A DNA stretch of 64,000 bases from an uncultured Mycoplasmatota bacterium (GTDB taxonomy: Bacteria > Bacillota_I > Bacilli_A > Izemoplasmatales > Izemoplasmataceae): assembly GCA_913062645.1 (NCBI GenBank), contig CAJXVW010000001.1, positions 372,001 to 436,000 on the forward strand. The letters run 5' to 3'. Each line of letters opens with the position of its first letter. Within the stretch, counting starts at the first letter, position 1. The position numbers were made by a program, and so were the translations under genes. A model generated the notes under the pieces. It ran no database searches. It was given only the letters and a program-made list of their open reading frames with translations, and was not told the origin of the DNA. Below, piece after piece: positions 1 through 64,000 of the stretch.

Positions 1-1
1 C

Positions 2-1153
2 GTGCTCGGTGAGTTCACCGTCGATCAAGATGGCACGGACGTGGTGGAAACGTTCGTCGATCCCCGCGGTATCTACGTCACGGAAGATGGCGAACTGTAT
101 GTCACCGATTTCGAGCGGCAGCAGATTCTCGTTTTCGATGACGATTATCGGCTGGTCGAGATCATCGGCAAACCGGATCACCCGACGTATGGCGATCGCG
201 AATTCAAGGTCAAGAAAATCGTTCTTGATCGCACCAAACGAATCTACGTCACCGTCGGCAACGTCTATGACGGCATCGTCGAGATGACCAGCGGCGGCGA
301 GTTCAGCCGCTTCTACGGCGTGCAGCAGGTGCAAACCAATCCGATCGACTTGTTGTGGCGGCGTCTGATGACGCAGGAACAGCTGGCCCGTACGGTGTTG
401 TTCCTGCCGGTCGAATACACCAACATGGCGATCGATCCCGAAGGGTTCATCTACGCGACCGCAACGAGCGATTCGCAGACCCCGATCCAACGACTCAATC
501 CCAAAGGCACCGATGTCCTCCGCAAAAATGGTTATGTGGCACCGATCGGCGACATTGTTCGGCTGCCCGATCAGGACCGCAGCAACTTCGTCGCAATCAC
601 CGTCAACGAGTACGGCATGTACACGGCGGTCGATCGTGCCAACAAGAAACTCTTCACCTACAACGACGAAGGCTATCTGATCTATGTCACCGGTCAGGAA
701 GGCGAACTCAAGGGGAACTTCAAGTATCCTACCGATGCCGCCTATGACGGGGAGGATCTGATTGTCCTCGACAGCGAACTCAATACCATCACGTTGATGG
801 AACCGACCGCCTTCGGTACGATGGTGAACGAAGCGATCCAACTGTCCTATCAAGGTGAATACCTCAACATCACCAATCTCTGGGAAGACATCATCGCCGA
901 GAACTCGAACTTCTCGTATGCCTATGTCGGCATCGGCAACGCATTGTTCCGCGACAAGGATTACGAGGCGGCGATGACCGCCTATGAACTCGGTTTCGAT
1001 CGCGACGGCTATTCCAAGGCGTACGAACAGTACCGCAAGGAACTGCTGCGCGACAACTTCCCGATCATCGGCTTTTCCGCGATGGCGGTCATCGGGATTC
1101 TGATCATCCGCCCGATCGTCGTCGATCTCAGGCAGAAAGGAGGAGCGGCGTGA
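2..1153 (+). CDS. NHL/beta-propeller protein with TPR-like tail and C-terminal membrane anchor (5' partial)
   Basis: The reading frame is open to the window edge, so the true start lies upstream and the 383 residues seen are a fragment. Repeated blocks of the type 'PRGIYVTEDGELYVTDFERQQILVFD' style (short hydrophobic strands ending in a surface loop) resemble NHL beta-propeller blades. Near residues 290-345 a TPR-like helical pair is seen (YAYVGIGNALFRDKDYEAAM). A single membrane segment lies just before the C-terminus, followed by a short basic tail. It overlaps the next gene by 4 bp. Similar NHL proteins sit beside YIP1, DUF5696 and sugar ABC permease genes in other Bacillota, so it is probably an outward-facing part of a glycan uptake system. 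The exact role is unknown. Confidence 0.7.
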   Translation: MLGEFTVDQDGTDVVETFVDPRGIYVTEDGELYVTDFERQQILVFDDDYRLVEIIGKPDHPTYGDREFKVKKIVLDRTKRIYVTVGNVYDGIVEMTSGGEFSRFYGVQQVQTNPIDLLWRRLMTQEQLARTVLFLPVEYTNMAIDPEGFIYATATSDSQTPIQRLNPKGTDVLRKNGYVAPIGDIVRLPDQDRSNFVAITVNEYGMYTAVDRANKKLFTYNDEGYLIYVTGQEGELKGNFKYPTDAAYDGEDLIVLDSELNTITLMEPTAFGTMVNEAIQLSYQGEYLNITNLWEDIIAENSNFSYAYVGIGNALFRDKDYEAAMTAYELGFDRDGYSKAYEQYRKELLRDNFPIIGFSAMAVIGILIIRPIVVDLRQKGGAA

Positions 1154-1824
1154 ACCACACGATGAAACGCACCGCGGACATCCTCCGCAAGTATGCCCAT
1201 GTGTTCTACAAAGAGTTCATCCAGTTTCCCTTCTATGTCCTGACCCATCCGATCGACGGGTTCTACGAGATGAAACGATACCACCGCGGACTCCTCAAGG
1301 TGGCGACGTTCTATCTCGTCATCGAGGCCACCCTCGGCATCCTTCAGTATCGGTACACCGGCTTTTTGTTCAACAATTTCAATCCCGCGACCTTCGACTA
1401 CATCCGGCAGATTCTCGTCACCGTCAGTCCATATGCGGCCTTCATCGTCGCCAACTGGGCGATCACGACGTTGATGGACGGCAAAGGGTCGATCAAGGAC
1501 ATCTACAATGTCGTCGGCTACGCGCTGTTTCTCAAGGTGTGGCTGTCGATCGCCAACATCTTTTTGTCCAACGTGTTTACGATGGACGAAGCATTCTTCT
1601 ATTACGGCATCGAGACGTTTGGCTACGTCGTGATGTTGTTTCTGGTGTTCATGGGGGTACTCACCATCCATGAATACTCGCTCTCCAAGGCGGTGCTGAC
1701 CATCATCCTCACCGTCGTGGTGATCGGCGTGATCGTATTCCTCGGTCTGTTGACGTTCTCGCTGATCCAGCAAATCTATGTCTTTCTCGTCACGATCTAT
1801 CGTGAGATCATCCTGAGGCTCTGA
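1150..1824 (+). CDS. Yip1-family-like multi-pass membrane protein
   Basis: 224 residues with about five hydrophobic segments (roughly residues 55-75, 90-115, 125-150, 160-185, 190-215). The length and layout suit bacterial YIP1-domain proteins. The GTG start at 1150 is chosen because an AAAGGAGG ribosome site lies 6 bases upstream; the first ATG (1162) is too far from it. The gene overlaps the preceding NHL gene, so the two are translationally coupled. Function is unknown; co-occurrence with NHL, DUF5696 and sugar permeases suggests an accessory role in the transporter. The family call rests on topology and context more than on a sharp motif. Confidence 0.6.
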   Translation: MNHTMKRTADILRKYAHVFYKEFIQFPFYVLTHPIDGFYEMKRYHRGLLKVATFYLVIEATLGILQYRYTGFLFNNFNPATFDYIRQILVTVSPYAAFIVANWAITTLMDGKGSIKDIYNVVGYALFLKVWLSIANIFLSNVFTMDEAFFYYGIETFGYVVMLFLVFMGVLTIHEYSLSKAVLTIILTVVVIGVIVFLGLLTFSLIQQIYVFLVTIYREIILRL

Positions 1825-1826
1825 TC

Positions 1827-4442
1827 ATGAACAACCTCATTCGCAAGGGCGTTCTCGCCCTCCTCGTGGTGCTCGTCGCCCTGATCGTATACTTGTTCAA
1901 CAGACCTCGCCCCGTCGCCGTCGACAATCTCTACAGCCAAAGCGATGTCGGTGTCCTGATGACCGGCCAGACCGGCGATCAGGACAGTGGCGCAATCGGC
2001 TACGACAAACACATTGAAAACGACTTTTTGGCTTTGTACGTCGATGATGATTCGTCGCGTTTCGCCATCAAGGACAAACGCAACGACTTCACCTGGTACA
2101 GCTCCAACACTCGCAACGATCCGTTGATCCGGACCGCCTCGGTGCGCAACCTCCAGCGTTCGACGTTCCAGATCAGCTATCTTCAGAAGGACGGCACCGT
2201 CGCCACCATGAACAACTACGAATACTCGATCGCCTACAAACGCGACTTCGAGGACAGTTTCGTGCTCGATTACAACGACGACGGCATCACCGTCACCTAC
2301 ACATTGCGCGATCGCGAACCGAAGGGGTATTGGTTCCCCGCCTACATCAGCGCTGACCGGTTCACCGAACTGGTTCTGACACCGGTCCAACTCGCCGGCA
2401 GCCAGATGGATTTGCGCAACTTGTTGGATTACTACGCACCGATGGAAGAGGACCCCGACACTTACGTCATCCGGCAGCTGATCCGCGATGAAGAGACCAA
2501 TGAGTTCGACATGACGACGCTGTCCGGCGCGCAGGTCGAAACGTTGTTCAAACTGTTCTATGAGATCGGTCATTACGGCAACAAGACCGACGGCGACGGC
2601 AACTACATCGAAGAGTATCACCTCGACGACGTCGCCTTCGACAACGAACAATACGGCATCATCATCAACTACGACCAACCCGAGTTCGTGGTCCCGATGG
2701 ACGTCATCCTCAATGAGGACAACGTCGAAGTCAAGATCAACTACTACGAGATCGAAGAACGCAACGGGTTCGAACTCGTCGCCATTCGCCTGTTGCCGTA
2801 TTTCGGCGCGCAACGCAATGACACCGACGGGTATCTCGTCATTCCCGAAGGAAGCGGCGGACTGATCCGCTTCAACAACGGCAAAAGTGCCTCGAAGAGT
2901 TATTCATCATACATCTATGGCATGGACAACACCGAAATCCCCGAGAAAATGACCGCTCGTGATGTCGGTGCGAGAATGCCGATTTTCGGCATCAAGGCAC
3001 CCGCCAATGCGATGATGGGCATCATCGAATCAGGGATCTCACATAGTCGCGTGACGGCCGATGTGAGCGGCAAGTTCGATTCCTACAACAAAATCTACAA
3101 CGAGTTCATCTTCAAACAGTCGGGCAGTTATCGCCTGGCCGAAAACACGGTCCAGCTGTGGACCGAACAGGACTATACGTACAGTCCTGCCGTCAAGTAC
3201 TATTTCTTTGCCGAAGACGACGCCAACTATGCATCGATGGCCCATTTGTTCGGCGACTATCTGGCCCAGAAATTCCGGCTGGACGCGCTTGACGACAAGC
3301 GCTACCGACTGTATCTGGAGTTTCTTGGATCGTATGACTACGATTCCTTCTTCCTGTGGTTCCCGACCAACGAAACGGCTTCGCTGACGACTTACGAACA
3401 GGCGACGGCGATCATTGACGAACTCAGGGCCGCCGGCGTCGAGGATCAGTTGATTCGGTATGTCGGGTGGTTCAACGGTGGCATCGAACACAGCGTCCCC
3501 GACGACATCAATCTCGACAATGCCGTGGGCGGTCGGCGCGACTTGCGGGACTTTCTTGCGCATCTGGAAGAACTGGGGTACCCGGTCTTCTTCGATGTCG
3601 ACTTCGTGAAAACCTACTCGTCCGGATCGTTCTATTCTTCGCGCAACTACGCGCGCGTCATCGGCGGCAACGTCAGTCGTTACTACGAATATTCCACATC
3701 CAGTCAGCTTCCGGATCCGCTCAGCGATCCGTACTATCTGTCCAATGTTCCAGCCATCGACCGCAACACGACGCGCTTCGAGCGCGATGCGGCACGGCTC
3801 GGACTGCCGGGCATCAGTTTCCGCAACCTGGGTGACATGATCTACAGCGACTACAAAATCAACGATCTGTTGCCGCGGGAATTCGTCACCATCTACTACC
3901 AGGACATCCTGGCCAAATTCTACACCTATGACACGATGGTCGAAGGTGGCAACATGTACGCGCTGGCGCTCACGCGCTACCTGACCGACGTCGAAGCACG
4001 AACGAGCAATCTGGTCGTCGTCGACGAAGCGATTCCGTTCTATCAGATCGCAGTCGCTCCTTACGTCGATTACAGTCTGCAGGCATTCAACTTTGGCGAC
4101 GTCTATGCGCAGGACGAATACCTCCTGAAAGCACTCGAAACGGGCAGCAACCTCAAAGCGATGATCAGTCATGATGACACCAGTGAACTGATGTATACTG
4201 ATTTCAACGAATATTACAGTGTCGCCTATGACAACAACAAAGACGACATCATCGCCATGTCGCTGGCCCATCAGGCCATCGGACTGAACGGATCGCATGT
4301 GATTGATCATCAGATTCTCGCTCCGGGTGTCGTACTGGTTACGTACTCATCGGACCGCACCTTCGTCATCAACTACAACGATACCGTATACGATCCCGAC
4401 GATCTGGCCGTGCCGGCCCGATCGTACGAGGAGGTGGAGTAG
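1827..4442 (+). CDS. DUF5696-type membrane-anchored extracellular protein
   Basis: 871 residues. One N-terminal signal-anchor segment (about residues 8-25) is followed by a long acidic, Tyr/Asp-rich extracellular region. From about residue 480 the pattern suggests a TIM-barrel-like glycosidase fold, but no catalytic motif is recognised with certainty. It lies 2 bases after the Yip1-type gene and directly abuts the first ABC permease. Large proteins of this kind are regular neighbours of LplB/YtcP-type permeases in Paenibacillus and Clostridia, annotated as DUF5696. It may bind or trim the oligosaccharide before uptake; that is inference. Confidence 0.65.
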   Translation: MNNLIRKGVLALLVVLVALIVYLFNRPRPVAVDNLYSQSDVGVLMTGQTGDQDSGAIGYDKHIENDFLALYVDDDSSRFAIKDKRNDFTWYSSNTRNDPLIRTASVRNLQRSTFQISYLQKDGTVATMNNYEYSIAYKRDFEDSFVLDYNDDGITVTYTLRDREPKGYWFPAYISADRFTELVLTPVQLAGSQMDLRNLLDYYAPMEEDPDTYVIRQLIRDEETNEFDMTTLSGAQVETLFKLFYEIGHYGNKTDGDGNYIEEYHLDDVAFDNEQYGIIINYDQPEFVVPMDVILNEDNVEVKINYYEIEERNGFELVAIRLLPYFGAQRNDTDGYLVIPEGSGGLIRFNNGKSASKSYSSYIYGMDNTEIPEKMTARDVGARMPIFGIKAPANAMMGIIESGISHSRVTADVSGKFDSYNKIYNEFIFKQSGSYRLAENTVQLWTEQDYTYSPAVKYYFFAEDDANYASMAHLFGDYLAQKFRLDALDDKRYRLYLEFLGSYDYDSFFLWFPTNETASLTTYEQATAIIDELRAAGVEDQLIRYVGWFNGGIEHSVPDDINLDNAVGGRRDLRDFLAHLEELGYPVFFDVDFVKTYSSGSFYSSRNYARVIGGNVSRYYEYSTSSQLPDPLSDPYYLSNVPAIDRNTTRFERDAARLGLPGISFRNLGDMIYSDYKINDLLPREFVTIYYQDILAKFYTYDTMVEGGNMYALALTRYLTDVEARTSNLVVVDEAIPFYQIAVAPYVDYSLQAFNFGDVYAQDEYLLKALETGSNLKAMISHDDTSELMYTDFNEYYSVAYDNNKDDIIAMSLAHQAIGLNGSHVIDHQILAPGVVLVTYSSDRTFVINYNDTVYDPDDLAVPARSYEEVE

Positions 4443-5399
4443 ATGAAACTGTTCGGTAAACGCATCACTTATAAACAGGAGAAGGTCATCTTCGGCATTC
4501 TGTTTCTGTCGCCATGGATCATCGGTCTCGTGTTCGTATTCTTCAGCGCCATCCTCGATTCGCTACTGTACAGCCTGTCGACGGTGCATTTCATCAGCGG
4601 CAACGCGACCGATGCCGAGATATCGGCGTTCATCGAATCGCTCGGTGGGTTCGCGTTCAAAAAAAGCGGTGTCATCCTCGAATGGGTCGGACTGGACAAC
4701 TTCCGGTACGCCTTGTTCGAACACGGCACGTTCAATCGCATCCTCGTTGACAGCGTGATTGAAATCGGCCTCAATCTGCCGATCATCATCATCTTCAGTC
4801 TGCTTGTCGCGGTGATGCTCAACACGCGTTTCAAAGGCAATGTGTTTGCCCGCGCGGTGTTCTTCCTGCCGGTCATCATCGCTTCGGACGCGATCACCAC
4901 GGCGCTCAGTCAGGCGACGTTGCTGCAGGATACGATGAACAACGTCGAGGAGAGTGTCTTCGGCAACTTCGAGTTTCAGGCGTTTTTGCTCGAGGCCGGT
5001 TTGTCGCAGAGCATCGTTACCTTCCTGTCCAACACCGTCAATCAAATCTTCAACGTGATCTCCTATTCCGGCGTGCAGATTCTCATCTTCCTCGCCGGCA
5101 TTCAGTCGATTCCGTCACATCTGTACGAGGCGGCCAAGATCGAGGGTGCGAATTCGTATGAATCGTTTTGGAAAATTACCATGCCGATGGTCAGCCCGCA
5201 CATTCTGACGGTGGGCATCTACACGATCATCGACGGCTTTGTCCGCGCGCCGATCACCGAGCTGATCCTCAGCCTCAAGGACAATCTGCTCTATGGATAC
5301 AGCGCTTCGATGGCGTGGATCTACTTTGCCATCGTGATTCTCATCATCGGCATCTTCATCGGTCTGATGAATCGGGTGGTGTTCTACTATGATAACTAA
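4443..5399 (+). CDS. Sugar ABC transporter permease (LplB/MalF type)
   Basis: 318 residues with six predicted membrane segments and the inner-membrane component signature EAAKIEGANSYESFWKITMP (near residues 223-242), which docks the ATPase. A long loop between the first two segments is typical of the CUT1 LplB/MalF branch. The start codon directly follows the upstream stop and is preceded by GAGGAGG. It overlaps the second permease gene by 11 bp, so the two form a heterodimer. No solute-binding protein or ATPase gene lies in the window; the former is probably upstream, the latter possibly a shared MsmK-type subunit. Confidence 0.9.
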   Translation: MKLFGKRITYKQEKVIFGILFLSPWIIGLVFVFFSAILDSLLYSLSTVHFISGNATDAEISAFIESLGGFAFKKSGVILEWVGLDNFRYALFEHGTFNRILVDSVIEIGLNLPIIIIFSLLVAVMLNTRFKGNVFARAVFFLPVIIASDAITTALSQATLLQDTMNNVEESVFGNFEFQAFLLEAGLSQSIVTFLSNTVNQIFNVISYSGVQILIFLAGIQSIPSHLYEAAKIEGANSYESFWKITMPMVSPHILTVGIYTIIDGFVRAPITELILSLKDNLLYGYSASMAWIYFAIVILIIGIFIGLMNRVVFYYDN

Positions 5400-6384
5400 A
5401 ATCCGCACCTATCTTCGCAATGAGGCGCATCGTTTCGAACGTCGCGTCAAGGCGAAAGGGTTCAAGCAGGAAGTCAGTTACCGCGTGACCAAGATTGTGG
5501 TTTCGATTGTTCGCTCGTTCATCGTGTTCGGCCTTTGTTTCGTGATCCTCTATCCGATTTTGCAGATGATTGTCGCCGCCGTCACCAACCCCGACGATCT
5601 TTCCAATCCGCTGGTGGTCTGGATTCCCCGCCAGTTCAGTCTGGAGTTTATTCAGTTTGCGGCTGAAATCCTCGATTACCGGACCGGTCTCATCAACACC
5701 GCGATCATGAGTTTCGGGGTGATGATCCTGACGCTGATCACCAGCAGTCTGGCCGGTTACGCATTCGCCAAACTGAAGTTCAAAGGAATCAATATTCTGT
5801 TTTTCTTCGTACTCTTCACCATCGTCGTACCACCGCAGACGATTGCCATGCCACTGTACATGATCTTCAATCGCCTCGGTCTGACCTCGACCTTGTCGAG
5901 CGTCTTCATCCTGGCGTTCCTCGGCATGGGCATCAAATCCGGTATTTTCATTTTCATCTTCCGACAGGTGTTCCGCAACTTGCCGAAAGAACTGGAGGAA
6001 GCTGCCTTGATTGATGGCTGCGGCGTATTCAAAACGTACTATCTCGTGATGTTGCCGAATGCGTCCAGCGCCTTCATCACGGTCGGGCTGTTCAGTTTTG
6101 TATGGCAGTGGAACGACGTGTTCTATACGCGGCTGTTGATCGCCGTGGAAAATCTCAACATTCTGGCGCTCAATCTCACCAGCGTATCGACGAAGCTGGT
6201 CTACATGCTGCAGAAACTCGGCGTCGATCAGACACTCGCCGAGGGCATCAGCCGCAATCCGCTGTTGGTCGGTACGATCGCCAACACCGGTGCGCTGCTC
6301 ATGATGCTGCCCCTGTTGATCGGCTATCTGTTCGTACAGCGATACTTCGTCGAAAGCGTCGAACGAACCGGGATTGTCGGCTGA
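5389..6384 (+). CDS. Sugar ABC transporter permease (YtcP/MalG type)
   Basis: 331 residues, six membrane segments, and the ATPase-docking loop EEAALIDGCGVFKTYYLVML at about residues 203-222. The N-terminus has an extra charged stretch of about 35 residues before the first membrane helix, a little longer than in MalG. It overlaps the preceding permease by 11 bp and the following gene by one base, showing strict translational coupling. Together with its partner it should import an oligosaccharide in the CUT1 manner. Substrate cannot be read from sequence; neighbouring enzymes suggest N-acetylhexosamine- or mannose-containing glycans. Confidence 0.9.
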   Translation: MITKIRTYLRNEAHRFERRVKAKGFKQEVSYRVTKIVVSIVRSFIVFGLCFVILYPILQMIVAAVTNPDDLSNPLVVWIPRQFSLEFIQFAAEILDYRTGLINTAIMSFGVMILTLITSSLAGYAFAKLKFKGINILFFFVLFTIVVPPQTIAMPLYMIFNRLGLTSTLSSVFILAFLGMGIKSGIFIFIFRQVFRNLPKELEEAALIDGCGVFKTYYLVMLPNASSAFITVGLFSFVWQWNDVFYTRLLIAVENLNILALNLTSVSTKLVYMLQKLGVDQTLAEGISRNPLLVGTIANTGALLMMLPLLIGYLFVQRYFVESVERTGIVG

Positions 6385-7481
6385 TGGATCGGTATCTCGA
6401 CAAGGCGAGCGGGCCGATGATGCGATTCTTCGACATCATTTACAAGCTGTTCTATCTGAACGTTCTGTTTGTCGCGCACACCTTGCTCGGAGCGGTCATT
6501 GTCGGGTTCTATCCCAGTCTGTTGACACTGTTTCGCCTCAGCAAACGCGTCTTTCATGATCATGAGGACAATGTCTCGTACCACAAGGAGTACTTCCGCA
6601 TCTGGAAGTCGCTGCTCGGACAAGGCAACGCCTTGTTTGCGGTGTCGCTCGTGATCGGTGCCATTACCGTAATGGACATGATCTTCCTATACGACAATTA
6701 CCTCGGTGTCGACGAACTGACCATCTTCGGCGTGGTGTTGTCGCTTGGTGGATTGCTGCTGGCTTACGTGGTCGGCGGTTTGTTGGCGATGATTCCCGTG
6801 ACGGTGGCGTTTTACGAACGGTTCGCCGTACGCGACGCACTCAAGTTCGCCTTTTTCCAAACCTTGTCGGCACCGCTTCTGGTGTTGTGCTATTTGCTCG
6901 TTCTGGGCGGATCGTATCTCGTATTCAGCGTGCTTGTCAGTGCCGCTCCGTTTCTTGGGGCCAGCCTGCCGGCATGGCTGATGGTGCTCCTGTATGGCCG
7001 CGTCTACTTCAAGATTTTTCGGATTCGCGAGCACGACGGGTATCACTACATGAGTTTCCGCTACAATCGGGACGAAGCGCAACTGGCCGATGTGCTCCAG
7101 TCGCAACTGGCCGATCCGCGCGAACACATCGATGGCGCTCAACTGCATGCGATGGTGAACGCAGCGGACGTGTCGGTCCGCGACAGCATCGTCGTCATCG
7201 ATCAGGGACGCCATGTCATTGGATTCTTGCTGGCACGTCGTAACACCGAGGATCAACTGGCGATCGAACTGCTGGCGGTGAAAAAGGATCTTCAGCACCG
7301 TGGCATCGGTACGTCGATGCTCGACATCCTGCTTCGCCAGAACGATGGCACGACGGTGGTCATGTCGACCGACAAAAGCGCCTATCACCCATCTTGCAAG
7401 GAACCCCCGTTTCTTGCCACATTGCTACAACAACACGGATTCGTTCCCGAGCCTTCGGGACGTTATGTGAAACATCCGTAA
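6384..7481 (+). CDS. YesL-like (DUF624) membrane domain fused to a GNAT acetyltransferase
   Basis: 365 residues. The start ATG overlaps the last base of the permease stop codon. Residues 1-210 resemble DUF624/YesL: a hydrophobic N-terminus with FDIIYKLFYLNVLF, then about five membrane segments. Residues 225-365 form a GNAT domain with the acetyl-CoA loop signature KKDLQHRGIGTSMLD. YesL proteins are common beside LplB/YtcP permeases, but normally stand alone at about 210 residues, so the attached acetyltransferase is unusual. The frame runs through both parts without interruption. The GNAT domain would face the cytosol and could modify an incoming sugar or a protein; this is inference. Confidence 0.75.
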   Translation: MDRYLDKASGPMMRFFDIIYKLFYLNVLFVAHTLLGAVIVGFYPSLLTLFRLSKRVFHDHEDNVSYHKEYFRIWKSLLGQGNALFAVSLVIGAITVMDMIFLYDNYLGVDELTIFGVVLSLGGLLLAYVVGGLLAMIPVTVAFYERFAVRDALKFAFFQTLSAPLLVLCYLLVLGGSYLVFSVLVSAAPFLGASLPAWLMVLLYGRVYFKIFRIREHDGYHYMSFRYNRDEAQLADVLQSQLADPREHIDGAQLHAMVNAADVSVRDSIVVIDQGRHVIGFLLARRNTEDQLAIELLAVKKDLQHRGIGTSMLDILLRQNDGTTVVMSTDKSAYHPSCKEPPFLATLLQQHGFVPEPSGRYVKHP

Positions 7482-7497
7482 TCGGAGGTTGTCATCC

Positions 7498-9936
7498 ATG
7501 AAAAAAACATTGATTCTACTCTTGCTCATCATGTTTGGAGGTGCTCTCATGAGCCCGCAACAAGACGTCTCGACGACGCTCTCTTTTGATGTCAATGCAG
7601 CGACGAACTACTTGCGCATCCGACCCGGGAGCGACAAGTCCAACAACGATCTGACGCGCACGCAGCTACTGGCGTTTCTGGATGTCGTCACGGACGAAGT
7701 CAACACGGCCCTGACCGGGTTGTACGACATCGATCGCACGCTGGTTCAGGACCGCTTGGCGACGCTGACGGCACTGTTGGACGGACTGGACGATGCGACG
7801 TTCAACAACGACAAGGAGTTCTATTACTCGTTGTATGAAGGTCTCTTCGAACTCTACTCCTACACATTGGAATCGCGCACCGTGGAAGGACGGGGCATGT
7901 GGCATCGGCCGTTCGAGTCGAATCTGGCCGAAGTACGCGAGACACTCGCCGAACTCCAGGCAATGGGTGTCAACATGCTGTATGTCGAAACGTTCTGGAT
8001 GGGCCGGTTGATCTATGACTCCAACGTACCCGGTACGTTCCAGCATGGGTTCACCCTCGGTGGCTATGCAGACGGGAGTGTCGATTACGGAACCAATTTG
8101 TTGGTTGCGTTCGTGGAAGAAGGGAAGAACTACGGCATTGAAGTCCATGCCTGGGTCGAGAACTTCTTTGTCGGCTACGGAGACAGTTACACGTCAAGCC
8201 CGATTCTCAATCAGAATCCCGACTGGGCGTCCTTCAACTACGATGGCACCATCCCTCAAAAACAAGAGATCAATTATTTGTTCATGGATCCCGCCAATCC
8301 CGAGACACGGGATTATCTGAAGGCCATATATGGCGAGATGGCACTGTTCGACGACGTCGCCAGCATCCATCTCGACTACATTCGCTACCCGGTTGCCGCC
8401 AACGTCACCAGCACCACTTCGAATCGCGATACCGGCTACAGCGTGTATGCCGAACGTGAATTCAAAAGCATCTACGGCTACACCGGCGATCTGCGCACAC
8501 TGGTCGTGACCAATCCGCAGGCGGCCGCCGATTGGCGCGAATACAAGACCCAGGTAATCAGCGATTTCGTCGCCGGCGTCTATTACACCGTCAAGAATCT
8601 CAATCCCGACATCTATCTCTCCACCGCAATCTTCGGCAATCTCAATCATGCGCTCGAAACCAAGATGCAGGACTGGGCGAGCTGGATCGAAGATGGCTAC
8701 GTGGAACTGATCTTGCCGATGGCGTATTACCAATCCTCGATCACGGTTCGCAGCGAGGTCGGCAATCTGACGACGATCGTCGATTCCAACGCGTTCTCGT
8801 ACGCCGGCATCGCGCCGAGTTTCATGGGTTACAACGATCATCTCAATACGACGCAAATCGAAGGCAGTCTCGATGGCAATGCGATGGGAGCGACCTTCTT
8901 CGCATCGCAAAATTATCTCATCGAGACCTTCAACGGTACCATCACATACAATACCAAAGTCCAAAGCATTCTGACCAACGGCACGTTCCGCAACGCGGCG
9001 ATGGTTCCGCACGGGGACACGCAGACGGTCGTCACAACGGTCTTCGACGACATCCTTGACAAGGCCGACCGCTTATACGTGCCCCACGGCAAGATGACGT
9101 CGCAGCAACGAGCGGATCTCGAAGCGGCCCTCCTCCCCTTGCGGAGCATGAGCATGCAAGCGGAACAGGACCTGTACGATCTGATCGCCGCGCTCGAGGC
9201 GATCAACGTCGCAACCCATGCGACCGACGTTGCCGTCAACCGCATCCAGGATGACATCGACTATCTGATCGACATTCTCGTCATCAAAGCGAAACGGCTT
9301 CATTTCGACAATACCATCGACATTAGCGTCAATCCCGATCCCAACACCACCTTCCCCGACCCGATCGAACTGGATGCGCCGACCAATCTCACCAAGGACG
9401 GGGCGACGGTGTCCTGGGATGAGGTGCCGAATGCCGTCGGCTACCTCGTCAATCTCAACGGCACCACCTATATGACGGCAGAGACATTCTTCGATGTACG
9501 AGACGGTTCGGTCATTGGTGGAACCAACATCATCGGCGTCATCGCAATGGGTGACGATGTTGTCTACACCGACAGCGATTACTCCGTGGTGTTGCAGTTC
9601 GAAGCCCTCGAATTGGACGCACCATCGGGCATTCACATCATCGATGACGTGCTCTATTTCGATCCCGTCGAAGGCGCCGTGGAGTATTATCTGAAAGTCG
9701 GCATCAAGACCAGGCGGTTCACGGCGACAGAGTTTGATCTGTCGACGCTGAATCTCACCACCGACATTCACGAAATCGAATTACGCGCCATCGGTGACGG
9801 ATACCAGAGTGTCGACAGCGATTTCTCAGACGAAACGGAATACAAGGCCGGTGACTTGTCCCTGCAAGCGATATTCGGCGATCTGTTCACCAGTTTCGCA
9901 ACATCCAGTCTCAACCAGAATCAGGAGGAAGAATGA
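7498..9936 (+). CDS. Secreted GHL10-type glycosyl hydrolase with C-terminal FN3-like domains
   Basis: 812 residues. The ATG at 7498 lies 9 bases after GGAGG; an upstream TTG in frame is not needed. A signal peptide (MKKTLILLLLIMFGG) is followed by a helical region, then a family-10-like glycosyl hydrolase barrel at about residues 130-430 (RGMWHRPFESNLAEVRETL, GVNMLYVETFW, HAWVENFF, IHLDYIRYP, LILPMAYY are typical GHL10 motifs). A helical linker and two beta-sandwich repeats resembling FN3 domains follow (about 625-800). No wall anchor is seen. GHL10 relatives cleave peptidoglycan or host glycans; the substrate here is not known. Confidence 0.82.
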   Translation: MKKTLILLLLIMFGGALMSPQQDVSTTLSFDVNAATNYLRIRPGSDKSNNDLTRTQLLAFLDVVTDEVNTALTGLYDIDRTLVQDRLATLTALLDGLDDATFNNDKEFYYSLYEGLFELYSYTLESRTVEGRGMWHRPFESNLAEVRETLAELQAMGVNMLYVETFWMGRLIYDSNVPGTFQHGFTLGGYADGSVDYGTNLLVAFVEEGKNYGIEVHAWVENFFVGYGDSYTSSPILNQNPDWASFNYDGTIPQKQEINYLFMDPANPETRDYLKAIYGEMALFDDVASIHLDYIRYPVAANVTSTTSNRDTGYSVYAEREFKSIYGYTGDLRTLVVTNPQAAADWREYKTQVISDFVAGVYYTVKNLNPDIYLSTAIFGNLNHALETKMQDWASWIEDGYVELILPMAYYQSSITVRSEVGNLTTIVDSNAFSYAGIAPSFMGYNDHLNTTQIEGSLDGNAMGATFFASQNYLIETFNGTITYNTKVQSILTNGTFRNAAMVPHGDTQTVVTTVFDDILDKADRLYVPHGKMTSQQRADLEAALLPLRSMSMQAEQDLYDLIAALEAINVATHATDVAVNRIQDDIDYLIDILVIKAKRLHFDNTIDISVNPDPNTTFPDPIELDAPTNLTKDGATVSWDEVPNAVGYLVNLNGTTYMTAETFFDVRDGSVIGGTNIIGVIAMGDDVVYTDSDYSVVLQFEALELDAPSGIHIIDDVLYFDPVEGAVEYYLKVGIKTRRFTATEFDLSTLNLTTDIHEIELRAIGDGYQSVDSDFSDETEYKAGDLSLQAIFGDLFTSFATSSLNQNQEEE

Positions 9937-10625
9937 TGAAGACGAATCTAATCAAGAAGCACAGCCTGATCGTGTCCTGTCAAGCGCTTGCCGATGAACC
10001 GTTGCACGGCAGTGAGATCATGGCCAAGATGGCGCTCGCCGCTTTGCAGGGCGGTGCACAGGGAATCCGCGCCAACTCCGCTGCGGACATCAAAGCGATC
10101 AAAGAAGTCGTCGACTTGCCGGTGATCGGCATCGTCAAGAAAGAATACAACGGCTATCCCGTCTACATTACGCCGACGATGGCCGAAGTCGACGAAGTCG
10201 CGGCAAGCGGTGCGGAAATCATCGCCATAGACGCCACCGACCGCGAACGTCCGGATGACAACTGTCTGGCGTCGTTTGTCGCGGCGATTCGCGACAAATA
10301 TCCAGAACTCCTGATCATGGCCGACATTTCCACGTATGAAGAGGGTGTGGCCGCCGCAAACATGGGAGTCGACATCGTTTCGACGACATTGTGCGGATAC
10401 ACCGAACAGACCAAAGACACCAAAATTCCCAATTTCAAATTGGTGCGTCAACTGGCGAACACGATCGAACAGCCGATCATCTGCGAGGGTGGAATCCAAT
10501 CACCGAAACAATTTCTCAAAGCCCTCAAGAGCGGTGCCTATGCCTGCGTCGTCGGCAGTGCCATCACCCGTCCGCAGCTGATCACCAAGAAGTTCACGGA
10601 CGTGATTCCCGATGCATCGAATTAG
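9933..10625 (+). CDS. nanE: N-acetylmannosamine-6-phosphate 2-epimerase
   Basis: 230 residues, the usual NanE length. It converts ManNAc-6-P to GlcNAc-6-P in sialic acid and N-acetylmannosamine catabolism. Seen motifs: LIVSCQALADEPLHGSEIMA at the N-terminus, GAQGIRANS, IGIVKKEYNGYPVYITPTM with the catalytic lysine, IDATDRERP, and the phosphate-binding CEGGIQSP and VVGSAITRP loops. The start ATG overlaps the upstream stop; an ATG one codon later is equally usable, both behind AGGAGG. The end overlaps the GH84 gene by 14 bp. No NanA lyase or NagA/NagB gene is seen nearby. Confidence 0.93.
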   Translation: MMKTNLIKKHSLIVSCQALADEPLHGSEIMAKMALAALQGGAQGIRANSAADIKAIKEVVDLPVIGIVKKEYNGYPVYITPTMAEVDEVAASGAEIIAIDATDRERPDDNCLASFVAAIRDKYPELLIMADISTYEEGVAAANMGVDIVSTTLCGYTEQTKDTKIPNFKLVRQLANTIEQPIICEGGIQSPKQFLKALKSGAYACVVGSAITRPQLITKKFTDVIPDASN

Positions 10626-12168
10626 AAATCGGTACACGGTTGGGGAACACGTCGATTTCACCGATGTCTGGTATGAGGATGATGTCCTTCGCACCGAACC
10701 CACCTTGGATGTGACGGAAGAACAGGATCCGACACTCGGTGACAACTATCGAATTCGTGTCCGCAAGCCGCATCGTGTCATTCTGACTCATGGTAATGAG
10801 CGATCACGTCACTATGCCGCGGAAACACTTGAACACTTGATTATCCATGACGATCTCGACTATGGTCTGTACGAAGATGGTCCCCGGTTCGACATGCGCG
10901 GCATCATCGAAGGGTTCTACGGTGAACCATGGACGCATGCCGATCGCCTGGATGTCATGTCGTTTCTCGAGCAACATCACATGAACACCTACATGTATGC
11001 GCCCAAGGACGACCCCTATCATCGCCACAAGTGGCGCGAACCGTATCCGGCGGATGCGTTCGCACAATTGCGGGAACTGATTGACGCCGCCCTGGCGCAT
11101 GATGTCGATTTCTACTTCTCGATCAGCCCCGGCAATGACTTCAACTACACCAAAGAGGATGATTTTGTCGCGTTGTTCGAGAAAATCGACGCCGTGCGTT
11201 CATGCGGTGTACGCCATTTCTGTCTCTTGCTGGATGACATCGACTACCAACTCAACGCGGCCGACAAAGCCGCCTTCCAGACACCGGGTCAGGCGCATGC
11301 CTACATCACCAACCGCCTGCACGAACACTTGCGCAAACACGACGAACAGACGGTGCTCGTGATGTGTCCGACCGAGTACCATCAGAATGTCGACACGCCG
11401 TATCGCAACGATCTCAAACAACACATGAACCCCGACGTCCTCGTGTTTTGGACGGGGTACAACACCGTCGCCGAATACATCCCCAATGTCGATGGGGAAC
11501 GTGTCCGGGACTACTTCGGACACGAGCTCGTGCTGTGGGACAATTATCCCGTCAACGACATGGCGACCGACATGTTGTTTCTCGGTCCCTTGACGGGTCG
11601 TGGCGATCAGCTTGATCGCACCCACACGGGCATGGTCAGCAACCCGATGGTTCAGTGGTCGCTTTCCAAAATTCCGATCATCACGATGTCCGACTACATG
11701 TGGGATCCCTCCGGCTACGACCCCGAACAATCGTTTGCCGAAGCGATCCGCGATTTTGCGGGTGAGGAGTCCTTTGTACTGCCGCTCGAACGGGTCGTAT
11801 CGCATTTTCGACATACTATTTTGGAATATTATCAAGATCCGCAGCTGGAGTCCCATGTGCAAGACCGCAACATCGATGGTCTGGTCGCGTACTACGAGCA
11901 ATTGATCGACGACATCCGAACGCTGGATGCGTTCCCCGATCCACGTTTTCGCGAACAGTTTCAGCCGTGGTGGGAACGGATCGTGTTCGATCATGATCTG
12001 CTCAAGGCGATGCAAGCCGATGACACGGCAGGCGTCGCGCGGATGTTGAGTGAAGTACCAGACAAACAACACACCACCGGCGGCAACTATGCCGTCAAAT
12101 ACGCCAAAGCGATCGGTCTTTATGACGGTCCGCTCTATCCTCACCAACGCAAGAATTTCTGGGAGTGA
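10612..12168 (+). CDS. GH84 beta-N-acetylglucosaminidase (O-GlcNAcase/NagH-like), apparently cytosolic
   Basis: 518 residues without a signal peptide. It should remove terminal beta-linked GlcNAc by substrate-assisted catalysis. The GH84 hallmark GIIEGFYGEPWTH is at about residue 92, followed by YMYAPKDDPYHRHKWREPY, and the catalytic aspartate pair is in LLLDDID (residues D208 and D209). A small N-terminal alpha/beta domain precedes the barrel, as in other GH84 enzymes, and a helical C-terminal domain follows. It starts inside nanE, so the two are translationally coupled. Lack of export fits action on imported oligosaccharides rather than on whole mucin, unlike clostridial NagH. Confidence 0.92.
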   Translation: MHRIRNRYTVGEHVDFTDVWYEDDVLRTEPTLDVTEEQDPTLGDNYRIRVRKPHRVILTHGNERSRHYAAETLEHLIIHDDLDYGLYEDGPRFDMRGIIEGFYGEPWTHADRLDVMSFLEQHHMNTYMYAPKDDPYHRHKWREPYPADAFAQLRELIDAALAHDVDFYFSISPGNDFNYTKEDDFVALFEKIDAVRSCGVRHFCLLLDDIDYQLNAADKAAFQTPGQAHAYITNRLHEHLRKHDEQTVLVMCPTEYHQNVDTPYRNDLKQHMNPDVLVFWTGYNTVAEYIPNVDGERVRDYFGHELVLWDNYPVNDMATDMLFLGPLTGRGDQLDRTHTGMVSNPMVQWSLSKIPIITMSDYMWDPSGYDPEQSFAEAIRDFAGEESFVLPLERVVSHFRHTILEYYQDPQLESHVQDRNIDGLVAYYEQLIDDIRTLDAFPDPRFREQFQPWWERIVFDHDLLKAMQADDTAGVARMLSEVPDKQHTTGGNYAVKYAKAIGLYDGPLYPHQRKNFWE

Positions 12169-12173
12169 TCCAC

Positions 12174-13691
12174 ATGCAGAACATCATCGTCATTCCGCTG
12201 GACGAGCGTCCGTGCAACCTCCGCTTTCCAGCTCTTCTCGGTGCGATGACCGACATCAATGTCATCCTTCCGCCCAAAGACATCCTCGGCAACAAGAAGG
12301 AACCAGCCGCGATAGATCGCGTCTGGGCCTTTCTCAAGGAACACATCACCAGCGCAACCGGCGTGGTGCTGTCGATTGACATGTTGCTGTACGGCGGCAT
12401 CGTACCATCGCGATTGCATGACGATGACGTCGAGACCTTGAAACGACGACTGGCCCGGTTGGAAGAACTGAAACAGGATCATCCGTCGGTGACATTTTAC
12501 GCATACCATTTGATCATGCGCAATCCGACGTACTCGTCGAGCGACGAAGAACCCGATTACTACGAGCGTGTCGGCCGGGAGATTCATCTGCGCGGCGTCT
12601 ACGAACACAAGCAGGCGATCGGCATTCTGAGCACCGAGGAAGAGAAGGATTATGCGCGCGTGTTGACAACTCTAGACGATGCATCGTGGAATGACTATAC
12701 CGCGCGCCGCCAGCGCAATCTGGCGCTTGACATCCAGTCGGTCGATTATGTGGCAAGCGGCGTGATCGATTTCCTCATAGTCCCGCAGGACGACGCCTCG
12801 CCCTACGGTCTGACGGCCATCGATCAACAGCAACTGCGCAAGCACATCGCCGAGCAAAACGTGACCAGCAAAGTCCTGATGTATCCCGGCGCCGATGAAG
12901 TGGCGAACACCCTGATCGCCCGGATGGTGAACCATCTCCATCAACGCCAGCTTAAAGTGGCACTCAAATACACCAGCGAACAAGGCAAGTTCGTCATCCC
13001 GCTATACGAGGATCGACCCCTGGGCGAGACCGTCAAATATCAGATCATGGCCGCCGGTGGCATCGTCGTGCAAAGCGACACCGACGCCGATCTGATCCTG
13101 ATTGTCAATGCCCCTTCCGGCAAGATGCTCAATGCGTCAGAAGCGTTCAAGAAAGGGTTGGAATACGATGCCTTCCGCAATCTGGTGGAAGCCGTCGATC
13201 ATGCCGCCTATTGGATTGACAAGAAGAAACCCGTTGCGATCGCCGATGTGGCCTATGGAAATGGCAGCGATCTGGATCTGATCCGGCTCCTTGGCGAACG
13301 CGAGTTGCTGTTTCGCGTAGCCGGTTACGCCGGTTGGAACACATCCAGCAACACGCTTGGAACGGTCATTCCGCACGGCATGTTCTTCGCATCATTTGGC
13401 TCGTCGCAGGCGCACCTTGATTTCCTCTCGCTGCGCTACGTCGAGGATGCGGGATACTGTGCCGTCGTACGGCAGGCGACCTGTCAGCACGTGTTACCGA
13501 CATTGGGCCTGGATTATTTTCATGCCGATGGGGAACGCGGCCAAGTCAGCGCCGCGGTTGCCGAACAACTCGAACAATTCATCTCATCTCATCTTGTGGA
13601 CGCGAACCACGACATCGTCATCCGTGATTGCTGGATGCCATGGCGGCGCATGTTCGAAGTCGGACTGGATACGAAGGTTGTGAAAAAATGA
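12174..13691 (+). CDS. DUF4127 family protein
   Basis: 505 residues, cytosolic. The N-terminus IIVIPLDERPCNLRFP is the family's signature, followed by LPPKDILGNKKEP and SIDMLLYGGIVPSR, which place it in DUF4127 with confidence. No catalytic function is established for the family. The ATG at 12174 is preferred over an in-frame GTG at 12165, because GGGAG lies 8 bases ahead of the ATG. DUF4127 genes recur beside GH84, GNAT and sugar ABC genes in Bacillota, so a role in amino-sugar or polysaccharide breakdown is likely but unproven. It overlaps the next gene by 4 bp. Confidence 0.85.
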   Translation: MQNIIVIPLDERPCNLRFPALLGAMTDINVILPPKDILGNKKEPAAIDRVWAFLKEHITSATGVVLSIDMLLYGGIVPSRLHDDDVETLKRRLARLEELKQDHPSVTFYAYHLIMRNPTYSSSDEEPDYYERVGREIHLRGVYEHKQAIGILSTEEEKDYARVLTTLDDASWNDYTARRQRNLALDIQSVDYVASGVIDFLIVPQDDASPYGLTAIDQQQLRKHIAEQNVTSKVLMYPGADEVANTLIARMVNHLHQRQLKVALKYTSEQGKFVIPLYEDRPLGETVKYQIMAAGGIVVQSDTDADLILIVNAPSGKMLNASEAFKKGLEYDAFRNLVEAVDHAAYWIDKKKPVAIADVAYGNGSDLDLIRLLGERELLFRVAGYAGWNTSSNTLGTVIPHGMFFASFGSSQAHLDFLSLRYVEDAGYCAVVRQATCQHVLPTLGLDYFHADGERGQVSAAVAEQLEQFISSHLVDANHDIVIRDCWMPWRRMFEVGLDTKVVKK

Positions 13692-14641
13692 AGTATCGTA
13701 ATTGGAACGGACACGAATCGTATCAGACGATTCTGCAACAATGGAATGCCGATATGCCGAAGGATTTCCACCTTCGCGAGGACTTGTTCATATCGCAGAT
13801 TCTCAAACAGGAAGACATTCATCGCCCGGCGTCTTATGTCGCCATCGATGAAACCGATCGGGAAGTTGGTTGGATCATCGTCAAACGATGGAATCGCGAT
13901 GGCATCGATGCCTACCGTGGCGTGGCTTGGATTTCCTTTCTCTATGTCGTCCCCTCACACCGGAAACAAGGCATCGGACGCAAACTGGTGACGCTCGCAA
14001 TCGATCAGTTGCGTCTGGATGGCATTCATACCGTTCATGTCGGCAAGGACATGAACAATCTGTTTTGCGGCGTGCCTGAGATATTCGGCACGAAAGGCTT
14101 CTTTGCCGCAATGGATTTCGTGGAACACGATTTCTCGGTCGACATGCACAAACACGTCACGTCCACCGATTTGATACCCTTAAGACAACAGTTGAACTAT
14201 CGGATTCGTCTCGCGACACGGACTGATTTCCCCAAGATTCACGCGTTTTTTGCCAAAAACTTCCCGGGCCGCTGGCAACAGGAGTTCATCGAATACGACC
14301 GTCTCGGTCACGACGGCAGCGCCTTCGTCATTGTTCTTCATGACGACAGGGTCATCGCCTTCTGCCGCATCAACGACAGTCGCTCGGGCTACAACATGTA
14401 CAACACCAACTGGACGGCGACCTTCGATCATTTGATTGGTGTCGGACCACTTGGCGTCGACGATGATTATCGTGGTTATGGTCTCGGGTTCGATGTCACG
14501 GCGGAGGCCATCAACGATGCCGTCAGACGTGATGCCTCCGACATCATCATCGACTGGACGAGTCACATTGAGTTCTATCGCAAATTCGGTTTCGACGTAT
14601 GGCACCGCTATGCGTCGATGACCCGCAAACTATCGAGGTGA
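13688..14641 (+). CDS. Tandem GNAT-domain N-acetyltransferase
   Basis: 317 residues with two GNAT modules. The first (about residues 1-150) carries FLYVVPSHRKQGIGRKLV, the acetyl-CoA pyrophosphate loop. The second (about 180-317) carries VGPLGVDDDYRGYGLGFDV in the same place and ends in EFYRKFGFDVWHRYASM. The ATG at 13688 overlaps the DUF4127 stop; an upstream in-frame start inside that gene has no ribosome site. Double-GNAT proteins of this kind often accompany DUF4127 and beta-hexosaminidase genes and may acetylate an amino sugar. The acceptor substrate is unknown. Confidence 0.85.
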   Translation: MKYRNWNGHESYQTILQQWNADMPKDFHLREDLFISQILKQEDIHRPASYVAIDETDREVGWIIVKRWNRDGIDAYRGVAWISFLYVVPSHRKQGIGRKLVTLAIDQLRLDGIHTVHVGKDMNNLFCGVPEIFGTKGFFAAMDFVEHDFSVDMHKHVTSTDLIPLRQQLNYRIRLATRTDFPKIHAFFAKNFPGRWQQEFIEYDRLGHDGSAFVIVLHDDRVIAFCRINDSRSGYNMYNTNWTATFDHLIGVGPLGVDDDYRGYGLGFDVTAEAINDAVRRDASDIIIDWTSHIEFYRKFGFDVWHRYASMTRKLSR

Positions 14642-14645
14642 TATC

Positions 14646-15395
14646 ATGAAAAAGCTACTCTTGGTGCTGGCGTTTGTCGGCATGACACTGACTGCCTGCA
14701 AACCGGTCGCCGTGGAATGTGATCCGGGGTTCCACGAAGAAAACGGCGAATGCGTACCCGATGACATCACCTGTGATGACGGATTCATCCTGGACGGAGA
14801 CGAGTGTGTACCCGAACCGATCGAATGCGAAGAGGGTTATGTGCTCGACGGAGACGAGTGCGTGCCGATCGATCAGACCACCGAACTCGAACGAGCGTTC
14901 GACAACACCATCGACATCGACAACTACCGAATGGACGTGGTCGTCACCGAGGGCGTCACCACACTCAACATCACGTTGCTGTTCGACGGGCAGTCCTCAT
15001 CGATTGAGATCGGTGACGACATCGAATACTTCCAAAAGATCGATGACGTCTGTTACCGCGTCACCGAACAGCTCGACAATGTGATTACCGAAGAAATCGA
15101 CTGCATCGCCACCGAAGATACGCGGTTTCAATTTTTCCACGGATTCGAAATCGAATGGTTTGAACCCAATGTCGATGAGGATTACGTCATCGTCGGCGGC
15201 GAATTCAATTACTTGTCCAATTTCTTCCGACAAACCGTTCCCGGTGCGGTTGTCAGCGATTTCGTGATGACCGTCAGCAACGATTATTTCCATACGTTCA
15301 CGTTCGACGTGACTGGCGATGACGGGTTCTATCAGTTTGACATCACGCTGTCGGCCATTGGAACCACGACGGTCGATGTGCCGAGTGGTGAATGA
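14646..15395 (+). CDS. Lipoprotein with three tandem 18-residue Cys-rich repeats
   Basis: 249 residues. The signal peptide ends in the lipobox LTAC, so Cys18 should be lipidated and the protein surface-anchored. Residues 25-74 are three near-perfect repeats of an 18-residue unit, each C-x2-G-[FY]-x5-G-[DE]-x0-1-C-V-P, reminiscent of EGF-like or disulphide-stapled loops. The rest (about 80-249) is an acidic beta-rich domain of unknown family. It is co-transcribed with the double-GNAT gene and the phosphodiester glycosidase. It could bind a surface glycan; nothing in the sequence proves it. Confidence 0.7.
   Translation: MKKLLLVLAFVGMTLTACKPVAVECDPGFHEENGECVPDDITCDDGFILDGDECVPEPIECEEGYVLDGDECVPIDQTTELERAFDNTIDIDNYRMDVVVTEGVTTLNITLLFDGQSSSIEIGDDIEYFQKIDDVCYRVTEQLDNVITEEIDCIATEDTRFQFFHGFEIEWFEPNVDEDYVIVGGEFNYLSNFFRQTVPGAVVSDFVMTVSNDYFHTFTFDVTGDDGFYQFDITLSAIGTTTVDVPSGE
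14718..14867 (+). repeat. Three 54-bp in-frame tandem repeats (Cys loop units)
   Basis: Three consecutive units of 54 bp (the last without its linker) encode CDPGFHEENGECVP, CDDGFILDGDECVP and CEEGYVLDGDECVP. The second and third units are closer to each other than to the first, suggesting recent duplication within the gene. Confidence 0.75.
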
Positions 15396-15398
15396 TGC

Positions 15399-16955
15399 AT
15401 GAACAAGGCATGGATATTGACGTTGATGCTGTTCCTTGCACTGGGCGTGCATGACATGGCTCTGGATGCGGATTTCACCGTCACGCCGGTGACCATTGAA
15501 ACCACCATGATCGACGGCGTCGAACACACCAAAATCGTCGGTACCGTGGAAAACGAACAAGGTGTGATGTCGGATCAGGTGATTCAGTATCTGCGCGGCA
15601 ATCCGACAATCGACAACAACCTCCACGTGATTGCGGCGGATGCTTATCTGCCATTTTCCTACAGCACCGCAACGGTGCCGAACATCATCGCCGCGACCAA
15701 CAATCGTTACGATCATTACGATGTGATCGGCGGCATCAACGGCGACTACTACAACATGACTGTCGGCATTCCCGTCGAAGCCTACATTCGCAATTACGAA
15801 GTCTTGTCTTCGGGACTGGGGTACGAACGTCCCGTCATCGGATTCAAGGACAGTGGTGAAGTCATTTTCGGACGCCCCTGCTATGAGGGCATGGAACTGC
15901 TCATCTATCGCAGTGACGGCGCATTGCGCAACCGTCTGCCGGTCGAACGGATCAACCGATTGCCGTTTTCCGATCGCGGCACCACGGTCTTCTTCAGCGA
16001 TTACACGCAAACCATCACGACCCCCTTCCCGAAACTGATCATCGATACCAGCGAATACAAGACCGACGGGTATCAGACACGGTACTTCGGTAGCGGCGAT
16101 TACCTTTCCACAACCACCGATGAAATCACCGTTCCCGATGGATCGTTCGTAATCGTCAGCAACGATCCCTACGTCACCGATGTGATCCGAACCAACGACC
16201 GCGTCGTCGTCCAACAGAAGGTCGGTTGCGGATTTGAAGACGTCCGCTTTGCGATTGGAACGTGGGAACACCTTGTCTCCGGTGGCGTCGCGACCAATTC
16301 CCTGACGTACGGGACCGCCCCGGCCAGTGACAATCCACGTACCGCGATTGGTGTCACCACTACCGGTGACGTGATTCTTCTGACGGTTGACGGTCGGCAA
16401 GCGGCAGCCGGCATGGACGGCATGTCCTTGTATGAAGTGGCCGATTTGATGGTGTCGCTTGGGGCGGTGGAAGCTTACGCGATGGATGGCGGCGGAAGCA
16501 CGACGATGGTTGTCAAGGATCCCGATGACGGATCTTACGATATAACCAACAGTCCATCCGACGGATCACCGCGGCGCGTATCGAACGCGATTCTGTTTGT
16601 CAATGGGTCACATCCCGATCCCGTGCAAGAACTGGGTCTGCCCGATTTGAGCGAGCGACTGCCGATTCCCTCGAACCTATTCATCGACAACGAGGGTGTC
16701 CTCCGCTTCAACAAAGTCGACCATGCGGAAGGGTATGAGATTGTCATCAATGATACGACGTATCCCACGCTCAGCCGAGACCTGCCGCTCAATTTCGCGC
16801 CAGGTACCTATGCCATCCAAGTGCGGGCCAAAGGAGATGGGATGTACTATGCCGACAGTCCGTATTCCGGCACCCTGATTTTCACTGTTTTGGACGATCG
16901 GTCCGCCCGCATTGCCGAACTGTTCCGCAACTATGCGAACAGCGAGAACAAATAA
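15399..16955 (+). CDS. Secreted phosphodiester glycosidase (NAGPA/DUF2233) with FN3-like tail
   Basis: 518 residues. A signal peptide (MNKAWILTLMLFLALGV) precedes the phosphodiester glycosidase domain at about residues 60-400. Family motifs are clear: GGINGDYYN, DNPRTAIGV, LLTVDGRQ, AMDGGGSTTMV and RRVSNAILF. The family's known members remove GlcNAc from a sugar phosphodiester (human uncovering enzyme) or act on wall teichoic acid or exopolysaccharide (YoeB-like, EpsL-like). Residues 420-505 look like one FN3 module similar to those in the GHL10 protein at 7498. It closes the long plus-strand operon; a new promoter follows. Confidence 0.87.
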   Translation: MNKAWILTLMLFLALGVHDMALDADFTVTPVTIETTMIDGVEHTKIVGTVENEQGVMSDQVIQYLRGNPTIDNNLHVIAADAYLPFSYSTATVPNIIAATNNRYDHYDVIGGINGDYYNMTVGIPVEAYIRNYEVLSSGLGYERPVIGFKDSGEVIFGRPCYEGMELLIYRSDGALRNRLPVERINRLPFSDRGTTVFFSDYTQTITTPFPKLIIDTSEYKTDGYQTRYFGSGDYLSTTTDEITVPDGSFVIVSNDPYVTDVIRTNDRVVVQQKVGCGFEDVRFAIGTWEHLVSGGVATNSLTYGTAPASDNPRTAIGVTTTGDVILLTVDGRQAAAGMDGMSLYEVADLMVSLGAVEAYAMDGGGSTTMVVKDPDDGSYDITNSPSDGSPRRVSNAILFVNGSHPDPVQELGLPDLSERLPIPSNLFIDNEGVLRFNKVDHAEGYEIVINDTTYPTLSRDLPLNFAPGTYAIQVRAKGDGMYYADSPYSGTLIFTVLDDRSARIAELFRNYANSENK

Positions 16956-16959
16956 AGCA

Positions 16960-16988
16960 TTGGTCACAACTGAAAAAAATGATACAAT
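16960..16988 (+). promoter_or_regulatory. Promoter of the RpiR regulator gene
   Basis: TTGGTC at 16960-16965 and TACAAT at 16983-16988 are separated by 17 bases, and GAGGAG precedes the ATG at 17009. The -10 box matches consensus at five of six bases. Confidence 0.6.
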
Positions 16989-17008
16989 TGAACTGAGGAG
17001 TTGATACC

Positions 17009-17842
17009 ATGGTAGCTGGAAATCTGCTGGACGCCATCAGCGTCTACGAGAACGCCTTTACCAAAAGCGAGAAGATTCTCTACGAATACTTGAAAGAAGC
17101 GATCGATGACCTGATTTACATGAGTGTCACCGAACTGGCGGACAAAATCGGCGTCGGCGAATCCACGATTCTGCGGTTTTGTCGCAAGGTCGGCTACAAG
17201 GGGTATCAGGATTTCAAACTCAATGTCGCCCAGTATCTGGGGGCCGGCCAATTGGAACAGCGCACCGACGAAGACAAGTCGCTGATGGAAGTGGTTGAAT
17301 CCAGTCTCATCAACTCGATCAAGAAAAGCACCACGCTGATTACCGAGGAGAAGATCGAGGACACCGTTGAGTTGTTAAATCATGCCAAACGAGTGTTGTT
17401 TTTCGGAGTCGGATCGAGCGGTCTCGCCGCGGTTGAAGCCAAACACCGCTTCATGCGTATCGGTCGCAAGTATGATGCGTTCACCGATTCGCATTTCATG
17501 ATGATGATCGCTTCGACATTGCAGGAGGGAGACGTCATCGTCGCCTTTACGCTGTCCGGAGGGACCAAGGATACCGTCGATGCCTGCCGCGTCGCTCGTG
17601 AAAACGGGGCGAAGGTGGTCGCCATCACCTCGTATTTGAAAAGCCCGATCACCAAGAATGCCGATGTCGTATTGTTGACAAGCGGTAAGGAAGGACCATT
17701 TGAAGGTGGTTCGATGTTCGCCAAAGTGTCGCAACTCTACATCATCGATCTGCTGTTCACCTACACCGCACAGACCGACATCGAGCACGCGAAGCATTAC
17801 CAAAACACCATCGCCAAATCGATTACCGACAAGAGTTATTGA
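17009..17842 (+). CDS. MurR/RpiR-family transcriptional regulator
   Basis: 277 residues. Residues 1-77 are the RpiR helix-turn-helix domain (VTELADKIGVGESTILRFCRKVGYKGYQDFKL). Residues 125-260 are a SIS sugar-phosphate-binding domain (VLFFGVGSSGLAAVEA, IVAFTLSGGTKDTVDA). Regulators of this family sense phosphorylated amino sugars such as MurNAc-6-P or GlcNAc-6-P. Its place between the glycan operon and the ROK kinase suggests it controls one or both; the inverted repeat at 17997-18034 is a possible operator. It has its own promoter. Confidence 0.93.
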   Translation: MVAGNLLDAISVYENAFTKSEKILYEYLKEAIDDLIYMSVTELADKIGVGESTILRFCRKVGYKGYQDFKLNVAQYLGAGQLEQRTDEDKSLMEVVESSLINSIKKSTTLITEEKIEDTVELLNHAKRVLFFGVGSSGLAAVEAKHRFMRIGRKYDAFTDSHFMMMIASTLQEGDVIVAFTLSGGTKDTVDACRVARENGAKVVAITSYLKSPITKNADVVLLTSGKEGPFEGGSMFAKVSQLYIIDLLFTYTAQTDIEHAKHYQNTIAKSITDKSY

Positions 17843-17913
17843 TTCGAAGAACCAGCCGATTGAAAATTCATTCCAACATTACAATGAATTTAGGAAATGT
17901 TTTACAAAATTCG

Positions 17914-17942
17914 TTTACTTTCAGGGCGAAGTTTCGTATAAT
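17914..17942 (+). promoter_or_regulatory. Promoter of the ROK kinase / GH38 operon
   Basis: TTTACT (17914-17919) and a perfect TATAAT (17937-17942) lie 17 bases apart. The predicted transcript starts about 17949 and has a leader of about 100 bases that contains the inverted repeat at 17997-18034. Confidence 0.75.
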
Positions 17943-17996
17943 GAGAGTAGCTAGGTTTCTTCACTCTATTTCCTATTCTTGCGTTGCTTATACGGA

Positions 17997-18034
17997 ATTC
18001 AATATGGCTTTCTTTCGGGAAAGCCATATTGAAT
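17997..18034. promoter_or_regulatory. 16-bp perfect inverted repeat in the leader of the ROK kinase gene
   Basis: Left arm ATTCAATATGGCTTTC (17997-18012) and its exact reverse complement (18019-18034) flank a 6-base loop. There is no T-run after it, so it is not a classic terminator. It ends 2-3 bases before the GGGAGG ribosome site of the kinase gene. It may be an operator for the neighbouring RpiR protein or an mRNA hairpin controlling translation or stability. Confidence 0.8.
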
Positions 18035-18049
18035 GTAGGGAGGTATTTG

Positions 18050-18925
18050 ATGACCATCATCGCTTGTGACATCGGGGCCACCGAGATCAAGGGGGCCCGT
18101 TATGAAGATGCGATCGCCATTCAGACGCAACGTCTTCGAACCGAACCCGAACGAGGAGCGCACCATACCATGAACCAATTGCATAAATTGATCGGACAAC
18201 TATGGACAGAAGAGGTGCGTGCCATTGGAATCGTCTCCGCTGGTGCGATCAATCCTACAAGCGGCATGATCGTCGGCAACACCGGCACGATGACCGATTG
18301 GGTCGGGGTGTCGTTGAAGGCGGACATCGAGACGGCATTTGGTGTCCCGGTCCATGTCGACAACGATGCCAACGGGGCGATGCTGGCAGAATTTGAACCG
18401 TACCGTCAAGCCGGTATCCAACACGCCGTGATGCTGACCTTGGGCACCGGTGTCGGCAGTGCCGTCGTCATCCACGGCGAGCTGTATCGCGGTGCGACCT
18501 ATCAAGTGGAGTTCGGTCACCTGATCTTGCATCCCGGCGGACGTCCATGTACATGTGGGCAATCCGGCTGCGCCGAACAGTATCTATCGGGACGCGCGTT
18601 GACAAATCGAGCCATCGCCGAGGTCGATGGCGCGATCACGCACGGAAGCGAACTGTTTCTCGCGGCGACCCAACAAAACCCGTGTGCTCTTGCCGTATTG
18701 GAGGAGTACTTTGACGATTTGTTCCTCTATCTTCAATCGCTTGATCGCGTGTACGATCCCGAACTGTTTCTGATCGGGGGCGGCGTGACCGACAACAACA
18801 ACCTGTTTGCAACGATGCTGGAAGAGAAACGCCTCGAACACTGTTTCACCAAGCCGATTCACCTGGCCCGACTGCAAAACCGGGCCGGCATTCAGGGCGC
18901 CTATTTGCTGGCCGAAAGAGGATGA
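18050..18925 (+). CDS. ROK-family sugar kinase (amino-sugar or glucose kinase type)
   Basis: 291 residues. The ATG at 18050 lies 8 bases after GGGAGG; the longer in-frame extension would run through the hairpin and is not needed. The phosphate-binding loop IIACDIGATEIKGAR opens the protein, LTLGTGVGSAVV is the adenosine motif, and the ROK zinc motif is GHLILHPGGRPCTCGQSGC. It should phosphorylate a free hexose or N-acetylhexosamine after glycan breakdown, for example ManNAc to ManNAc-6-P, the substrate of NanE. Substrate choice is inferred from context. It is followed 4 bases later by the GH38 fusion gene. Confidence 0.9.
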   Translation: MTIIACDIGATEIKGARYEDAIAIQTQRLRTEPERGAHHTMNQLHKLIGQLWTEEVRAIGIVSAGAINPTSGMIVGNTGTMTDWVGVSLKADIETAFGVPVHVDNDANGAMLAEFEPYRQAGIQHAVMLTLGTGVGSAVVIHGELYRGATYQVEFGHLILHPGGRPCTCGQSGCAEQYLSGRALTNRAIAEVDGAITHGSELFLAATQQNPCALAVLEEYFDDLFLYLQSLDRVYDPELFLIGGGVTDNNNLFATMLEEKRLEHCFTKPIHLARLQNRAGIQGAYLLAERG

Positions 18926-18929
18926 TTCG

Positions 18930-21900
18930 ATGAAACGCATGACCGTCGTCTATCAGACGCATTGGGATCGTGAATGGTATTACAATGTCGATACCTACAT
19001 GATCCGCATGAAACATGTTCTCAAACGCATCATGGAATTACTCGATTGCGACGCGATCGGGTCGTTTGTATTTGACGGCCAGGTACGGGCTCTCGAAGAT
19101 TATCTGGCGATTGCCGAGCCGAAGGAGCGACAAAAGATTCTGTCGTATGTCGAAGATGGCCGTATTGTCATCGGGCCGTGGTACGTTTTGGCGGATGAGT
19201 TTCTGGTCGATGGGGAATCATTGATTCGCAATCTCGAAATCGGGATTCATAAGGCGACATCGTTTGGTGGGTATCAAAAGGTCGGATATTTGCCGGATTC
19301 GTTCGGGCATGTTTCGCAAATGCCGCAGATTCTGAGGGGTTTCCAACTCGAACATGCCATATTGTGGCGAGGTGTGGTGCCCGATGATTTGTTCTTCCAG
19401 TGGCAGGCTCCCAATCAGGACAGCGTGTTCGCCGTCTATTTGAAAGAAGGCTATTATCAACCGATCATCGAGCAAGAACAATACAAGCAACTGTTCGCAT
19501 CGTTTCTTGAGAAAATAACGGCATTCAGCGACGCACCGCATTTGCTCCTGACCAACGGCGGCGATCATCTGATGCCGGCCTTGGCCGATGTTCCAAGTCG
19601 CATCGTCGAACTGTCCGAAACCCACGATCTGTCGATTGACATCGGAACGTACGAGCAATATTTGAACGCAATCGACAAGCGTTCGTACAACCAGACAATC
19701 ACCGGTGAACTGCGCGACAACCGCGGCATCTACGTGCTTCCCAACGTGCTCAGTTCACGGTATGATCTGAAACGCACCAACCGCATCAGTGAAATGCGCT
19801 TGCGTACGCTCGAGGCCCTCGCCGCCAAGAGTCATCTGTTTGACGATTATCCCCAACAACGCCTCCTTGACACGATGTGGGAGACGCTGTTGCTCAATCA
19901 TCCCCACGATTCCATCTGCGGTTGCAGCATCGATGACGTGCACCGTGAAATGGACGTCCGGAGCACCAAGTTGAACCATCAGCTCGATGCCTTGATCAAA
20001 CAGACCTTTGTCGACATGGATGCGTATCGTCTCACCCATAATTATGACACCAACGACACCAGACTGTTCAGTGATGACAGTCGTTTCACCGTAGTCAATC
20101 CGACGCTTCGCAAGGTGCATGGATTGCAGAAGGTGACCGTGTTTCTGGCGGATGGAAATCCGCTCAATGACGGGTTTGTCGTCAGTGACGGTACCATCGA
20201 TTACACGACCGTCATCGTGGCCAAACGGGCGACCCGTCGGTTTGAATCGCCGCTCGACGATGCCCCCCGGTTCCTGCGCGGCCACGAGTATGACATCGTG
20301 TTCCGCGTAAAGAACCTCAATGGTGTGGATGGCAATCCCTATGTCCTCAAGGCAGGACAGCCGATCACCCTGGCAACCGAAGATCAACCGGTGATTGAAA
20401 ATGCAATGATCCGCGTCGCCCTCTGCGGCAATGACTTGACCATAACCGACAAACGAACCGGGCAAGTCTATCCGCACTGCAATGCCTACGTGTCGTCACT
20501 CGATGCGGGTGACGAGTACAATTACTCGCAACCCGCCAACGACACCGTAACCCATGCGGAGTTGGTGTCGGCAACGGCGCATCGAAGCGATACCTATCAG
20601 GAACTTCGTCTTCGTCACCGTCTGTCCGCTCCGACCAGCTTGAACGGCGATCGTTCAGCGGCAATCGAAGAACGCATGGATTCGTACATAGAAACCGTGG
20701 TGTCACTGTACGCCGATCGAGCGGACATTGATGTTGTGGTTGATGTCGACAATCGCAGCAAGGACCACCGCTTGCGGGTACACTTTGATAGCCCCGAGCG
20801 GGTAGTTGCACATTTCAGTGATACCGCATTCGATGTCGTTCGCCGTGATGTTCGCGACGAGGCATACGATGCGCCGAAACAGAAGGAAGTCCCGGTTGTC
20901 GTCGATCCATCGTTGTCGATGATCACCCTGGACAGCGGCATTCGCGTCGATCACGAAGGCATGCACGAGTATCAGGTTCGACATGTCGATGACCATTCGC
21001 GACTGGAAATCACGATGCTGCGCGCTGTTGGTCATCTGTCCCGTGATGATCTGCGAAGCCGCGGTGGGGGAGCGGGTCCGTCGTTTCCGACACCCGACGC
21101 CCAGATGATCGGACAGCATGCGTATCGCTACAAGATTCACGTCGGTGACGTAGATCCATTCGCAAACAATGACACATTCCGTCAACCGTTGCTGATCACC
21201 AAGGGTCATCTCGACAAACGTGGATCCTTGTTGCAAATCGCCAATCCCCATCTCCATGTATCCAGTCTTCGCAAACGTGGGAACGAGTTGGAGCTGCGTG
21301 TCTTCAATCCCGGCGATGATGCACAGACGTTGGCGCTTCAGTCTTCGTATCCGATCGAAACCATGCGCGTTGTCGATTTTCTTGGCGAGCCAATGGATGG
21401 ATCTATCTCAGTCATCGCGCCCCGCACGATCCGTACATTCCGCCTCTTGCTTTCGGCAAAACCCCAGGACAAAACCGATGTGCTGGTTGTCGGTGGCAGC
21501 ATCGGTGGCGTTCAGGCCGCCCTATCGCTGGCACAGGCCGGACGAGACGTGCTCTTGGTGGAAGAAAGCGACTGGCTCGGTGGTCAGCTGACGAGCCAGG
21601 CCGTCCCGCTTGACGAACACCCGTTCATCGAATCTTTCGGCTGCACCAAACGATATCGCGCCTTCCGCGACAAGGCGCGGGATCACTATCGTAACACCCA
21701 TGAGATCAAGGCCGAATATCGTGATTCGCAGACATTCAATCCCGGCAACGCCTGGGTCACCAATCTGGCCTTCGAACCCAAGGTGGCCAAGCTGCTGTTT
21801 GATGACATGGTAGCTCCTTACGAGGGCAACAATCTTGAAATTCGATACCGTCAGAAGGCGATTCGAGCCCGAACAGGGGAGGACAACATCGAAACCGTCA

Positions 21901-23009
21901 CCCTGCAAGATACCGATAGTCTTGCGGAAACCATCATCACGGCCAAGTATTTCATTGACGGCACCGATCTCGGTGATCTGCTTCCGCTTACCGGCACCGA
22001 GTTTGTCACCGGTGCGGAAAGCAAGGACGAGACCAACGAGTTCCATGCCGCAGCCATAGCCGATCCGACCGACTTGCAACCGGTCACGCATGTTGTGGCC
22101 ATGCGTTGGGACGACCAGGCAACGACGACAATCGACAAACCGGCACAATATGAGTATTTTCGACACTACAAGACACCATACTCGGATCAAATGGTGCTGA
22201 GCGAATACGGCCCCGATTCATCCACCAAGCGCGAACGAAAGTTCAACACCTACGACGGTCGCATGGCACTGTGGCGATATCGACGGTATTTCGATCCGAC
22301 GTTGTACAACCATTGCGACAAGCCTGAGAGAACGACCATCAACTGGCCGCAGAACGACTACTTCATGGGCAACATTTTCGATGATGAATGGGACGATCGG
22401 CATCGTCACATGGCGAAAGAACTGACGCGCTCCTTCGTGTATTATCTGCAGACGGAAGTGCCTCGCCACGACGGTGGCCATGGCTATCCGGAGATGCAGA
22501 TCGCGACGAATGAACTCGGCACCACCGATGGCTTCGCGATGATGCCTTACATTCGGGAATCGCGTCGCATCCGCGCTCTGAAAACCGTTGTGGAAGAGGA
22601 TGTCAGCGCACGGGCCAATGCCACCTTGCCGCACGTCGATTACAGTGTGGGTGTTGGCTCCTATCACATCGATCTGCACATCACAACCAAATCGCATCGG
22701 TTCTTTTTCGACAACACCTGGCCGTTTGAGATTCCCCTTGGCGCATTGATTCCGATTCGCGTCAAGAATCTTCTGCCGGCCTGCAAGAACATCGGGACCA
22801 CCCATCTCACCAATGGCTGCTTCCGTCTTCATCCGGTCGAATGGAACGTCGGCGAGGTAGCGGGCTACTTGGTCGATTTCCTGTTGCGTCAGAAGCTGAC
22901 ACCGCAACAACTCTATCAAGACAAGTCCCAGATCAAACGGTTTCAGGAGGAACTTCGCAACAACGGCGTTGAACTGTCCTGGCCCGAAGATAAGGTTAAG
23001 GTGATTTGA
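18930..23009 (+). CDS. GH38 alpha-mannosidase fused to an FAD-dependent oxidoreductase
   Basis: 1359 residues in one uninterrupted frame, starting at the ATG behind AAAGAGG. Residues 1-845 are a complete bacterial GH38 alpha-mannosidase: zinc ligands in QTHWDREW (H11, D13), nucleophile and zinc ligand D123 in YLPDSFGH, and the third zinc ligand in LLLNHPHDSICGCS. Residues 849-1359 are an FAD oxidoreductase of the PF12831 type, starting with the dinucleotide fold DVLVVGGSIGGVQAA and ending VEE(S), followed by DWLGGQLTSQAVPLDEHP. The GH38 C-terminal beta domain ends at TIRTFRLLL directly before it. The usual GH38 stands alone at about 850 residues, so this is a rare bifunctional protein. No signal peptide: cytosolic. 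The FAD part may oxidise a released or bound sugar (inference). Confidence 0.9.
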   Translation: MKRMTVVYQTHWDREWYYNVDTYMIRMKHVLKRIMELLDCDAIGSFVFDGQVRALEDYLAIAEPKERQKILSYVEDGRIVIGPWYVLADEFLVDGESLIRNLEIGIHKATSFGGYQKVGYLPDSFGHVSQMPQILRGFQLEHAILWRGVVPDDLFFQWQAPNQDSVFAVYLKEGYYQPIIEQEQYKQLFASFLEKITAFSDAPHLLLTNGGDHLMPALADVPSRIVELSETHDLSIDIGTYEQYLNAIDKRSYNQTITGELRDNRGIYVLPNVLSSRYDLKRTNRISEMRLRTLEALAAKSHLFDDYPQQRLLDTMWETLLLNHPHDSICGCSIDDVHREMDVRSTKLNHQLDALIKQTFVDMDAYRLTHNYDTNDTRLFSDDSRFTVVNPTLRKVHGLQKVTVFLADGNPLNDGFVVSDGTIDYTTVIVAKRATRRFESPLDDAPRFLRGHEYDIVFRVKNLNGVDGNPYVLKAGQPITLATEDQPVIENAMIRVALCGNDLTITDKRTGQVYPHCNAYVSSLDAGDEYNYSQPANDTVTHAELVSATAHRSDTYQELRLRHRLSAPTSLNGDRSAAIEERMDSYIETVVSLYADRADIDVVVDVDNRSKDHRLRVHFDSPERVVAHFSDTAFDVVRRDVRDEAYDAPKQKEVPVVVDPSLSMITLDSGIRVDHEGMHEYQVRHVDDHSRLEITMLRAVGHLSRDDLRSRGGGAGPSFPTPDAQMIGQHAYRYKIHVGDVDPFANNDTFRQPLLITKGHLDKRGSLLQIANPHLHVSSLRKRGNELELRVFNPGDDAQTLALQSSYPIETMRVVDFLGEPMDGSISVIAPRTIRTFRLLLSAKPQDKTDVLVVGGSIGGVQAALSLAQAGRDVLLVEESDWLGGQLTSQAVPLDEHPFIESFGCTKRYRAFRDKARDHYRNTHEIKAEYRDSQTFNPGNAWVTNLAFEPKVAKLLFDDMVAPYEGNNLEIRYRQKAIRARTGEDNIETVTLQDTDSLAETIITAKYFIDGTDLGDLLPLTGTEFVTGAESKDETNEFHAAAIADPTDLQPVTHVVAMRWDDQATTTIDKPAQYEYFRHYKTPYSDQMVLSEYGPDSSTKRERKFNTYDGRMALWRYRRYFDPTLYNHCDKPERTTINWPQNDYFMGNIFDDEWDDRHRHMAKELTRSFVYYLQTEVPRHDGGHGYPEMQIATNELGTTDGFAMMPYIRESRRIRALKTVVEEDVSARANATLPHVDYSVGVGSYHIDLHITTKSHRFFFDNTWPFEIPLGALIPIRVKNLLPACKNIGTTHLTNGCFRLHPVEWNVGEVAGYLVDFLLRQKLTPQQLYQDKSQIKRFQEELRNNGVELSWPEDKVKVI

Positions 23010-23716
23010 TGAAACGATACACGGAACGGACCATGGACAACCTCGTCATGCGTGGCTACGAACAATACGTTGACGACGCGATGGTGGTGGTGATGTTTCA
23101 CGGATTCACCGGTCACAAGACCGAATCGAGCGGTCTTTTCCGCAAACTGGCCGACGCGTTGGAACAATCCGGCATCTCCAGCCTACGCTATGACTGGTTC
23201 GGTCATGGTGAAAGCGACCTCACATTCGACCAGATCCGTGTTCCGCTACTGGTTCGTCAGGCCAACGAGATACTGGATGAGGCATTCCGCCGGTATCGGC
23301 GCGTCTGTTTGCTGGGCTTCAGCATGGGCGGTGCCATCGCCATGCATGTCGCCAACAACGACATTGATCGGTTGATTCTGATGGCACCGGCGCAAAACAT
23401 GAAACACATCGCCACCGATTTTTTCACCGGTGACGACCAACAAACCCATGACGTGCACGGGTTCGTGCTGCACCGCGAGTTTGCCGAAGGGTTCATCGAT
23501 CTCGATCTCCAGACGCCGATGCAAGACTATCAGCGACCAGTCCTGCTCCTCCAGGGCGAACAAGACATGGCTGTCAGCAAAACCCAAACGGAAGCACTGC
23601 ACGCCGCTTTGCATGACAGCGAGCTGATGGTGCTCGAAGGGGCCGATCACTGTTTCTCCAGTCACGCGTATCACATGGCGCTTGCCGCTCGTATCATCGC
23701 ATTTCTGAATCGCTGA
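23009..23716 (+). CDS. Alpha/beta hydrolase, esterase-like
   Basis: 235 residues, the size of cinnamoyl/feruloyl or acyl esterases. HGFTGHKTES is the oxyanion loop, LGFSMGGAIA holds the nucleophilic serine, GEQDMAV the acid and GADHCFSS the histidine. The ATG at 23009 shares its first base with the stop codon of the GH38 fusion, and AAGGTG lies upstream. It closes this operon and a terminator follows at once. It could remove acetyl or aromatic esters from sugars, which fits the glycan locus. Confidence 0.85.
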   Translation: MKRYTERTMDNLVMRGYEQYVDDAMVVVMFHGFTGHKTESSGLFRKLADALEQSGISSLRYDWFGHGESDLTFDQIRVPLLVRQANEILDEAFRRYRRVCLLGFSMGGAIAMHVANNDIDRLILMAPAQNMKHIATDFFTGDDQQTHDVHGFVLHREFAEGFIDLDLQTPMQDYQRPVLLLQGEQDMAVSKTQTEALHAALHDSELMVLEGADHCFSSHAYHMALAARIIAFLNR

Positions 23717-23721
23717 CAAAC

Positions 23722-23744
23722 AGACGACCGCGAGGTCGTCTTTT
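23722..23744 (+). terminator. Rho-independent terminator after the glycan operon
   Basis: An 8-bp stem AGACGACC / GGTCGTCT with loop GCGA is followed by a short T-run. Confidence 0.85.
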
Positions 23745-23764
23745 ACTTGAAAAAATAGTAAAAG

Positions 23765-23780
23765 TGTTTCACGTGGAACA
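23765..23780. other. parS chromosome-partition site (ParB-binding)
   Basis: TGTTTCACGTGGAACA is the exact reverse complement of TGTTCCACGTGAAACA, the Bacillus subtilis parS consensus, with all 16 bases matching. It lies in a non-coding gap between a terminator and the next promoter. ParB spreads from such sites and loads SMC. parS sites usually cluster near the replication origin, so this part of the genome may be origin-proximal (inference). Confidence 0.85.
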
Positions 23781-23850
23781 TACCAAATCAGAAACGATTT
23801 TAAACTGGTGGTGCAACTTAACGAAAAGTATCTGCAAGTTAATACATTCG

Positions 23851-23879
23851 TTGTGAATTGACTGTCCATGTAGTATAAT
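23851..23879 (+). promoter_or_regulatory. Promoter of the double ABC exporter operon
   Basis: TTGTGA (23851-23856) and a perfect TATAAT (23874-23879) lie 17 bases apart, 33 bases ahead of the ATG at 23912. Confidence 0.65.
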
Positions 23880-23911
23880 GTACCTATCGTAAATATAGCG
23901 AGGTGAATCAC

Positions 23912-26152
23912 ATGCTCAAGTTGCAAAACATCTCCAAGTACTATCACAGCAATGACGTCGTCGCGCTTGGTCTGCGCAAGGTCTCGCTCGAGTTCGCACT
24001 CGGCGAGTTCGTCGCTGTCACCGGTGAGAGCGGCAGCGGGAAAAGCACCCTGCTCAACGTCATCAGCGGGCTCGATACGTACGAAGACGGGGAGATGTAC
24101 GTCAACGGCGAAGAAACGTCCTATTTTTCCGTCGAGGACTGGGAAAGCTATCGCCGTCAATACATTGGTTTCGTATTTCAAAACTACAACATCATCGATT
24201 CGTACAGCGTGCTCGAAAACGTCATGCTGGCGCTCACCATTCAGGGGTATGACAAGGCGACGCGCAAACAGCGCGCCCTGGAACTGATCGATCGCGTCGG
24301 ATTGACAAGTCACGTGCACCACAAGGCATCGAAACTCTCGGGCGGCCAGAAACAACGCGCCGTCATCGCTCGCGCACTCGCCAAGGACTGTCCGATCATC
24401 GTCGCCGACGAGCCGACCGGCAATCTGGACAGCGAATCGGGCGAAAACATCATGCGCCTGCTCAAGGAAATCAGCGAGGACAAATTGGTCATCGTCGTCA
24501 CGCACAACTACGATCAGGTGAAGGATTATGCTACCCGCAAGATCCGTCTGTTCGATGGTGAAGTCGTCGAGGACAAGACGATTCGCAAGCGCAAGGACGT
24601 CGAAACCGGAGTCACTCTGGCCGGGTATCACATGACGCTTCTTACCTTGATCGGCATCGCCTTCCGCAACATGTTCCGAACCCCGCGTCGGACGATTTTC
24701 ACATTGATCGTGGCCATCTTCATCAGTGCCGTGTTCACGTTCGTTTGGGGAGCCTTCAATGAGAGTCTCAACACGTCATATTATGGCGGCATCTATGAGA
24801 ACGTGACCGACCGGAGGATCATCGTCACCAAGTTTGACGAGACCCCGTTCACGCAAGCGGAACTGGATACGCTGGCCGGTCTCGATCGGGTCAACTATCT
24901 ACTGGAACACGACATTCTCAATGAGTCGTATGTCTATGATGCGTATCAATCCTATGGCTATACCAACTACAACTACAATTACGTCAATCCCGCCGCAATG
25001 CTTAGTCCGAGTGATCTCAAGCGTGGACGGTTGCCACAAAGCGAGTTTGAAATCGTCACGATGGATTACGAAGAATACCAGATCGGCGATCGCATTGAAG
25101 TGTTCTTGAGCGATCCCTATCAGTTCCGTGATGGCGCATCCGCAGCCAATGGTGCATCCTACGAGTTTGAAATCGTCGGCATCGCCAAACAGATATCACA
25201 GAGTTCGTGGTATCGGAACCTGTACTTCCACGATGATTTTCTGAACAACGATCGCCTGATCGGCAACGCGTATGTCATCGGCGCCTGGGGAGACGGTTAC
25301 GTCCGCTACAGTTATGAGGCGCAACTGGGGGCTGCCGCTCCGATCCAAATCTACTCGTTCTTCAGTTTCCGTATCGATGACACCGTACCGGATGGAGAAG
25401 TCCAGCTGAGTGAGGATGTACTGGACGAAATGGGTCGCGAGTTCTTCGGCGGAGGTCTGGACGAACAACCGAACTACTATGACAACTTGAGCATATCGGC
25501 ATATGGCCGATCCAATTTCTATACCGTTTCGGCAACCTTCGACAGCGTGGAGATGTTCGATGCTGGCGGCGCCGATGCTTGGGGCATCGCCGCCATCAAT
25601 TCCAATACGTTCAACAGCCTCTATCAAAATGAGGCCTATCAAATCACGCTCTTTGTCGACAACAGTTACGACGCCGAGTTCGTACTGGACGACTTGGAGG
25701 ACCTGGAATTCAATGCCGTGTATCCCGCAGCGATCGGCAATCAGTTCGAAGAAATCACGCGGATGATTCTCACTGTCGTGTACGGGTTCTTGATGATCGG
25801 CATGCTCGTGGTGATCTACTTCATCACCTATGTCGTTCTGAAGAACGTTCAGGATTCGAAAAAGAAGGACTATCTCATTTTCCGGTCGATTGGTGCGAGC
25901 AAGAAAGATCTGTCGCAAGTCACCAACATCGAGTTGGTCATTACGATGGTCTTCGCGTTCCTGATCACCACGGGATTCTTCGTGCTGAATGATTTCGTGT
26001 TGTATTGGATTCCGCAGTTCCTCGGCTACTTCACCATCTTCAGCTATCTGTTCATTCTGGTGCTGCTCTTCGCACTGGCCATTTTGCTGGGCAATCGATT
26101 CAATCGCCGCATCTTCGGTCGATCGGTCATCACGTCCCTCAAACAGGAGTAG
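23912..26152 (+). CDS. MacB-like ABC protein: ATPase fused to FtsX-type permease (first of a pair)
   Basis: 746 residues. Residues 1-225 are a LolD/MacB-class ATPase: Walker A GESGSGKST, signature LSGGQKQR, Walker [14 protein letters not shown] first membrane helix lies near 250-275, a large extracellular domain near 275-610, and three more helices in the last 130 residues, the MacB topology. The ATG at 23912 follows GCGAGGTG; an in-frame GTG three codons earlier overlaps that site. The extracellular domain is rich in Tyr and Asp. Such proteins export peptides or lipids or drive envelope remodelling without transporting anything through the membrane. It probably pairs with the following gene. 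Confidence 0.88.
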   Translation: MLKLQNISKYYHSNDVVALGLRKVSLEFALGEFVAVTGESGSGKSTLLNVISGLDTYEDGEMYVNGEETSYFSVEDWESYRRQYIGFVFQNYNIIDSYSVLENVMLALTIQGYDKATRKQRALELIDRVGLTSHVHHKASKLSGGQKQRAVIARALAKDCPIIVADEPTGNLDSESGENIMRLLKEISEDKLVIVVTHNYDQVKDYATRKIRLFDGEVVEDKTIRKRKDVETGVTLAGYHMTLLTLIGIAFRNMFRTPRRTIFTLIVAIFISAVFTFVWGAFNESLNTSYYGGIYENVTDRRIIVTKFDETPFTQAELDTLAGLDRVNYLLEHDILNESYVYDAYQSYGYTNYNYNYVNPAAMLSPSDLKRGRLPQSEFEIVTMDYEEYQIGDRIEVFLSDPYQFRDGASAANGASYEFEIVGIAKQISQSSWYRNLYFHDDFLNNDRLIGNAYVIGAWGDGYVRYSYEAQLGAAAPIQIYSFFSFRIDDTVPDGEVQLSEDVLDEMGREFFGGGLDEQPNYYDNLSISAYGRSNFYTVSATFDSVEMFDAGGADAWGIAAINSNTFNSLYQNEAYQITLFVDNSYDAEFVLDDLEDLEFNAVYPAAIGNQFEEITRMILTVVYGFLMIGMLVVIYFITYVVLKNVQDSKKKDYLIFRSIGASKKDLSQVTNIELVITMVFAFLITTGFFVLNDFVLYWIPQFLGYFTIFSYLFILVLLFALAILLGNRFNRRIFGRSVITSLKQE

Positions 26153-26161
26153 GTGGACATC

Positions 26162-28591
26162 ATGATAAAACTGACAAGACTCGAGAAGTTCTACAACAAA
26201 AACCGAACCAATGAAATTCATGTCATCAATGACATCTCGTTGAGTCTGCCGAGCGAAGGTCTCGTCGTTCTTCTGGGACCATCCGGCAGTGGCAAGACGA
26301 CCCTGCTCAATGTCTTGGGCGGACTGGACAAAGTGCAGTCCGGATCGATTGATTTCGACGGCACCGACATACCGCGTTACAACTCGTCGGTGTGGGACAA
26401 GATCCGCAACAAGGACATCGGCTACATCTTCCAAAACTACAATCTGCTCAACAACATGACGGTGTATGAAAACATCTCGCTCACGCTCAACATGATCGGC
26501 ATCTACGACAAAGACGAGATCGATCGCCGGATCAACTACATCCTCGAAAACATCGGCATGATCAACTACCGCAAACGCAAGGCGTCGCAACTGTCCGGCG
26601 GACAGCAGCAACGCGTCGCGATTGCACGTGCTCTGGCCAAGAATCCCAAGGTCATCATCGCCGACGAACCGACCGGCAACCTCGACAGCAAGAACACGCA
26701 GGACATCATGAACATCATCAAATCGATCAGCCGCACCAAACTGGTCGTGCTCGTCACCCATGAAGAGAACATCGCCAACTTCTACGGTGACCGCATCATC
26801 CGCCTTCAAGACGGCAAAATCGTTTCGGACGAAGACAACCGTTCCAATGGTACGTTGGATGTCCAACACGATACCGACATCTACCTCGGTGATCTTCGCA
26901 AAGTCATTGACAACTCCGTGGACAATGCCACGATTGCGCTGTACTCCGACGAAGAAACCAAGGACAAACTCGACATCCGGCTGATCGTCAAGAACAAAAC
27001 CCTCTACATCGACGTGCAGTCCGAACAGTATCAGAAGAAGCAACTGCTCGAAACCGACAGTGAAATCAACCTGATTGACGGCAAGTACGAACACATCGAT
27101 CGAGACACGTATCAAACGTTTGATTTCGATCTGGATGAAGTGGCCAATGACAATCTTGCCGATTCCAGCAAGCACAGCGTCATATCCGTCAAAGACAGTT
27201 TGCGCATTGCCTGGAATCGATTCAAACAGACCACCTTCAGCGGTAAAATCCTCTATGTCGCGTTTGCCGGCGTAGCGGCCTTGATCGCCGTTGCCATCGC
27301 CATGCTCAACGGCATTCTCATTCCCCAAACCGAAGATTTTCTGTCCGATGCCAAAGAACTGATCATGTTCGATCGCGGAAACAACACATATGATGAAATC
27401 CTTACCGCCATCGACGATCCGTCGATTGCATATTTACGTTACGTGGACGACATCGTCATCGATGTCGAACTACCGACGTTCTTCCAAAGCTGGTCCAACG
27501 AAACCGACTTGGTACGTAAGGTGGTTCACGCCGATCAGTTGCAGGACAATCGCATCATCAACGGTCGCGAGATTCAACAGTTTGGCGAGTTCGTGATCGA
27601 CAAACGTGTCGCCGATTCGATGACCGCCAGCAGTGAATATCGCTATGTCGGCATCACATCGTACTCCGATTTGTACGAACTCGACTACTCCATCACGATA
27701 ACTACCCCTTTCGGATCCACCGTCATTCCGCTTACGCTGGTCGGCATTGTCGATGACGAGAGCCCGGTCATCTATCTTGACGAAGACCTGATTCTGATGC
27801 ATGAGTTTCAAATGGGCATCTACGAACAGTACGAGGACAGTCTCATCATTGAACTCGGCACGGATCTGGACGCCGATGACGAACTGCTCGTCGGCCACGT
27901 TGCGGAACTCGATCTGCCGACGCTGTCCGCGCTGACCTACACGTTCTCAAACGAAACCTTTGCGGCCGTCGGCAGCTTCACGACCACGCGGGACAATGTA
28001 CCACCGATTCTGATTCGTCGCGACGCCCTCAAGGAGGCCTACTTCGAGGCAACCTATCCGAGTCAGGATTATGAACTCACCGTGTACGCCAACGATGTCA
28101 ACGACGCGTTGGATACGCTCGAGAGCGAACAATTCGATGCCGAAGGGTATTTTCAAACCACCCGGCTGGTCTATCGACAAGACCGCATCGCCGCGTCGAT
28201 CGGCATCGTCACCTTCAATCTCGTGATGCTGGGTGCTTCGGCGCTGAGTTACTTCTTCATTCTGCGATCCAGCTTGCTGGCGCGCATCTATGAAGTCAGC
28301 GTCTACCGCGCGCTCGGCGTGACCAAGTGGGACATCATCAAGATGTTCGTCACGGAGATCGTGATGATCACAACCATCACCAGTCTGATCGGATATCTGT
28401 TCCTGACGACGATTCTCTACCGCATCGAGCTGATGGCCGACGACTTCATGGATCTGATGACCGTGACGCCATTGTCAATCGTCATCGGCGTGGTGATCAT
28501 TTATGTCGTCAACATCGTCGCCGGTCTGATTCCCGTCTTCAACCTGCTCAACCGCACCCCGGCGGAAATTCTCAGCAAATACGACTTCTAA
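26162..28591 (+). CDS. MacB-like ABC protein: ATPase fused to FtsX-type permease (second of a pair)
   Basis: 809 residues. ATPase at 1-225 with Walker [10 protein letters not shown], signature LSGGQQQR and Walker [14 protein letters not shown] cytosolic linker of about 130 residues, rich in charged side chains, separates it from the first membrane helix near 365-385; the extracellular domain and three C-terminal helices follow. The linker is absent from the first protein. The ATG at 26162 lies just after GAGTAGGTGG, 9 bases from the upstream stop. With the preceding gene it probably forms a heterodimer. The substrate is unknown. A strong terminator follows. Confidence 0.87.
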
Positions 28592-28620
28592 AAAAGCACA
28601 TCAATTTGTGCTTTTTTTTT
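28591..28620 (+). terminator. Rho-independent terminator after the ABC pair
   Basis: AAAAAGCACA and TGTGCTTTTT form the stem around a 6-base loop, with a run of nine or more T. Confidence 0.9.
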
Positions 28621-28647
28621 GATGTCGTGTCCGGGCCTTGTTCGGTG

Positions 28648-28656
28648 TGGTATAAT
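28648..28656 (+). promoter_or_regulatory. Extended -10 promoter of the ATPase-TOPRIM operon
   Basis: TGGTATAAT is a perfect extended -10 element (TGnTATAAT). No good -35 box is seen at the right distance. AGGAGGTGAG follows before the ATG at 28676. Confidence 0.6.
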
Positions 28657-28675
28657 GGAATCAGGAGGTGAGAAC

Positions 28676-29845
28676 ATGATCGAGCACATCTTCATCAAGA
28701 ACTACAAGGCGTTCGAACGGGAGAACATCCCGCTCGACAAGCACACGCTTTTGATCGGTAGTTATCATTCCGGAAAGACGACGGTGCTGGAAGCTTTGGA
28801 CTTGTTTTTCAATGAAGTGTTGCGCCACGATTACATTCGCGATCGCGACAAGGATGTCGTGATCGAAGTTCACATCGACGACGAGCGGTACCGCAAGGTG
28901 TGGAGTCCGCCCGACTATTATCCGAACTTCCGAAAATCGATCGGCAACATGTTCGCCATCAACCACATCAAGTACCTGTATGTTCCACGGGTGATCCACG
29001 ATCCCAAACTGATCAACGACATTCTCACCATCAACATGACCGAGCGTCTGGATGGAACCAAGCAGTCGCGCATCGCCAAGGTGGCCGACTACATCGACGG
29101 CATCCTCGGCAACAGCAACTATCCGATCTTCCAGGTGCGCGCCGACTACAAGATGGCGATCGAGGACGATCTCGATCTGGAGCGGACCGATTACACGAAA
29201 CTGTTGTCGAACATCACCTATCAGCACCTGATCATCGGCATCGACAACGTCGAAGACAACTTCAACATCGATTCGCTCGAGCGGATCACCACCTATTCCT
29301 ATCAGACGATTTACGCCACCAACGACGCCGACATCGTCACCCATCACGAGTATTACGTCGCCCATCTCTACAAAGGCGATCAAAGCGACGACTACGAGGT
29401 CATCAAGAAACGACTGGCCAACCACCGGAAAACCTATTTGCTCGTCGAAGGGAAATACGATGTCAATTGGTTTGAAACGGCACTTCGTCTGCTTCACCTC
29501 GATGACGCCTACACCGTCATCCCTTGCGGGGGCTACGGAAATATCACATTCGTGCAGGAACAGCTCGAAAAAGAAGGCTACAAGACGATTGCCATCACCG
29601 ATGGCGACGCACATTTCGAACACGCGCTGAAACGTGACGTAATCGAACTCTATGCCGATGTCGACTTCGTCAACCGCAAGTTCCACACCGACTTCAAAAC
29701 CCTGCCAAAATCAAAATATGCGTTCTTCAATGCCTTCACCGTCAAGGACGACATCGTCAAGAATGTCCTGAGCCGGTGGGCAAAACACAATCTGACCAAA
29801 GACCACGACTTCGTAAGGGATGTTGCGGCACTACTGAAGGAGTGA
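28676..29845 (+). CDS. Compact OLD-like ATPase with C-terminal TOPRIM nuclease domain
   Basis: 389 residues, shorter than typical OLD/GajA proteins (about 550-600). Residues 1-245 are an ABC/SMC-like ATPase: FIKNYKAFERENI, Walker A GSYHSGKTT (28-36), a Walker-B-like strand LIIGIDNVED and IYATNDADIV in the place of the switch-histidine region. The LSGGQ signature is not recognisable. Residues 250-389 are a TOPRIM domain with metal-binding LLVEGKYD (E258) and ITDGDA (D309, D311). OLD proteins are DNA nucleases, several of them antiviral. A role in defence or DNA repair is possible. It heads a five-gene operon with very short spacing. Confidence 0.75.
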   Translation: MIEHIFIKNYKAFERENIPLDKHTLLIGSYHSGKTTVLEALDLFFNEVLRHDYIRDRDKDVVIEVHIDDERYRKVWSPPDYYPNFRKSIGNMFAINHIKYLYVPRVIHDPKLINDILTINMTERLDGTKQSRIAKVADYIDGILGNSNYPIFQVRADYKMAIEDDLDLERTDYTKLLSNITYQHLIIGIDNVEDNFNIDSLERITTYSYQTIYATNDADIVTHHEYYVAHLYKGDQSDDYEVIKKRLANHRKTYLLVEGKYDVNWFETALRLLHLDDAYTVIPCGGYGNITFVQEQLEKEGYKTIAITDGDAHFEHALKRDVIELYADVDFVNRKFHTDFKTLPKSKYAFFNAFTVKDDIVKNVLSRWAKHNLTKDHDFVRDVAALLKE

Positions 29846-29849
29846 TGCA

Positions 29850-30320
29850 ATGCGACGATACATTGAATGCAAATCGATCACGGCCTACAAGGACGTGACT
29901 ATCTATGACGAAACCATGGAACCGGCAGGAACGATCCGGTTCCGCAAACGTAAGAAGCCGTACCCGATCACCGTGGAGACGCGTGACAATGGCCTCATCA
30001 ACGTGCTCAGCCGTCCCCTCAAACGCCATGGGCGCTATGAACTCTTTGATGCCAATGACGCTTCATTGGCGACGATCGACATCGGCGTCAAGATCATCCA
30101 CAGCGTGATTCGCAGCGACACCTACTACTTCGCCAAGGCGTCGTTTTGGAAGATGTATTACCAGTTGTTCGACAACCGCTTGCAGGTTGGCGAACTGAAA
30201 GTGGTCCGGCAAGACGGCAAACGCTGGTTCCAAATCGATTCGTCCAAGGACGACATCGTCCACATTCTGGCCTTGTTTCTGCTGGCCCACGCGATCCGCA
30301 TTAAAAGTCTGATGAATTAA
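29850..30320 (+). CDS. LURP-one-like (tubby C-terminal-like) protein, first copy
   Basis: 156 residues. The run of paired beta strands with a helix near the C-terminus (IVHILALFLLAHAIRI) resembles the LURP-one-related fold, and the next gene is a clearer member. Ribosome site AAGGAG overlaps the upstream stop. No enzyme motif is seen. Bacterial LOR proteins have no established function; the fold is related to phospholipid-binding tubby domains. Divergent, so the family call is moderate. Confidence 0.5.
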   Translation: MRRYIECKSITAYKDVTIYDETMEPAGTIRFRKRKKPYPITVETRDNGLINVLSRPLKRHGRYELFDANDASLATIDIGVKIIHSVIRSDTYYFAKASFWKMYYQLFDNRLQVGELKVVRQDGKRWFQIDSSKDDIVHILALFLLAHAIRIKSLMN

Positions 30321-30331
30321 CGGGAGGAACC

Positions 30332-30823
30332 ATGAAATTTTACATCAAGCAAAAAGTGTTTTCACTGAAAGATCAATTCAGCGTCATGGACGAGCAACAG
30401 AACGAAGTGTTCCAAGTGCAGGGCAAGATGTTCAGTTTTGCCAACAAGCTGGATCTCAAGACCCGCGACGACCAGGTTGTGCTGCATGCCAAGAAGCAAG
30501 TCTTCTCATTCATGCCGAAGTACTTCATTCTGACCCCGCAGGAGGAGCAGATCGCCCTCGTGCAACGCAAGTTCGGATTCCGTCCGAAGTTCGTGGTCCA
30601 GGCGCTCGGCCGCGAGTTCACCGTGGAAGGCACTTTCTTCGGACATGCCTTCGGAGTATTCGATGGCAACGAAGAAGTCGCATCGATTTCCAAAAAGGTG
30701 ATCAGTTGGGGTGACACCTATGAGATCGACATCCGTTACGAGCAGAACATTCCGCTGTTTTTGTTCATCGTCATCATCATCGACCAAGTGATCCATGAAC
30801 AAAAACGCCGCAACTACAACTAA
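30332..30823 (+). CDS. LURP-one-related (LOR) family protein, second copy
   Basis: 163 residues. MKFYIKQKVFSLKDQFSVMD and the regular strands through QGKMFSFANKLDLKT and KQVFSFMPKYFIL match the bacterial LOR family (YxjI-like). A hydrophobic segment close to the C-terminus (PLFLFIVIIIDQVI) is the buried helix of the fold or a membrane contact. It follows GGGAGG and its end overlaps the methyltransferase gene by 29 bp. Function is unknown. Confidence 0.75.
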   Translation: MKFYIKQKVFSLKDQFSVMDEQQNEVFQVQGKMFSFANKLDLKTRDDQVVLHAKKQVFSFMPKYFILTPQEEQIALVQRKFGFRPKFVVQALGREFTVEGTFFGHAFGVFDGNEEVASISKKVISWGDTYEIDIRYEQNIPLFLFIVIIIDQVIHEQKRRNYN

Positions 30824-31460
30824 TCACTGTCGGATCTGCGGACAACCGGTGACCACGTGGAACGATCCGCGCATTCAGGTCATGTATGACGTCTGCGATC
30901 ATTGTCATTTCATCTACAAGCAACCCCCATACCATCCGGATCATCAAGCGGAGAAACATCGCTACGAAACGCACAACAACGATCCCGGCAACCCGGGGTA
31001 CCGTTCGTACATGGAGCGGTTCGTTGAGAATCATGTGACCCCGCTTGCGGACGTCCGCACCATACTCGACTACGGCAGCGGGCCGTATCCGATGCTTGCC
31101 GACGTCCTTCGCGACGCCGGGTACGACGTCGCCATCTACGATCCGTACTTTCATCCGCATGACGAGTACGCCGATGGCCGGTATGACTTGATCATTCTCC
31201 ACGAGGTGATCGAGCACATGGCGGATCCGCTGAGCGGGTTACGGCGACTGATCAAACTGCTGCAGCCGTCGGGACGCCTGCTTGTCCGCACTCAGTTCCG
31301 CCCGTTGGACAAGGACGCCTTTTTGGCGTGGTGGTACAAACGAGATGAAACCCACGTCGGTTTTTTTGACGATCGGACCTTCGTGGTGCTTGCGTCGCTG
31401 CTCGATCTTGTGGTATCGACAAGCAATCACAAGGACATCGTCCTTCTGCAACGACGTTGA
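30795..31460 (+). CDS. Class I SAM-dependent methyltransferase with N-terminal zinc ribbon
   Basis: 221 residues. Residues 12-35 hold two CxxC pairs (CRICG and CDHCH), a zinc ribbon. The methyltransferase domain follows with the SAM-binding glycine loop ILDYGSGPYP, the acidic end of strand 2 (AIYDPYF) and LIILHEVIEHM. The order zinc ribbon then Methyltransf_23 is that of a known bacterial group of unknown substrate. It starts inside the LOR gene and ends directly against the helicase gene. Confidence 0.82.
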   Translation: MNKNAATTTNHCRICGQPVTTWNDPRIQVMYDVCDHCHFIYKQPPYHPDHQAEKHRYETHNNDPGNPGYRSYMERFVENHVTPLADVRTILDYGSGPYPMLADVLRDAGYDVAIYDPYFHPHDEYADGRYDLIILHEVIEHMADPLSGLRRLIKLLQPSGRLLVRTQFRPLDKDAFLAWWYKRDETHVGFFDDRTFVVLASLLDLVVSTSNHKDIVLLQRR

Positions 31461-33821
31461 ATGGGTGATACGATGAATGAGATTCGCATCTCCGTCAAGG
31501 ACATGGTGCAGTTCATCCATGTCGGTGGCGACCTCACAAACGAATTCAAGTCCAATAAGCGCGCGCGTCAGGGTCAAGACGCGCACGTCTTTTTGCAGTC
31601 CCAATACGGTGCTGATGATCAGAAAGAAGTACCGGTCGATGTGGTGCATGAACTGGACGACTATCACCTCCGCATCAACGGCCGCATCGACGGTCTCAGG
31701 ATCAAGGACGGTACGCTTCACCTCGAAGAGATCAAAAGCACGCTCACCGATCTTCATCTGATGAAGATCGACACCCGTCCCGAGCACCTTGCACAGGCCA
31801 AGATGTACGCCTACATGTATTGCCTGCGTGAAGGACTCAAATCGCTGCGGGTCGACTTGATTTACATCTCGGTACCCGATTACGACACCAAGACCTTCTC
31901 GAAACGTTACAACATGACGCAACTCACCAAGTTTTTTGAAGAGACGGTCTTTTCCTATGTCAGTTGGCGACGAATCTACGATGAACATCAGTACAACAAA
32001 CTGCGCTCGATCGAAGGACTCAATTTCCCTTTCGATGAATATCGCGAAGGCCAATACACGTTCATGGGCGCCATTTATCAGACGCTGGTTGCCCGCGACA
32101 TTCTGTATTCGATTGCCCCGACCGGCATCGGCAAGACGGTGGCGGCCCTGTTTTCCAGCCTCAAGGCAATCGAAACGGAACAGGACAAAGTCTTCTACCT
32201 GACCGCAAAAAATGCCGGCAAGAAGATTGTTGTGGACACGGTGAATCTTCTCAAGAAACAGGGATTGATCGCGAAAACGGTCGTGATTCATGCCAAGGAC
32301 CGGATGTGTTTGATGGACAAGGTCGACTGCGATCCGGACATCTGTCCATATGCGAAGGGATATTTCGATCGCGTTGGCGACGCACTCAACGACATCTTCG
32401 TGCATCAGGACGTATATGACATCGATCTCATCAAGAACTATGGTGAGTATCATACCATTTGTCCCCACGAATTCAGTTTGTCCATCTCCAATTATGCCGA
32501 CATCGTCATCTGCGACTATAATTATGCGTTCGATCCACGCACGCATCTGATTCGTTATTTTGATGAGGATTACTATCATCCGATCCTCCTCGTTGACGAG
32601 GCGCACAACATGATTGATCGCTCGCGACAAATGTACTCGAGCACGATTACGAAGTCCATTCTCAGCAAGCTCAAGACTGCGGCGAAGGGACGCAAGCCGT
32701 CCGTTGCCCGGCAACTCAATAAGGCGATCGCCTATCTCGATCAGTTCGTCGCCGATTACGACATCCAGAAAAACCCGTTTTATCATCAGGACGATCTCGA
32801 TGTCGACTTCGTCAATCTGATCGAACAAATCGCCAACAAGGTTGAACAGATCCTTGTTGAAAACAAGAAGTTCGCCACGCGTTCACAGGTCCTCGACGGG
32901 TATTTCGCGTGTGTCCAGTTTCTCCGAATCAGCGATTTCTACGGATCCAGCTACCGCTATTTCGTCGAGTGGGTCGATGAGGATGTGATCGTGACGCAAA
33001 GTTGTCTCGATGCGTCGATGTACATTCTCGACACCATCAAACGCCGGGCGAAGGGTACGATACTGTTCAGTGCGACCTTGGAACCGATTGATTACCACGT
33101 ACGTCTGATCACCGCCGGCGAAGGCAAAAGCATCCGCATCCCCTCTCCCTTCCGGCAGGATCATCTGGGGTTGTTCGTCGACGATTCGACGTCGACCCGC
33201 TATCGCGACCGCGAACGCAGCATCGACAAGATCATCGATACGATCTACGCGATGTTGGAAACGCATGTCGGCAACTACATCGTGTTCTTCCCATCCTATC
33301 GCTATCTCAATCGCGTGCTCGAGCACTTTGATACCGATGGATATGAAGTATTGGTCCAGAAACGGGGCATGTCGCTGTATGATCGAAACAAGATTCTACA
33401 CCGTTTTGATACCGTTGAGGACACATCGAAGATTGGTTTTTTTGTTCTTGGCGGCAGTTTCGCCGAGGGCATCGACTACATTGGTGAGAAGCTGTCGGGT
33501 GTGCTCGTCGTGGGTGTGGCGATGCCGCAGTACAACCCGTACAATGAGATTCTCCGCGGGTATTTCGACGAGATGTTCGACAACGGATTTGACTTCGCAT
33601 ATACGTTCCCCGGCATGAACAAGGTGATTCAAGCGGTTGGTCGGGTCATCCGCACGGAAACCGACATCGGTATCGCGGTCTTGTTTGATGATCGTTATGG
33701 AGGTCGTACGTACCGGGTCCTGTTCCCCGACAACTGGTCCCATGCCAAGCGCATTCGACGGGGTGACTACCTGCAAAATTATCTGGAAGAATTTTGGAAA
33801 AACAAGAAAAACCGTGTATAA
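31461..33821 (+). CDS. PD-(D/E)XK nuclease fused to iron-sulfur XPD/DinG-like DNA helicase
   Basis: 786 residues from the ATG at 31461, or 782 from the ATG at 31473, which has GGTGA ahead of it. Residues 1-180 are a RecB/Cas4-like nuclease: INGRIDGL, LEEIKST and the helical QAKMYAY motif. The helicase has Walker A APTGIGKTVA, DEAH box LLVDEAHNM, and motif VI QAVGRVIRTETD. Four cysteines between motifs I and II (RMC, VDC, DIC, TIC) should bind a 4Fe-4S cluster as in XPD and DinG. It should unwind 5'-3' and cut DNA in repair. It is the last gene of the operon. Confidence 0.88.
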   Translation: MGDTMNEIRISVKDMVQFIHVGGDLTNEFKSNKRARQGQDAHVFLQSQYGADDQKEVPVDVVHELDDYHLRINGRIDGLRIKDGTLHLEEIKSTLTDLHLMKIDTRPEHLAQAKMYAYMYCLREGLKSLRVDLIYISVPDYDTKTFSKRYNMTQLTKFFEETVFSYVSWRRIYDEHQYNKLRSIEGLNFPFDEYREGQYTFMGAIYQTLVARDILYSIAPTGIGKTVAALFSSLKAIETEQDKVFYLTAKNAGKKIVVDTVNLLKKQGLIAKTVVIHAKDRMCLMDKVDCDPDICPYAKGYFDRVGDALNDIFVHQDVYDIDLIKNYGEYHTICPHEFSLSISNYADIVICDYNYAFDPRTHLIRYFDEDYYHPILLVDEAHNMIDRSRQMYSSTITKSILSKLKTAAKGRKPSVARQLNKAIAYLDQFVADYDIQKNPFYHQDDLDVDFVNLIEQIANKVEQILVENKKFATRSQVLDGYFACVQFLRISDFYGSSYRYFVEWVDEDVIVTQSCLDASMYILDTIKRRAKGTILFSATLEPIDYHVRLITAGEGKSIRIPSPFRQDHLGLFVDDSTSTRYRDRERSIDKIIDTIYAMLETHVGNYIVFFPSYRYLNRVLEHFDTDGYEVLVQKRGMSLYDRNKILHRFDTVEDTSKIGFFVLGGSFAEGIDYIGEKLSGVLVVGVAMPQYNPYNEILRGYFDEMFDNGFDFAYTFPGMNKVIQAVGRVIRTETDIGIAVLFDDRYGGRTYRVLFPDNWSHAKRIRRGDYLQNYLEEFWKNKKNRV

Positions 33822-33822
33822 T
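33794..33822 (+). promoter_or_regulatory. Promoter of the VTC operon, inside the 3' end of the helicase gene
   Basis: TTGGAA (33794-33799) and a perfect TATAAT (33817-33822) lie 17 bases apart. The -10 box overlaps the helicase stop codon. Confidence 0.65.
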
Positions 33823-33850
33823 ATGGTTAACGCATATTTTACACGGTTTT
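33808..33850. terminator. Inverted repeat around the helicase stop codon, possible terminator
   Basis: AAAACCGTGTA (33808-33818) pairs perfectly with TACACGGTTTT (33840-33850) across a 21-base loop. It overlaps the VTC promoter, so it may end the helicase message or regulate the next one. Confidence 0.5.
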
Positions 33851-33868
33851 ATGAAGTGAGGTGATGGC

Positions 33869-34546
33869 GTGAAAACAACGCATCGGTTGGAACACAAGTA
33901 TCGGATCACGTATGCCGACTACTTCCGATTGAAGCCCTTGATTGCAGCCCTGATGATCCATGATGTTCATGGCGACAAGGAGGACTATCCGGTCCACAGC
34001 ATCTATCTCGACGATGTCTATCATTCGGGAGCCGCCGACAAGGCCTTCGGCAATCAATTCCACAAGAAATACCGCATCCGATTCTATCATGATCCGCATC
34101 GTCGCAAGCTGGAACTGAAGGAAAAAGTCGGGGAGAACTCGACCAAGTACGCCACCGCCATCAGCGAGCCGCTGTTCGAAGCGATCATGAATCAGGATCT
34201 CGACGTGTTGAACGAACACTTCGATGATCCGCTCATCCGGCGCTTCACGTTGGACATGCTGCTCCATAATCTCAAACCCACATGCAACATCGTATATCGC
34301 CGGGAAGCGTATCGCGACCCGCTGGACAATCTCCGCATCACCTTCGATCATTCGCTCGCCGTCGGCTCTGTCACGTCCGATATCACCAGTGACAACATCA
34401 CGTTGTTGCCGCACAGCCACCTGTTGATCGAAGTCAAATACGAACACTTCATTCCCAAACCAATCCGTCAGGTCCTGAAGCAAGTCACGATGACCAAGTT
34501 ATCGGTATCGAAGTACTTTCTCGGGTACCAGCAAATACAACCTTAG
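33869..34546 (+). CDS. VTC-domain protein (polyphosphate polymerase-like)
   Basis: 225 residues. The GTG start is needed because the nearby ATG is out of frame and closes at once; GAGGTG precedes it. The VTC tunnel fold is marked by THRLEHKYRI at the N-terminus, YRIRFYHDPHRRKLELKEK with basic and acidic tunnel residues, and LIEVKYEHFIP at the end. In yeast VTC4 the domain makes polyphosphate from ATP. In bacteria it usually stands beside DUF4956 and CotH genes, as here. Cytosolic. Substrate in bacteria is not settled. Confidence 0.87.
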   Translation: MKTTHRLEHKYRITYADYFRLKPLIAALMIHDVHGDKEDYPVHSIYLDDVYHSGAADKAFGNQFHKKYRIRFYHDPHRRKLELKEKVGENSTKYATAISEPLFEAIMNQDLDVLNEHFDDPLIRRFTLDMLLHNLKPTCNIVYRREAYRDPLDNLRITFDHSLAVGSVTSDITSDNITLLPHSHLLIEVKYEHFIPKPIRQVLKQVTMTKLSVSKYFLGYQQIQP

Positions 34547-34558
34547 GAGGACCCCGAC

Positions 34559-35239
34559 ATGTCCATCATGGATCTCTTCAATCAAGACATCATCGATTTG
34601 TACAATCAGCAGAACGTCAGTCTCGAAGCCATTCTGTTCAACATCATCGTGGTGTTTTTGCTCAGTCTGATCATTCTCTTCACGTACAAGAAAAGCTACC
34701 AGACCACGGTCTACAATCGCAGTTTCGCCATCAGTCTGCCGATTTCGGCGATGGTCACATCGGTCATCATCGTCAGTGTCGCATCGAACATCATTTTGTC
34801 GCTCGGGATGGTTGGTGCCCTCAGCATCGTCCGTTTCCGAACGGCACTCAAAAACCCGTTCGACACGGTTTACATGTACTGGGCGATTGGCCTTGGCATC
34901 ACCGTCGGCGCCGGGTTGATCCTCGTTGCCGTGATTGCCACGGTCGTCATCGCCGGTGCCATCTTCCTGTTGATCTTGATGGAAGTGTTCGTCTCCTCGT
35001 ATTTCGTGATTGTCCGTGCCAGCGACAGCAGTGAAGAGGAACACATTCTCAACGAAGTCAAGGGCATTTACGGCAAGTACACGCTTCGTAACAAAACCAT
35101 CAAGGATGGTTCGCTCGATCTCACCCTCGAGGTTCGTTCCAAGGATGACAAGACATTGCTTCTGAATCAAGTCAAGGACATCAAGTCGGTCACCAGCGTG
35201 ATCGTACTGTCGCATCAGGGAGATTACATTTCCGAATAA
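34559..35239 (+). CDS. DUF4956 membrane protein
   Basis: 226 residues. About four membrane helices lie between residues 22 and 145, with the conserved family core LSLGMVGALSIVRFRTALKNP in the loop between them; a cytosolic alpha/beta domain of about 80 residues follows. The ribosome site is TAGGAGG. It forms an operon with the VTC gene before and CotH gene after. DUF4956 proteins are thought to be the membrane partner of bacterial VTC proteins; that is based on conserved gene order. Confidence 0.88.
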   Translation: MSIMDLFNQDIIDLYNQQNVSLEAILFNIIVVFLLSLIILFTYKKSYQTTVYNRSFAISLPISAMVTSVIIVSVASNIILSLGMVGALSIVRFRTALKNPFDTVYMYWAIGLGITVGAGLILVAVIATVVIAGAIFLLILMEVFVSSYFVIVRASDSSEEEHILNEVKGIYGKYTLRNKTIKDGSLDLTLEVRSKDDKTLLLNQVKDIKSVTSVIVLSHQGDYISE

Positions 35240-36741
35240 TGATGCCGCTTCGCATTCGCCGCACCCTCATTGTTGTGATCATGCTGGTGAGCCTGTTCGT
35301 TCTCAACGGTTTGTCGGACCGCAATTTGTTCCTTCATCTTGCGGATGAGTTTGACATATTGTTGATGCTGCAACGAGAACAGGAACGCCTCGACCAAGAA
35401 GCGAACAATGCAGAACGAAATGCCTACACCTTGGAGAACCGGGATAAGCCTCAAGACTATCAAAACCTATTCGACAACACTATCAAACACACGTTCATCA
35501 TCGATTTTGATAATGCGGAGTGGCAAGGACTCAACGACGACATGGTGTCGTATTTTGAGCAATTCGGGACGTTCCGCAGTAACCATTATCGCAAAGTTGA
35601 CGTAACCTATTACGCCGACGGCGAGGAGTTGTTCATTCCCGATGTCGGCATCCGTTCCAAAGGGAACATCTTCAGTCGCTATCCGCCCGTCGACGAGTGG
35701 GGCAATGTGCGACCGATTCATTATGTGCTCAAGTTCAACGAAACGTTTGACACCATCGAAGGCACGCGAGCGTATGATTGGTTGAAGACACGCGAAGTAT
35801 TCGATCTGGAAAAACTCGCCTTCAAGTGGAATCGCAACGGCGACGCCACCTACTTAAGCGAAGTCTACAGCATGCAGGTGTTTCGCGAAGCTGGCGTTCC
35901 GGCGCCATCGATGAGTCTCACCAAGTTCATCATCCGCATCGAAGGTGTCGAAGTGATGAATGAACTGTACTCCGTTCAGGAGGTCATCGACGAGGAATTC
36001 ATCCGCAAACACCTTCAAGAGGTTCCGACTCAGGAAGTCGGTGACTTGTACAAAGTCATCTGGCCGGGAACTCTGGAACCCATACACGACAGTGATCTTT
36101 ACGGCATTCGTGAATGGGAAACCAATACAAGACCGGTATACGGATTGGAGACCAACACGGATTCTCCCGATTACCAGCAGTTGATCGACTTCACGCTCCG
36201 TCTCGACGAGTCAAATCCGAACATCCGGCAGGCAACCATGGAACAGGAACTTGACATTGACAACATGATTCGGGCCTTCGCGGTGAGCATTTTCCTTGGT
36301 AATCCCGACGATTACCGCGGCAATGCCAACAATTACTATCTGTACTTCGATCTGCAAGGCAAAGCGACCTACATCCCTTATGATTTTGATCATTCACTGG
36401 GACAGGGCTGGGCGGGAGACCCGGTGTTCATCGATTATTCGCTCGGCAACGACATATACATCTGGGAAGGTCTCGGATTCAGCGAGAATACCCGCAACAT
36501 CCCGCTCGTGGACAACATCCTGCTGGCGTATGAGGAGTACCGGATTTCCTATGAGAATTATCTGGAACAATTCATTTACGACGGTACGTTCTCGTTCTCT
36601 TCCTTCAGCGCGCTGTTTGATACCGCTGAAACGCTCTATGGTGATGAGTTCACGATGACCAATGACAAATATCACTATTTCACGGCCAAAATCAACAATG
36701 TGTTGGAAGACATCGCCTTTTATCGCGCTCAACGCAATTAA
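35239..36741 (+). CDS. CotH-kinase family protein, membrane-anchored
   Basis: 500 residues with one N-terminal membrane segment (about 5-23). CotH features: VGIRSKGNIFSRY, KLAFKWNRNGDATYLSE, a kinase-like core with YSVQEVIDEEFIRKH, and the metal-binding ATYIPYDFDHSLGQGW. CotH proteins are secreted protein kinases in spore coats; many non-spore members occur with VTC and DUF4956 genes. The start overlaps the DUF4956 stop by one base. It probably acts outside the cell. A terminator follows. Confidence 0.85.
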   Translation: MMPLRIRRTLIVVIMLVSLFVLNGLSDRNLFLHLADEFDILLMLQREQERLDQEANNAERNAYTLENRDKPQDYQNLFDNTIKHTFIIDFDNAEWQGLNDDMVSYFEQFGTFRSNHYRKVDVTYYADGEELFIPDVGIRSKGNIFSRYPPVDEWGNVRPIHYVLKFNETFDTIEGTRAYDWLKTREVFDLEKLAFKWNRNGDATYLSEVYSMQVFREAGVPAPSMSLTKFIIRIEGVEVMNELYSVQEVIDEEFIRKHLQEVPTQEVGDLYKVIWPGTLEPIHDSDLYGIREWETNTRPVYGLETNTDSPDYQQLIDFTLRLDESNPNIRQATMEQELDIDNMIRAFAVSIFLGNPDDYRGNANNYYLYFDLQGKATYIPYDFDHSLGQGWAGDPVFIDYSLGNDIYIWEGLGFSENTRNIPLVDNILLAYEEYRISYENYLEQFIYDGTFSFSSFSALFDTAETLYGDEFTMTNDKYHYFTAKINNVLEDIAFYRAQRN

Positions 36742-36743
36742 AC

Positions 36744-36769
36744 AAACCATGCCGACGGCATGGTTTTTT
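36744..36769 (+). terminator. Rho-independent terminator after the cotH-like gene
   Basis: AAACCATGCC / GGCATGGTTT stem with a 3-base loop and a run of T. Confidence 0.9.
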
Positions 36770-36801
36770 ACTAGAAAAATGACGATATGACTGTGTTTCT
36801 A

Positions 36802-36810
36802 TGGTACAAT
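36802..36810 (+). promoter_or_regulatory. Extended -10 promoter of the phosphotransferase gene
   Basis: TGGTACAAT is an extended -10 element (TGnTACAAT) with no clear -35 box. Confidence 0.5.
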
Positions 36811-36838
36811 GGAATAAGGTCGAAATGAGGTGAACGAT

Positions 36839-37834
36839 ATGGAAGAGCACATCCAACAGGCAATGTCGGATGAGATTCTTGAAGATGCGGCGCAACGCTA
36901 CGGCATACGCTTTGCCGACATCGTCAAGATTGGTGGGTTCGAGAACTTCGTGTTTGGCTATACCAAAGACAATCAGGACTACATTCTGCGTTTCGTTCAC
37001 AGTGATCATCGAACGTATGATTTGGTTCTTGCGGAGATAGAGTTCATTGATTATCTTGCTCGCAACGGTGCTTCGGTTTCCACCGTCATCCATTCGAATG
37101 GTGATCACATCGTCGAACGGATCCCTCTTCCAGGAGATGCGTACTTCTCCGTATCCGCGTTTACCAAAGCGCCGGGAGATTATGTCAAACCCGACGATCT
37201 GACACCGCAGTTCTACACGATGTTCGGTCGTGAGGTCGCGCGGTTGCACAACCTATCTGCGACGTTTCAACCAACACACAGGCGGCCACATTGGTATGAG
37301 GAGAACTTCCACGACATTGCACTGCGCGTACTGGATGAATCCGATCGTGAGATCATTGAGGCATATGACGCCATAGAACGCTCGATTCGCGATTTACCGC
37401 AGAATGAACACAACTATGGCTTGATCCACACCGATCTCCACTTTGGAAACATGTATTACGATAAGAAGAAGTTGACATTTTTTGATTTTGACGACAGTTC
37501 CTACAAACATCACCTTTCCGATATTGCCATCATATTGTTTTATCATTTCTTCCGCGAGCAACTGTCGGACCAGGAATACAATGATCAATCACGTTATATT
37601 TTAAAGCATTTCTTAACCGGATATCGTGAATTGCGGGATTGGGACATGGAGTTCATGCGACATATAAACGATTTCTTACAACTTCGTACAGTAATTTTAT
37701 ACATTGTTTTGGTCGCCGCGGGGTCGGAGACCATGGAAAATCCGCGACGAAAAGCTGCCATGCAACGAATGCGTGAAAGAGTGCTAAATCGAAGCATGGA
37801 TTTGGATCTAGACTATGTCTTGAGGGATCTCTAA
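36839..37834 (+). CDS. Aminoglycoside/choline-kinase-like phosphotransferase (APH fold)
   Basis: 331 residues. The ATG at 36839 is chosen over a GTG at 36830 that overlaps the GAGGTG ribosome site. The APH catalytic loop is GLIHTDLHFGNMYYD, with the metal-binding FDFDDSSY after it. An N-terminal lobe holds YILRFVHSD. Proteins of this group phosphorylate small molecules such as choline, thiamine, homoserine or antibiotics; nothing in the sequence fixes the substrate. It overlaps the radical SAM gene by one base. Confidence 0.85.
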   Translation: MEEHIQQAMSDEILEDAAQRYGIRFADIVKIGGFENFVFGYTKDNQDYILRFVHSDHRTYDLVLAEIEFIDYLARNGASVSTVIHSNGDHIVERIPLPGDAYFSVSAFTKAPGDYVKPDDLTPQFYTMFGREVARLHNLSATFQPTHRRPHWYEENFHDIALRVLDESDREIIEAYDAIERSIRDLPQNEHNYGLIHTDLHFGNMYYDKKKLTFFDFDDSSYKHHLSDIAIILFYHFFREQLSDQEYNDQSRYILKHFLTGYRELRDWDMEFMRHINDFLQLRTVILYIVLVAAGSETMENPRRKAAMQRMRERVLNRSMDLDLDYVLRDL

Positions 37835-38709
37835 TGGAGACCGTCAAGGCCAAGCGAATGATTTATGCTGTGCAATGTGGTCAATCATGGTTTGGTGTAA
37901 CGCACAACGTCAATATATATCGTGGATGTGATCACGGGTGCATTTATTGTGATTCACGAAGCAGCTGTTATCGTATCCATCAATTCGATCGCATTCGTGT
38001 CAAGGAACGTGCCGACCAGAAGATTGACCATGAGTTATCAAACAAACGTAAGACGGGTGTCATTGGATTGGGTGGTATGAACGATCCGTACAACCGTTTT
38101 GAGGCGAAGGAGGAGTACACCAGACGCTCACTGATGGCCATAGACAAACATCGCTTCGGTGTTCACGTCATCACCAAAAGCGATCTCGTCACGCGTGACA
38201 TTGATTTGTTTCAATCGATCATGAAACACTCGGTTGTGAATGTTGGCATCACAATCACGACTATTGATGATGCCCTGCAACAGCGCATCGAACGCAATGT
38301 CAGTTCTACCAGCGAGCGCTTTGCGGCACTGCAGAAATTGCGTCAAAACGGTATTTTCAGTGGTGTTCTGATGATGCCGTTGCTACCATTCATCAATGAT
38401 ACCATCGCCAATGTGGAAGGCATTGTCAAACGTGCGAAAGACGTGGATGCCTGTTACATCTATCCATCCTTTGGAGTAACCCTGCGCGACAACCAGCGAC
38501 AACATTTCTTCCGGCTCATCGGTCCAGAGTTAACCGAACGCTATGTCAAAACCTTTGGTGAGGCGTACATGTGTCAGTCACCACAACACAAGACGTTGCG
38601 TGCCAAATTTGAACAATTATGCGATGAGGCTGGTATTCTGTACCGGATGGCTGACATCGTAGAAGCATCACGAGCCTTTGTCCAAACCGAACAATTGTCC
38701 TTGTTTTAG
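37834..38709 (+). CDS. SPL-family radical SAM protein with C-terminal clamp-binding motif
   Basis: 291 residues. The radical SAM cysteines are in YRGCDHGCIYCDSRSSCY. The layout (VNIYRGCDHGC, GVIGLGGMNDPYN, VHVITKSDLVTRD, GVLMMPLLPFINDT) matches the spore-photoproduct-lyase-like group also called Rv2578c family. Members of the SPL family proper repair thymine dimers; most of these relatives are uncharacterised. The protein ends in EQLSLF, a consensus sliding-clamp-binding pentapeptide (QL[SD]LF), which suggests work on DNA at replication forks or during repair. It overlaps the upstream stop by one base. Confidence 0.85.
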   Translation: METVKAKRMIYAVQCGQSWFGVTHNVNIYRGCDHGCIYCDSRSSCYRIHQFDRIRVKERADQKIDHELSNKRKTGVIGLGGMNDPYNRFEAKEEYTRRSLMAIDKHRFGVHVITKSDLVTRDIDLFQSIMKHSVVNVGITITTIDDALQQRIERNVSSTSERFAALQKLRQNGIFSGVLMMPLLPFINDTIANVEGIVKRAKDVDACYIYPSFGVTLRDNQRQHFFRLIGPELTERYVKTFGEAYMCQSPQHKTLRAKFEQLCDEAGILYRMADIVEASRAFVQTEQLSLF

Positions 38710-38719
38710 GAGGAATGCC

Positions 38720-39637
38720 ATGAAAGTATATGCCGAACATCACAAGGTTCAGGAGTTTCTCAAAGAGCAGCAACTCCAGGGCATCGACATCGTCGATGAC
38801 TCCCAAACGGCCAACTACTTGATCACCGGCCGTTACGACCGATCCAAGTATCATGCCGATTTGAAAGGCATCATCATTCCCTATACGGGCCACAACAATG
38901 TTGATCTTGATGCCATGCGTGAACAGGATTTGATGCTGTTCATTACACCGACGCGCTCCCGATGGGTAGCGGAAAAGGCCGTCACCTTGACGCTCGCGCT
39001 GCTAGGGCGGACGATTCCGTATCACGAACAGCTCAAAATCGGCAACTGGTCCGAGCGCAACAGTGCGAAACGAATTCCCTGGACAAGCATTCAGGATCTC
39101 TCGGTGGGCCTGTTCGGGTACGGTCGGATCGGAACCTACATCCACCAGTTTTTACGAGGCTTTGGATGTGATTTTTACACCATCGATCGTGGAAAAGTGT
39201 ACCCTCCGGAGGTCAAAACCGTTAAAAATCTTACCAATTTGATACAGTTAAGCGACATCATCATCATTTCCACACCGCTCAACCACACCACCGAAGGCTG
39301 TTTTGACAAGACGAAGCTGTCAAGCATGAAACACAAGTATCTCATCAATGTCGGACGTGGAAAAATCGTCGAGGAAGAAGCGCTGTACGATGTATTGACA
39401 ACCGGGCGCTTGCGGGGGTATGCATCGGACGTCTGGTACAATTATCCGAAAGGCAAAGAATCGCAACTGCCTTCGAACTATCCACTCCATGAACTTGACA
39501 ATGTGGTGATGTCCAATCATTCCGGTGGATTCACCGAACATACCAATGAGGAAGTTAATCGCGATTTGATCGCGACATTACATAAACTATTACAAGAAGA
39601 TTATGCGGATCAACTAGATCTGACATCCCTGATATGA
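38720..39637 (+). CDS. D-isomer-specific 2-hydroxyacid dehydrogenase family protein
   Basis: 305 residues. The ATG at 38720 follows TTAGGAGG. NAD-binding fold: VGLFGYGRIGTYIHQ at about residue 130; catalytic arginine in LINVGRGKIV, the acid region in YASDVWYNYP, and catalytic histidine in MSNHSGGFTEHT. These enzymes reduce 2-oxo acids with NADH, or act on phosphoglycerate-like substrates. No extra ACT domain is present, so it is not a typical SerA. The substrate is open. Confidence 0.87.
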   Translation: MKVYAEHHKVQEFLKEQQLQGIDIVDDSQTANYLITGRYDRSKYHADLKGIIIPYTGHNNVDLDAMREQDLMLFITPTRSRWVAEKAVTLTLALLGRTIPYHEQLKIGNWSERNSAKRIPWTSIQDLSVGLFGYGRIGTYIHQFLRGFGCDFYTIDRGKVYPPEVKTVKNLTNLIQLSDIIIISTPLNHTTEGCFDKTKLSSMKHKYLINVGRGKIVEEEALYDVLTTGRLRGYASDVWYNYPKGKESQLPSNYPLHELDNVVMSNHSGGFTEHTNEEVNRDLIATLHKLLQEDYADQLDLTSLI

Positions 39638-39645
39638 GGTGCGAC

Positions 39646-40314
39646 ATGAACAAACTCCTAACGATGATTTTGACCCTGACTATGGTTTTGATACTCTCCA
39701 GCTGTAAGGGTGAACCCGAAGAAGAACCCTTTGAACACAATGTTCCACGCGAGTATGGCGTGAATCTGAACGCGCTTGGCTATGCCGAGTATCTGTCCTT
39801 GAACAATCCTGTCGTAACGATTACGGTGACGGACATCGGTGAGATTCGTCTGCAACTGTTTCCAGAGCTTGCCCCGATCTCCGTTGATAACTTCATCGCC
39901 TATATCGAAGCGGGTGCATATGACGACAATGAGTTCCACCGGGTCGTCACCAACTTCATGATTCAAGGTGGTCGCCTGGACGATCCGATTTGTCCGATTC
40001 CCGGAGAAATGACATCTAACGATGGATACGAGAACGAACTCGGACATTTTCGAGGCGTCCTGTCAATGGCTCGGGTCGGAGATGATTACAACTCCGGCAG
40101 TTCTCAGTTCTTCATTGTACAGCGTGACACCGGACAACTCGATGGCGAATACGCAACATTCGGAGGCGTCGTGGCTGGCTTCAATGTGTTGGATTACATC
40201 GCTTCATTACAAGCGGAAACCGGTGAAGTGCCTATCGTACAGATCGTGATCGAATCCATCACGGTCGATCTCAAATCGTATCAACCGGGTGAGCGAATCT
40301 GTTTCGAAGAATAG
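39646..40314 (+). CDS. Cyclophilin-type peptidyl-prolyl isomerase lipoprotein
   Basis: 222 residues. The signal peptide ends in a lipobox-like LSSC, so it is anchored outside the membrane. The cyclophilin domain (about 48-200) shows FHRVVTNFMIQGG with the catalytic arginine, SMARVGDDYNSGSSQFFIV and the GEYATFGGVVAGFNVLD loop. It would help extracytoplasmic proteins fold. The ATG at 39646 is chosen because GAGGTG lies 3-4 bases before it; an earlier ATG overlaps that site. Confidence 0.9.
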   Translation: MNKLLTMILTLTMVLILSSCKGEPEEEPFEHNVPREYGVNLNALGYAEYLSLNNPVVTITVTDIGEIRLQLFPELAPISVDNFIAYIEAGAYDDNEFHRVVTNFMIQGGRLDDPICPIPGEMTSNDGYENELGHFRGVLSMARVGDDYNSGSSQFFIVQRDTGQLDGEYATFGGVVAGFNVLDYIASLQAETGEVPIVQIVIESITVDLKSYQPGERICFEE

Positions 40315-40321
40315 CCAAATC

Positions 40322-40351
40322 GAGAATGAAATGATATTTTCATTCTCTTTT
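40322..40351 (+). terminator. Rho-independent terminator after the cyclophilin gene
   Basis: GAGAATGAAA / TTTCATTCTC stem and T-run. Confidence 0.85.
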
Positions 40352-40357
40352 GTTTGG

Positions 40358-40366
40358 TGGTATAAT
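40358..40366 (+). promoter_or_regulatory. Extended -10 promoter of the RdhA-like gene
   Basis: TGGTATAAT, perfect extended -10; a weak TTTTCA lies 18 bases upstream, inside the preceding terminator. Confidence 0.55.
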
Positions 40367-40382
40367 ATGGTAAGGTGATGGC

Positions 40383-41486
40383 ATGAAACGATACGACGAA
40401 CGCGAGACGCTGTTTTCCCGCGTCAACCTCAAACAGGGAACGAAAGAGTACAACGAGTTTTATCAGAAACATCCGGAACTCAAATCGAGCGACGACGCCC
40501 AGCGTCGCGTCTCGTTTCGTCATGCCTTGCGGAAGGATGATCGCTTCAAGGAACGCTTCTTCCCTATTACGAAACACAACAAGAACTATATCAAACACGT
40601 GTTTGATATGGCGGAGAGCTACCCTATTCAATCCAAACGAGTGCCGTTGCCGGGTAGTTTTGCGGACAACATCAAGGAGATTACCAAGTACTATGGTGCG
40701 ACCGATGTCGGAATCGCTGCGCTGACGGATGCTTCGTATTATTCTCATCTAGGGGGCGTTAGCGAGCATATCGGCAAAGACACCTATGGCGAGCCAGTGG
40801 TTCCCCATTATCGAACTGCCATTGTATATACGGTCGCCATGGATCTTCCGATGATCAATCGCGCTCCGCAGTACGAGGAACTGCTTGCTACCGAAGAGGC
40901 CTACTTGCGGGTGGCTACGATCGGTAGTCGTCTAACCATGTACTTGAAGGAACTTGGCTACCAGGCGATGTTCAATAACAGTGAATACTATCTTGCGCCA
41001 CTGGTTCCGCTTGCTCAAGATGCGGGACTCGGGCAAATTGGCATGTGCAATCACATCGTGACGAAAACGCACGGCAACAACATCCGACTGGGTGCCGTCT
41101 TTACAACGCTGCGCGTCGACATCGATCAGCCGGAAGATTTTGGTTTGACGGAGTTTTGTAAACGCTGTGCGCTTTGTCTTCAAAATTGTCCCTCCAAGGC
41201 AATCACACATAAGACACGGATCGTCAATGGCCGCCAGTTTTACAAATTTCATGACAACCGATGTTACGATATCTGGATCAAATCCGGTACCGATTGCGGT
41301 ACTTGCATCTCATCGTGCCCATTTACACAGGGCGTTGATCAGGACAAACTGAGTCGCATCAAGGAAGCGCCCGAACTGATTGATGAGATGATGAACGAAC
41401 ACTATCAACGCTATGGCCGCCGTGTGTTTGATAAGGTCGAGATGGATATCATCAAGGTGGATGACGACAATGGACAAGACAATTGA
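40383..41486 (+). CDS. Reductive-dehalogenase-like (RdhA/QueG superfamily) iron-sulfur protein
   Basis: 367 residues without a Tat signal, so cytosolic. The C-terminal part carries two 4Fe-4S motifs: FCKRCALCLQNCPSKAI and, after a spacer with HDNRCYDIW, CGTCISSCPF. That spacing and the W/C-containing insert are closer to RdhA than to epoxyqueuosine reductase QueG. The middle region (GAVFTTLRVDID, LVPLAQDAGLGQIG) is the cobalamin-binding nitroreductase-like fold. It could be a B12-dependent reductase of unknown substrate. No RdhB anchor gene is present, which argues against respiratory dehalogenation. Confidence 0.8.
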   Translation: MKRYDERETLFSRVNLKQGTKEYNEFYQKHPELKSSDDAQRRVSFRHALRKDDRFKERFFPITKHNKNYIKHVFDMAESYPIQSKRVPLPGSFADNIKEITKYYGATDVGIAALTDASYYSHLGGVSEHIGKDTYGEPVVPHYRTAIVYTVAMDLPMINRAPQYEELLATEEAYLRVATIGSRLTMYLKELGYQAMFNNSEYYLAPLVPLAQDAGLGQIGMCNHIVTKTHGNNIRLGAVFTTLRVDIDQPEDFGLTEFCKRCALCLQNCPSKAITHKTRIVNGRQFYKFHDNRCYDIWIKSGTDCGTCISSCPFTQGVDQDKLSRIKEAPELIDEMMNEHYQRYGRRVFDKVEMDIIKVDDDNGQDN

Positions 41487-41703
41487 TGTTCATGGCATGA
41501 CGGTTGACATGGCACGGCGCGCGATCGAACGCTTCATTGCAGAATGCGATTCTTCGGTGACGCGGATAGTAATCGTTCACGGATTTCAGCATGGCGATGC
41601 GTTGCGTCGTATGATACAAAGCCCCAACGGCATTCGTAGTAAGCGCATCCGCAACAAACGTTTCACCAAAAATCGTGGTGAGACCATATATGAACTATAC
41701 TGA
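41470..41703 (+). CDS. Small Smr-domain protein
   Basis: 77 residues, starting inside the RdhA-like gene (17-bp overlap). IDVHGMTVDMARRAIERFI and RIVIVHGFQHGDALRRMI are the two halves of the Smr nuclease-like domain found at the C-terminus of MutS2, including the DHG-type and the HG(x)G-type motifs (here HGFQHG). Stand-alone Smr proteins bind or nick nucleic acid. Coupled translation suggests co-expression with the upstream gene, but no functional link is clear. Confidence 0.8.
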   Translation: MDKTIDVHGMTVDMARRAIERFIAECDSSVTRIVIVHGFQHGDALRRMIQSPNGIRSKRIRNKRFTKNRGETIYELY

Positions 41704-41712
41704 GGTGTTGAT

Positions 41713-42063
41713 ATGAATAACAATCAGAAATCCATAGTTGGAGCGGTTGTAACACTCTTGTTTGTGGTCCTGTTCATCAGCATATTCTTTACTGGTTCGG
41801 TGATGTTTACGACTGCTTTGGTTCCCTTGATTTTCATATTGCCACTGATCATCAATCTGGCAAAACGACAAAATTCGGGAGAAAACCAGCGATATCAAGC
41901 CAAAATGGCATGTAAACAATGTCAAAAGATCATTGATAGAGACAGTCGGTTCTGCAAATACTGTGGAACATCGGTCTCTGAAGAGTTTGCCTGTGAGTTT
42001 TGTGGTGAATATAACCCAAAGGGTACAGAATATTGTTCAAACTGTGGTGCTAAATTGATTTAA
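41713..42063 (+). CDS. Membrane protein with double zinc ribbon
   Basis: 116 residues. Two membrane helices lie at about 9-28 and 31-48, followed by two zinc ribbons: CKQCQKIIDRDSRFCKYCG and CEFCGEYNPKGTEYCSNCG. The ribosome site is GAGGTG. Function unknown; zinc-ribbon membrane proteins of this size often act in envelope stress or as regulators. The next gene is a shorter relative. AT-richer than the genes before it. Confidence 0.75.
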   Translation: MNNNQKSIVGAVVTLLFVVLFISIFFTGSVMFTTALVPLIFILPLIINLAKRQNSGENQRYQAKMACKQCQKIIDRDSRFCKYCGTSVSEEFACEFCGEYNPKGTEYCSNCGAKLI

Positions 42064-42111
42064 CAAGATTGACCACATCAGTTATATATCAACTAAGTGT
42101 CGTGATATGGA

Positions 42112-42423
42112 ATGAAAGAGAAGTGGATTCGTTGGATCGTGATAGCCATCATTCTCAGTGGCGTATTGCTTGTTGCTTACGCTGCATACACGATCAATGT
42201 AACATTGTTAGTCATTGGTATAATTTTTATGGTGGTCAGTATTATTTTGGCCTTTTTTCTGTTAACTTTACAGCTCTTTCGAAGGGACAAGCAATTGGAT
42301 CTTGAAGCCCTTAAAAATGCAGGTTTAACTATCGTAAATTGTCCAAAATGCGACAAAAATAACGTATTAGAAGATCAATTTTGCATCCACTGTGGTGAGA
42401 AACTCGGTGAACAGAATGAATAA
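42112..42423 (+). CDS. Membrane protein with single zinc ribbon
   Basis: 103 residues: two membrane helices at about 8-27 and 31-54, then one zinc ribbon CPKCDKNNVLEDQFCIHCG. It looks like a shortened relative of the protein at 41713. No good ribosome site precedes the ATG; only a weak purine stretch is seen. The end overlaps the MFS gene by 8 bp. Function unknown. Confidence 0.6.
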   Translation: MKEKWIRWIVIAIILSGVLLVAYAAYTINVTLLVIGIIFMVVSIILAFFLLTLQLFRRDKQLDLEALKNAGLTIVNCPKCDKNNVLEDQFCIHCGEKLGEQNE

Positions 42424-43606
42424 ATTTCGGAGAAACATTCGTCTGGACTACATCCATACATTGTTTCGTAATTTTAATCTTACTCATGGTATTTGGTTGA
42501 TTTATCTGGCTTCCAAGGGATTCAGCTTTTTTGAAATTGGATTGTTCGAAGGTATCTTCCATCTGTCAAGCATTACCATGGAAGTTCCGACTGGGATGAT
42601 TGCTGACATTCTTGGTCGAAAGATAAGTCGGGTTCTCGGCGTAGTTACGTTCATATTGTACATTTTACTTCTTCTGATCGGGAATAGTTTCTTCGTTATT
42701 GGAATTGCATTCTTCCTATGTGGTCTTGCTTATACTTTCGAGTCCGGAAGTGGTGAAGCTCTAGTATATGATTCTCTGATACTAATAAATGAAGAACAAC
42801 GTTACATGAAAGTAATGGGATATAAAGAAATATTGTTTCAATTGAGCAATAGCATTGCATTGGTTGTTGGTGGTTACTTGGCTATACGAGCCATGGAATG
42901 GAACTTTTATTTAATGTTTCTCGTCTTTGCTATTGCATTAGTCCCTATTTTGATGATGCGTGAAACAATGGAAAAACGAAACATCGAGAAACATGATTTC
43001 CGGTCTGAAATGTACAATCAATTCATAAAAAGTACAAAAACAGTTTTTTCATCGAAACATCTCATGTTTTTACTGATCAGCGGTGCGTTGATGGCTGCTC
43101 CGATTACAACACTGTTTTTTTACCTCCAAAATCATTTGACAAATTTGGAATATTCATTCATTGCTATAGGATGGTTGTTGGGAGTTCATTCGGTAGTCAG
43201 TTCGCTGGGAGGATTGTTCGCTCAACGAATAGAAAAGATATTTCGTGAAAAGTTGATAATTTATATTATTCCCATATTTATTGTCGCACTCATATGGCTT
43301 GTACAAATTGAGTCGCTTGTGTTCATTTCCTTTTCTTTGTTAGGATTTTTTGATGCAGTGTTATATATTGTATTAAACGACTACATCAATCGAGTGATTC
43401 CTAGTGATCAACGAGCAACCATACTTAGCTTTGGTAGTTTAGCATTTAGCATAGTGATGATATTGATCTTCCCATTGGTAGGTTTTCTAGGCGATACATA
43501 TGGACTGCCAGTTGGTTTCCTCGCATTGGCAATAATCGTATCACTTTCCTATCTGGGGCTCTTGCTCTCACTGAGGGGTAATAATATTTTCAAAGAGTTT
43601 TCATAA
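42416..43606 (+). CDS. Major facilitator superfamily transporter
   Basis: 396 residues with about 11-12 membrane helices. The MFS signature between helices 2 and 3 is VPTGMIADILGRKISR. The ATG at 42416 is preceded by GGTGA; a GTG 24 bases earlier lies inside the zinc-ribbon gene without a ribosome site. Low-GC codon use sets it apart from most genes here. MFS members of this type export drugs or sugars, or act as multidrug pumps; the substrate cannot be told. Confidence 0.85.
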   Translation: MNKFRRNIRLDYIHTLFRNFNLTHGIWLIYLASKGFSFFEIGLFEGIFHLSSITMEVPTGMIADILGRKISRVLGVVTFILYILLLLIGNSFFVIGIAFFLCGLAYTFESGSGEALVYDSLILINEEQRYMKVMGYKEILFQLSNSIALVVGGYLAIRAMEWNFYLMFLVFAIALVPILMMRETMEKRNIEKHDFRSEMYNQFIKSTKTVFSSKHLMFLLISGALMAAPITTLFFYLQNHLTNLEYSFIAIGWLLGVHSVVSSLGGLFAQRIEKIFREKLIIYIIPIFIVALIWLVQIESLVFISFSLLGFFDAVLYIVLNDYINRVIPSDQRATILSFGSLAFSIVMILIFPLVGFLGDTYGLPVGFLALAIIVSLSYLGLLLSLRGNNIFKEFS

Positions 43607-43742
43607 GTATTTACATACATAAATGGCTTAAAATAGACATTTATAACATTTTTGATAATGGGATTATTTTAGATTCTTTCATTATTTTACGTGCTTCAAT
43701 ACTATGAAAATATAATGAAAACAATGTTATGGTGGTGTTATC
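43607..43742. promoter_or_regulatory. AT-rich gap with promoter of nfnAB
   Basis: No gene is seen. A perfect TATAAT lies at 43711-43716, with TTTACG (43686-43691) 19 bases upstream as a possible -35 box. Confidence 0.5.
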
Positions 43743-44558
43743 ATGTACCAAATACTAGAAAAGCGCGCACTCAATACAGACGTTGATTGGATGGTCATCA
43801 AGGCACCTTTAGTTGCGAAAAATGCGCAACCTGGGCATTTTGTCATTCTTCGTGTTGATGAAGTTGGTGAACGTATTCCCCTAACCATAGTTGAACATAC
43901 AGACTCGACCATTACCATCATCTATCAAAAACTAGGCTTTTCCACAATGAAATTAGGGGAACTGGAAATCGGTGATACCATTCACGATCTCGTTGGACCA
44001 TTGGGACGCCCTACCCACATACGTGACGTATCTTCCATTATTGCTGTTGCAGGTGGGGTGGGAGCTGCTCCACTATATCCCCAGCTACGAGCCTATAAGG
44101 CTAAAGGGGTCAATATTGAATTGGTACTTGGTGCACGCGATAAAAGTCACCTTATATTGTTAAATGAATATCGAGCTTTGTGCAATGAAGTCCATGTTTG
44201 CACGGACGATGGTTCCTTTGGAACAAAGGGTTTTGTAACGGTATTGCTAGAGCGAATACTACAAGAAAAGACATTTGACCACTCGATTGCAATAGGCCCA
44301 CTAATCATGATGAAAAACGTCGTGGCTTTAAATGATTCTTTCGAGCTGGCTACGGATGTATCGCTGAATCCAATCATGATTGATGGTACAGGCATGTGTG
44401 GCAACTGCCGCGTCTCCATTCATGGCGAAACATATTTTGCCTGCGTTGACGGCCCTGATTTTCCAGCGGATGGCATCAACTTTGACGAATTGATTGTTCG
44501 ACAGAACTATTATCATGATCAGGAGCATGTTTGCAGTCTGGGGTTGAAGCACAAATGA
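43743..44558 (+). CDS. nfnA: Electron-bifurcating NfnAB small subunit (ferredoxin-NADP reductase-like)
   Basis: 271 residues. FAD-binding core RIPLTIVEHT, pyridine-nucleotide loop AVAGGVGAAPLYPQL, and C-terminal 2Fe-2S cysteines in GTGMCGNCRVSIHGETYFACVDGP. Together with the next gene this matches NfnA, which transfers electrons between NADH, NADPH and ferredoxin. The same fold also occurs in sulfide dehydrogenase and dihydroorotate dehydrogenase subunit B; the adjoining glutamate-synthase-like gene favours Nfn. It overlaps the next gene by 4 bp. In an anaerobe it would balance NADPH with ferredoxin. Confidence 0.87.
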   Translation: MYQILEKRALNTDVDWMVIKAPLVAKNAQPGHFVILRVDEVGERIPLTIVEHTDSTITIIYQKLGFSTMKLGELEIGDTIHDLVGPLGRPTHIRDVSSIIAVAGGVGAAPLYPQLRAYKAKGVNIELVLGARDKSHLILLNEYRALCNEVHVCTDDGSFGTKGFVTVLLERILQEKTFDHSIAIGPLIMMKNVVALNDSFELATDVSLNPIMIDGTGMCGNCRVSIHGETYFACVDGPDFPADGINFDELIVRQNYYHDQEHVCSLGLKHK

Positions 44559-45934
44559 AGATGCCCCGCGAGACGATGCCGGTTCTGGATCCAAAAGAAC
44601 GCAGTAAAAATTTCGATGAAGTAGCTTGCGGCTTTACACTTGCTCAATCACAACTAGAGGCTTCGCGCTGTCTGGATTGCAAGAATCCACGTTGCATAGA
44701 GGCTTGCCCAGTACATGTTGAAATACCCAAATTCATCCACGAAATCATTGATGGTCGGATTGAAGATGCATACTTTACGCTATATAAGGACAACATACTT
44801 CCTGCTATTTGTGGGCGTGTCTGTCCACAAGAGAAGCAGTGTGAAGGGGCATGTGTTCTTGGCATCAAAGGCGACAGCGTTGCGATCGGCGCCCTGGAGC
44901 GATTTTTAGGTGATTATGCGCTGGAACACCAACTTCACAAACCAACCGACATCGTGGACAATCACATCAAAGTTGCAATTGTCGGCAGTGGACCGGCCGG
45001 ACTGGCCAATGCTGCCAGCATGCGACTGCTTGGCTATGACGTGACGATTTTTGAAGCGTTGCATGAGTTCGGTGGTGTACTGAAATATGGGATTCCCGAT
45101 TTTCGTCTGCCGAAACATATCGTCGAAGCGGAGATTGATCGTCTCAAAGAACTTGGCATCCATTTCGAAAAGAATGTCATCATTGGCAAGTCGATTACAA
45201 TTGACCAATTGAAAAATGACTACAATTTTAAAGCCATCTTCATTGGCAGTGGCGCTGGACTTCCCAGTGCGTTGGGAATTCCTGGTGAAAACTTTAGTGG
45301 CGTGTATTATGCAAATGAGTTTCTCACCCGGGTGAATTTAATGAAATCTCGAGATTTCCCCAAATCACCAACGCCAGTACGAATCGGTCAACGAGTTGCC
45401 GTGGTCGGTGGAGGCAACGTGGCCATGGACGCCGCCCGCACCGCAAAGCGTCTTGGCGCGAAGGAAGTGTTCATCCTGTATCGTCGTGATATGGAGAGTC
45501 TACCGGCGCGACTGGATGAAATCCATCACGCCATAGAAGAGCAGATCGAGTTCCGATTGTTACGAAATCCGGTCACATTCATCGGGGAGGACTACGTTGT
45601 CAAGCAAGTGAAATGTGAGATCATGACCCTTGGCGAACGTGATTCGTCCGGACGGCGTCGACCGCTCCCAACAGGAACTTATGAGACGTTTGACATTGAT
45701 TCTTGCATCATTTCCATTGGTCAGAAGCCCAATCCGATCCTCAAGGATGCGACCATCGGCCTCGAGGTCAACAAATGGGGATGCATCGTCGTCAACGACT
45801 ATCAGACGTCGATCCCTGGCGTGTTTGCCGGTGGGGATGTAGTTTCCGGCGCCGCTACGGTCATTCTGGCAATGGGAGCCGGCAAAGATGCGAGTGTTTA
45901 CATGGATCGCTACATTAACGAGAAAAAGAATTGA
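44555..45934 (+). CDS. nfnB: Electron-bifurcating NfnAB large subunit (glutamate synthase small-subunit-like)
   Basis: 459 residues. Start ATG overlaps the nfnA stop. N-terminal iron-sulfur domain: CLDCKNPRCIEACPVHVEIP and CGRVCPQEKQCEGAC. FAD loop VAIVGSGPAGLANAASM at about residue 142; NADPH loop VAVVGGGNVAMDAARTAKRLG at about 285; FAD-site VFAGGDVVSGAATVILAMGAGK near the C-terminus. It would host the bifurcating FAD. Its stop codon lies inside the -35 box of the next promoter. Confidence 0.9.
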   Translation: MKMPRETMPVLDPKERSKNFDEVACGFTLAQSQLEASRCLDCKNPRCIEACPVHVEIPKFIHEIIDGRIEDAYFTLYKDNILPAICGRVCPQEKQCEGACVLGIKGDSVAIGALERFLGDYALEHQLHKPTDIVDNHIKVAIVGSGPAGLANAASMRLLGYDVTIFEALHEFGGVLKYGIPDFRLPKHIVEAEIDRLKELGIHFEKNVIIGKSITIDQLKNDYNFKAIFIGSGAGLPSALGIPGENFSGVYYANEFLTRVNLMKSRDFPKSPTPVRIGQRVAVVGGGNVAMDAARTAKRLGAKEVFILYRRDMESLPARLDEIHHAIEEQIEFRLLRNPVTFIGEDYVVKQVKCEIMTLGERDSSGRRRPLPTGTYETFDIDSCIISIGQKPNPILKDATIGLEVNKWGCIVVNDYQTSIPGVFAGGDVVSGAATVILAMGAGKDASVYMDRYINEKKN

Positions 45935-45959
45935 CAATAGATTGGAATAATTGTAAACT
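45931..45959 (+). promoter_or_regulatory. Promoter of the degV-marR genes
   Basis: A perfect TTGACA (45931-45936) and TAAACT (45954-45959) lie 17 bases apart. Confidence 0.65.
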
Positions 45960-46007
45960 ACTATTAGATACTTTGAACATCAAAACAAATCTATTGGGGA
46001 GGCAAAT

Positions 46008-46859
46008 ATGTCTAAAATTGGTCTTTTGGTATGTGGAAACTCCGGCATCGACTACATCGAACACAAGTACGACATTCCTGTTATTCGTTCAATCCTGCTG
46101 GTAGGCGACAAGGAATATTCGGATTACGTCGACATCACCGCCGGTGAGTTCTATGACATGCTCAAAGAAAATCCCGATTTGACGCCATCAACCGCACAGG
46201 CTGCGACCGGTGTCATTTTGGAACAGTATCAGGAAATGGTCGCAAAAGGATACGACAAACTACTCGTCGTCAGCATTTCGAACAAGCTGAGCGGTACCTA
46301 CGAAGGATGCATGCTTGCAGCCAAGATGCTGGACGATGTGGAAGTGCGCGTCTTCGATTCGCTCAGCGTGTCCTATCCCGAAGCGAAGATGATTCTTGAT
46401 GCTGCGAAAATGATCGAAGAAGGCAAGACGCTCGATGAAATATGGGCGCATCTGGAACACCTTCGCGACAACCATCGCATTCTGTTCAGCGTGGACACGC
46501 TGCGCTATCTTGTCAAGAACGGCCGCCTGTCCGGCGCCAGCGGGTTCCTCGGCAGCATGCTGAAGATCAAACCAATGCTGGAAATCACCAAAGATGGACG
46601 TGTTGAAGCGATCGAAAAGATCCGTACCTTGTCCAAAGCAACCAACCGCTTGATTGAAAAATTCCTTGAAGAGCTCGGCGACAAAGACATGGAAGTGTTC
46701 CTGATTCAGGCCAATGCCGAAGAACGCGCCGACATTGTCCGCCATGCCATCCTCGAACAACGTCCCGACATCAAGGAAATCAAATCCTATCCACTCACAC
46801 CGGTCGTTGGCGCCCATGCCGGTCCGGGTGTTGTCGGTGTCGGATACATCGCCAAATAA
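46008..46859 (+). CDS. DegV family fatty-acid-binding protein (FakB-like), first copy
   Basis: 283 residues, the normal DegV length. Ribosome site GGGGAGG. Family motifs are present: LVVSISNKLSGTYEGC, which holds the carboxylate-binding residues, and KNGRLSGASGFLGSMLKIKP, followed by a final GPGVVGVGYI. FakB proteins present fatty acids to the FakA kinase for phospholipid synthesis. FakA is not in the window. It is followed after 20 bases by a MarR regulator, a FabT-like arrangement. Confidence 0.88.
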   Translation: MSKIGLLVCGNSGIDYIEHKYDIPVIRSILLVGDKEYSDYVDITAGEFYDMLKENPDLTPSTAQAATGVILEQYQEMVAKGYDKLLVVSISNKLSGTYEGCMLAAKMLDDVEVRVFDSLSVSYPEAKMILDAAKMIEEGKTLDEIWAHLEHLRDNHRILFSVDTLRYLVKNGRLSGASGFLGSMLKIKPMLEITKDGRVEAIEKIRTLSKATNRLIEKFLEELGDKDMEVFLIQANAEERADIVRHAILEQRPDIKEIKSYPLTPVVGAHAGPGVVGVGYIAK

Positions 46860-46879
46860 GCAAACAACGGGGGGATGAC

Positions 46880-47317
46880 ATGGAAACACCCAAAGAAATC
46901 ATCAACGAACTGCTGGTGGAAGTGTTCAATCACATTCTCAGCATCGAAGCCGAAGCGCTCCGGAAACGCGGCGTCAAGCTCAGCATGAATGAAATGCATG
47001 TCCTCGAGGCCATCGAAAAGACCGAAGAACCGACCATGAGCAACATCGCCCGTCGTCTTCGCGTCACCGTGGGCACACTGACAACGGCGATCAACCGTTT
47101 GGTCGAGAAAGGCTATACGACGAGATATCGTCAACCCGAGGACAAACGGAAGGTGCTGATCGCCTTAACCGCCAAAGCGGACAAAGCGCTTCGCATTCAT
47201 GACGAGTTCCACGAAGAGATGATCGAAGCGACCATCAAGGACATGAAACTCGACGAGGATGAAATCCTTCTCCAGTCGCTCTACAATATCAAGGAATACT
47301 TCAAGCAAAAGTACTGA
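46880..47317 (+). CDS. MarR-family transcriptional regulator (FabT-like)
   Basis: 145 residues. Winged-helix core LSMNEMHVLEAIEKTEEPTM, SNIARRLRVTVGTLTTAINR and wing YTTRYRQPEDKRKVLIALT. Ribosome site GGGGGG precedes the ATG. Its link to a DegV gene suggests control of fatty acid or lipid genes, as FabT does in streptococci, but the target is not shown by the sequence. Confidence 0.87.
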   Translation: METPKEIINELLVEVFNHILSIEAEALRKRGVKLSMNEMHVLEAIEKTEEPTMSNIARRLRVTVGTLTTAINRLVEKGYTTRYRQPEDKRKVLIALTAKADKALRIHDEFHEEMIEATIKDMKLDEDEILLQSLYNIKEYFKQKY

Positions 47318-47332
47318 CGCACCCGAAACACC

Positions 47333-47361
47333 TTTACTTTACATCGTATATTTGGTATTAT
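47333..47361 (+). promoter_or_regulatory. Promoter of the padR-like operon
   Basis: TTTACT (47333-47338) and TATTAT (47356-47361) lie 17 bases apart with TGG before the -10 box. An ATG at 47360 overlaps this box, so the PadR gene cannot start there. Confidence 0.65.
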
Positions 47362-47398
47362 GAAACAAGATAAATACGATCGAAGTGGAGGTGTTTTT

Positions 47399-47728
47399 TT
47401 GATTCATTCCGACTTGATACGCGGCCATCTCGAGAGCGTCATTCTCAAGCTGATCCTGGAACAGGATCGCTATGGCTATGAAATCGCCAATTGCATCAAA
47501 GAACGCACCGACGACCGTTTCAGCATCAAGGAGGCGACACTCTACAGCATCGTCAATCGGCTGGAGAAACGGTCCTTGATCGAATCGTACATCGGGGAAA
47601 AAACACACGGCAAAAAACGCCGTTATTACAAAATCACCACCTTGGGAAGGGCGTACTTCGAAACGAAAAAAGAAGAGTGGCAGGAACTCCGTGAGATTCT
47701 TGACACCTTATTGGAGGAAACATCATGA
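47399..47728 (+). CDS. PadR-family transcriptional regulator
   Basis: 109 residues from a TTG start that lies 5 bases after GGAGGTG; the first in-frame ATG (47360) overlaps the promoter. LESVILKLILEQDRYGYEIAN, the winged helix SIKEATLYSIVNRLEKRSLIESY and GKKRRYYKITTLG are classic PadR. It overlaps the next gene by 4 bp. PadR regulators of this sort usually repress an adjacent membrane or transporter operon, here the gene at 47725 and the second degV. Confidence 0.88.
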   Translation: MIHSDLIRGHLESVILKLILEQDRYGYEIANCIKERTDDRFSIKEATLYSIVNRLEKRSLIESYIGEKTHGKKRRYYKITTLGRAYFETKKEEWQELREILDTLLEETS

Positions 47729-48165
47729 AACGGATCCGGAACTTCGTAAAGAACACCTTCAAAGACGTCCCCAAGGAGACACGTGCCGAACTGATCGAGC
47801 AAGTCACACAAACACTCGTTGAAAAGGTCGAAGATCTCCAGGAACATGGGCTCACCCTCGATGAAGCCGTCAACAAGACCGTCATCGAGTTCGGCACCGC
47901 CGAAGACTACTTCGCCTCGCTGGACAAAGCACCCAATTTCTTTGGCCGCATCAAATCGATCCGCCAGTACCGCAACGACCTCTTGTTCAGCATCTTCGGG
48001 GCGCTCATCATCATTGGCATGCTGGTGTTTTCGAACTTGTATTACACGCCGGATCTGATCTGGTTCGTGTTGCCGGCGCTGGCTGTCCTGTGGTGGCCGC
48101 TCGCCGTTCTGTACCATTTTCTGAATAAGAAAGACAAACTCGAAGGAGACGATGAAGATGAGTAA
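47725..48165 (+). CDS. DUF1700-like membrane protein paired with PadR
   Basis: 146 residues. An N-terminal charged helical part (about 1-75: ETRAELIEQVTQTLVEKVED, EAVNKTVIEFGT) is typical of the permease-prefix/DUF1700 domain, and two membrane helices follow at about 85-105 and 110-135. The acidic tail ends inside the next gene. DUF1700 proteins regularly sit behind PadR regulators; the function is unknown. Confidence 0.7.
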   Translation: MKRIRNFVKNTFKDVPKETRAELIEQVTQTLVEKVEDLQEHGLTLDEAVNKTVIEFGTAEDYFASLDKAPNFFGRIKSIRQYRNDLLFSIFGALIIIGMLVFSNLYYTPDLIWFVLPALAVLWWPLAVLYHFLNKKDKLEGDDEDE

Positions 48166-49021
48166 ACGCGCCGTTATCGCAACCAGCACTGGTTGCCTCG
48201 ATTATCTGGATCTCGATCATGACAATCTCCGCATCTTGCGAATGAAAATCACCATCAACGAGGACACCCACGATGATTTCATCGGCATCACCGCCGATGA
48301 ATTCTACCGTCGCCTCAAAGAAGACGATTCGCTTGTCCCCACCTCGTCGATGCCGTCTCCGGGAGAACTCTACGAACTTCTCGACGAACTGGAAGGAGCG
48401 GGGTATGACGAGGTCTTCGTCATTACCATTTCAAGCGGTCTGTCCGGCACCTATGGAGTGTGTACCGCAGCGATGCAAAACTACGAAGGAAACCTGACGG
48501 TTCACGTCGTCGATTCCCGCAACGCAGCGATCAGCGAGGGATGGCTGTCACTCGAAACGCTCCGGCTCATTGCCGACGACGTTCCCAGCGCGGACATCCT
48601 CGCCTACCTGGAACGGATTCGCACCAGTCGCAAACAGTACTTCATGGTTGACAACCTGCGCTTGTTTGTAGCCAACGGTCGACTGTCCGGCGCGAGCGGC
48701 TTCATCGGTGGTTTGCTGAAGATCAAACCGATTCTCGAAGTCAACGACGAAGGCAAGATCGTGCCGTTCCAAAAGGTCCGCACGCAGAAACGCGCGCTCA
48801 AGGAAATGGTCGACATCGTGATCGCCGACCTGAACAAACTGAAGGATTTTGTCGTCACCTACGACACTTCCGACAACACCGAAGGCATCGCCTATGTCAA
48901 GGAGCGCATTGCCGAAGCATTTCCCAACTACAAGTACTTTGAAGCACCGATCACACCGGTCATCGGTTGTCATACCGGAATTGGAACGGTTGGTGTCGCG
49001 TACTTCGATTTATCCGAATGA
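48158..49021 (+). CDS. DegV family fatty-acid-binding protein (FakB-like), second copy
   Basis: 287 residues. The ATG at 48158, 9 bases after AAGGAG, is preferred to one at 48152. TISSGLSGTYGVC and ANGRLSGASGFIGGLLKIKP match the first copy in the window, and GCHTGIGTVGVAYFD closes the protein. Two FakB proteins with different acyl preference are usual in Bacillota. It overlaps the membrane protein gene by 8 bp and is followed by a strong terminator. Confidence 0.88.
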   Translation: MSKRAVIATSTGCLDYLDLDHDNLRILRMKITINEDTHDDFIGITADEFYRRLKEDDSLVPTSSMPSPGELYELLDELEGAGYDEVFVITISSGLSGTYGVCTAAMQNYEGNLTVHVVDSRNAAISEGWLSLETLRLIADDVPSADILAYLERIRTSRKQYFMVDNLRLFVANGRLSGASGFIGGLLKIKPILEVNDEGKIVPFQKVRTQKRALKEMVDIVIADLNKLKDFVVTYDTSDNTEGIAYVKERIAEAFPNYKYFEAPITPVIGCHTGIGTVGVAYFDLSE

Positions 49022-49022
49022 G

Positions 49023-49060
49023 GCAAACAAAAAAGGAACGCACGTTCCTTTTTTGTTTGC
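49023..49060 (+). terminator. Rho-independent terminator after the second degV
   Basis: An 18-bp perfect stem runs from 49023-49040 to 49043-49060 with the T-run inside its right arm. It is long enough to work in both directions. Confidence 0.9.
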
Positions 49061-49079
49061 TTGCCATGCGATTAAGTGA

Positions 49080-49085
49080 TACAAT
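49080..49085 (+). promoter_or_regulatory. Promoter -10 box of the Gx-family gene
   Basis: TACAAT with TGA directly before it (extended -10); TTGCTT at 49057-49062 lies 17 bases upstream. Confidence 0.45.
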
Positions 49086-49101
49086 AACATCGGTGATTTC
49101 C

Positions 49102-49596
49102 ATGAGAACGAAACGACTTACCCTGCTGGCGATCATGCTCGCCATCAGCATCGTTCTGTCGATTGTCGAATCCATGTTGCCCGTCATTCCCGTGCCGGGG
49201 GTGAAACTCGGACTCGCCAACGTCGTGACGCTGCTGATCATGTTCATCTATGGCGAGAAAGACGCCTTCATGATTTTGTTTCTGCGCATCGTCCTCGTTG
49301 GCCTGTTGCGCGGCAACATCTTCAGCGTGACCTTCTTCCTGTCGCTTTCTGGTGGCATGATGGCGTATCTGATGATGTTCCTGTTCAAACAGTTGAAAGT
49401 CTTCAGCATGGTCGGCATCAGCATCATGGGTGCCTTCGGGCATTCCGTCGGCCAGATTGTGATGGCGATCTTCCTGATCGAACGCGCCGAACTGATTTTC
49501 TATTTCCCGTACATCCTCGTCCTCTCGGTCATCACCGGCGTCATCACCGGACTGTTGGCGCTAAGGTCCCTGCAAATCATGAAAAAAGCCGTCTGA
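49102..49596 (+). CDS. Gx-transporter / heptaprenyl diphosphate synthase component I family membrane protein
   Basis: 164 residues, about five membrane helices. LTLLAIMLAISIVLSIVES, PGVKLGLANVVTLLIMF and LLRGNIFSVTFFLSLSGG are the conserved blocks of Hpre_diP_synt_I (PF07456), now often called Gx transporter. The ATG at 49102 has GGTGA ahead. In many Clostridia this family sits with NusG-domain-II proteins, ApbE and FMN-binding proteins, as on both sides here, so it may serve the flavin-based electron system, perhaps for quinone or flavin supply (inference). Confidence 0.82.
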   Translation: MRTKRLTLLAIMLAISIVLSIVESMLPVIPVPGVKLGLANVVTLLIMFIYGEKDAFMILFLRIVLVGLLRGNIFSVTFFLSLSGGMMAYLMMFLFKQLKVFSMVGISIMGAFGHSVGQIVMAIFLIERAELIFYFPYILVLSVITGVITGLLALRSLQIMKKAV

Positions 49597-49607
49597 GACG
49601 GCTTTTT
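49583..49607. terminator. Bidirectional terminator between convergent genes
   Basis: AAAAAGCCGTC and GACGGCTTTTT form an 11-bp stem with a 3-base loop. It overlaps the Gx stop codon and serves the converging apbE gene too. Confidence 0.85.
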
Positions 49608-49609
49608 GT

Positions 49610-50926
49610 TTACTTGTAGGTGTCATCAAGATACTGGGCTTCAAAACCATCACTGAAGACGATTTGATCGTCCATGGTATACCAGATCGCTTCAAGGTTG
49701 TCGATGCCGTTGACGAACGCCAGTCCATCAATGAGCGGCATCGTGAAGATCGCCGTCGAATAGATGTCGGCCAGCGCCGGATCGTCGGTGACGATGCTGA
49801 CGGATCGGCTGTAGCGCTCCGGCATCAAGGTGTTGGGGTTGATGATGTGATGGTAAATTTCGCCGTCGACTTCGTAATATTGTTGGTAATCGCCGCTCGT
49901 GACCAACTGGTCGCCAGCGCTCAGATAGACAGTCGCGTAATAACTGGTTTCAAAGGTCGGATCGGTAATCGCCAGCAGGAATTTGCCGTTTTCCCTTGTC
50001 GGGTGCGTACCGCCGATTGAGATGTTGCTTTCTCCGTTATTGAGAAGATACCCATGCAGATTCAGACCATCGAGGTACTCGATCAAAACCCTGGAAATGA
50101 AGCCTTTGGACATGCCACCGAGATCAAGCGACATGCCTGATTCCATCGTAATCGTGTGGTTGGTTTCATCCATCGTTATGCCGGCGGGATCAGTGAAGGC
50201 GTTTCTTGCCTGCAACTGTTCCATCGGCGGAACCTCGCAGACAGGATCAGTGAAGTTGGTAAGACATGATTCACGATAATCATGCCACAGCAACAGAACG
50301 GGTCCGAGGGCGATATTGAACAGATCATCGACCTCATCTTGATGATCGAGAGCGAATTGGATCATGTCGAACAATGGTTCGTCAATCACGTGAGTTGCCG
50401 TCGGATCGTCGTTGATCGTTTTCACATTCGTGACGTTATTGTAGTTGTTGTACTTGTCGCTGAGTTTGTGATAGTAGTCGAGTAGCAATTCAACATTGTC
50501 GAAGATGTTTGCAACAGCACCATTGTACGTGTCACCTTGGTAGTAGATGCGGAGTTTGACAACGGTATGCAGATACTGTGTCCAGAACACCTGGCATTCG
50601 GTGAGATCGGTGCCATCGATTACCGTGCATCCGTCTTCTCGATAATAGACGGTACGCGTGAGCGTCCGGACGTCCCCTTCATAGTCAAGAGTATACGTCA
50701 CCGTATAGTCTCCAGCTTGCGTCGGATCGATGTCGCTGTCAATCGTAACATACTCGGACAGGTCCTCGTTGTTGACCCTTGCCAAGAAACCTTTTTCAAC
50801 ATAATCAGAATCAACAGTATACGATACTTCTGATTCCCCGATTAAGTCAAAAATAAGTTCTTTACTGCATGCGGTCAAAGTAGTTGTGGTAATTACAATG
50901 AGTGCGATAATGATGAATTTCTTCAT
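49610..50926 (-). CDS. apbE: FAD:protein FMN transferase (ApbE) lipoprotein with N-terminal Ig-like domain
   Basis: 438 residues. Signal peptide with lipobox LTAC. Residues about 25-100 look like a bacterial Ig-like (DUF5011-type) beta sandwich; the catalytic ApbE domain occupies about 105-438. Key motifs are DLGGMSKGF, and LVTSGDYQQYYEVDGEIYHH with INPNTLMPER after it, the FAD- and metal-binding loops. ApbE attaches FMN through a phosphodiester bond to Thr/Ser of RnfG, RnfD and FMN-binding lipoproteins. All these targets are encoded within 10 kb here. The extra N-terminal domain is uncommon; usual ApbE is about 330 residues. Confidence 0.92.
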   Translation of the reverse strand: MKKFIIIALIVITTTTLTACSKELIFDLIGESEVSYTVDSDYVEKGFLARVNNEDLSEYVTIDSDIDPTQAGDYTVTYTLDYEGDVRTLTRTVYYREDGCTVIDGTDLTECQVFWTQYLHTVVKLRIYYQGDTYNGAVANIFDNVELLLDYYHKLSDKYNNYNNVTNVKTINDDPTATHVIDEPLFDMIQFALDHQDEVDDLFNIALGPVLLLWHDYRESCLTNFTDPVCEVPPMEQLQARNAFTDPAGITMDETNHTITMESGMSLDLGGMSKGFISRVLIEYLDGLNLHGYLLNNGESNISIGGTHPTRENGKFLLAITDPTFETSYYATVYLSAGDQLVTSGDYQQYYEVDGEIYHHIINPNTLMPERYSRSVSIVTDDPALADIYSTAIFTMPLIDGLAFVNGIDNLEAIWYTMDDQIVFSDGFEAQYLDDTYK

Positions 50927-50975
50927 GGTATCAACCTCGTATTCATGTGGTGATGTACGCTGTGTTCATGGGAAC

Positions 50976-51002
50976 AAAAAAACTGGGGCAACCCAGTTTT
51001 TT
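50976..51002 (-). terminator. Rho-independent terminator of the minus-strand FMN lipoprotein gene
   Basis: AAAAACTGGG / CCCAGTTTTT stem with 4-base loop; on the minus strand it is followed by T. It overlaps the stop codon of the gene at 51001-51639. Confidence 0.85.
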
Positions 51003-51639
51003 AGCTACCGTAGTTTGCTTCGTGATAGGCAAGCAACTCTTTCATGACGCGGATCATGTTGTTGGTGGACACGCTGCTTCCGGTGTAGTCATCAATGAGA
51101 TCCTGATCATCGATTGTCACGGTATTGCTGATGCCGTGATAATCGCTGTTCTTGAAGACTTGAATGCCTTCCAGATCTTCGAGTGTTTTACCGATCAGCC
51201 AGGGAATGAATTCCGTTTCGAAATCATCCAATGTTTTGCCGGTGGGCGTCGGGTCGCTGTCGCCCCACATGCCGGCGGTATAGTGGCCATCTTCGCCATC
51301 GTGACCAAAGGAGATGGTGAGTAGCTCATTGGTGTTCAAATCGATTTCTACATAGGCAACCTGCCAGTAATTGACATCGGCGTTGCGGCAAGTACAGGAC
51401 AAGTACGTGACCTGGTATTTGACATAGTCGCGCAGTTTGTACTCGAATAAAATGTATGCGTTCTTGGTGGTTTCATCACCATGTCCATTGAGATGGGTGA
51501 ACGGCATGGCGTTGTCGGCAACGACACCGCCGTTATTGGTTTCTCCTGTCACACATTCCGGACCAACGCAGAGTTCGCCACAAGCGGAAAGGGTCACAAC
51601 GAAAACCAATGTGAGGAGCAGTAGGCTCAATTTTTTCAT
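51001..51639 (-). CDS. Lipoprotein with FMN-binding-like C-terminus
   Basis: 212 residues. Lipobox LSAC at residues 17-20 and two nearby cysteine pairs. The C-terminal half shows DDYTGSSVSTNNMIRVMKEL, which resembles the flavinylation motif D-x2-[ST]-G-[AS]-[ST] of FMN_bind domains, directly before the amphipathic helix that follows it in RnfG. It lies between apbE and a rhodanese lipoprotein, so it is likely a flavin-carrying surface protein. The domain is weakly conserved before the motif. Ribosome site AAGGAGG on the minus strand. Confidence 0.65.
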   Translation of the reverse strand: MKKLSLLLLTLVFVVTLSACGELCVGPECVTGETNNGGVVADNAMPFTHLNGHGDETTKNAYILFEYKLRDYVKYQVTYLSCTCRNADVNYWQVAYVEIDLNTNELLTISFGHDGEDGHYTAGMWGDSDPTPTGKTLDDFETEFIPWLIGKTLEDLEGIQVFKNSDYHGISNTVTIDDQDLIDDYTGSSVSTNNMIRVMKELLAYHEANYGS

Positions 51640-51674
51640 GATATCCTCCTTACAGATTCAAACTTCCAATATAC

Positions 51675-51703
51675 ATTATATATAAAACGGTAGTAGAAAG
51701 CAA
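51675..51703 (-). promoter_or_regulatory. Promoter of the FMN lipoprotein gene
   Basis: On the minus strand TTGCTT (51703-51698) and TATAAT (51680-51675) are 17 bases apart. Confidence 0.6.
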
Positions 51704-51734
51704 CCTTCAATTGATGCAAAATCGGAGATGGAGC

Positions 51735-52559
51735 TCAGTTTATGATTAATGTTTCAATTAACGCCAACAGATCGTCGTCGAAGCCAAGTTCGTATTCGAC
51801 GATATCATGGCTGCCACTGGTATTGGCCGTCATCATGAGGTCGTAGAGTTCATTCATCGTCATCGGGTGTGTAACGATGAACTCTTCCAGTATGGTCAAC
51901 TGGTCATTGTAGTTCGTCAGACCATCGTAGAAGGATCCTCTCAAGGTGCGATTGTCGCTATCGACGATATCAAAACGGATTGACGTGATGTACTTTCCCA
52001 AATCCAGTTCACCGCTGACAAAATAGCGTCGGTGTGTCGTCTCACTGAGAAAATCAGTGTAGAACATATCGCCGTATCGGTAATCACCAGTACCCAAAAC
52101 CTTGTATTCTCCCAAATACTCATAAAATCCGCCCAAAGAGAAAACTCGTTCGTATCCAAGATGCCACAACGCCGCCTGTACATACTCGCTGCGCATGCAG
52201 CCGTCTGCATACAGGAAAATTGCTTTGTCTTGTTTGAACAATCGTTCAAGCTCGTACTGGTCAATGATCTGTGAGGGTTCGAACGCGAACGTGTCTGAGC
52301 GCTCGAACACCCGGTAGTCCAGATAATCGAAAAAGGGGATCTGTTCGAATCCGTCGATGTATCCGGCAGCAAACTTGGCATCGAAATTACGCAAATCAAC
52401 GTACTGAACATCGTCACGGTACATGTATTCGTCCAGATTCTCCATCGTGATCACAGTTTCAGCCGTAATCGGCAACGGTTCGTCAACCGGTTCTTCAACA
52501 CACCCAAGCAGGCTAATCAAAGCCATTGGAACGACCAGGTAGAGTAATCTTTTCATCAT
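51735..52559 (-). CDS. Rhodanese-like lipoprotein with altered active-site loop
   Basis: 274 residues. The signal peptide ends in a lipobox LLGC. Residues about 38-155 are a rhodanese domain (DDVQYVDLRNFD, YIDGFEQIPFFDYLDY), clearly paralogous to the protein at 60792. Its active-site loop reads YADGCMRSEYV where the paralogue has MCGSGTRAGYV, so the canonical cysteine position is alanine and a cysteine sits three places later. The C-terminal region corresponds to the FMN-binding domain of the paralogue but lacks a recognisable TGxT-type attachment motif. It may be a diverged scaffold or sulfur carrier. The start could be one codon later. Confidence 0.8.
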   Translation of the reverse strand: MMKRLLYLVVPMALISLLGCVEEPVDEPLPITAETVITMENLDEYMYRDDVQYVDLRNFDAKFAAGYIDGFEQIPFFDYLDYRVFERSDTFAFEPSQIIDQYELERLFKQDKAIFLYADGCMRSEYVQAALWHLGYERVFSLGGFYEYLGEYKVLGTGDYRYGDMFYTDFLSETTHRRYFVSGELDLGKYITSIRFDIVDSDNRTLRGSFYDGLTNYNDQLTILEEFIVTHPMTMNELYDLMMTANTSGSHDIVEYELGFDDDLLALIETLIIN

Positions 52560-52585
52560 CTTACACCTTCCTTCTCAACGTCCCC

Positions 52586-52594
52586 ATTATAGCA
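52586..52594 (-). promoter_or_regulatory. Extended -10 promoter of the rhodanese lipoprotein gene
   Basis: On the minus strand TGCTATAAT, a perfect extended -10 element, lies about 30 bases ahead of the start codon. Confidence 0.5.
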
Positions 52595-52660
52595 TTTTTT
52601 CACCTTCAATATAAAGTAGTTATAATTAAAAACTTTATATTTTATATCCCGAAGTTTTCA

Positions 52661-52689
52661 TTCACATTTAGGGGTCTCTTTGTTATAAT
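52661..52689 (+). promoter_or_regulatory. Strong promoter of the hydrogenase-Rnf operon
   Basis: TTCACA (52661-52666) and TATAAT (52684-52689), 17 bases apart, with TG at the extended -10 position. It should start the whole 52.7-60.6 kb transcript, as no terminator is seen until 60612. Confidence 0.8.
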
Positions 52690-52734
52690 GTAATAGGTTA
52701 TATTTTTTTATATACAACTAGAGAGGTGAACACA

Positions 52735-53088
52735 ATGACAACAAAGTCGCAAGACGTAAACGCGTTGTTCGAACAGTGGATTCTTGATGCCGAAACGCGT
52801 CTTCAGGAAGAAGACATGTTCACAAAAATCAAGAGTTATCTGGAAAGCACGCACCCCGAAATCTGCGGCAAGTGCATCCCCTGTCGCGACGGCGTTCCCA
52901 AGTTGGAACGATTGTTCGACAAGTACATCCAAGGCGAAGCGACGCTCAAGGACCTGAAGGAAATCGAGCGCATCGTATATAACCTCCGGGCAAGCCGATG
53001 CAGCGTGGGGCTCGACATTGGCAAGAACATGGAAGTCATACTCGAAAACAACTACAATGTGCTGTACAGCCCCGTGAAAAAATACTAA
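52735..53088 (+). CDS. NuoF/HydB C-terminal-type 4Fe-4S protein, stand-alone
   Basis: 117 residues. The ATG at 52735 follows AGAGGTG; an in-frame GTG overlaps that site. Residues 25-115 correspond only to the last, iron-sulfur domain of NuoF or hydrogenase HydB: HPEICGKCIPCRDGVPKLERL supplies three cysteines and ASRCSVGLDIGKN the fourth. The NADH- and FMN-binding modules that make up most of NuoF (about 430 residues) are absent. It should be a small electron-transfer subunit. As first gene of the hydrogenase-Rnf operon it may bridge the hydrogenase and RnfC. Confidence 0.83.
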   Translation: MTTKSQDVNALFEQWILDAETRLQEEDMFTKIKSYLESTHPEICGKCIPCRDGVPKLERLFDKYIQGEATLKDLKEIERIVYNLRASRCSVGLDIGKNMEVILENNYNVLYSPVKKY

Positions 53089-53103
53089 GGAGGATCCTAC
53101 CAC

Positions 53104-54804
53104 ATGGCGAAGATAACCATCAACGGACAACTTGTCAAAGTCAAAAAAGGTACGACCATCCTCAGTGCCGCCCGACAGCTGGGAATTGACATTCCGACGC
53201 TCTGCTTTCTCGAAGAGATCAACGAGATCGGCTTCTGCCGCATCTGCGTTGTCGAAGTGGAAGGCGAGCAGGATCTCATATCGGCCTGTAATACCGAGAT
53301 CACCAATGGCATGGTGATTCAAACCGACAGCGACAAAGTCCGCCAATCTCGTGAAGCAACCCTGCAACTACTGGCGTCCCGCCACCGTTTCGATTGCTGG
53401 CGCTGCCCGAAAGACGGCATGTGCGAGTTCTACGACTTGCTCAAGTCACATGACGTCGTCTTTGAAGAATTTGGTCCTGGAATCGGACGCTCGAGCGATC
53501 TGATTGCTGGCTCAGGTATTTCACAAGACCAGAGCAAATGCGTCCTCTGCAAACGCTGCGTGGCCGTATGCCAGAACGTCGTCACCGCCAACGTCCTGAA
53601 GTTCCGCGACGACGACGATCCGATGAATCCCATCGTCAGTCCGACCCCCGGTCTCGCGTTTGACGATGCCGGCTGCATCTTCTGTGGCCAGTGCGTCAAG
53701 GCCTGCCCCACCGGCACCCTGTTCGAAACCGATCACACCAATGACGTTCTCACCTTCCTGAGAAACAAGGACGATCATGTCGTGGTCCAACTCGATACCC
53801 GTGTCAACGGCGCCATCGCCGAGTCCTTCGGATACGACATCGACACCCCGTTCGAAGAAACGTTCGGCAAGACCGTCAAGGCTCTTGAACTGCTTGGCTT
53901 TGACACCGTAACGACACTCGATTACGGCGAGGACTACCACGCTCGCGCAACCGCCGAAGAGCTGTTGAAGCGATTGGAAGACAAAGACAACCTGCCTCTG
54001 TTCACGTCGAGTTGTCCTGCGTCTACGCGGTTCCTCGAACTGTATGAGCCCGAACGTCTCGATCACATCGCGACGGTCAAGTCGCCCCATATCCTCCAGG
54101 GTTCACAACTCAAACACAAGCTGCTGAAACAGAAACCAGCCAACACAAAGGTCGTCACGCTCAGCTCGTGCACGGCCAAGAAATACGAACGGACCAGAGA
54201 AGAACTTGTCACTGCCGGCGTCGCCGACGTCGATACGGCCCTGACCGTCCGTGAAATCACCAAACTGATGAAGCAAAAAGGCATCGCTTATCGCAATCTT
54301 GAAGCGGCCACGCCCGATCCCGCAGTCACCTCCGAACATGTTGCGGTTCAGGGCGGCGTCCTCGTTGCCGTTCTCAATGCGGCGCACCAGATCAAGACCG
54401 GCGAACCGCTCGCGGAACTCACGTTCAAGCATGTTCACGGCGAGAAGGAAAGCGATGGATTCATCGAAGAAGCTACCGTCCAACTTGGCGAAGCCAAACT
54501 CAATGTGGCTCGCGTCATCGGCGGTGCGGCCTTCAAGGAACTCTTCGCCCGATCGAACAAGAAGAACTACCATCTGATTGAGTTCCTGATGTGCCCCGGC
54601 GGCTGTCTCAATGGCGGCGGCATGCCGATACACAAAAACTTGACAACCCACGAGGTCATCGCTCGACGCGAAACGAGTTACTGCGACGGCGGAACCGATC
54701 TGCCCCTCAGCAACCCCCTGCACAATCATCTCGTCGACGACAACTTCGCCGATGATCCAAGCATTCATACCGGGTACTCGCAAAAAGAGTACCGGAAGGA
54801 ATAG
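53104..54804 (+). CDS. [FeFe] hydrogenase catalytic subunit with variant H-cluster pocket
   Basis: 566 residues. Modular layout as in Clostridium CpI: 2Fe-2S domain (CFLEEINEIGFCRIC to SAC, residues 1-80), His-ligated cluster HRFDCWRCPKDGMC, two 4Fe-4S motifs (CVLCKRCVAVCQ and CIFCGQCVKACP), then the H domain. The four H-cluster cysteines are present: C304 in L1 (FTSSCPAS), C356 in L2 (LSSCTAKKYE), C497 and C501 in L3 (FLMCPGGCLNGGGMP). The proton-relay cysteine of CpI (C299) is Ser303 here, and the L1 tryptophan and L2 methionine-proline are also replaced by serine-type residues. So it may be a slow, sensory-like or reversible enzyme. No HydEFG maturase gene is in the window. Confidence 0.93.
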   Translation: MAKITINGQLVKVKKGTTILSAARQLGIDIPTLCFLEEINEIGFCRICVVEVEGEQDLISACNTEITNGMVIQTDSDKVRQSREATLQLLASRHRFDCWRCPKDGMCEFYDLLKSHDVVFEEFGPGIGRSSDLIAGSGISQDQSKCVLCKRCVAVCQNVVTANVLKFRDDDDPMNPIVSPTPGLAFDDAGCIFCGQCVKACPTGTLFETDHTNDVLTFLRNKDDHVVVQLDTRVNGAIAESFGYDIDTPFEETFGKTVKALELLGFDTVTTLDYGEDYHARATAEELLKRLEDKDNLPLFTSSCPASTRFLELYEPERLDHIATVKSPHILQGSQLKHKLLKQKPANTKVVTLSSCTAKKYERTREELVTAGVADVDTALTVREITKLMKQKGIAYRNLEAATPDPAVTSEHVAVQGGVLVAVLNAAHQIKTGEPLAELTFKHVHGEKESDGFIEEATVQLGEAKLNVARVIGGAAFKELFARSNKKNYHLIEFLMCPGGCLNGGGMPIHKNLTTHEVIARRETSYCDGGTDLPLSNPLHNHLVDDNFADDPSIHTGYSQKEYRKE

Positions 54805-54815
54805 AAGGTGACCAC

Positions 54816-56036
54816 ATGATAACCGAATACCGACAATATCTCGATCCGAAGAAAGTCTGGATCCCCCTTACCGACGGCACCTTCAAACTGGCCAGTGTCC
54901 AAGTCGAACAAGACGACGCCGTCACGGCCGGACAAATCGTCGCCTACAAGTACAGCGGCAAATTGAAGACGCCGGTCCTGGCATCGATCACCGGCACCGT
55001 CGTTGGGTTCGAAGAACGTCTCGACCGTTTCAACAAATACGTGGATCACATCGTCATCGAACGATCCGATTCCAACCAGATGATCACCCATGAAGGCCTG
55101 GACGACGATGTCCCGGCGGCCATCATCCGACAGCGCATCGAAGACTGCGGACTCCGTCAGTTCAACGTCGACGGCCTCTATACCGACATTGCATTCGAAC
55201 GACCCATCAAGCACATTCTCGTCAATGCCATCTACGCCAATGAACCGTTCATCTCAACGGACTACGATTTCGTCAAGCAACACGCCGAGTTGATTGCGGA
55301 TGGCATCAAGCTGTTGCAACACGCCGCGCATGCTGAAACAGCCACGCTGATCGTCGACAAGTACATGGACGAGCAAACCTTGGAAGCACTTGGCAAAGCC
55401 ACCGTCGACAAAGGCATCGAGGTCGTGCAAGTCAACACCAAGCATGTCAACGGATGGGATTACCGCATTGCCAAACAACTGGTTGGCGAAACGATTTCTC
55501 CCAATCTCATCGACAATCAGATTCTGTACACGTCCGCCTATGCGGCCAAGCACATTCACGATGCCGTCCGCAACGGTCGTCCGCTCATCGAGCGTCAAGT
55601 CGCCATCACCGGTGATGCGCTCCGCGTCAACGTGCTCTACGACGTGCGTCTCGGCACGCGCCTCGAAGATCTCGTCGACGATCTCGGCGGATACGACGAC
55701 GGCGGCACCTACATGTGTCACGTCGGCAGTTTTCTGTCCGGCGAACAGGTCGCCGCGGATTCCTTCAGCGTTACCGCGACCGTCGACACCATCGATGTCA
55801 GCGCGTATCGCCAGGAACCGGAAGAAGTCTGCATCAAATGCGGCGAGTGCAACGACATTTGCCCCGCCGGCATCCTACCACAGAACATCATGGATGCGGA
55901 ACTCCGCAATGTCAACGCCCGCATCGTCGATCTGCATACCGACGAATGCATCGAATGCGGTTTGTGCAGTTATGTCTGTCCCTCGAAAATCAACGTACTG
56001 GAATGGGTGCGGCGTGCCAAACGCCGCGTCGGATAG
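54816..56036 (+). CDS. rnfC: RnfC-like subunit lacking the NADH/FMN-binding loop
   Basis: 406 residues, a little short for RnfC. Both C-terminal 4Fe-4S motifs are intact: CIKCGECNDICPAGILP (from C339) and CIECGLCSYVCPS. The N-terminal barrel-sandwich domain (AGQIVAYKYSGKLKTPV) is also present. The region that should hold the glycine-rich flavin/NADH loop (canonical GLGGAxFPTHxK) reads GLRQFNVDGLYTDIAFERP at about residues 112-130, only the later NEPFISTDY remaining like the canonical ECEPYxTxDY. The second nucleotide motif (YPxGxEKQL, NNVGTA) is lost as well, as is GGPMMG (here GGTYMC). So it probably cannot use NADH. It follows the hydrogenase gene by 11 bases. Confidence 0.9.
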   Translation: MITEYRQYLDPKKVWIPLTDGTFKLASVQVEQDDAVTAGQIVAYKYSGKLKTPVLASITGTVVGFEERLDRFNKYVDHIVIERSDSNQMITHEGLDDDVPAAIIRQRIEDCGLRQFNVDGLYTDIAFERPIKHILVNAIYANEPFISTDYDFVKQHAELIADGIKLLQHAAHAETATLIVDKYMDEQTLEALGKATVDKGIEVVQVNTKHVNGWDYRIAKQLVGETISPNLIDNQILYTSAYAAKHIHDAVRNGRPLIERQVAITGDALRVNVLYDVRLGTRLEDLVDDLGGYDDGGTYMCHVGSFLSGEQVAADSFSVTATVDTIDVSAYRQEPEEVCIKCGECNDICPAGILPQNIMDAELRNVNARIVDLHTDECIECGLCSYVCPSKINVLEWVRRAKRRVG

Positions 56037-56045
56037 GAGGAAACC

Positions 56046-57146
56046 ATGGAATTTACAATGAAAAAGCCACCTATCATCAGCAACCAGCAACGTTCCTACA
56101 AACGCTCCTTGAGCTTGCACATCTCACTCATCATCGTCAGTCTGACGGCGATTTTCACCCGTGCCTTCATTGCCGTCCCCGAGGGCGAATCATGGGTCCC
56201 CGACCAGATGTTCAAGACATTCTTGATGTTGTTCACGGGAGCGCTCGTGAGCGTCCTCATCGAACTCGTCTACTCGATCAGCGAAGGCACCAGTCAGGAG
56301 TTCAGCGAATATCGCCGGCTCGTCGATCCGATCAACACCGGGTTGCTCATCGCGCTGTTGCTTCCGACATCGACGCCGATGTATGTCCTGATTCTGGCCG
56401 TCGCCGTCGGCGTGTACGTCGGCAAAATCGTGTTCGGTGGTTATGGCTATTACATCTTCAATCCGGCCTTGGTCGGAGTGCTGTTCGCCACCATATCGTT
56501 CGCCACTCAGATTGAGTACGGCGACACACCGCTCGTGCTCTTGAAACAAGCGATTGAAGGCCAATCCTATAACTTTGAACTGATCGATCTCGTCCTCGGC
56601 AACTATGTCGCCGTGGCGATCGGCAGCACCAGCGTCATCGTCTTGGGTGGCGTGTTCATCTATTTGTCCATTACCCGTGTCATCGATCTGCGACTGAGCG
56701 GCACGTTCGTGCTGGCGATTCTCATTATCAGCGCAATCGTCGGATTCGTCAACTTCGGAGGTGCGATGTGGAACTACGTCTTCGTCAACATGATCACCGG
56801 CTTGACGATGTTCGGCGCCGTATTCCTCGTCGCCGAAACCGTCAGCAGCCCCACCTCACGGGAAGCGAAACTGATTTACGCCGTCGTGATCGCGATCATG
56901 ACGATGATGGTCCGGATTCTCGGAACCGAAGTCGAAGGCGTCGTCTTCGCCGTGCTTTTGGGTAACATGCTGGCGCCGTTCTTGAACCGTACCGTCACCC
57001 GCAGCAACAAGAAACTGTTCATTCAAACCAGCGTAATCCTCGCGGTGGTTGTGCTTCTCACCGGCTTCGTCCTTGGCTTCATCCTGCAAGGACGGTTGAT
57101 TGAAGCCTTCGACGCGATGATTCAATGGGGAGGGATGATCGCATGA
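56046..57146 (+). CDS. rnfD: RnfD membrane flavoprotein subunit
   Basis: 366 residues with about nine or ten membrane helices. RnfD/NqrB core: VDPINTGLLIALLLPTSTP, GYYIFNPALVG, LVLGNYVAVAIGSTS and MWNYVFVNMITGLTMFGAVFLV. The FMN attachment site, canonical S/TGATPL, reads YGDTPL here, so the flavin-bearing threonine seems kept but the preceding residues have changed. Ribosome site TAGGAGG. RnfD carries covalent FMN and riboflavin in the membrane. Overlaps rnfG by 4 bp. Confidence 0.92.
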   Translation: MEFTMKKPPIISNQQRSYKRSLSLHISLIIVSLTAIFTRAFIAVPEGESWVPDQMFKTFLMLFTGALVSVLIELVYSISEGTSQEFSEYRRLVDPINTGLLIALLLPTSTPMYVLILAVAVGVYVGKIVFGGYGYYIFNPALVGVLFATISFATQIEYGDTPLVLLKQAIEGQSYNFELIDLVLGNYVAVAIGSTSVIVLGGVFIYLSITRVIDLRLSGTFVLAILIISAIVGFVNFGGAMWNYVFVNMITGLTMFGAVFLVAETVSSPTSREAKLIYAVVIAIMTMMVRILGTEVEGVVFAVLLGNMLAPFLNRTVTRSNKKLFIQTSVILAVVVLLTGFVLGFILQGRLIEAFDAMIQWGGMIA

Positions 57147-59050
57147 AACCAGTAAAAATCGTCGTAATGCTCCTGGTTGTCGTGCTCGTCTCATCGGTTG
57201 GCGTATACTTTGTCGAAAGCATCACCACGCCGATCATTGAAGACCGTCGCGCCCAGGAAATCGAAGAAGCATTGCAAAGCATATTCCCCGCCATCGACGG
57301 AACCACCGACACCGTCACCTCGGACACCGACGTTGATTTCGGCACCACCGGAATTACCGACGTACTCGTCATCCGTGATGGCGACGACAATGTCAAAGGC
57401 TATGTCTACACCATGACCTTCCGTGGGTTCTCCTCGGAGATCATCTATCTGGTCGGCATCGACGCCGCCGGGGCAATCACCGGCTATCAGACGCTCCAGC
57501 AGAATGATACCGCCGGATACGGCGCGCAAATCGCCGACGAAGAGAACTGGACCCAGTTCACGGGCATGTCAATCGAGACCGCCGGCAACGGCGACTTCGA
57601 CGGACTGGCCGGAGCCACGGTCACGACCAACGCATGGAAGTCTTCCTTTGAAACCCTCTTCAACTTCCATCTCGACACCTACGGCTACACGCCGATGACC
57701 GACGAACAACTGCTGCTGCAGAAGAAGCAGACACTTGTCGGCAATGATCTCACCATCGAGTCCTACACGCCGGATCTCGCGCCGGGCGACTACGGCATCA
57801 CCGCCGTTGACGTCGCCACCGACGGCACGGACAATCAGGCGGTCATCTATACCGTTGAGTTCGTTGGGTACAACGCCACCGGCAGCAACACCTATCTGAT
57901 TGCGTTCGACCTGGCGACCAATGAAGTGCTTGGCGGAACCGCCCTGTCGAGCGACGACACCGAAGGATTCGGTGCTCTAATTCTGGACAATGCCAACTGG
58001 GCGGATTTCCCCGGAATGAGCCTTGAAGATGCCGAAGACGGCAACTTCGACGGCATCGCGGGAGCGACCGTTACAACGCTGGCCTGGAAACAAAGTCTGG
58101 TCGACGTCGGCATGTTCCACCGCGTCGAGTTTCTCGGTGAAACGCCACGCACCGTCGAATCGCTGAGCGAACTGCTCTTCCCCGGAGCCGACCGCTTCAC
58201 CAACGTCACCAGTGAAAAGCCCTTCGGCACAATGATCGAGGGCGTCTATGACGTGTTCGACGATCTCGGTGCCAAACTGGGAACCGTCTACCACGTGCAG
58301 ACCATCGGTGCCAGTTACGCCGAACTCACGACCATCGAGTTCCTGATCGGCATCGACACCGCGGACAACTTCACCGGTTTCTACATGCTCGACGACTCGG
58401 AAACGCCGGGACGCGCCGACGCGTTCTACGCCGACGATTACGGCGATACCATCGAGGGTGTCGCGATCACCGATGATTATGAACTGGACGCCGTTGGCGG
58501 AAGCACGATTACGTACAACGTGATCACCGCGGCCATCGACGAGGTCGTCCATTATCATCAGACCAAATACATTCTCCTTCCGGAACGCATCATGGATGCA
58601 CTTGCGGAAGCATACCCCGGCGCCGTCTCGTTCGAGAGTGTCTACAGCGACTACGACTTCGACGCCACCATCAACAACCTGTACGCCGCCAAGGACGGCA
58701 GCGATGCCGTCATCGGTTACGTCTACTACGCCACCGCAACCGGATACTCCGGTAACATCATTGAATTCATGTGGGGCGTCGACAACAGCGGTGTCGCCCA
58801 GCAACTCTACATCATGAACGACACCCAGTCCTGGGACGACGCGACGTACGCCGGATACGACGGCGCGTTCGGTACCGATTTCAACACATCGACCTGGCTT
58901 GATCTGTTCGAGGGAGTGACCTTCCAGTCGATCCTCGACACCGAAGTCATCGATGCCGCCGGCGTGTCGACCACAACCGGTGGCATGAAAGTGTCGCTCG
59001 AACGAATCGCCCAATATCACGCCGATCAAAACGTAGGAGGTGCTAGCTGA
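57143..59050 (+). CDS. rnfG: Giant RnfG with four FMN-binding modules
   Basis: 635 residues, more than three times the usual RnfG (about 190). One N-terminal membrane anchor (about 5-25) is followed by four consecutive FMN_bind domains outside the cell. Their attachment motifs are GLAGATVTT (Thr159), GIAGATVTT (Thr309), AVGGSTITY (Thr455) and AAGVSTTT (Ser609), spaced about 150 residues apart. The first two are canonical and nearly identical in sequence; the third and fourth diverge but keep Gly and Thr/Ser. The ATG at 57143 follows GGGGAGGG; the frame extends 6 codons further up through that site. Four covalent FMN would make a flavin wire. Target of ApbE. Confidence 0.92.
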   Translation: MKPVKIVVMLLVVVLVSSVGVYFVESITTPIIEDRRAQEIEEALQSIFPAIDGTTDTVTSDTDVDFGTTGITDVLVIRDGDDNVKGYVYTMTFRGFSSEIIYLVGIDAAGAITGYQTLQQNDTAGYGAQIADEENWTQFTGMSIETAGNGDFDGLAGATVTTNAWKSSFETLFNFHLDTYGYTPMTDEQLLLQKKQTLVGNDLTIESYTPDLAPGDYGITAVDVATDGTDNQAVIYTVEFVGYNATGSNTYLIAFDLATNEVLGGTALSSDDTEGFGALILDNANWADFPGMSLEDAEDGNFDGIAGATVTTLAWKQSLVDVGMFHRVEFLGETPRTVESLSELLFPGADRFTNVTSEKPFGTMIEGVYDVFDDLGAKLGTVYHVQTIGASYAELTTIEFLIGIDTADNFTGFYMLDDSETPGRADAFYADDYGDTIEGVAITDDYELDAVGGSTITYNVITAAIDEVVHYHQTKYILLPERIMDALAEAYPGAVSFESVYSDYDFDATINNLYAAKDGSDAVIGYVYYATATGYSGNIIEFMWGVDNSGVAQQLYIMNDTQSWDDATYAGYDGAFGTDFNTSTWLDLFEGVTFQSILDTEVIDAAGVSTTTGGMKVSLERIAQYHADQNVGGAS

Positions 59051-59688
59051 TGGCCCGCAAACAGAAATCATTAAGTGATGTCTTCACCGCTGGCTTCTTC
59101 AAGCAGAATCCGGTCTTCGTACAATTTCTCGGCATGTGTCCGACGCTCGCCGTCACCGGCAGTGTCGAAAGCGCGATCGGGATGGGCGCGGGCGTCATCT
59201 TCGTCCTCGTGTTGTCGAATCTGATCATCTCGCTGATCCGCAGCGCCGTACCGCGCGAAGTCCGCATTCCGATCTACATCGTCGTCATCGCCTCGTTCGT
59301 GACGATGCTGGAAATGCTGATGAACGCATTTGTCCCCGATCTGGCGGCCCAGCTGGGAACCTTCCTCAGCTTGATCGTCGTCAACTGTCTGATTCTCGGC
59401 CGCGCCGAAGCGTTCGCTTCCAAAAACGGACCCGTGCGCAGCGTGCTGGACGGACTCGGCATGGGCATCGGGTTCACCGGTGGCATCACCTTGCTGGCGT
59501 TCTTCCGTGAACTGCTCGGCAAGGGATCAATCACCATCTGGGGCGATTTCGCCTTGAATCTGATTCCCAGCGACTTCCAGATCTCGATTCTCGTGGCTCC
59601 TGCCGGCGCGTTCCTCGTGTTCGGCATCCTTGTATCGCAGATCAACAAAATCAAACTCCGCCGTGCGGAGCAAGGCGAGGTGGCGTAA
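59050..59688 (+). CDS. rnfE: RnfE membrane subunit
   Basis: 212 residues, six membrane helices. The two half-membrane cysteine motifs that share a 2Fe-2S cluster with RnfA are present: FLGMCPTLAVTGS near residue 29 and VVNCLILGRAEAFAS near residue 115. The length and sequence are normal. The start overlaps the rnfG stop by one base, behind GTAGGAGG. It lies in canonical order (C-D-G-E-A-B). Confidence 0.95.
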   Translation: MARKQKSLSDVFTAGFFKQNPVFVQFLGMCPTLAVTGSVESAIGMGAGVIFVLVLSNLIISLIRSAVPREVRIPIYIVVIASFVTMLEMLMNAFVPDLAAQLGTFLSLIVVNCLILGRAEAFASKNGPVRSVLDGLGMGIGFTGGITLLAFFRELLGKGSITIWGDFALNLIPSDFQISILVAPAGAFLVFGILVSQINKIKLRRAEQGEVA

Positions 59689-59691
59689 TCC

Positions 59692-60303
59692 ATGGAATTC
59701 ATCGCAATCGCATTTGGCGCCATTTTCGTCAATAACGTCGTACTCAATCAGTTCTATGGTCTGTGCCCCTTTCTAGGGGTATCAACCAAGAAATCCAGCG
59801 CCTTCTCGATGGGCATGGCCGTTACTTTCGTCATCACGCTGTCGACGATGATTGCCTACACCATCTACAATCAGGTGCTCGTACCCAACAACATCGAATA
59901 TCTGTCCACGATCGTCTTCATCCTGGTCATCGCATCGTTCGTCCAGCTCGTGGAAATGGTCATCAAGAAATTCTCCAGCGCAATCTACAGCGCGCTCGGC
60001 GTGTATCTCCCGCTGATCACAACCAACTGCGCCGTGCTCGGGGTCGCCATCGACGTGACCGTCAACGGCACCGGTTCGCAGAAGTTGCTGATGGCCTCGG
60101 GCGTCGCACCGACCTTCTGGCAGGCGACCGTCTACGCCCTCGGCATCTCGCTCGGCTATGCGATCGTCATCTTCCTGTTCTCGGCGATTCGTGAAGAAAT
60201 GGACGCCTACCCGATCAAGAAGAACTGGCAAGGCATTCCGATCGCGCTCATCACCGCGTTCATCATGGCGATGATCTTTAGCGGATTCGGAGGGGTGATC
60301 TGA
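59692..60303 (+). CDS. rnfA: RnfA membrane subunit
   Basis: 203 residues, six membrane helices. Cysteine motifs YGLCPFLGVSTKK near residue 25 and TTNCAVLGVAID near 112 pair with those of RnfE. The family's FILVIASFVQLVEM helix is present. Normal length. Three bases separate it from rnfE and one base overlaps rnfB, so the membrane core of the complex looks complete and functional. Confidence 0.95.
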   Translation: MEFIAIAFGAIFVNNVVLNQFYGLCPFLGVSTKKSSAFSMGMAVTFVITLSTMIAYTIYNQVLVPNNIEYLSTIVFILVIASFVQLVEMVIKKFSSAIYSALGVYLPLITTNCAVLGVAIDVTVNGTGSQKLLMASGVAPTFWQATVYALGISLGYAIVIFLFSAIREEMDAYPIKKNWQGIPIALITAFIMAMIFSGFGGVI

Positions 60304-60608
60304 TGGTTGTCGTCATTGTATTGGCCGTTGTCATCAGTGTCGTCCTCGCGCTCCTCTTGTGGGGCGCCAGCGTGGTCTTCCATGTCGAGGAGGATCCGCG
60401 GCTGCAAGACATCATCGATTTGCTTCCCAATCAGAACTGCGGACTCTGCGGCAACCCCGGTTGCAAGGGGATGGCCGAGGCGATCCTCCGCGAGGACGCC
60501 AAACTGTCACAATGCAAGCCGGGCGACCAGGCAATGCGCGAAGACATTCGTGATTACCTGGCCGAGCATCCCAACGAAGCCGGCGAGTACGTGAAAGTCA
60601 AGATGTAA
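60303..60608 (+). CDS. rnfB: Minimal RnfB: membrane anchor plus one 4Fe-4S motif, no ferredoxin domain
   Basis: 101 residues, against 180-330 in usual RnfB. One membrane helix (about 2-24) is followed by the conserved LLPNQNCGLCGNPGCKGMAE and a fourth cysteine in SQCKPGD, the four-cysteine cluster of the RnfB hydrophilic domain. The two or more C-terminal CxxCxxCxxxCP ferredoxin clusters are missing. The gene ends with a normal stop codon followed directly by a terminator, and no cysteine-rich sequence follows in any frame, so this is not a fresh frameshift. Ferredoxin docking at RnfB is therefore doubtful. Confidence 0.92.
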   Translation: MVVVIVLAVVISVVLALLLWGASVVFHVEEDPRLQDIIDLLPNQNCGLCGNPGCKGMAEAILREDAKLSQCKPGDQAMREDIRDYLAEHPNEAGEYVKVKM

Positions 60609-60611
60609 CAC

Positions 60612-60643
60612 AAAAGCACCCCCTCGAGGGTGCTTTTTTTTTG
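60612..60643 (+). terminator. Rho-independent terminator of the hydrogenase-Rnf operon
   Basis: AAAAGCACCC / GGGTGCTTTT stem, 6-base loop, run of T. Confidence 0.92.
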
Positions 60644-60746
60644 TGGACGCCACAGCGCCCCTGCCACATGCAGTTGGGTGAGATGAGGTTATGAAGCAGA
60701 CTCTTTGTTACACGAATATGGTACGCGTGACCGTTGATTATTGCCC

Positions 60747-60777
60747 AAAAAAAACGAGACATCGAAATGTCTCGTTT
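60747..60777 (-). terminator. Rho-independent terminator of the rhodanese-FMN lipoprotein gene
   Basis: AAACGAGACA / TGTCTCGTTT stem, with the T-run on the minus strand. The gap between it and the plus-strand terminator holds no gene. Confidence 0.88.
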
Positions 60778-60791
60778 CTTTGTTGTGAGGA

Positions 60792-61664
60792 TTACTCAGC
60801 TTGGCCGATTGCTTCTTCGAAGGCCAGTTTGAGACCATCAATCGATACGGTGACACCGGCGAAATCATCGAAATGTCCATCGGTGATTGCCCATGCATCG
60901 TCCCAACCTTGGTTGTCGAGGATGGCTTCAGCGAGGGTGTTCGCCTGGGTGAACCAGAAGTTTTCGCCGTCGGGGCTGGTATCCATGTCATATCCTTCGC
61001 CGAGAGCTTGCTTGGTGGTCCAGTATGAGTTGTCGGTCTCAGGATCGCGATCCGGATCTTTTTCATACAGGGCGTCGAGGATGACTTCTTCGATGCCGCC
61101 TTTTTCGTTGATGACGACGGTGGCCATGTAGCCGGAGTCTTCATCAAGACCGAAATAGGTGCCCGGGGTGTAGTCGCCTTTGACAAGCGGGTTCAGGGTG
61201 TATGATCCGTCGCCGAGGACTTTGTTGTCGCCCGTGTAGTCGGCGATGCCGCCAACGTTGTAGACGTTCTCGTATCCGAGTTCTTCGAGAGCGGCCATTA
61301 CATAGCCGGCACGGGTGCCGCTGCCGCACATCAAGAAGATCGTTTTGTCCATGTCGAACAGGGCGGTGAGGCCAGATTCGCTGAGGATTTCATCGGCTTC
61401 GAATTCCCAGTCGCCATCGCGAACGAGGATGCCTTCATACTCAAGATAATCGAAGAACGGGATGAATTCAAATCCTGCGATATATCCGGCGTTCATTTTG
61501 TCGTCGAAGTTGCGCAGATCAACATACTGGACGTCGGATCTACCGAGGTACTCATCGATGTTCTCCATGTCGACTTCGTCGGGAATGTCAGGCAGGTTGT
61601 TGCCGCATCCGGCGAGAGCCAATGTCAGAGCAAATGCTACAAACAATAATGCAAACTTTTTCAT
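60792..61664 (-). CDS. Lipoprotein with rhodanese and FMN-binding domains
   Basis: 290 residues. Lipobox LAGC (Cys20). Residues about 38-150 are a rhodanese domain with intact active-site loop MCGSGTRAGYV. Residues about 160-290 are an FMN_bind-like domain: strands around GYMATVVINEKGGIEEV and then DDFAGVTVSIDGLKLAF, whose AGVT matches the FMN-attachment site with a Thr. ApbE could flavinylate it. The combination suggests a surface protein that handles both sulfur and electrons, perhaps persulfide or polysulfide reduction. It is a paralogue of 51735-52559 and is driven by a perfect consensus promoter. Confidence 0.87.
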   Translation of the reverse strand: MKKFALLFVAFALTLALAGCGNNLPDIPDEVDMENIDEYLGRSDVQYVDLRNFDDKMNAGYIAGFEFIPFFDYLEYEGILVRDGDWEFEADEILSESGLTALFDMDKTIFLMCGSGTRAGYVMAALEELGYENVYNVGGIADYTGDNKVLGDGSYTLNPLVKGDYTPGTYFGLDEDSGYMATVVINEKGGIEEVILDALYEKDPDRDPETDNSYWTTKQALGEGYDMDTSPDGENFWFTQANTLAEAILDNQGWDDAWAITDGHFDDFAGVTVSIDGLKLAFEEAIGQAE

Positions 61665-61702
61665 GTTTTCCTCCTAGGTTTTTTAGTTTATAACCGTCTA
61701 AT

Positions 61703-61731
61703 ATTATAATAGTTTGAATGCTAAATGTCAA
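61703..61731 (-). promoter_or_regulatory. Perfect consensus sigma-A promoter of the rhodanese-FMN lipoprotein
   Basis: On the minus strand TTGACA (61731-61726) and TATAAT (61708-61703), both without mismatch, lie exactly 17 bases apart; AGGAGG then precedes the ATG. Confidence 0.9.
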
Positions 61732-61930
61732 ACCCTTTTCAAGGGTAAAAACACTTTTGTTAGGCCGAAAACCAATGATTAGCACACGAATTATTTCATT
61801 CTTTTTTTAGTTCGTGTAGAAACAAAAAGGACATAGATATATCGCATCTGATTTAATGAAAATAAACGAAATATTGACAATAAAAAAAGCAAGTCCAATA
61901 ATCAAAAATTACAACGATTTTGATGGGATG

Positions 61931-61939
61931 TGTTATAAT
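61931..61939 (+). promoter_or_regulatory. Extended -10 promoter of the NusG-II protein gene
   Basis: TGTTATAAT, a perfect extended -10 element, 28 bases ahead of the ATG at 61967. Confidence 0.55.
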
Positions 61940-61966
61940 GAATTAACAAGTTCATTGGGTGATATT

Positions 61967-62395
61967 ATGCGAAAATCGGATGTCATTCTGATCGCCGTGG
62001 TTCTGATTGTCGCTGTCGTAAGTTTCTTCGCGTTTCGCGAATTGACCAACGACAGTGCATTGGTCGATGGAACGGCCATCGTCTTCTATAATGATGAAAA
62101 AATACTCGAAATCGATCTTGCCGATGGTAATTATAAAGTTTTTAATGAGGATCGGATTTTGTCGATTGACGAAGACAACAAGTTGTATCACGTCGAAGGA
62201 TCGAACCCTTACGGCGTTCTTATTGAATACCAGGACAACCGGGTTCGCGTCATCGACGAGGAGAGTCCGCAACACATCTGTCGACAACAAGGCTGGACCA
62301 ACTCGCCATTGAATCCGCTGACGTGTCTGCCCAATAACATCATCATCGTCATCGAGGCCAAAGACGAGGATCTGCCCGATGACATCACCGGATAG
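61967..62395 (+). CDS. Membrane-anchored NusG-domain-II-like protein
   Basis: 142 residues. One membrane anchor (about 5-25) and an extracellular beta domain: GTAIVFYNDEKILEIDLADG, VRVIDEESPQHICRQQGW and CLPNNIIIVIEAKDE are the marks of the NusG_II (PF07009) family. The two cysteines around the ICRQQGW element are typical. The ATG at 61967 has GGGTGA ahead and lies behind the promoter; the in-frame extension upstream does not. Such proteins neighbour Gx transporters, ApbE and FMN-binding proteins and probably belong to the flavin electron system. The biochemical role is unknown. Confidence 0.82.
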   Translation: MRKSDVILIAVVLIVAVVSFFAFRELTNDSALVDGTAIVFYNDEKILEIDLADGNYKVFNEDRILSIDEDNKLYHVEGSNPYGVLIEYQDNRVRVIDEESPQHICRQQGWTNSPLNPLTCLPNNIIIVIEAKDEDLPDDITG

Positions 62396-62407
62396 GAGGA
62401 GAAGTTC

Positions 62408-62626
62408 ATGGATGGTTTGCTAGCGACACTACTCGAACTGGGCCTGTTTTTCATTCTCATGACGTTCAACCTGCAGTTGTTCAATTCCACGCGATTTGAA
62501 ACGCTCTTCAAGAAGGGTCATGTCAAACAGATACAACTGATGTACATATTCACCGTCATCATCTTTACCTATCTTCTGACACGAGCACTGATGCGTCTGA
62601 TCGAACTGGCGTTCCAACTGACGTAG
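62408..62626 (+). CDS. DUF1146 (YwzB-like) small membrane protein
   Basis: 72 residues, two membrane helices (about 5-22 and 45-65) with FNSTRFETLFKKGHVKQIQL between them, which fits DUF1146. Ribosome site TAGGAGGAG. In Bacillota this small protein often lies near ATP synthase or cell-wall genes; its function is unknown. Confidence 0.7.
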   Translation: MDGLLATLLELGLFFILMTFNLQLFNSTRFETLFKKGHVKQIQLMYIFTVIIFTYLLTRALMRLIELAFQLT

Positions 62627-62635
62627 GTAAAAAAC

Positions 62636-62666
62636 ATACGCGCGCGGCCACAAGCCGTGCGCGTAT
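62636..62666. terminator. Bidirectional terminator between convergent genes
   Basis: A 13-bp GC-rich stem (one G-U pair) with a 5-base loop; T-run short on the plus strand, longer on the minus strand. Confidence 0.75.
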
Positions 62667-62667
62667 T

Positions 62668-63279
62668 TCATTGATATGCCGTTATCGTCTTAATGACTTG
62701 AATCGTGGCGACTCCCCTGGTTTGATCGGCCATCCAATTGCGGAACTCTTTCACATCATCGGTGGCGAGTTGCACGAAGTAGTTCACGTTCTCATCGTAC
62801 TCGGTATTGACGAGCGTGTAACGGTCCCTGAGTGGCTGCTCGACCGCTCCGATCAAATCAAACGGTATGGTTACCTTGAGCAGTTGAAACTCTCGGAGCC
62901 AGACGTATCTCGCCTCCTCGAGCGTTTCCGAGATGCTTTTGCCGTAGGCGCGAGCCAAGCCACCGGCACCCAGTTTGATGCCACCGTAATAGCGAACGGA
63001 AACAGCCAACACGTCGGTCAGGTCGTTTTTGAGCAGCACCTCGATCATTGGTAAACCGGCGGTTCTGGTTGGTTCACCATCGTCAAAATACTTTTGCTCA
63101 TTCTGCGCATGCCCGATCACGTACGCATAACAGTGATGCGTCGCATCGGGGTGTTCGTCCTTGATGCGGCGATATGATCTCATCGCTTCATCCTTGCTGC
63201 GAACGGGGATCAGATGGCCGATGAACAAGGACTTGTTCACCAGGATTTCATGACGAACGGTAGTTTGGATGCTTTTCAT
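62668..63279 (-). CDS. YigZ/IMPACT family protein
   Basis: 203 residues from the Met at 63279, which has GGTGAT ahead. The Met at 63297 overlaps a perfect -10 box and is rejected. N-terminal IMPACT domain: KSLFIGHLIPV, HHCYAYVIG, KYFDDGEPTRTAGLPMIEVL and VRYYGGIKLGAGGLARAYG. The C-terminal part (about 135-203) is the DUF1949 ferredoxin-like domain. The family is linked to translation control under stress; the bacterial role is unproven. Confidence 0.9.
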   Translation of the reverse strand: MKSIQTTVRHEILVNKSLFIGHLIPVRSKDEAMRSYRRIKDEHPDATHHCYAYVIGHAQNEQKYFDDGEPTRTAGLPMIEVLLKNDLTDVLAVSVRYYGGIKLGAGGLARAYGKSISETLEEARYVWLREFQLLKVTIPFDLIGAVEQPLRDRYTLVNTEYDENVNYFVQLATDDVKEFRNWMADQTRGVATIQVIKTITAYQ

Positions 63280-63295
63280 GGTTATCACCATCTTC

Positions 63296-63304
63296 ATTAT
63301 ACCA
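63296..63304 (-). promoter_or_regulatory. Extended -10 promoter of the YigZ gene
   Basis: On the minus strand TGGTATAAT is a perfect extended -10; no clear -35 box. Confidence 0.55.
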
Positions 63305-63333
63305 CGCTTATTTGTGAAAAATATGGTAAAAGA

Positions 63334-63362
63334 TGGAAAACAATCGGGATATATAGTATAAT
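63334..63362 (+). promoter_or_regulatory. Promoter of the CCA-adding enzyme gene
   Basis: TGGAAA (63334-63339) and a perfect TATAAT (63357-63362) lie 17 bases apart, 17 bases ahead of the ATG. Confidence 0.5.
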
Positions 63363-63379
63363 TTACTTTGGTGATTTAC

Positions 63380-64000
63380 ATGTCGCACTATCTTGAAAAC
63401 GGGAAGAAAATCATACGCACACTGAACGATAACGGCTTTGAAGCCTACTTCGTCGGTGGCTTTGTCCGTGACCATCTGCTCGGTATCGAATCTGACGATA
63501 TCGACATCACGACCAACGCCACTCCCGAACAGGTGGAGTCGTTATTTCCATTTGTGAAGCACACCGGCCGCAAATTCGGCGGCGTCACCGTTTTTATCGA
63601 CAAACATGGCTATGAAGTCACGACCTACCGCCTGGAAGCAAAATATCAGAATCATCGCCATCCCGGCGAAGTCACCTTCTCCAGCAACTTGAACGATGAC
63701 CTTGTTCGCCGCGATTTCACCATCAACGCGTTGGTCATGGATGCCGACGAACGCATCTTTGATCACGTCGAAGGGAAAACCGATTTAAATGCGCGTCTGA
63801 TCCGCACAATCGGCAATCCGCGATCGCGGTTCGAGGAAGACGCATTGCGCATTCTGCGGGCGTTCCGGTTTGTCAGCAAACTCGATTTCACGATCGAACC
63901 CGAAACCCTTGCGGCACTGGCGGAATATCGTCATTTGGTAAAGACCATCACCATCGAACGGGTCATGGTGGAACTCGACAAGATTCTGTCCGCGCCGCAT
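63380..64000 (+). CDS. cca: tRNA CCA-adding enzyme / poly(A) polymerase family nucleotidyltransferase (3' partial)
   Basis: The first 207 codons are seen; the window edge cuts the gene. Start ATG behind TTGGTGAT. Class II nucleotidyltransferase motifs: EAYFVGGFVRDHLLG and then DDIDITTNATP with the catalytic aspartates, GGVTVFIDKHGYEVTTYR, LNDDLVRRDFTINALVMD, and the neck-domain RFEEDALRILRAFRF. It adds or repairs the CCA end of tRNA. Poly(A) polymerase cannot be excluded from the fragment, but Gram-positive members mostly add CCA. Confidence 0.92.
   Translation, partial: MSHYLENGKKIIRTLNDNGFEAYFVGGFVRDHLLGIESDDIDITTNATPEQVESLFPFVKHTGRKFGGVTVFIDKHGYEVTTYRLEAKYQNHRHPGEVTFSSNLNDDLVRRDFTINALVMDADERIFDHVEGKTDLNARLIRTIGNPRSRFEEDALRILRAFRFVSKLDFTIEPETLAALAEYRHLVKTITIERVMVELDKILSAPH

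Follow-up and report, generated by a model that had tools for sequence, protein, structure and literature searches.

In the Rnf complex of Acetobacterium woodii, electrons are described as passing from ferredoxin to the polyferredoxin part of RnfB, from there to its B8 domain (residues 30-100) and on to the [2Fe-2S] cluster of RnfA/E, and RnfB mutants in the B8 cysteines are inactive (available text of PMC11889175). The C-terminal input domain of RnfB holds two to seven clusters according to a review (excerpts of PMC12174285). In Na+-NQR, the RnfB input is replaced or changed and NqrA, the homologue of RnfC, has no NAD site (available part of PMC4014512). RnfG proteins with several FMN-binding repeats, encoded near ApbE and with a proposed branch to outside acceptors, are known from multi-flavinylated RnfG clusters (eLife 2021; excerpts of PMC8238504). 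The announcement of Candidatus Izimaplasma ZiA1 mentions two Rnf complexes and hydrogenases (PMC6256511, in the portion available).

Here we describe an operon in a stretch of DNA of 64,000 nucleotides (the window) that shares with the Rnf ferredoxin:NAD+ oxidoreductase the gene order RnfC-D-G-E-A-B, the intramembrane cysteines and an FMN-binding RnfG, but differs from it in having an RnfC without FMN/NAD motifs and additional genes for a HydA-like protein and a HydB-type cluster domain. Whereas published RnfB proteins carry several more clusters, that of the window has no ferredoxin-docking domain (PMC12174285 and PMC11889175, in the parts available). The changes to RnfB and RnfC recall Na+-NQR, although RnfC keeps both [4Fe-4S] motifs, the RnfB shuttle is retained and a reading of the whole operon found no NqrF. 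The layout of HydA and the HydB cluster domain resemble the electron-bifurcating [FeFe]-hydrogenase HydABC, from which the operon is set apart by the missing flavin/NAD part of HydB and by altered H-cluster motifs in 9 of the 14 HydA-linked loci. A multi-flavin RnfG with ApbE nearby is already known from PMC8238504, but the word hydrogenase is absent from the text of that paper available to a word search, unlike the HydA-bearing operon of the window. Our searches of open-licence PMC papers brought up no account of an RnfB consisting of B8 alone, nor of an operon that joins HydA to RnfC.

Organisation of the operon

The operon runs from the HydB/NuoF-type cluster domain through the HydA-like protein and RnfC, D, G, E and A to a short RnfB (Table 1). 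The closest solved relative of the cluster domain is HydB of the T. maritima HydABC (residues 473-535). RnfG carries a flavin-attachment-like motif at residues 161, 311, 457 and 611; several such motifs occur in many, though not all, of its orthologues, and the RnfG of locus L103, 205 aa long, has none by the same pattern. The RnfD (56046-57146) has Ser where most comparison RnfD show Thr in a flavin-attachment-like D-P-V-T-S-P motif, and its orthologues are mixed at this site. Among the HydA-linked orthologues, the cluster cysteines are kept in 14/14 RnfA and likewise in 14/14 RnfE. Rhodanese-like lipoproteins border the operon on both sides (51735-52559 and 60792-61664) in the orientation opposite to it, and similar lipoproteins flank several orthologous operons.

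Table 1. Features of the operon and its surroundings, in window coordinates
Feature	Position	Strand	Evidence
ApbE flavin transferase, near the operon	49610..50926	-	PF02424, E 4.1e-49
Stand-alone HydB/NuoF-type [4Fe-4S] domain, 120 aa, without flavin/NAD domain	52726..53088	+	PF10589, E 1.7e-13
HydA-like [FeFe]-hydrogenase protein, 566 aa	53104..54804	+	PF02906, E 6.1e-55; alignment to A. woodii HydA1 and CpI
RnfC-like, 406 aa; two CxxCxxCxxxCP clusters kept; GxGGxGFP, ECEP and GGPMMG lost	54816..56036	+	
RnfD	56046..57146	+	PF03116, E 3.3e-54
RnfG, 641 aa, several FMN_bind-like repeats	57125..59050	+	PF04205, 2 stretches
RnfE, intramembrane cluster cysteines kept	59050..59688	+	PF02508
RnfA, intramembrane cluster cysteines kept	59692..60303	+	PF02508
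Short RnfB, 101 aa: membrane helix and one-cluster shuttle domain	60303..60608	+	ORF, Pfam, NCBIfam, solved-structure alignment, AF2 model
Predicted membrane helix of RnfB, residues 2-25	60306..60377	+	AF2 model
RnfB cluster cysteines C46, C49, C54, C71 (CGLCGNPGC...C)	60438..60515	+	Invariant in 18 short RnfB
Intrinsic terminator-like hairpin with T run, 3' of the RnfB stop	60612..60637	+	
Rhodanese-like lipoprotein, convergent neighbour of rnfB	60792..61664	-	PF00581

Relatives of the HydA-like protein at 46% identity or more were found in 12 of the 296 sampled genomes of the class (the match in G002 spans residues 1-315), and the eight-gene order is conserved in the HydA-linked stretches of these relatives. 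RnfB is visible in 11 of the 12 genomes; in G029 the contig ends before it. Together with L100, L102 and L103 this gives 14 HydA-linked RnfB loci (L101, a duplicate of L099, was not added), and all of them are short. A full-length RnfB at this locus in relatives, which the first-pass annotation had named as grounds for refuting its reading, was seen in none of the 14.

The short RnfB

The rnfB gene starts on the final base of rnfA. Residues 41-73 of the protein match Pfam FeS (PF04060; E 5.5e-11), and NCBIfam rnfB (TIGR01944) stays below its cut-off (65.8 vs 68.7 bits) and covers only positions 6-95 of the 190 in the model; the rnfB models are matched in their first half only. The gene had been read as a 101-residue RnfB of one helix and one four-cysteine cluster, with a terminator next to it and no ferredoxin-like clusters. 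The open reading frame, PF04060 and the hairpin bear out this description, and no ferredoxin motif is present downstream of the stop in the three forward frames. As the protein lacks the ferredoxin-like C-terminal domain and its additional [4Fe-4S] clusters, we file it, from its sequence, as a B8-only RnfB homologue and not as a full RnfB.

The AF2 model, a monomer prediction with a mean pLDDT of 85.5, consists of helix 2-25 and a compact cluster domain. The solved RnfB chains of A. woodii (9eri_B) and C. tetanomorphum (7zc6_B) have a helix and a one-cluster flexible domain in common with it, and align with the short RnfB over residues 8-85 or so only. A fold search with the model returned A. 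woodii RnfB at the top, with a TM-score of 0.52 over the query (E 6.6e-3), a modest value given the small size of the protein; chains of corrinoid iron-sulfur protein came next. The retained part corresponds to the B8 shuttle domain of the literature, which is the final step ahead of the RnfA/E cluster; what is missing is the ferredoxin-docking polyferredoxin.

The four cluster cysteines are invariant among 18 diverse short RnfB. Identity to the orthologue in L089 is 0.83, 0.92 and 0.28 at the first, second and third codon positions; such saturated third positions beneath a conserved protein indicate purifying selection. A frameshift, misassembly or pseudogene can for all practical purposes be dismissed, as no ferredoxin remnant lies downstream and the length is the same in orthologues and three paralogues. 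The first-pass annotation had considered the gene a likely settled minimal form, and the three short paralogues in the genome, the phylum-wide occurrence described below and the selection on the protein uphold that view against a sequencing error or pseudogene.

Distribution of short RnfB

The host genome has three PF04060 genes: the one at 60303-60608, one at L004:7954-8253 in a cydAB-RnfD-G-E-A-B cluster without RnfC, and one at L004:17503-17808 in a complete RnfC-D-G-E-A-B cluster. All three are short, which rules out a long RnfB elsewhere in this genome. The arrangement at L004:2830-8253, in which cydA-cydB precede RnfD-G-E-A-B with a short RnfB and no RnfC, has similar counterparts in L093, L186 and L187. 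The two Rnf complexes reported for ZiA1 agree with the two short RnfB that we find in G012.

Across the host and its relatives, PF04060 matches occur in 54 of 61 genomes, with RnfB-type frames of 95-149 codons. In a sample of 295 genomes of the phylum, with all matches listed, PF04060 was found in 99. RnfB-type frames are present in 90 of these (88 short, one tandem of 183 aa and one of 268 aa), the remaining genomes having only other proteins; the larger frames of the phylum (386-428 and >430 aa) were judged to be other proteins on the basis of a few examples (L039, L053, L183 and L184). Long RnfB in the phylum belongs to genus g84, with frames of 268-286 aa in four of five genomes and one cut by the contig end in the fifth (G252, 154), so short RnfB is not universal across the phylum. 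Tandem FeS domains, two per protein and without a ferredoxin domain, are seen in the RnfB of L055, L196 and L210 (184-192 aa).

The outgroup comparison consisted of named loci and solved structures. Taking the best 80 of 556 relatives, a choice that leans to short forms, 65 named loci are short: 43-59 aa follow their first Cys, and a ferredoxin motif is absent. The other 15 of these best 80 are long (213-271 aa) and come from Clostridia, Bacteroidota, Methanolobus, Aminicenantes and others. From Anaerorhabdus furcosa, Longibaculum muris, Allobaculum mucilyticum and Candidatus Izimaplasma ZiA1 we infer that the short-RnfB group falls within Erysipelotrichia and Mollicutes. The first-pass annotation had tied the short RnfB to the altered RnfC and the hydrogenase, a link that does not hold: the second rnf cluster of the host pairs a short RnfB with an RnfC whose GLGGSGFP, ECEP and GGPMMG motifs are intact, and the combination of short RnfB with intact RnfC is also found in Erysipelotrichia and Acholeplasmataceae.

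In a tree of RnfA+RnfE with 94 rows (a quick search, unrooted), the 79 short and 15 long forms part on one branch, with one change and 99% SH-aLRT, and the g84 rows sit on the long side. HydA-linked complexes form one group in this tree (14 rows, 99%) and cyd-linked complexes another. L127, titled Leptotrichiaceae, has a short RnfB and a small ORF in the rnfA-rnfB gap and is nested in the Erysipelotrichia part, perhaps through mislabelling or transfer. A single loss of the polyferredoxin part of RnfB, in the Rnf lineage that Erysipelotrichia and Mollicutes share, would account for this; the tree being unrooted, we prefer loss over gain because long forms are widespread elsewhere. The short RnfB is reduced relative to clostridial or bacteroidal RnfB, yet it is the norm within the host phylum and a settled variant common to nearly all relatives. 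We regard the Rnf of the window as a new form of the complex and not as a one-off reduction.

RnfC and the HydA-like protein

HydA-linked RnfC lack the GxGGxGFP loop together with ECEP and GGPMMG in 14/14 cases, and all of them retain both four-Cys [4Fe-4S] motifs. The GxGG loop is present in 10 of 11 comparison RnfC, the exception being that of Methanolobus. The AF2 model of the window protein still has the RnfC fold (mean pLDDT 75.9, low in the cluster tail 334-406) and has the RnfC of A. woodii and that of A. vinelandii as its nearest matches, with NqrA after them. Although the fold persists in the model, NAD is probably not the partner of HydA-linked RnfC, because the FMN/NAD motifs are lost.

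The motifs of the HydA-like protein read TSSCP, SSCTAKKYE and LMCPGGC: the first L1 Cys, the L2 MPC and the L3 MACxGGC of hydrogenases are not found, and the remaining motif cysteines are kept. Against the NCBIfam model for group A [FeFe]-hydrogenases (TIGR02512), the protein scores 278.1 bits, below the cut-off of 405.95. The N-terminal cluster cysteines are retained in all 14 HydA-linked loci. The first Cys of TSC(C/S)P, which we take to be the proton-relay residue, is found in CpI and A. woodii HydA1; it is replaced in 9/14 HydA including that of the window and kept in those of L090, L091, L092, L095 and L103. Since a Cys kept in active enzymes is lost in these nine, H2 turnover by the window protein is doubtful. 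The loss amounts to 3 changes on a tree of 13 rows in which few forks are well supported (L089 stands in for L088, from the same genome, and L092, which has no RnfA/E, was excluded). The two other HydA of the host genome have intact TSCCP motifs. The HydA-like protein at L098:1509-3242 has lost several H-cluster motif cysteines (TSIDP, MPTP, ASNSGC), the rest of its operon being kept.

Electron input to the complex

The reading that we favour, with moderate confidence, is of an RnfB made of a helix and the B8 shuttle, whose polyferredoxin part was lost once and on which soluble ferredoxin docks directly, in a complex whose RnfC has been rewired via the HydB-type domain to the HydA-like protein. 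A soluble two-cluster ferredoxin would replace the lost tethered domain and probably docks on the shuttle domain itself, which would hand on electrons one at a time to the RnfA/E [2Fe-2S] cluster and then to RnfG. The conservation of the operon leads us to think that the altered RnfC probably connects to the HydA-like protein by way of the HydB-type cluster protein. Electrons from ferredoxin could then exit via the HydA clusters or via the multi-flavin RnfG to outside acceptors. Direct docking is favoured by the presence of PFOR and a free-standing ferredoxin in the host genome; the long RnfB of genus g84 speaks against our reading, though the RnfA/E of that genus group with the long side. The first-pass annotation had held that ferredoxin would need another entry point. 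It was right in that RnfB has lost the part on which ferredoxin docks, but electrons must in any case reach RnfA/E through the domain that is kept, and ferredoxin could dock there.

The conserved eight-gene order, and N-terminal HydA clusters that are kept throughout while the H-cluster motifs drift, would also suit a path in which the HydA-like protein and the HydB-type domain, not ferredoxin, feed the RnfB shuttle. We find this unlikely: short RnfB also occurs in HydA-less rnf clusters, both in the host genome and phylum-wide, and RnfC keeps its clusters, its lost NAD pocket being a more plausible site for a replacement module to occupy. A different source of electrons might be sought in the ORF of the rnfA-rnfB gap, as a split-off input partner of the short RnfB. 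This ORF adjoins 89 of 139 RnfB-like places (duplicates and long forms counted) and its A2 profile matches 80 of 149 genomes, but it resembles FeoB-associated proteins only weakly and cannot be the general answer, because it is lacking in all HydA- and cyd-linked operons and in several short-RnfB families; we rate it very unlikely in this role.

Short RnfB might instead be a vestige without electron transfer, in a one-way complex leading from RnfC/HydA to RnfD and RnfG. Unidirectional partial Nqr/Rnf-like systems are on record (PMC8238504, in the text available), but the invariant cysteines of 18 diverse short RnfB, the kept cluster cysteines of RnfA and RnfE and the purifying selection on RnfB make such a vestige highly improbable.

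On a broader and more tentative reading, possible rather than likely, this Rnf branch shed both of its soluble-carrier modules, free ferredoxin taking the place of the RnfB polyferredoxin and the HydA-like protein with the HydB domain that of NAD at RnfC. The result would be a putative non-NAD ion pump with a multi-flavin outlet, fed by ferredoxin or, where the HydA motifs are intact, by H2; in several Izemoplasma-type lineages HydA would be decaying until it does no more than conduct electrons. Our findings suggest that an entire bacterial group can do without the half of RnfB that docks ferredoxin, that the core conserved in RnfB is the one-cluster shuttle and that the RnfC end is open to rewiring toward a hydrogenase-type protein. 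They parallel the proposed origin of Na+-NQR, with RnfB replaced and the NAD site of RnfC lost, and make a minimal Rnf electron path testable.

A small ORF between rnfA and rnfB

The product of the gap ORF is some 50-80 aa long, has one membrane-spanning helix and shows the pattern N(K)xTPxPxGC...CxxC...C. None of the HydA-linked or cyd-linked operons, that of the window included, contains this ORF, nor do the long-RnfB loci and several short-RnfB families. PF12669, the family of FeoB-associated Cys-rich proteins, matches 4 of 15 (best E 0.0037). In most relatives this small Cys protein lies beside rnfB and might be the real input there. It is a candidate new small Rnf subunit, seen at L004:17330-17503, L118:9820-10008, L139:9765-9980 and many other named loci.
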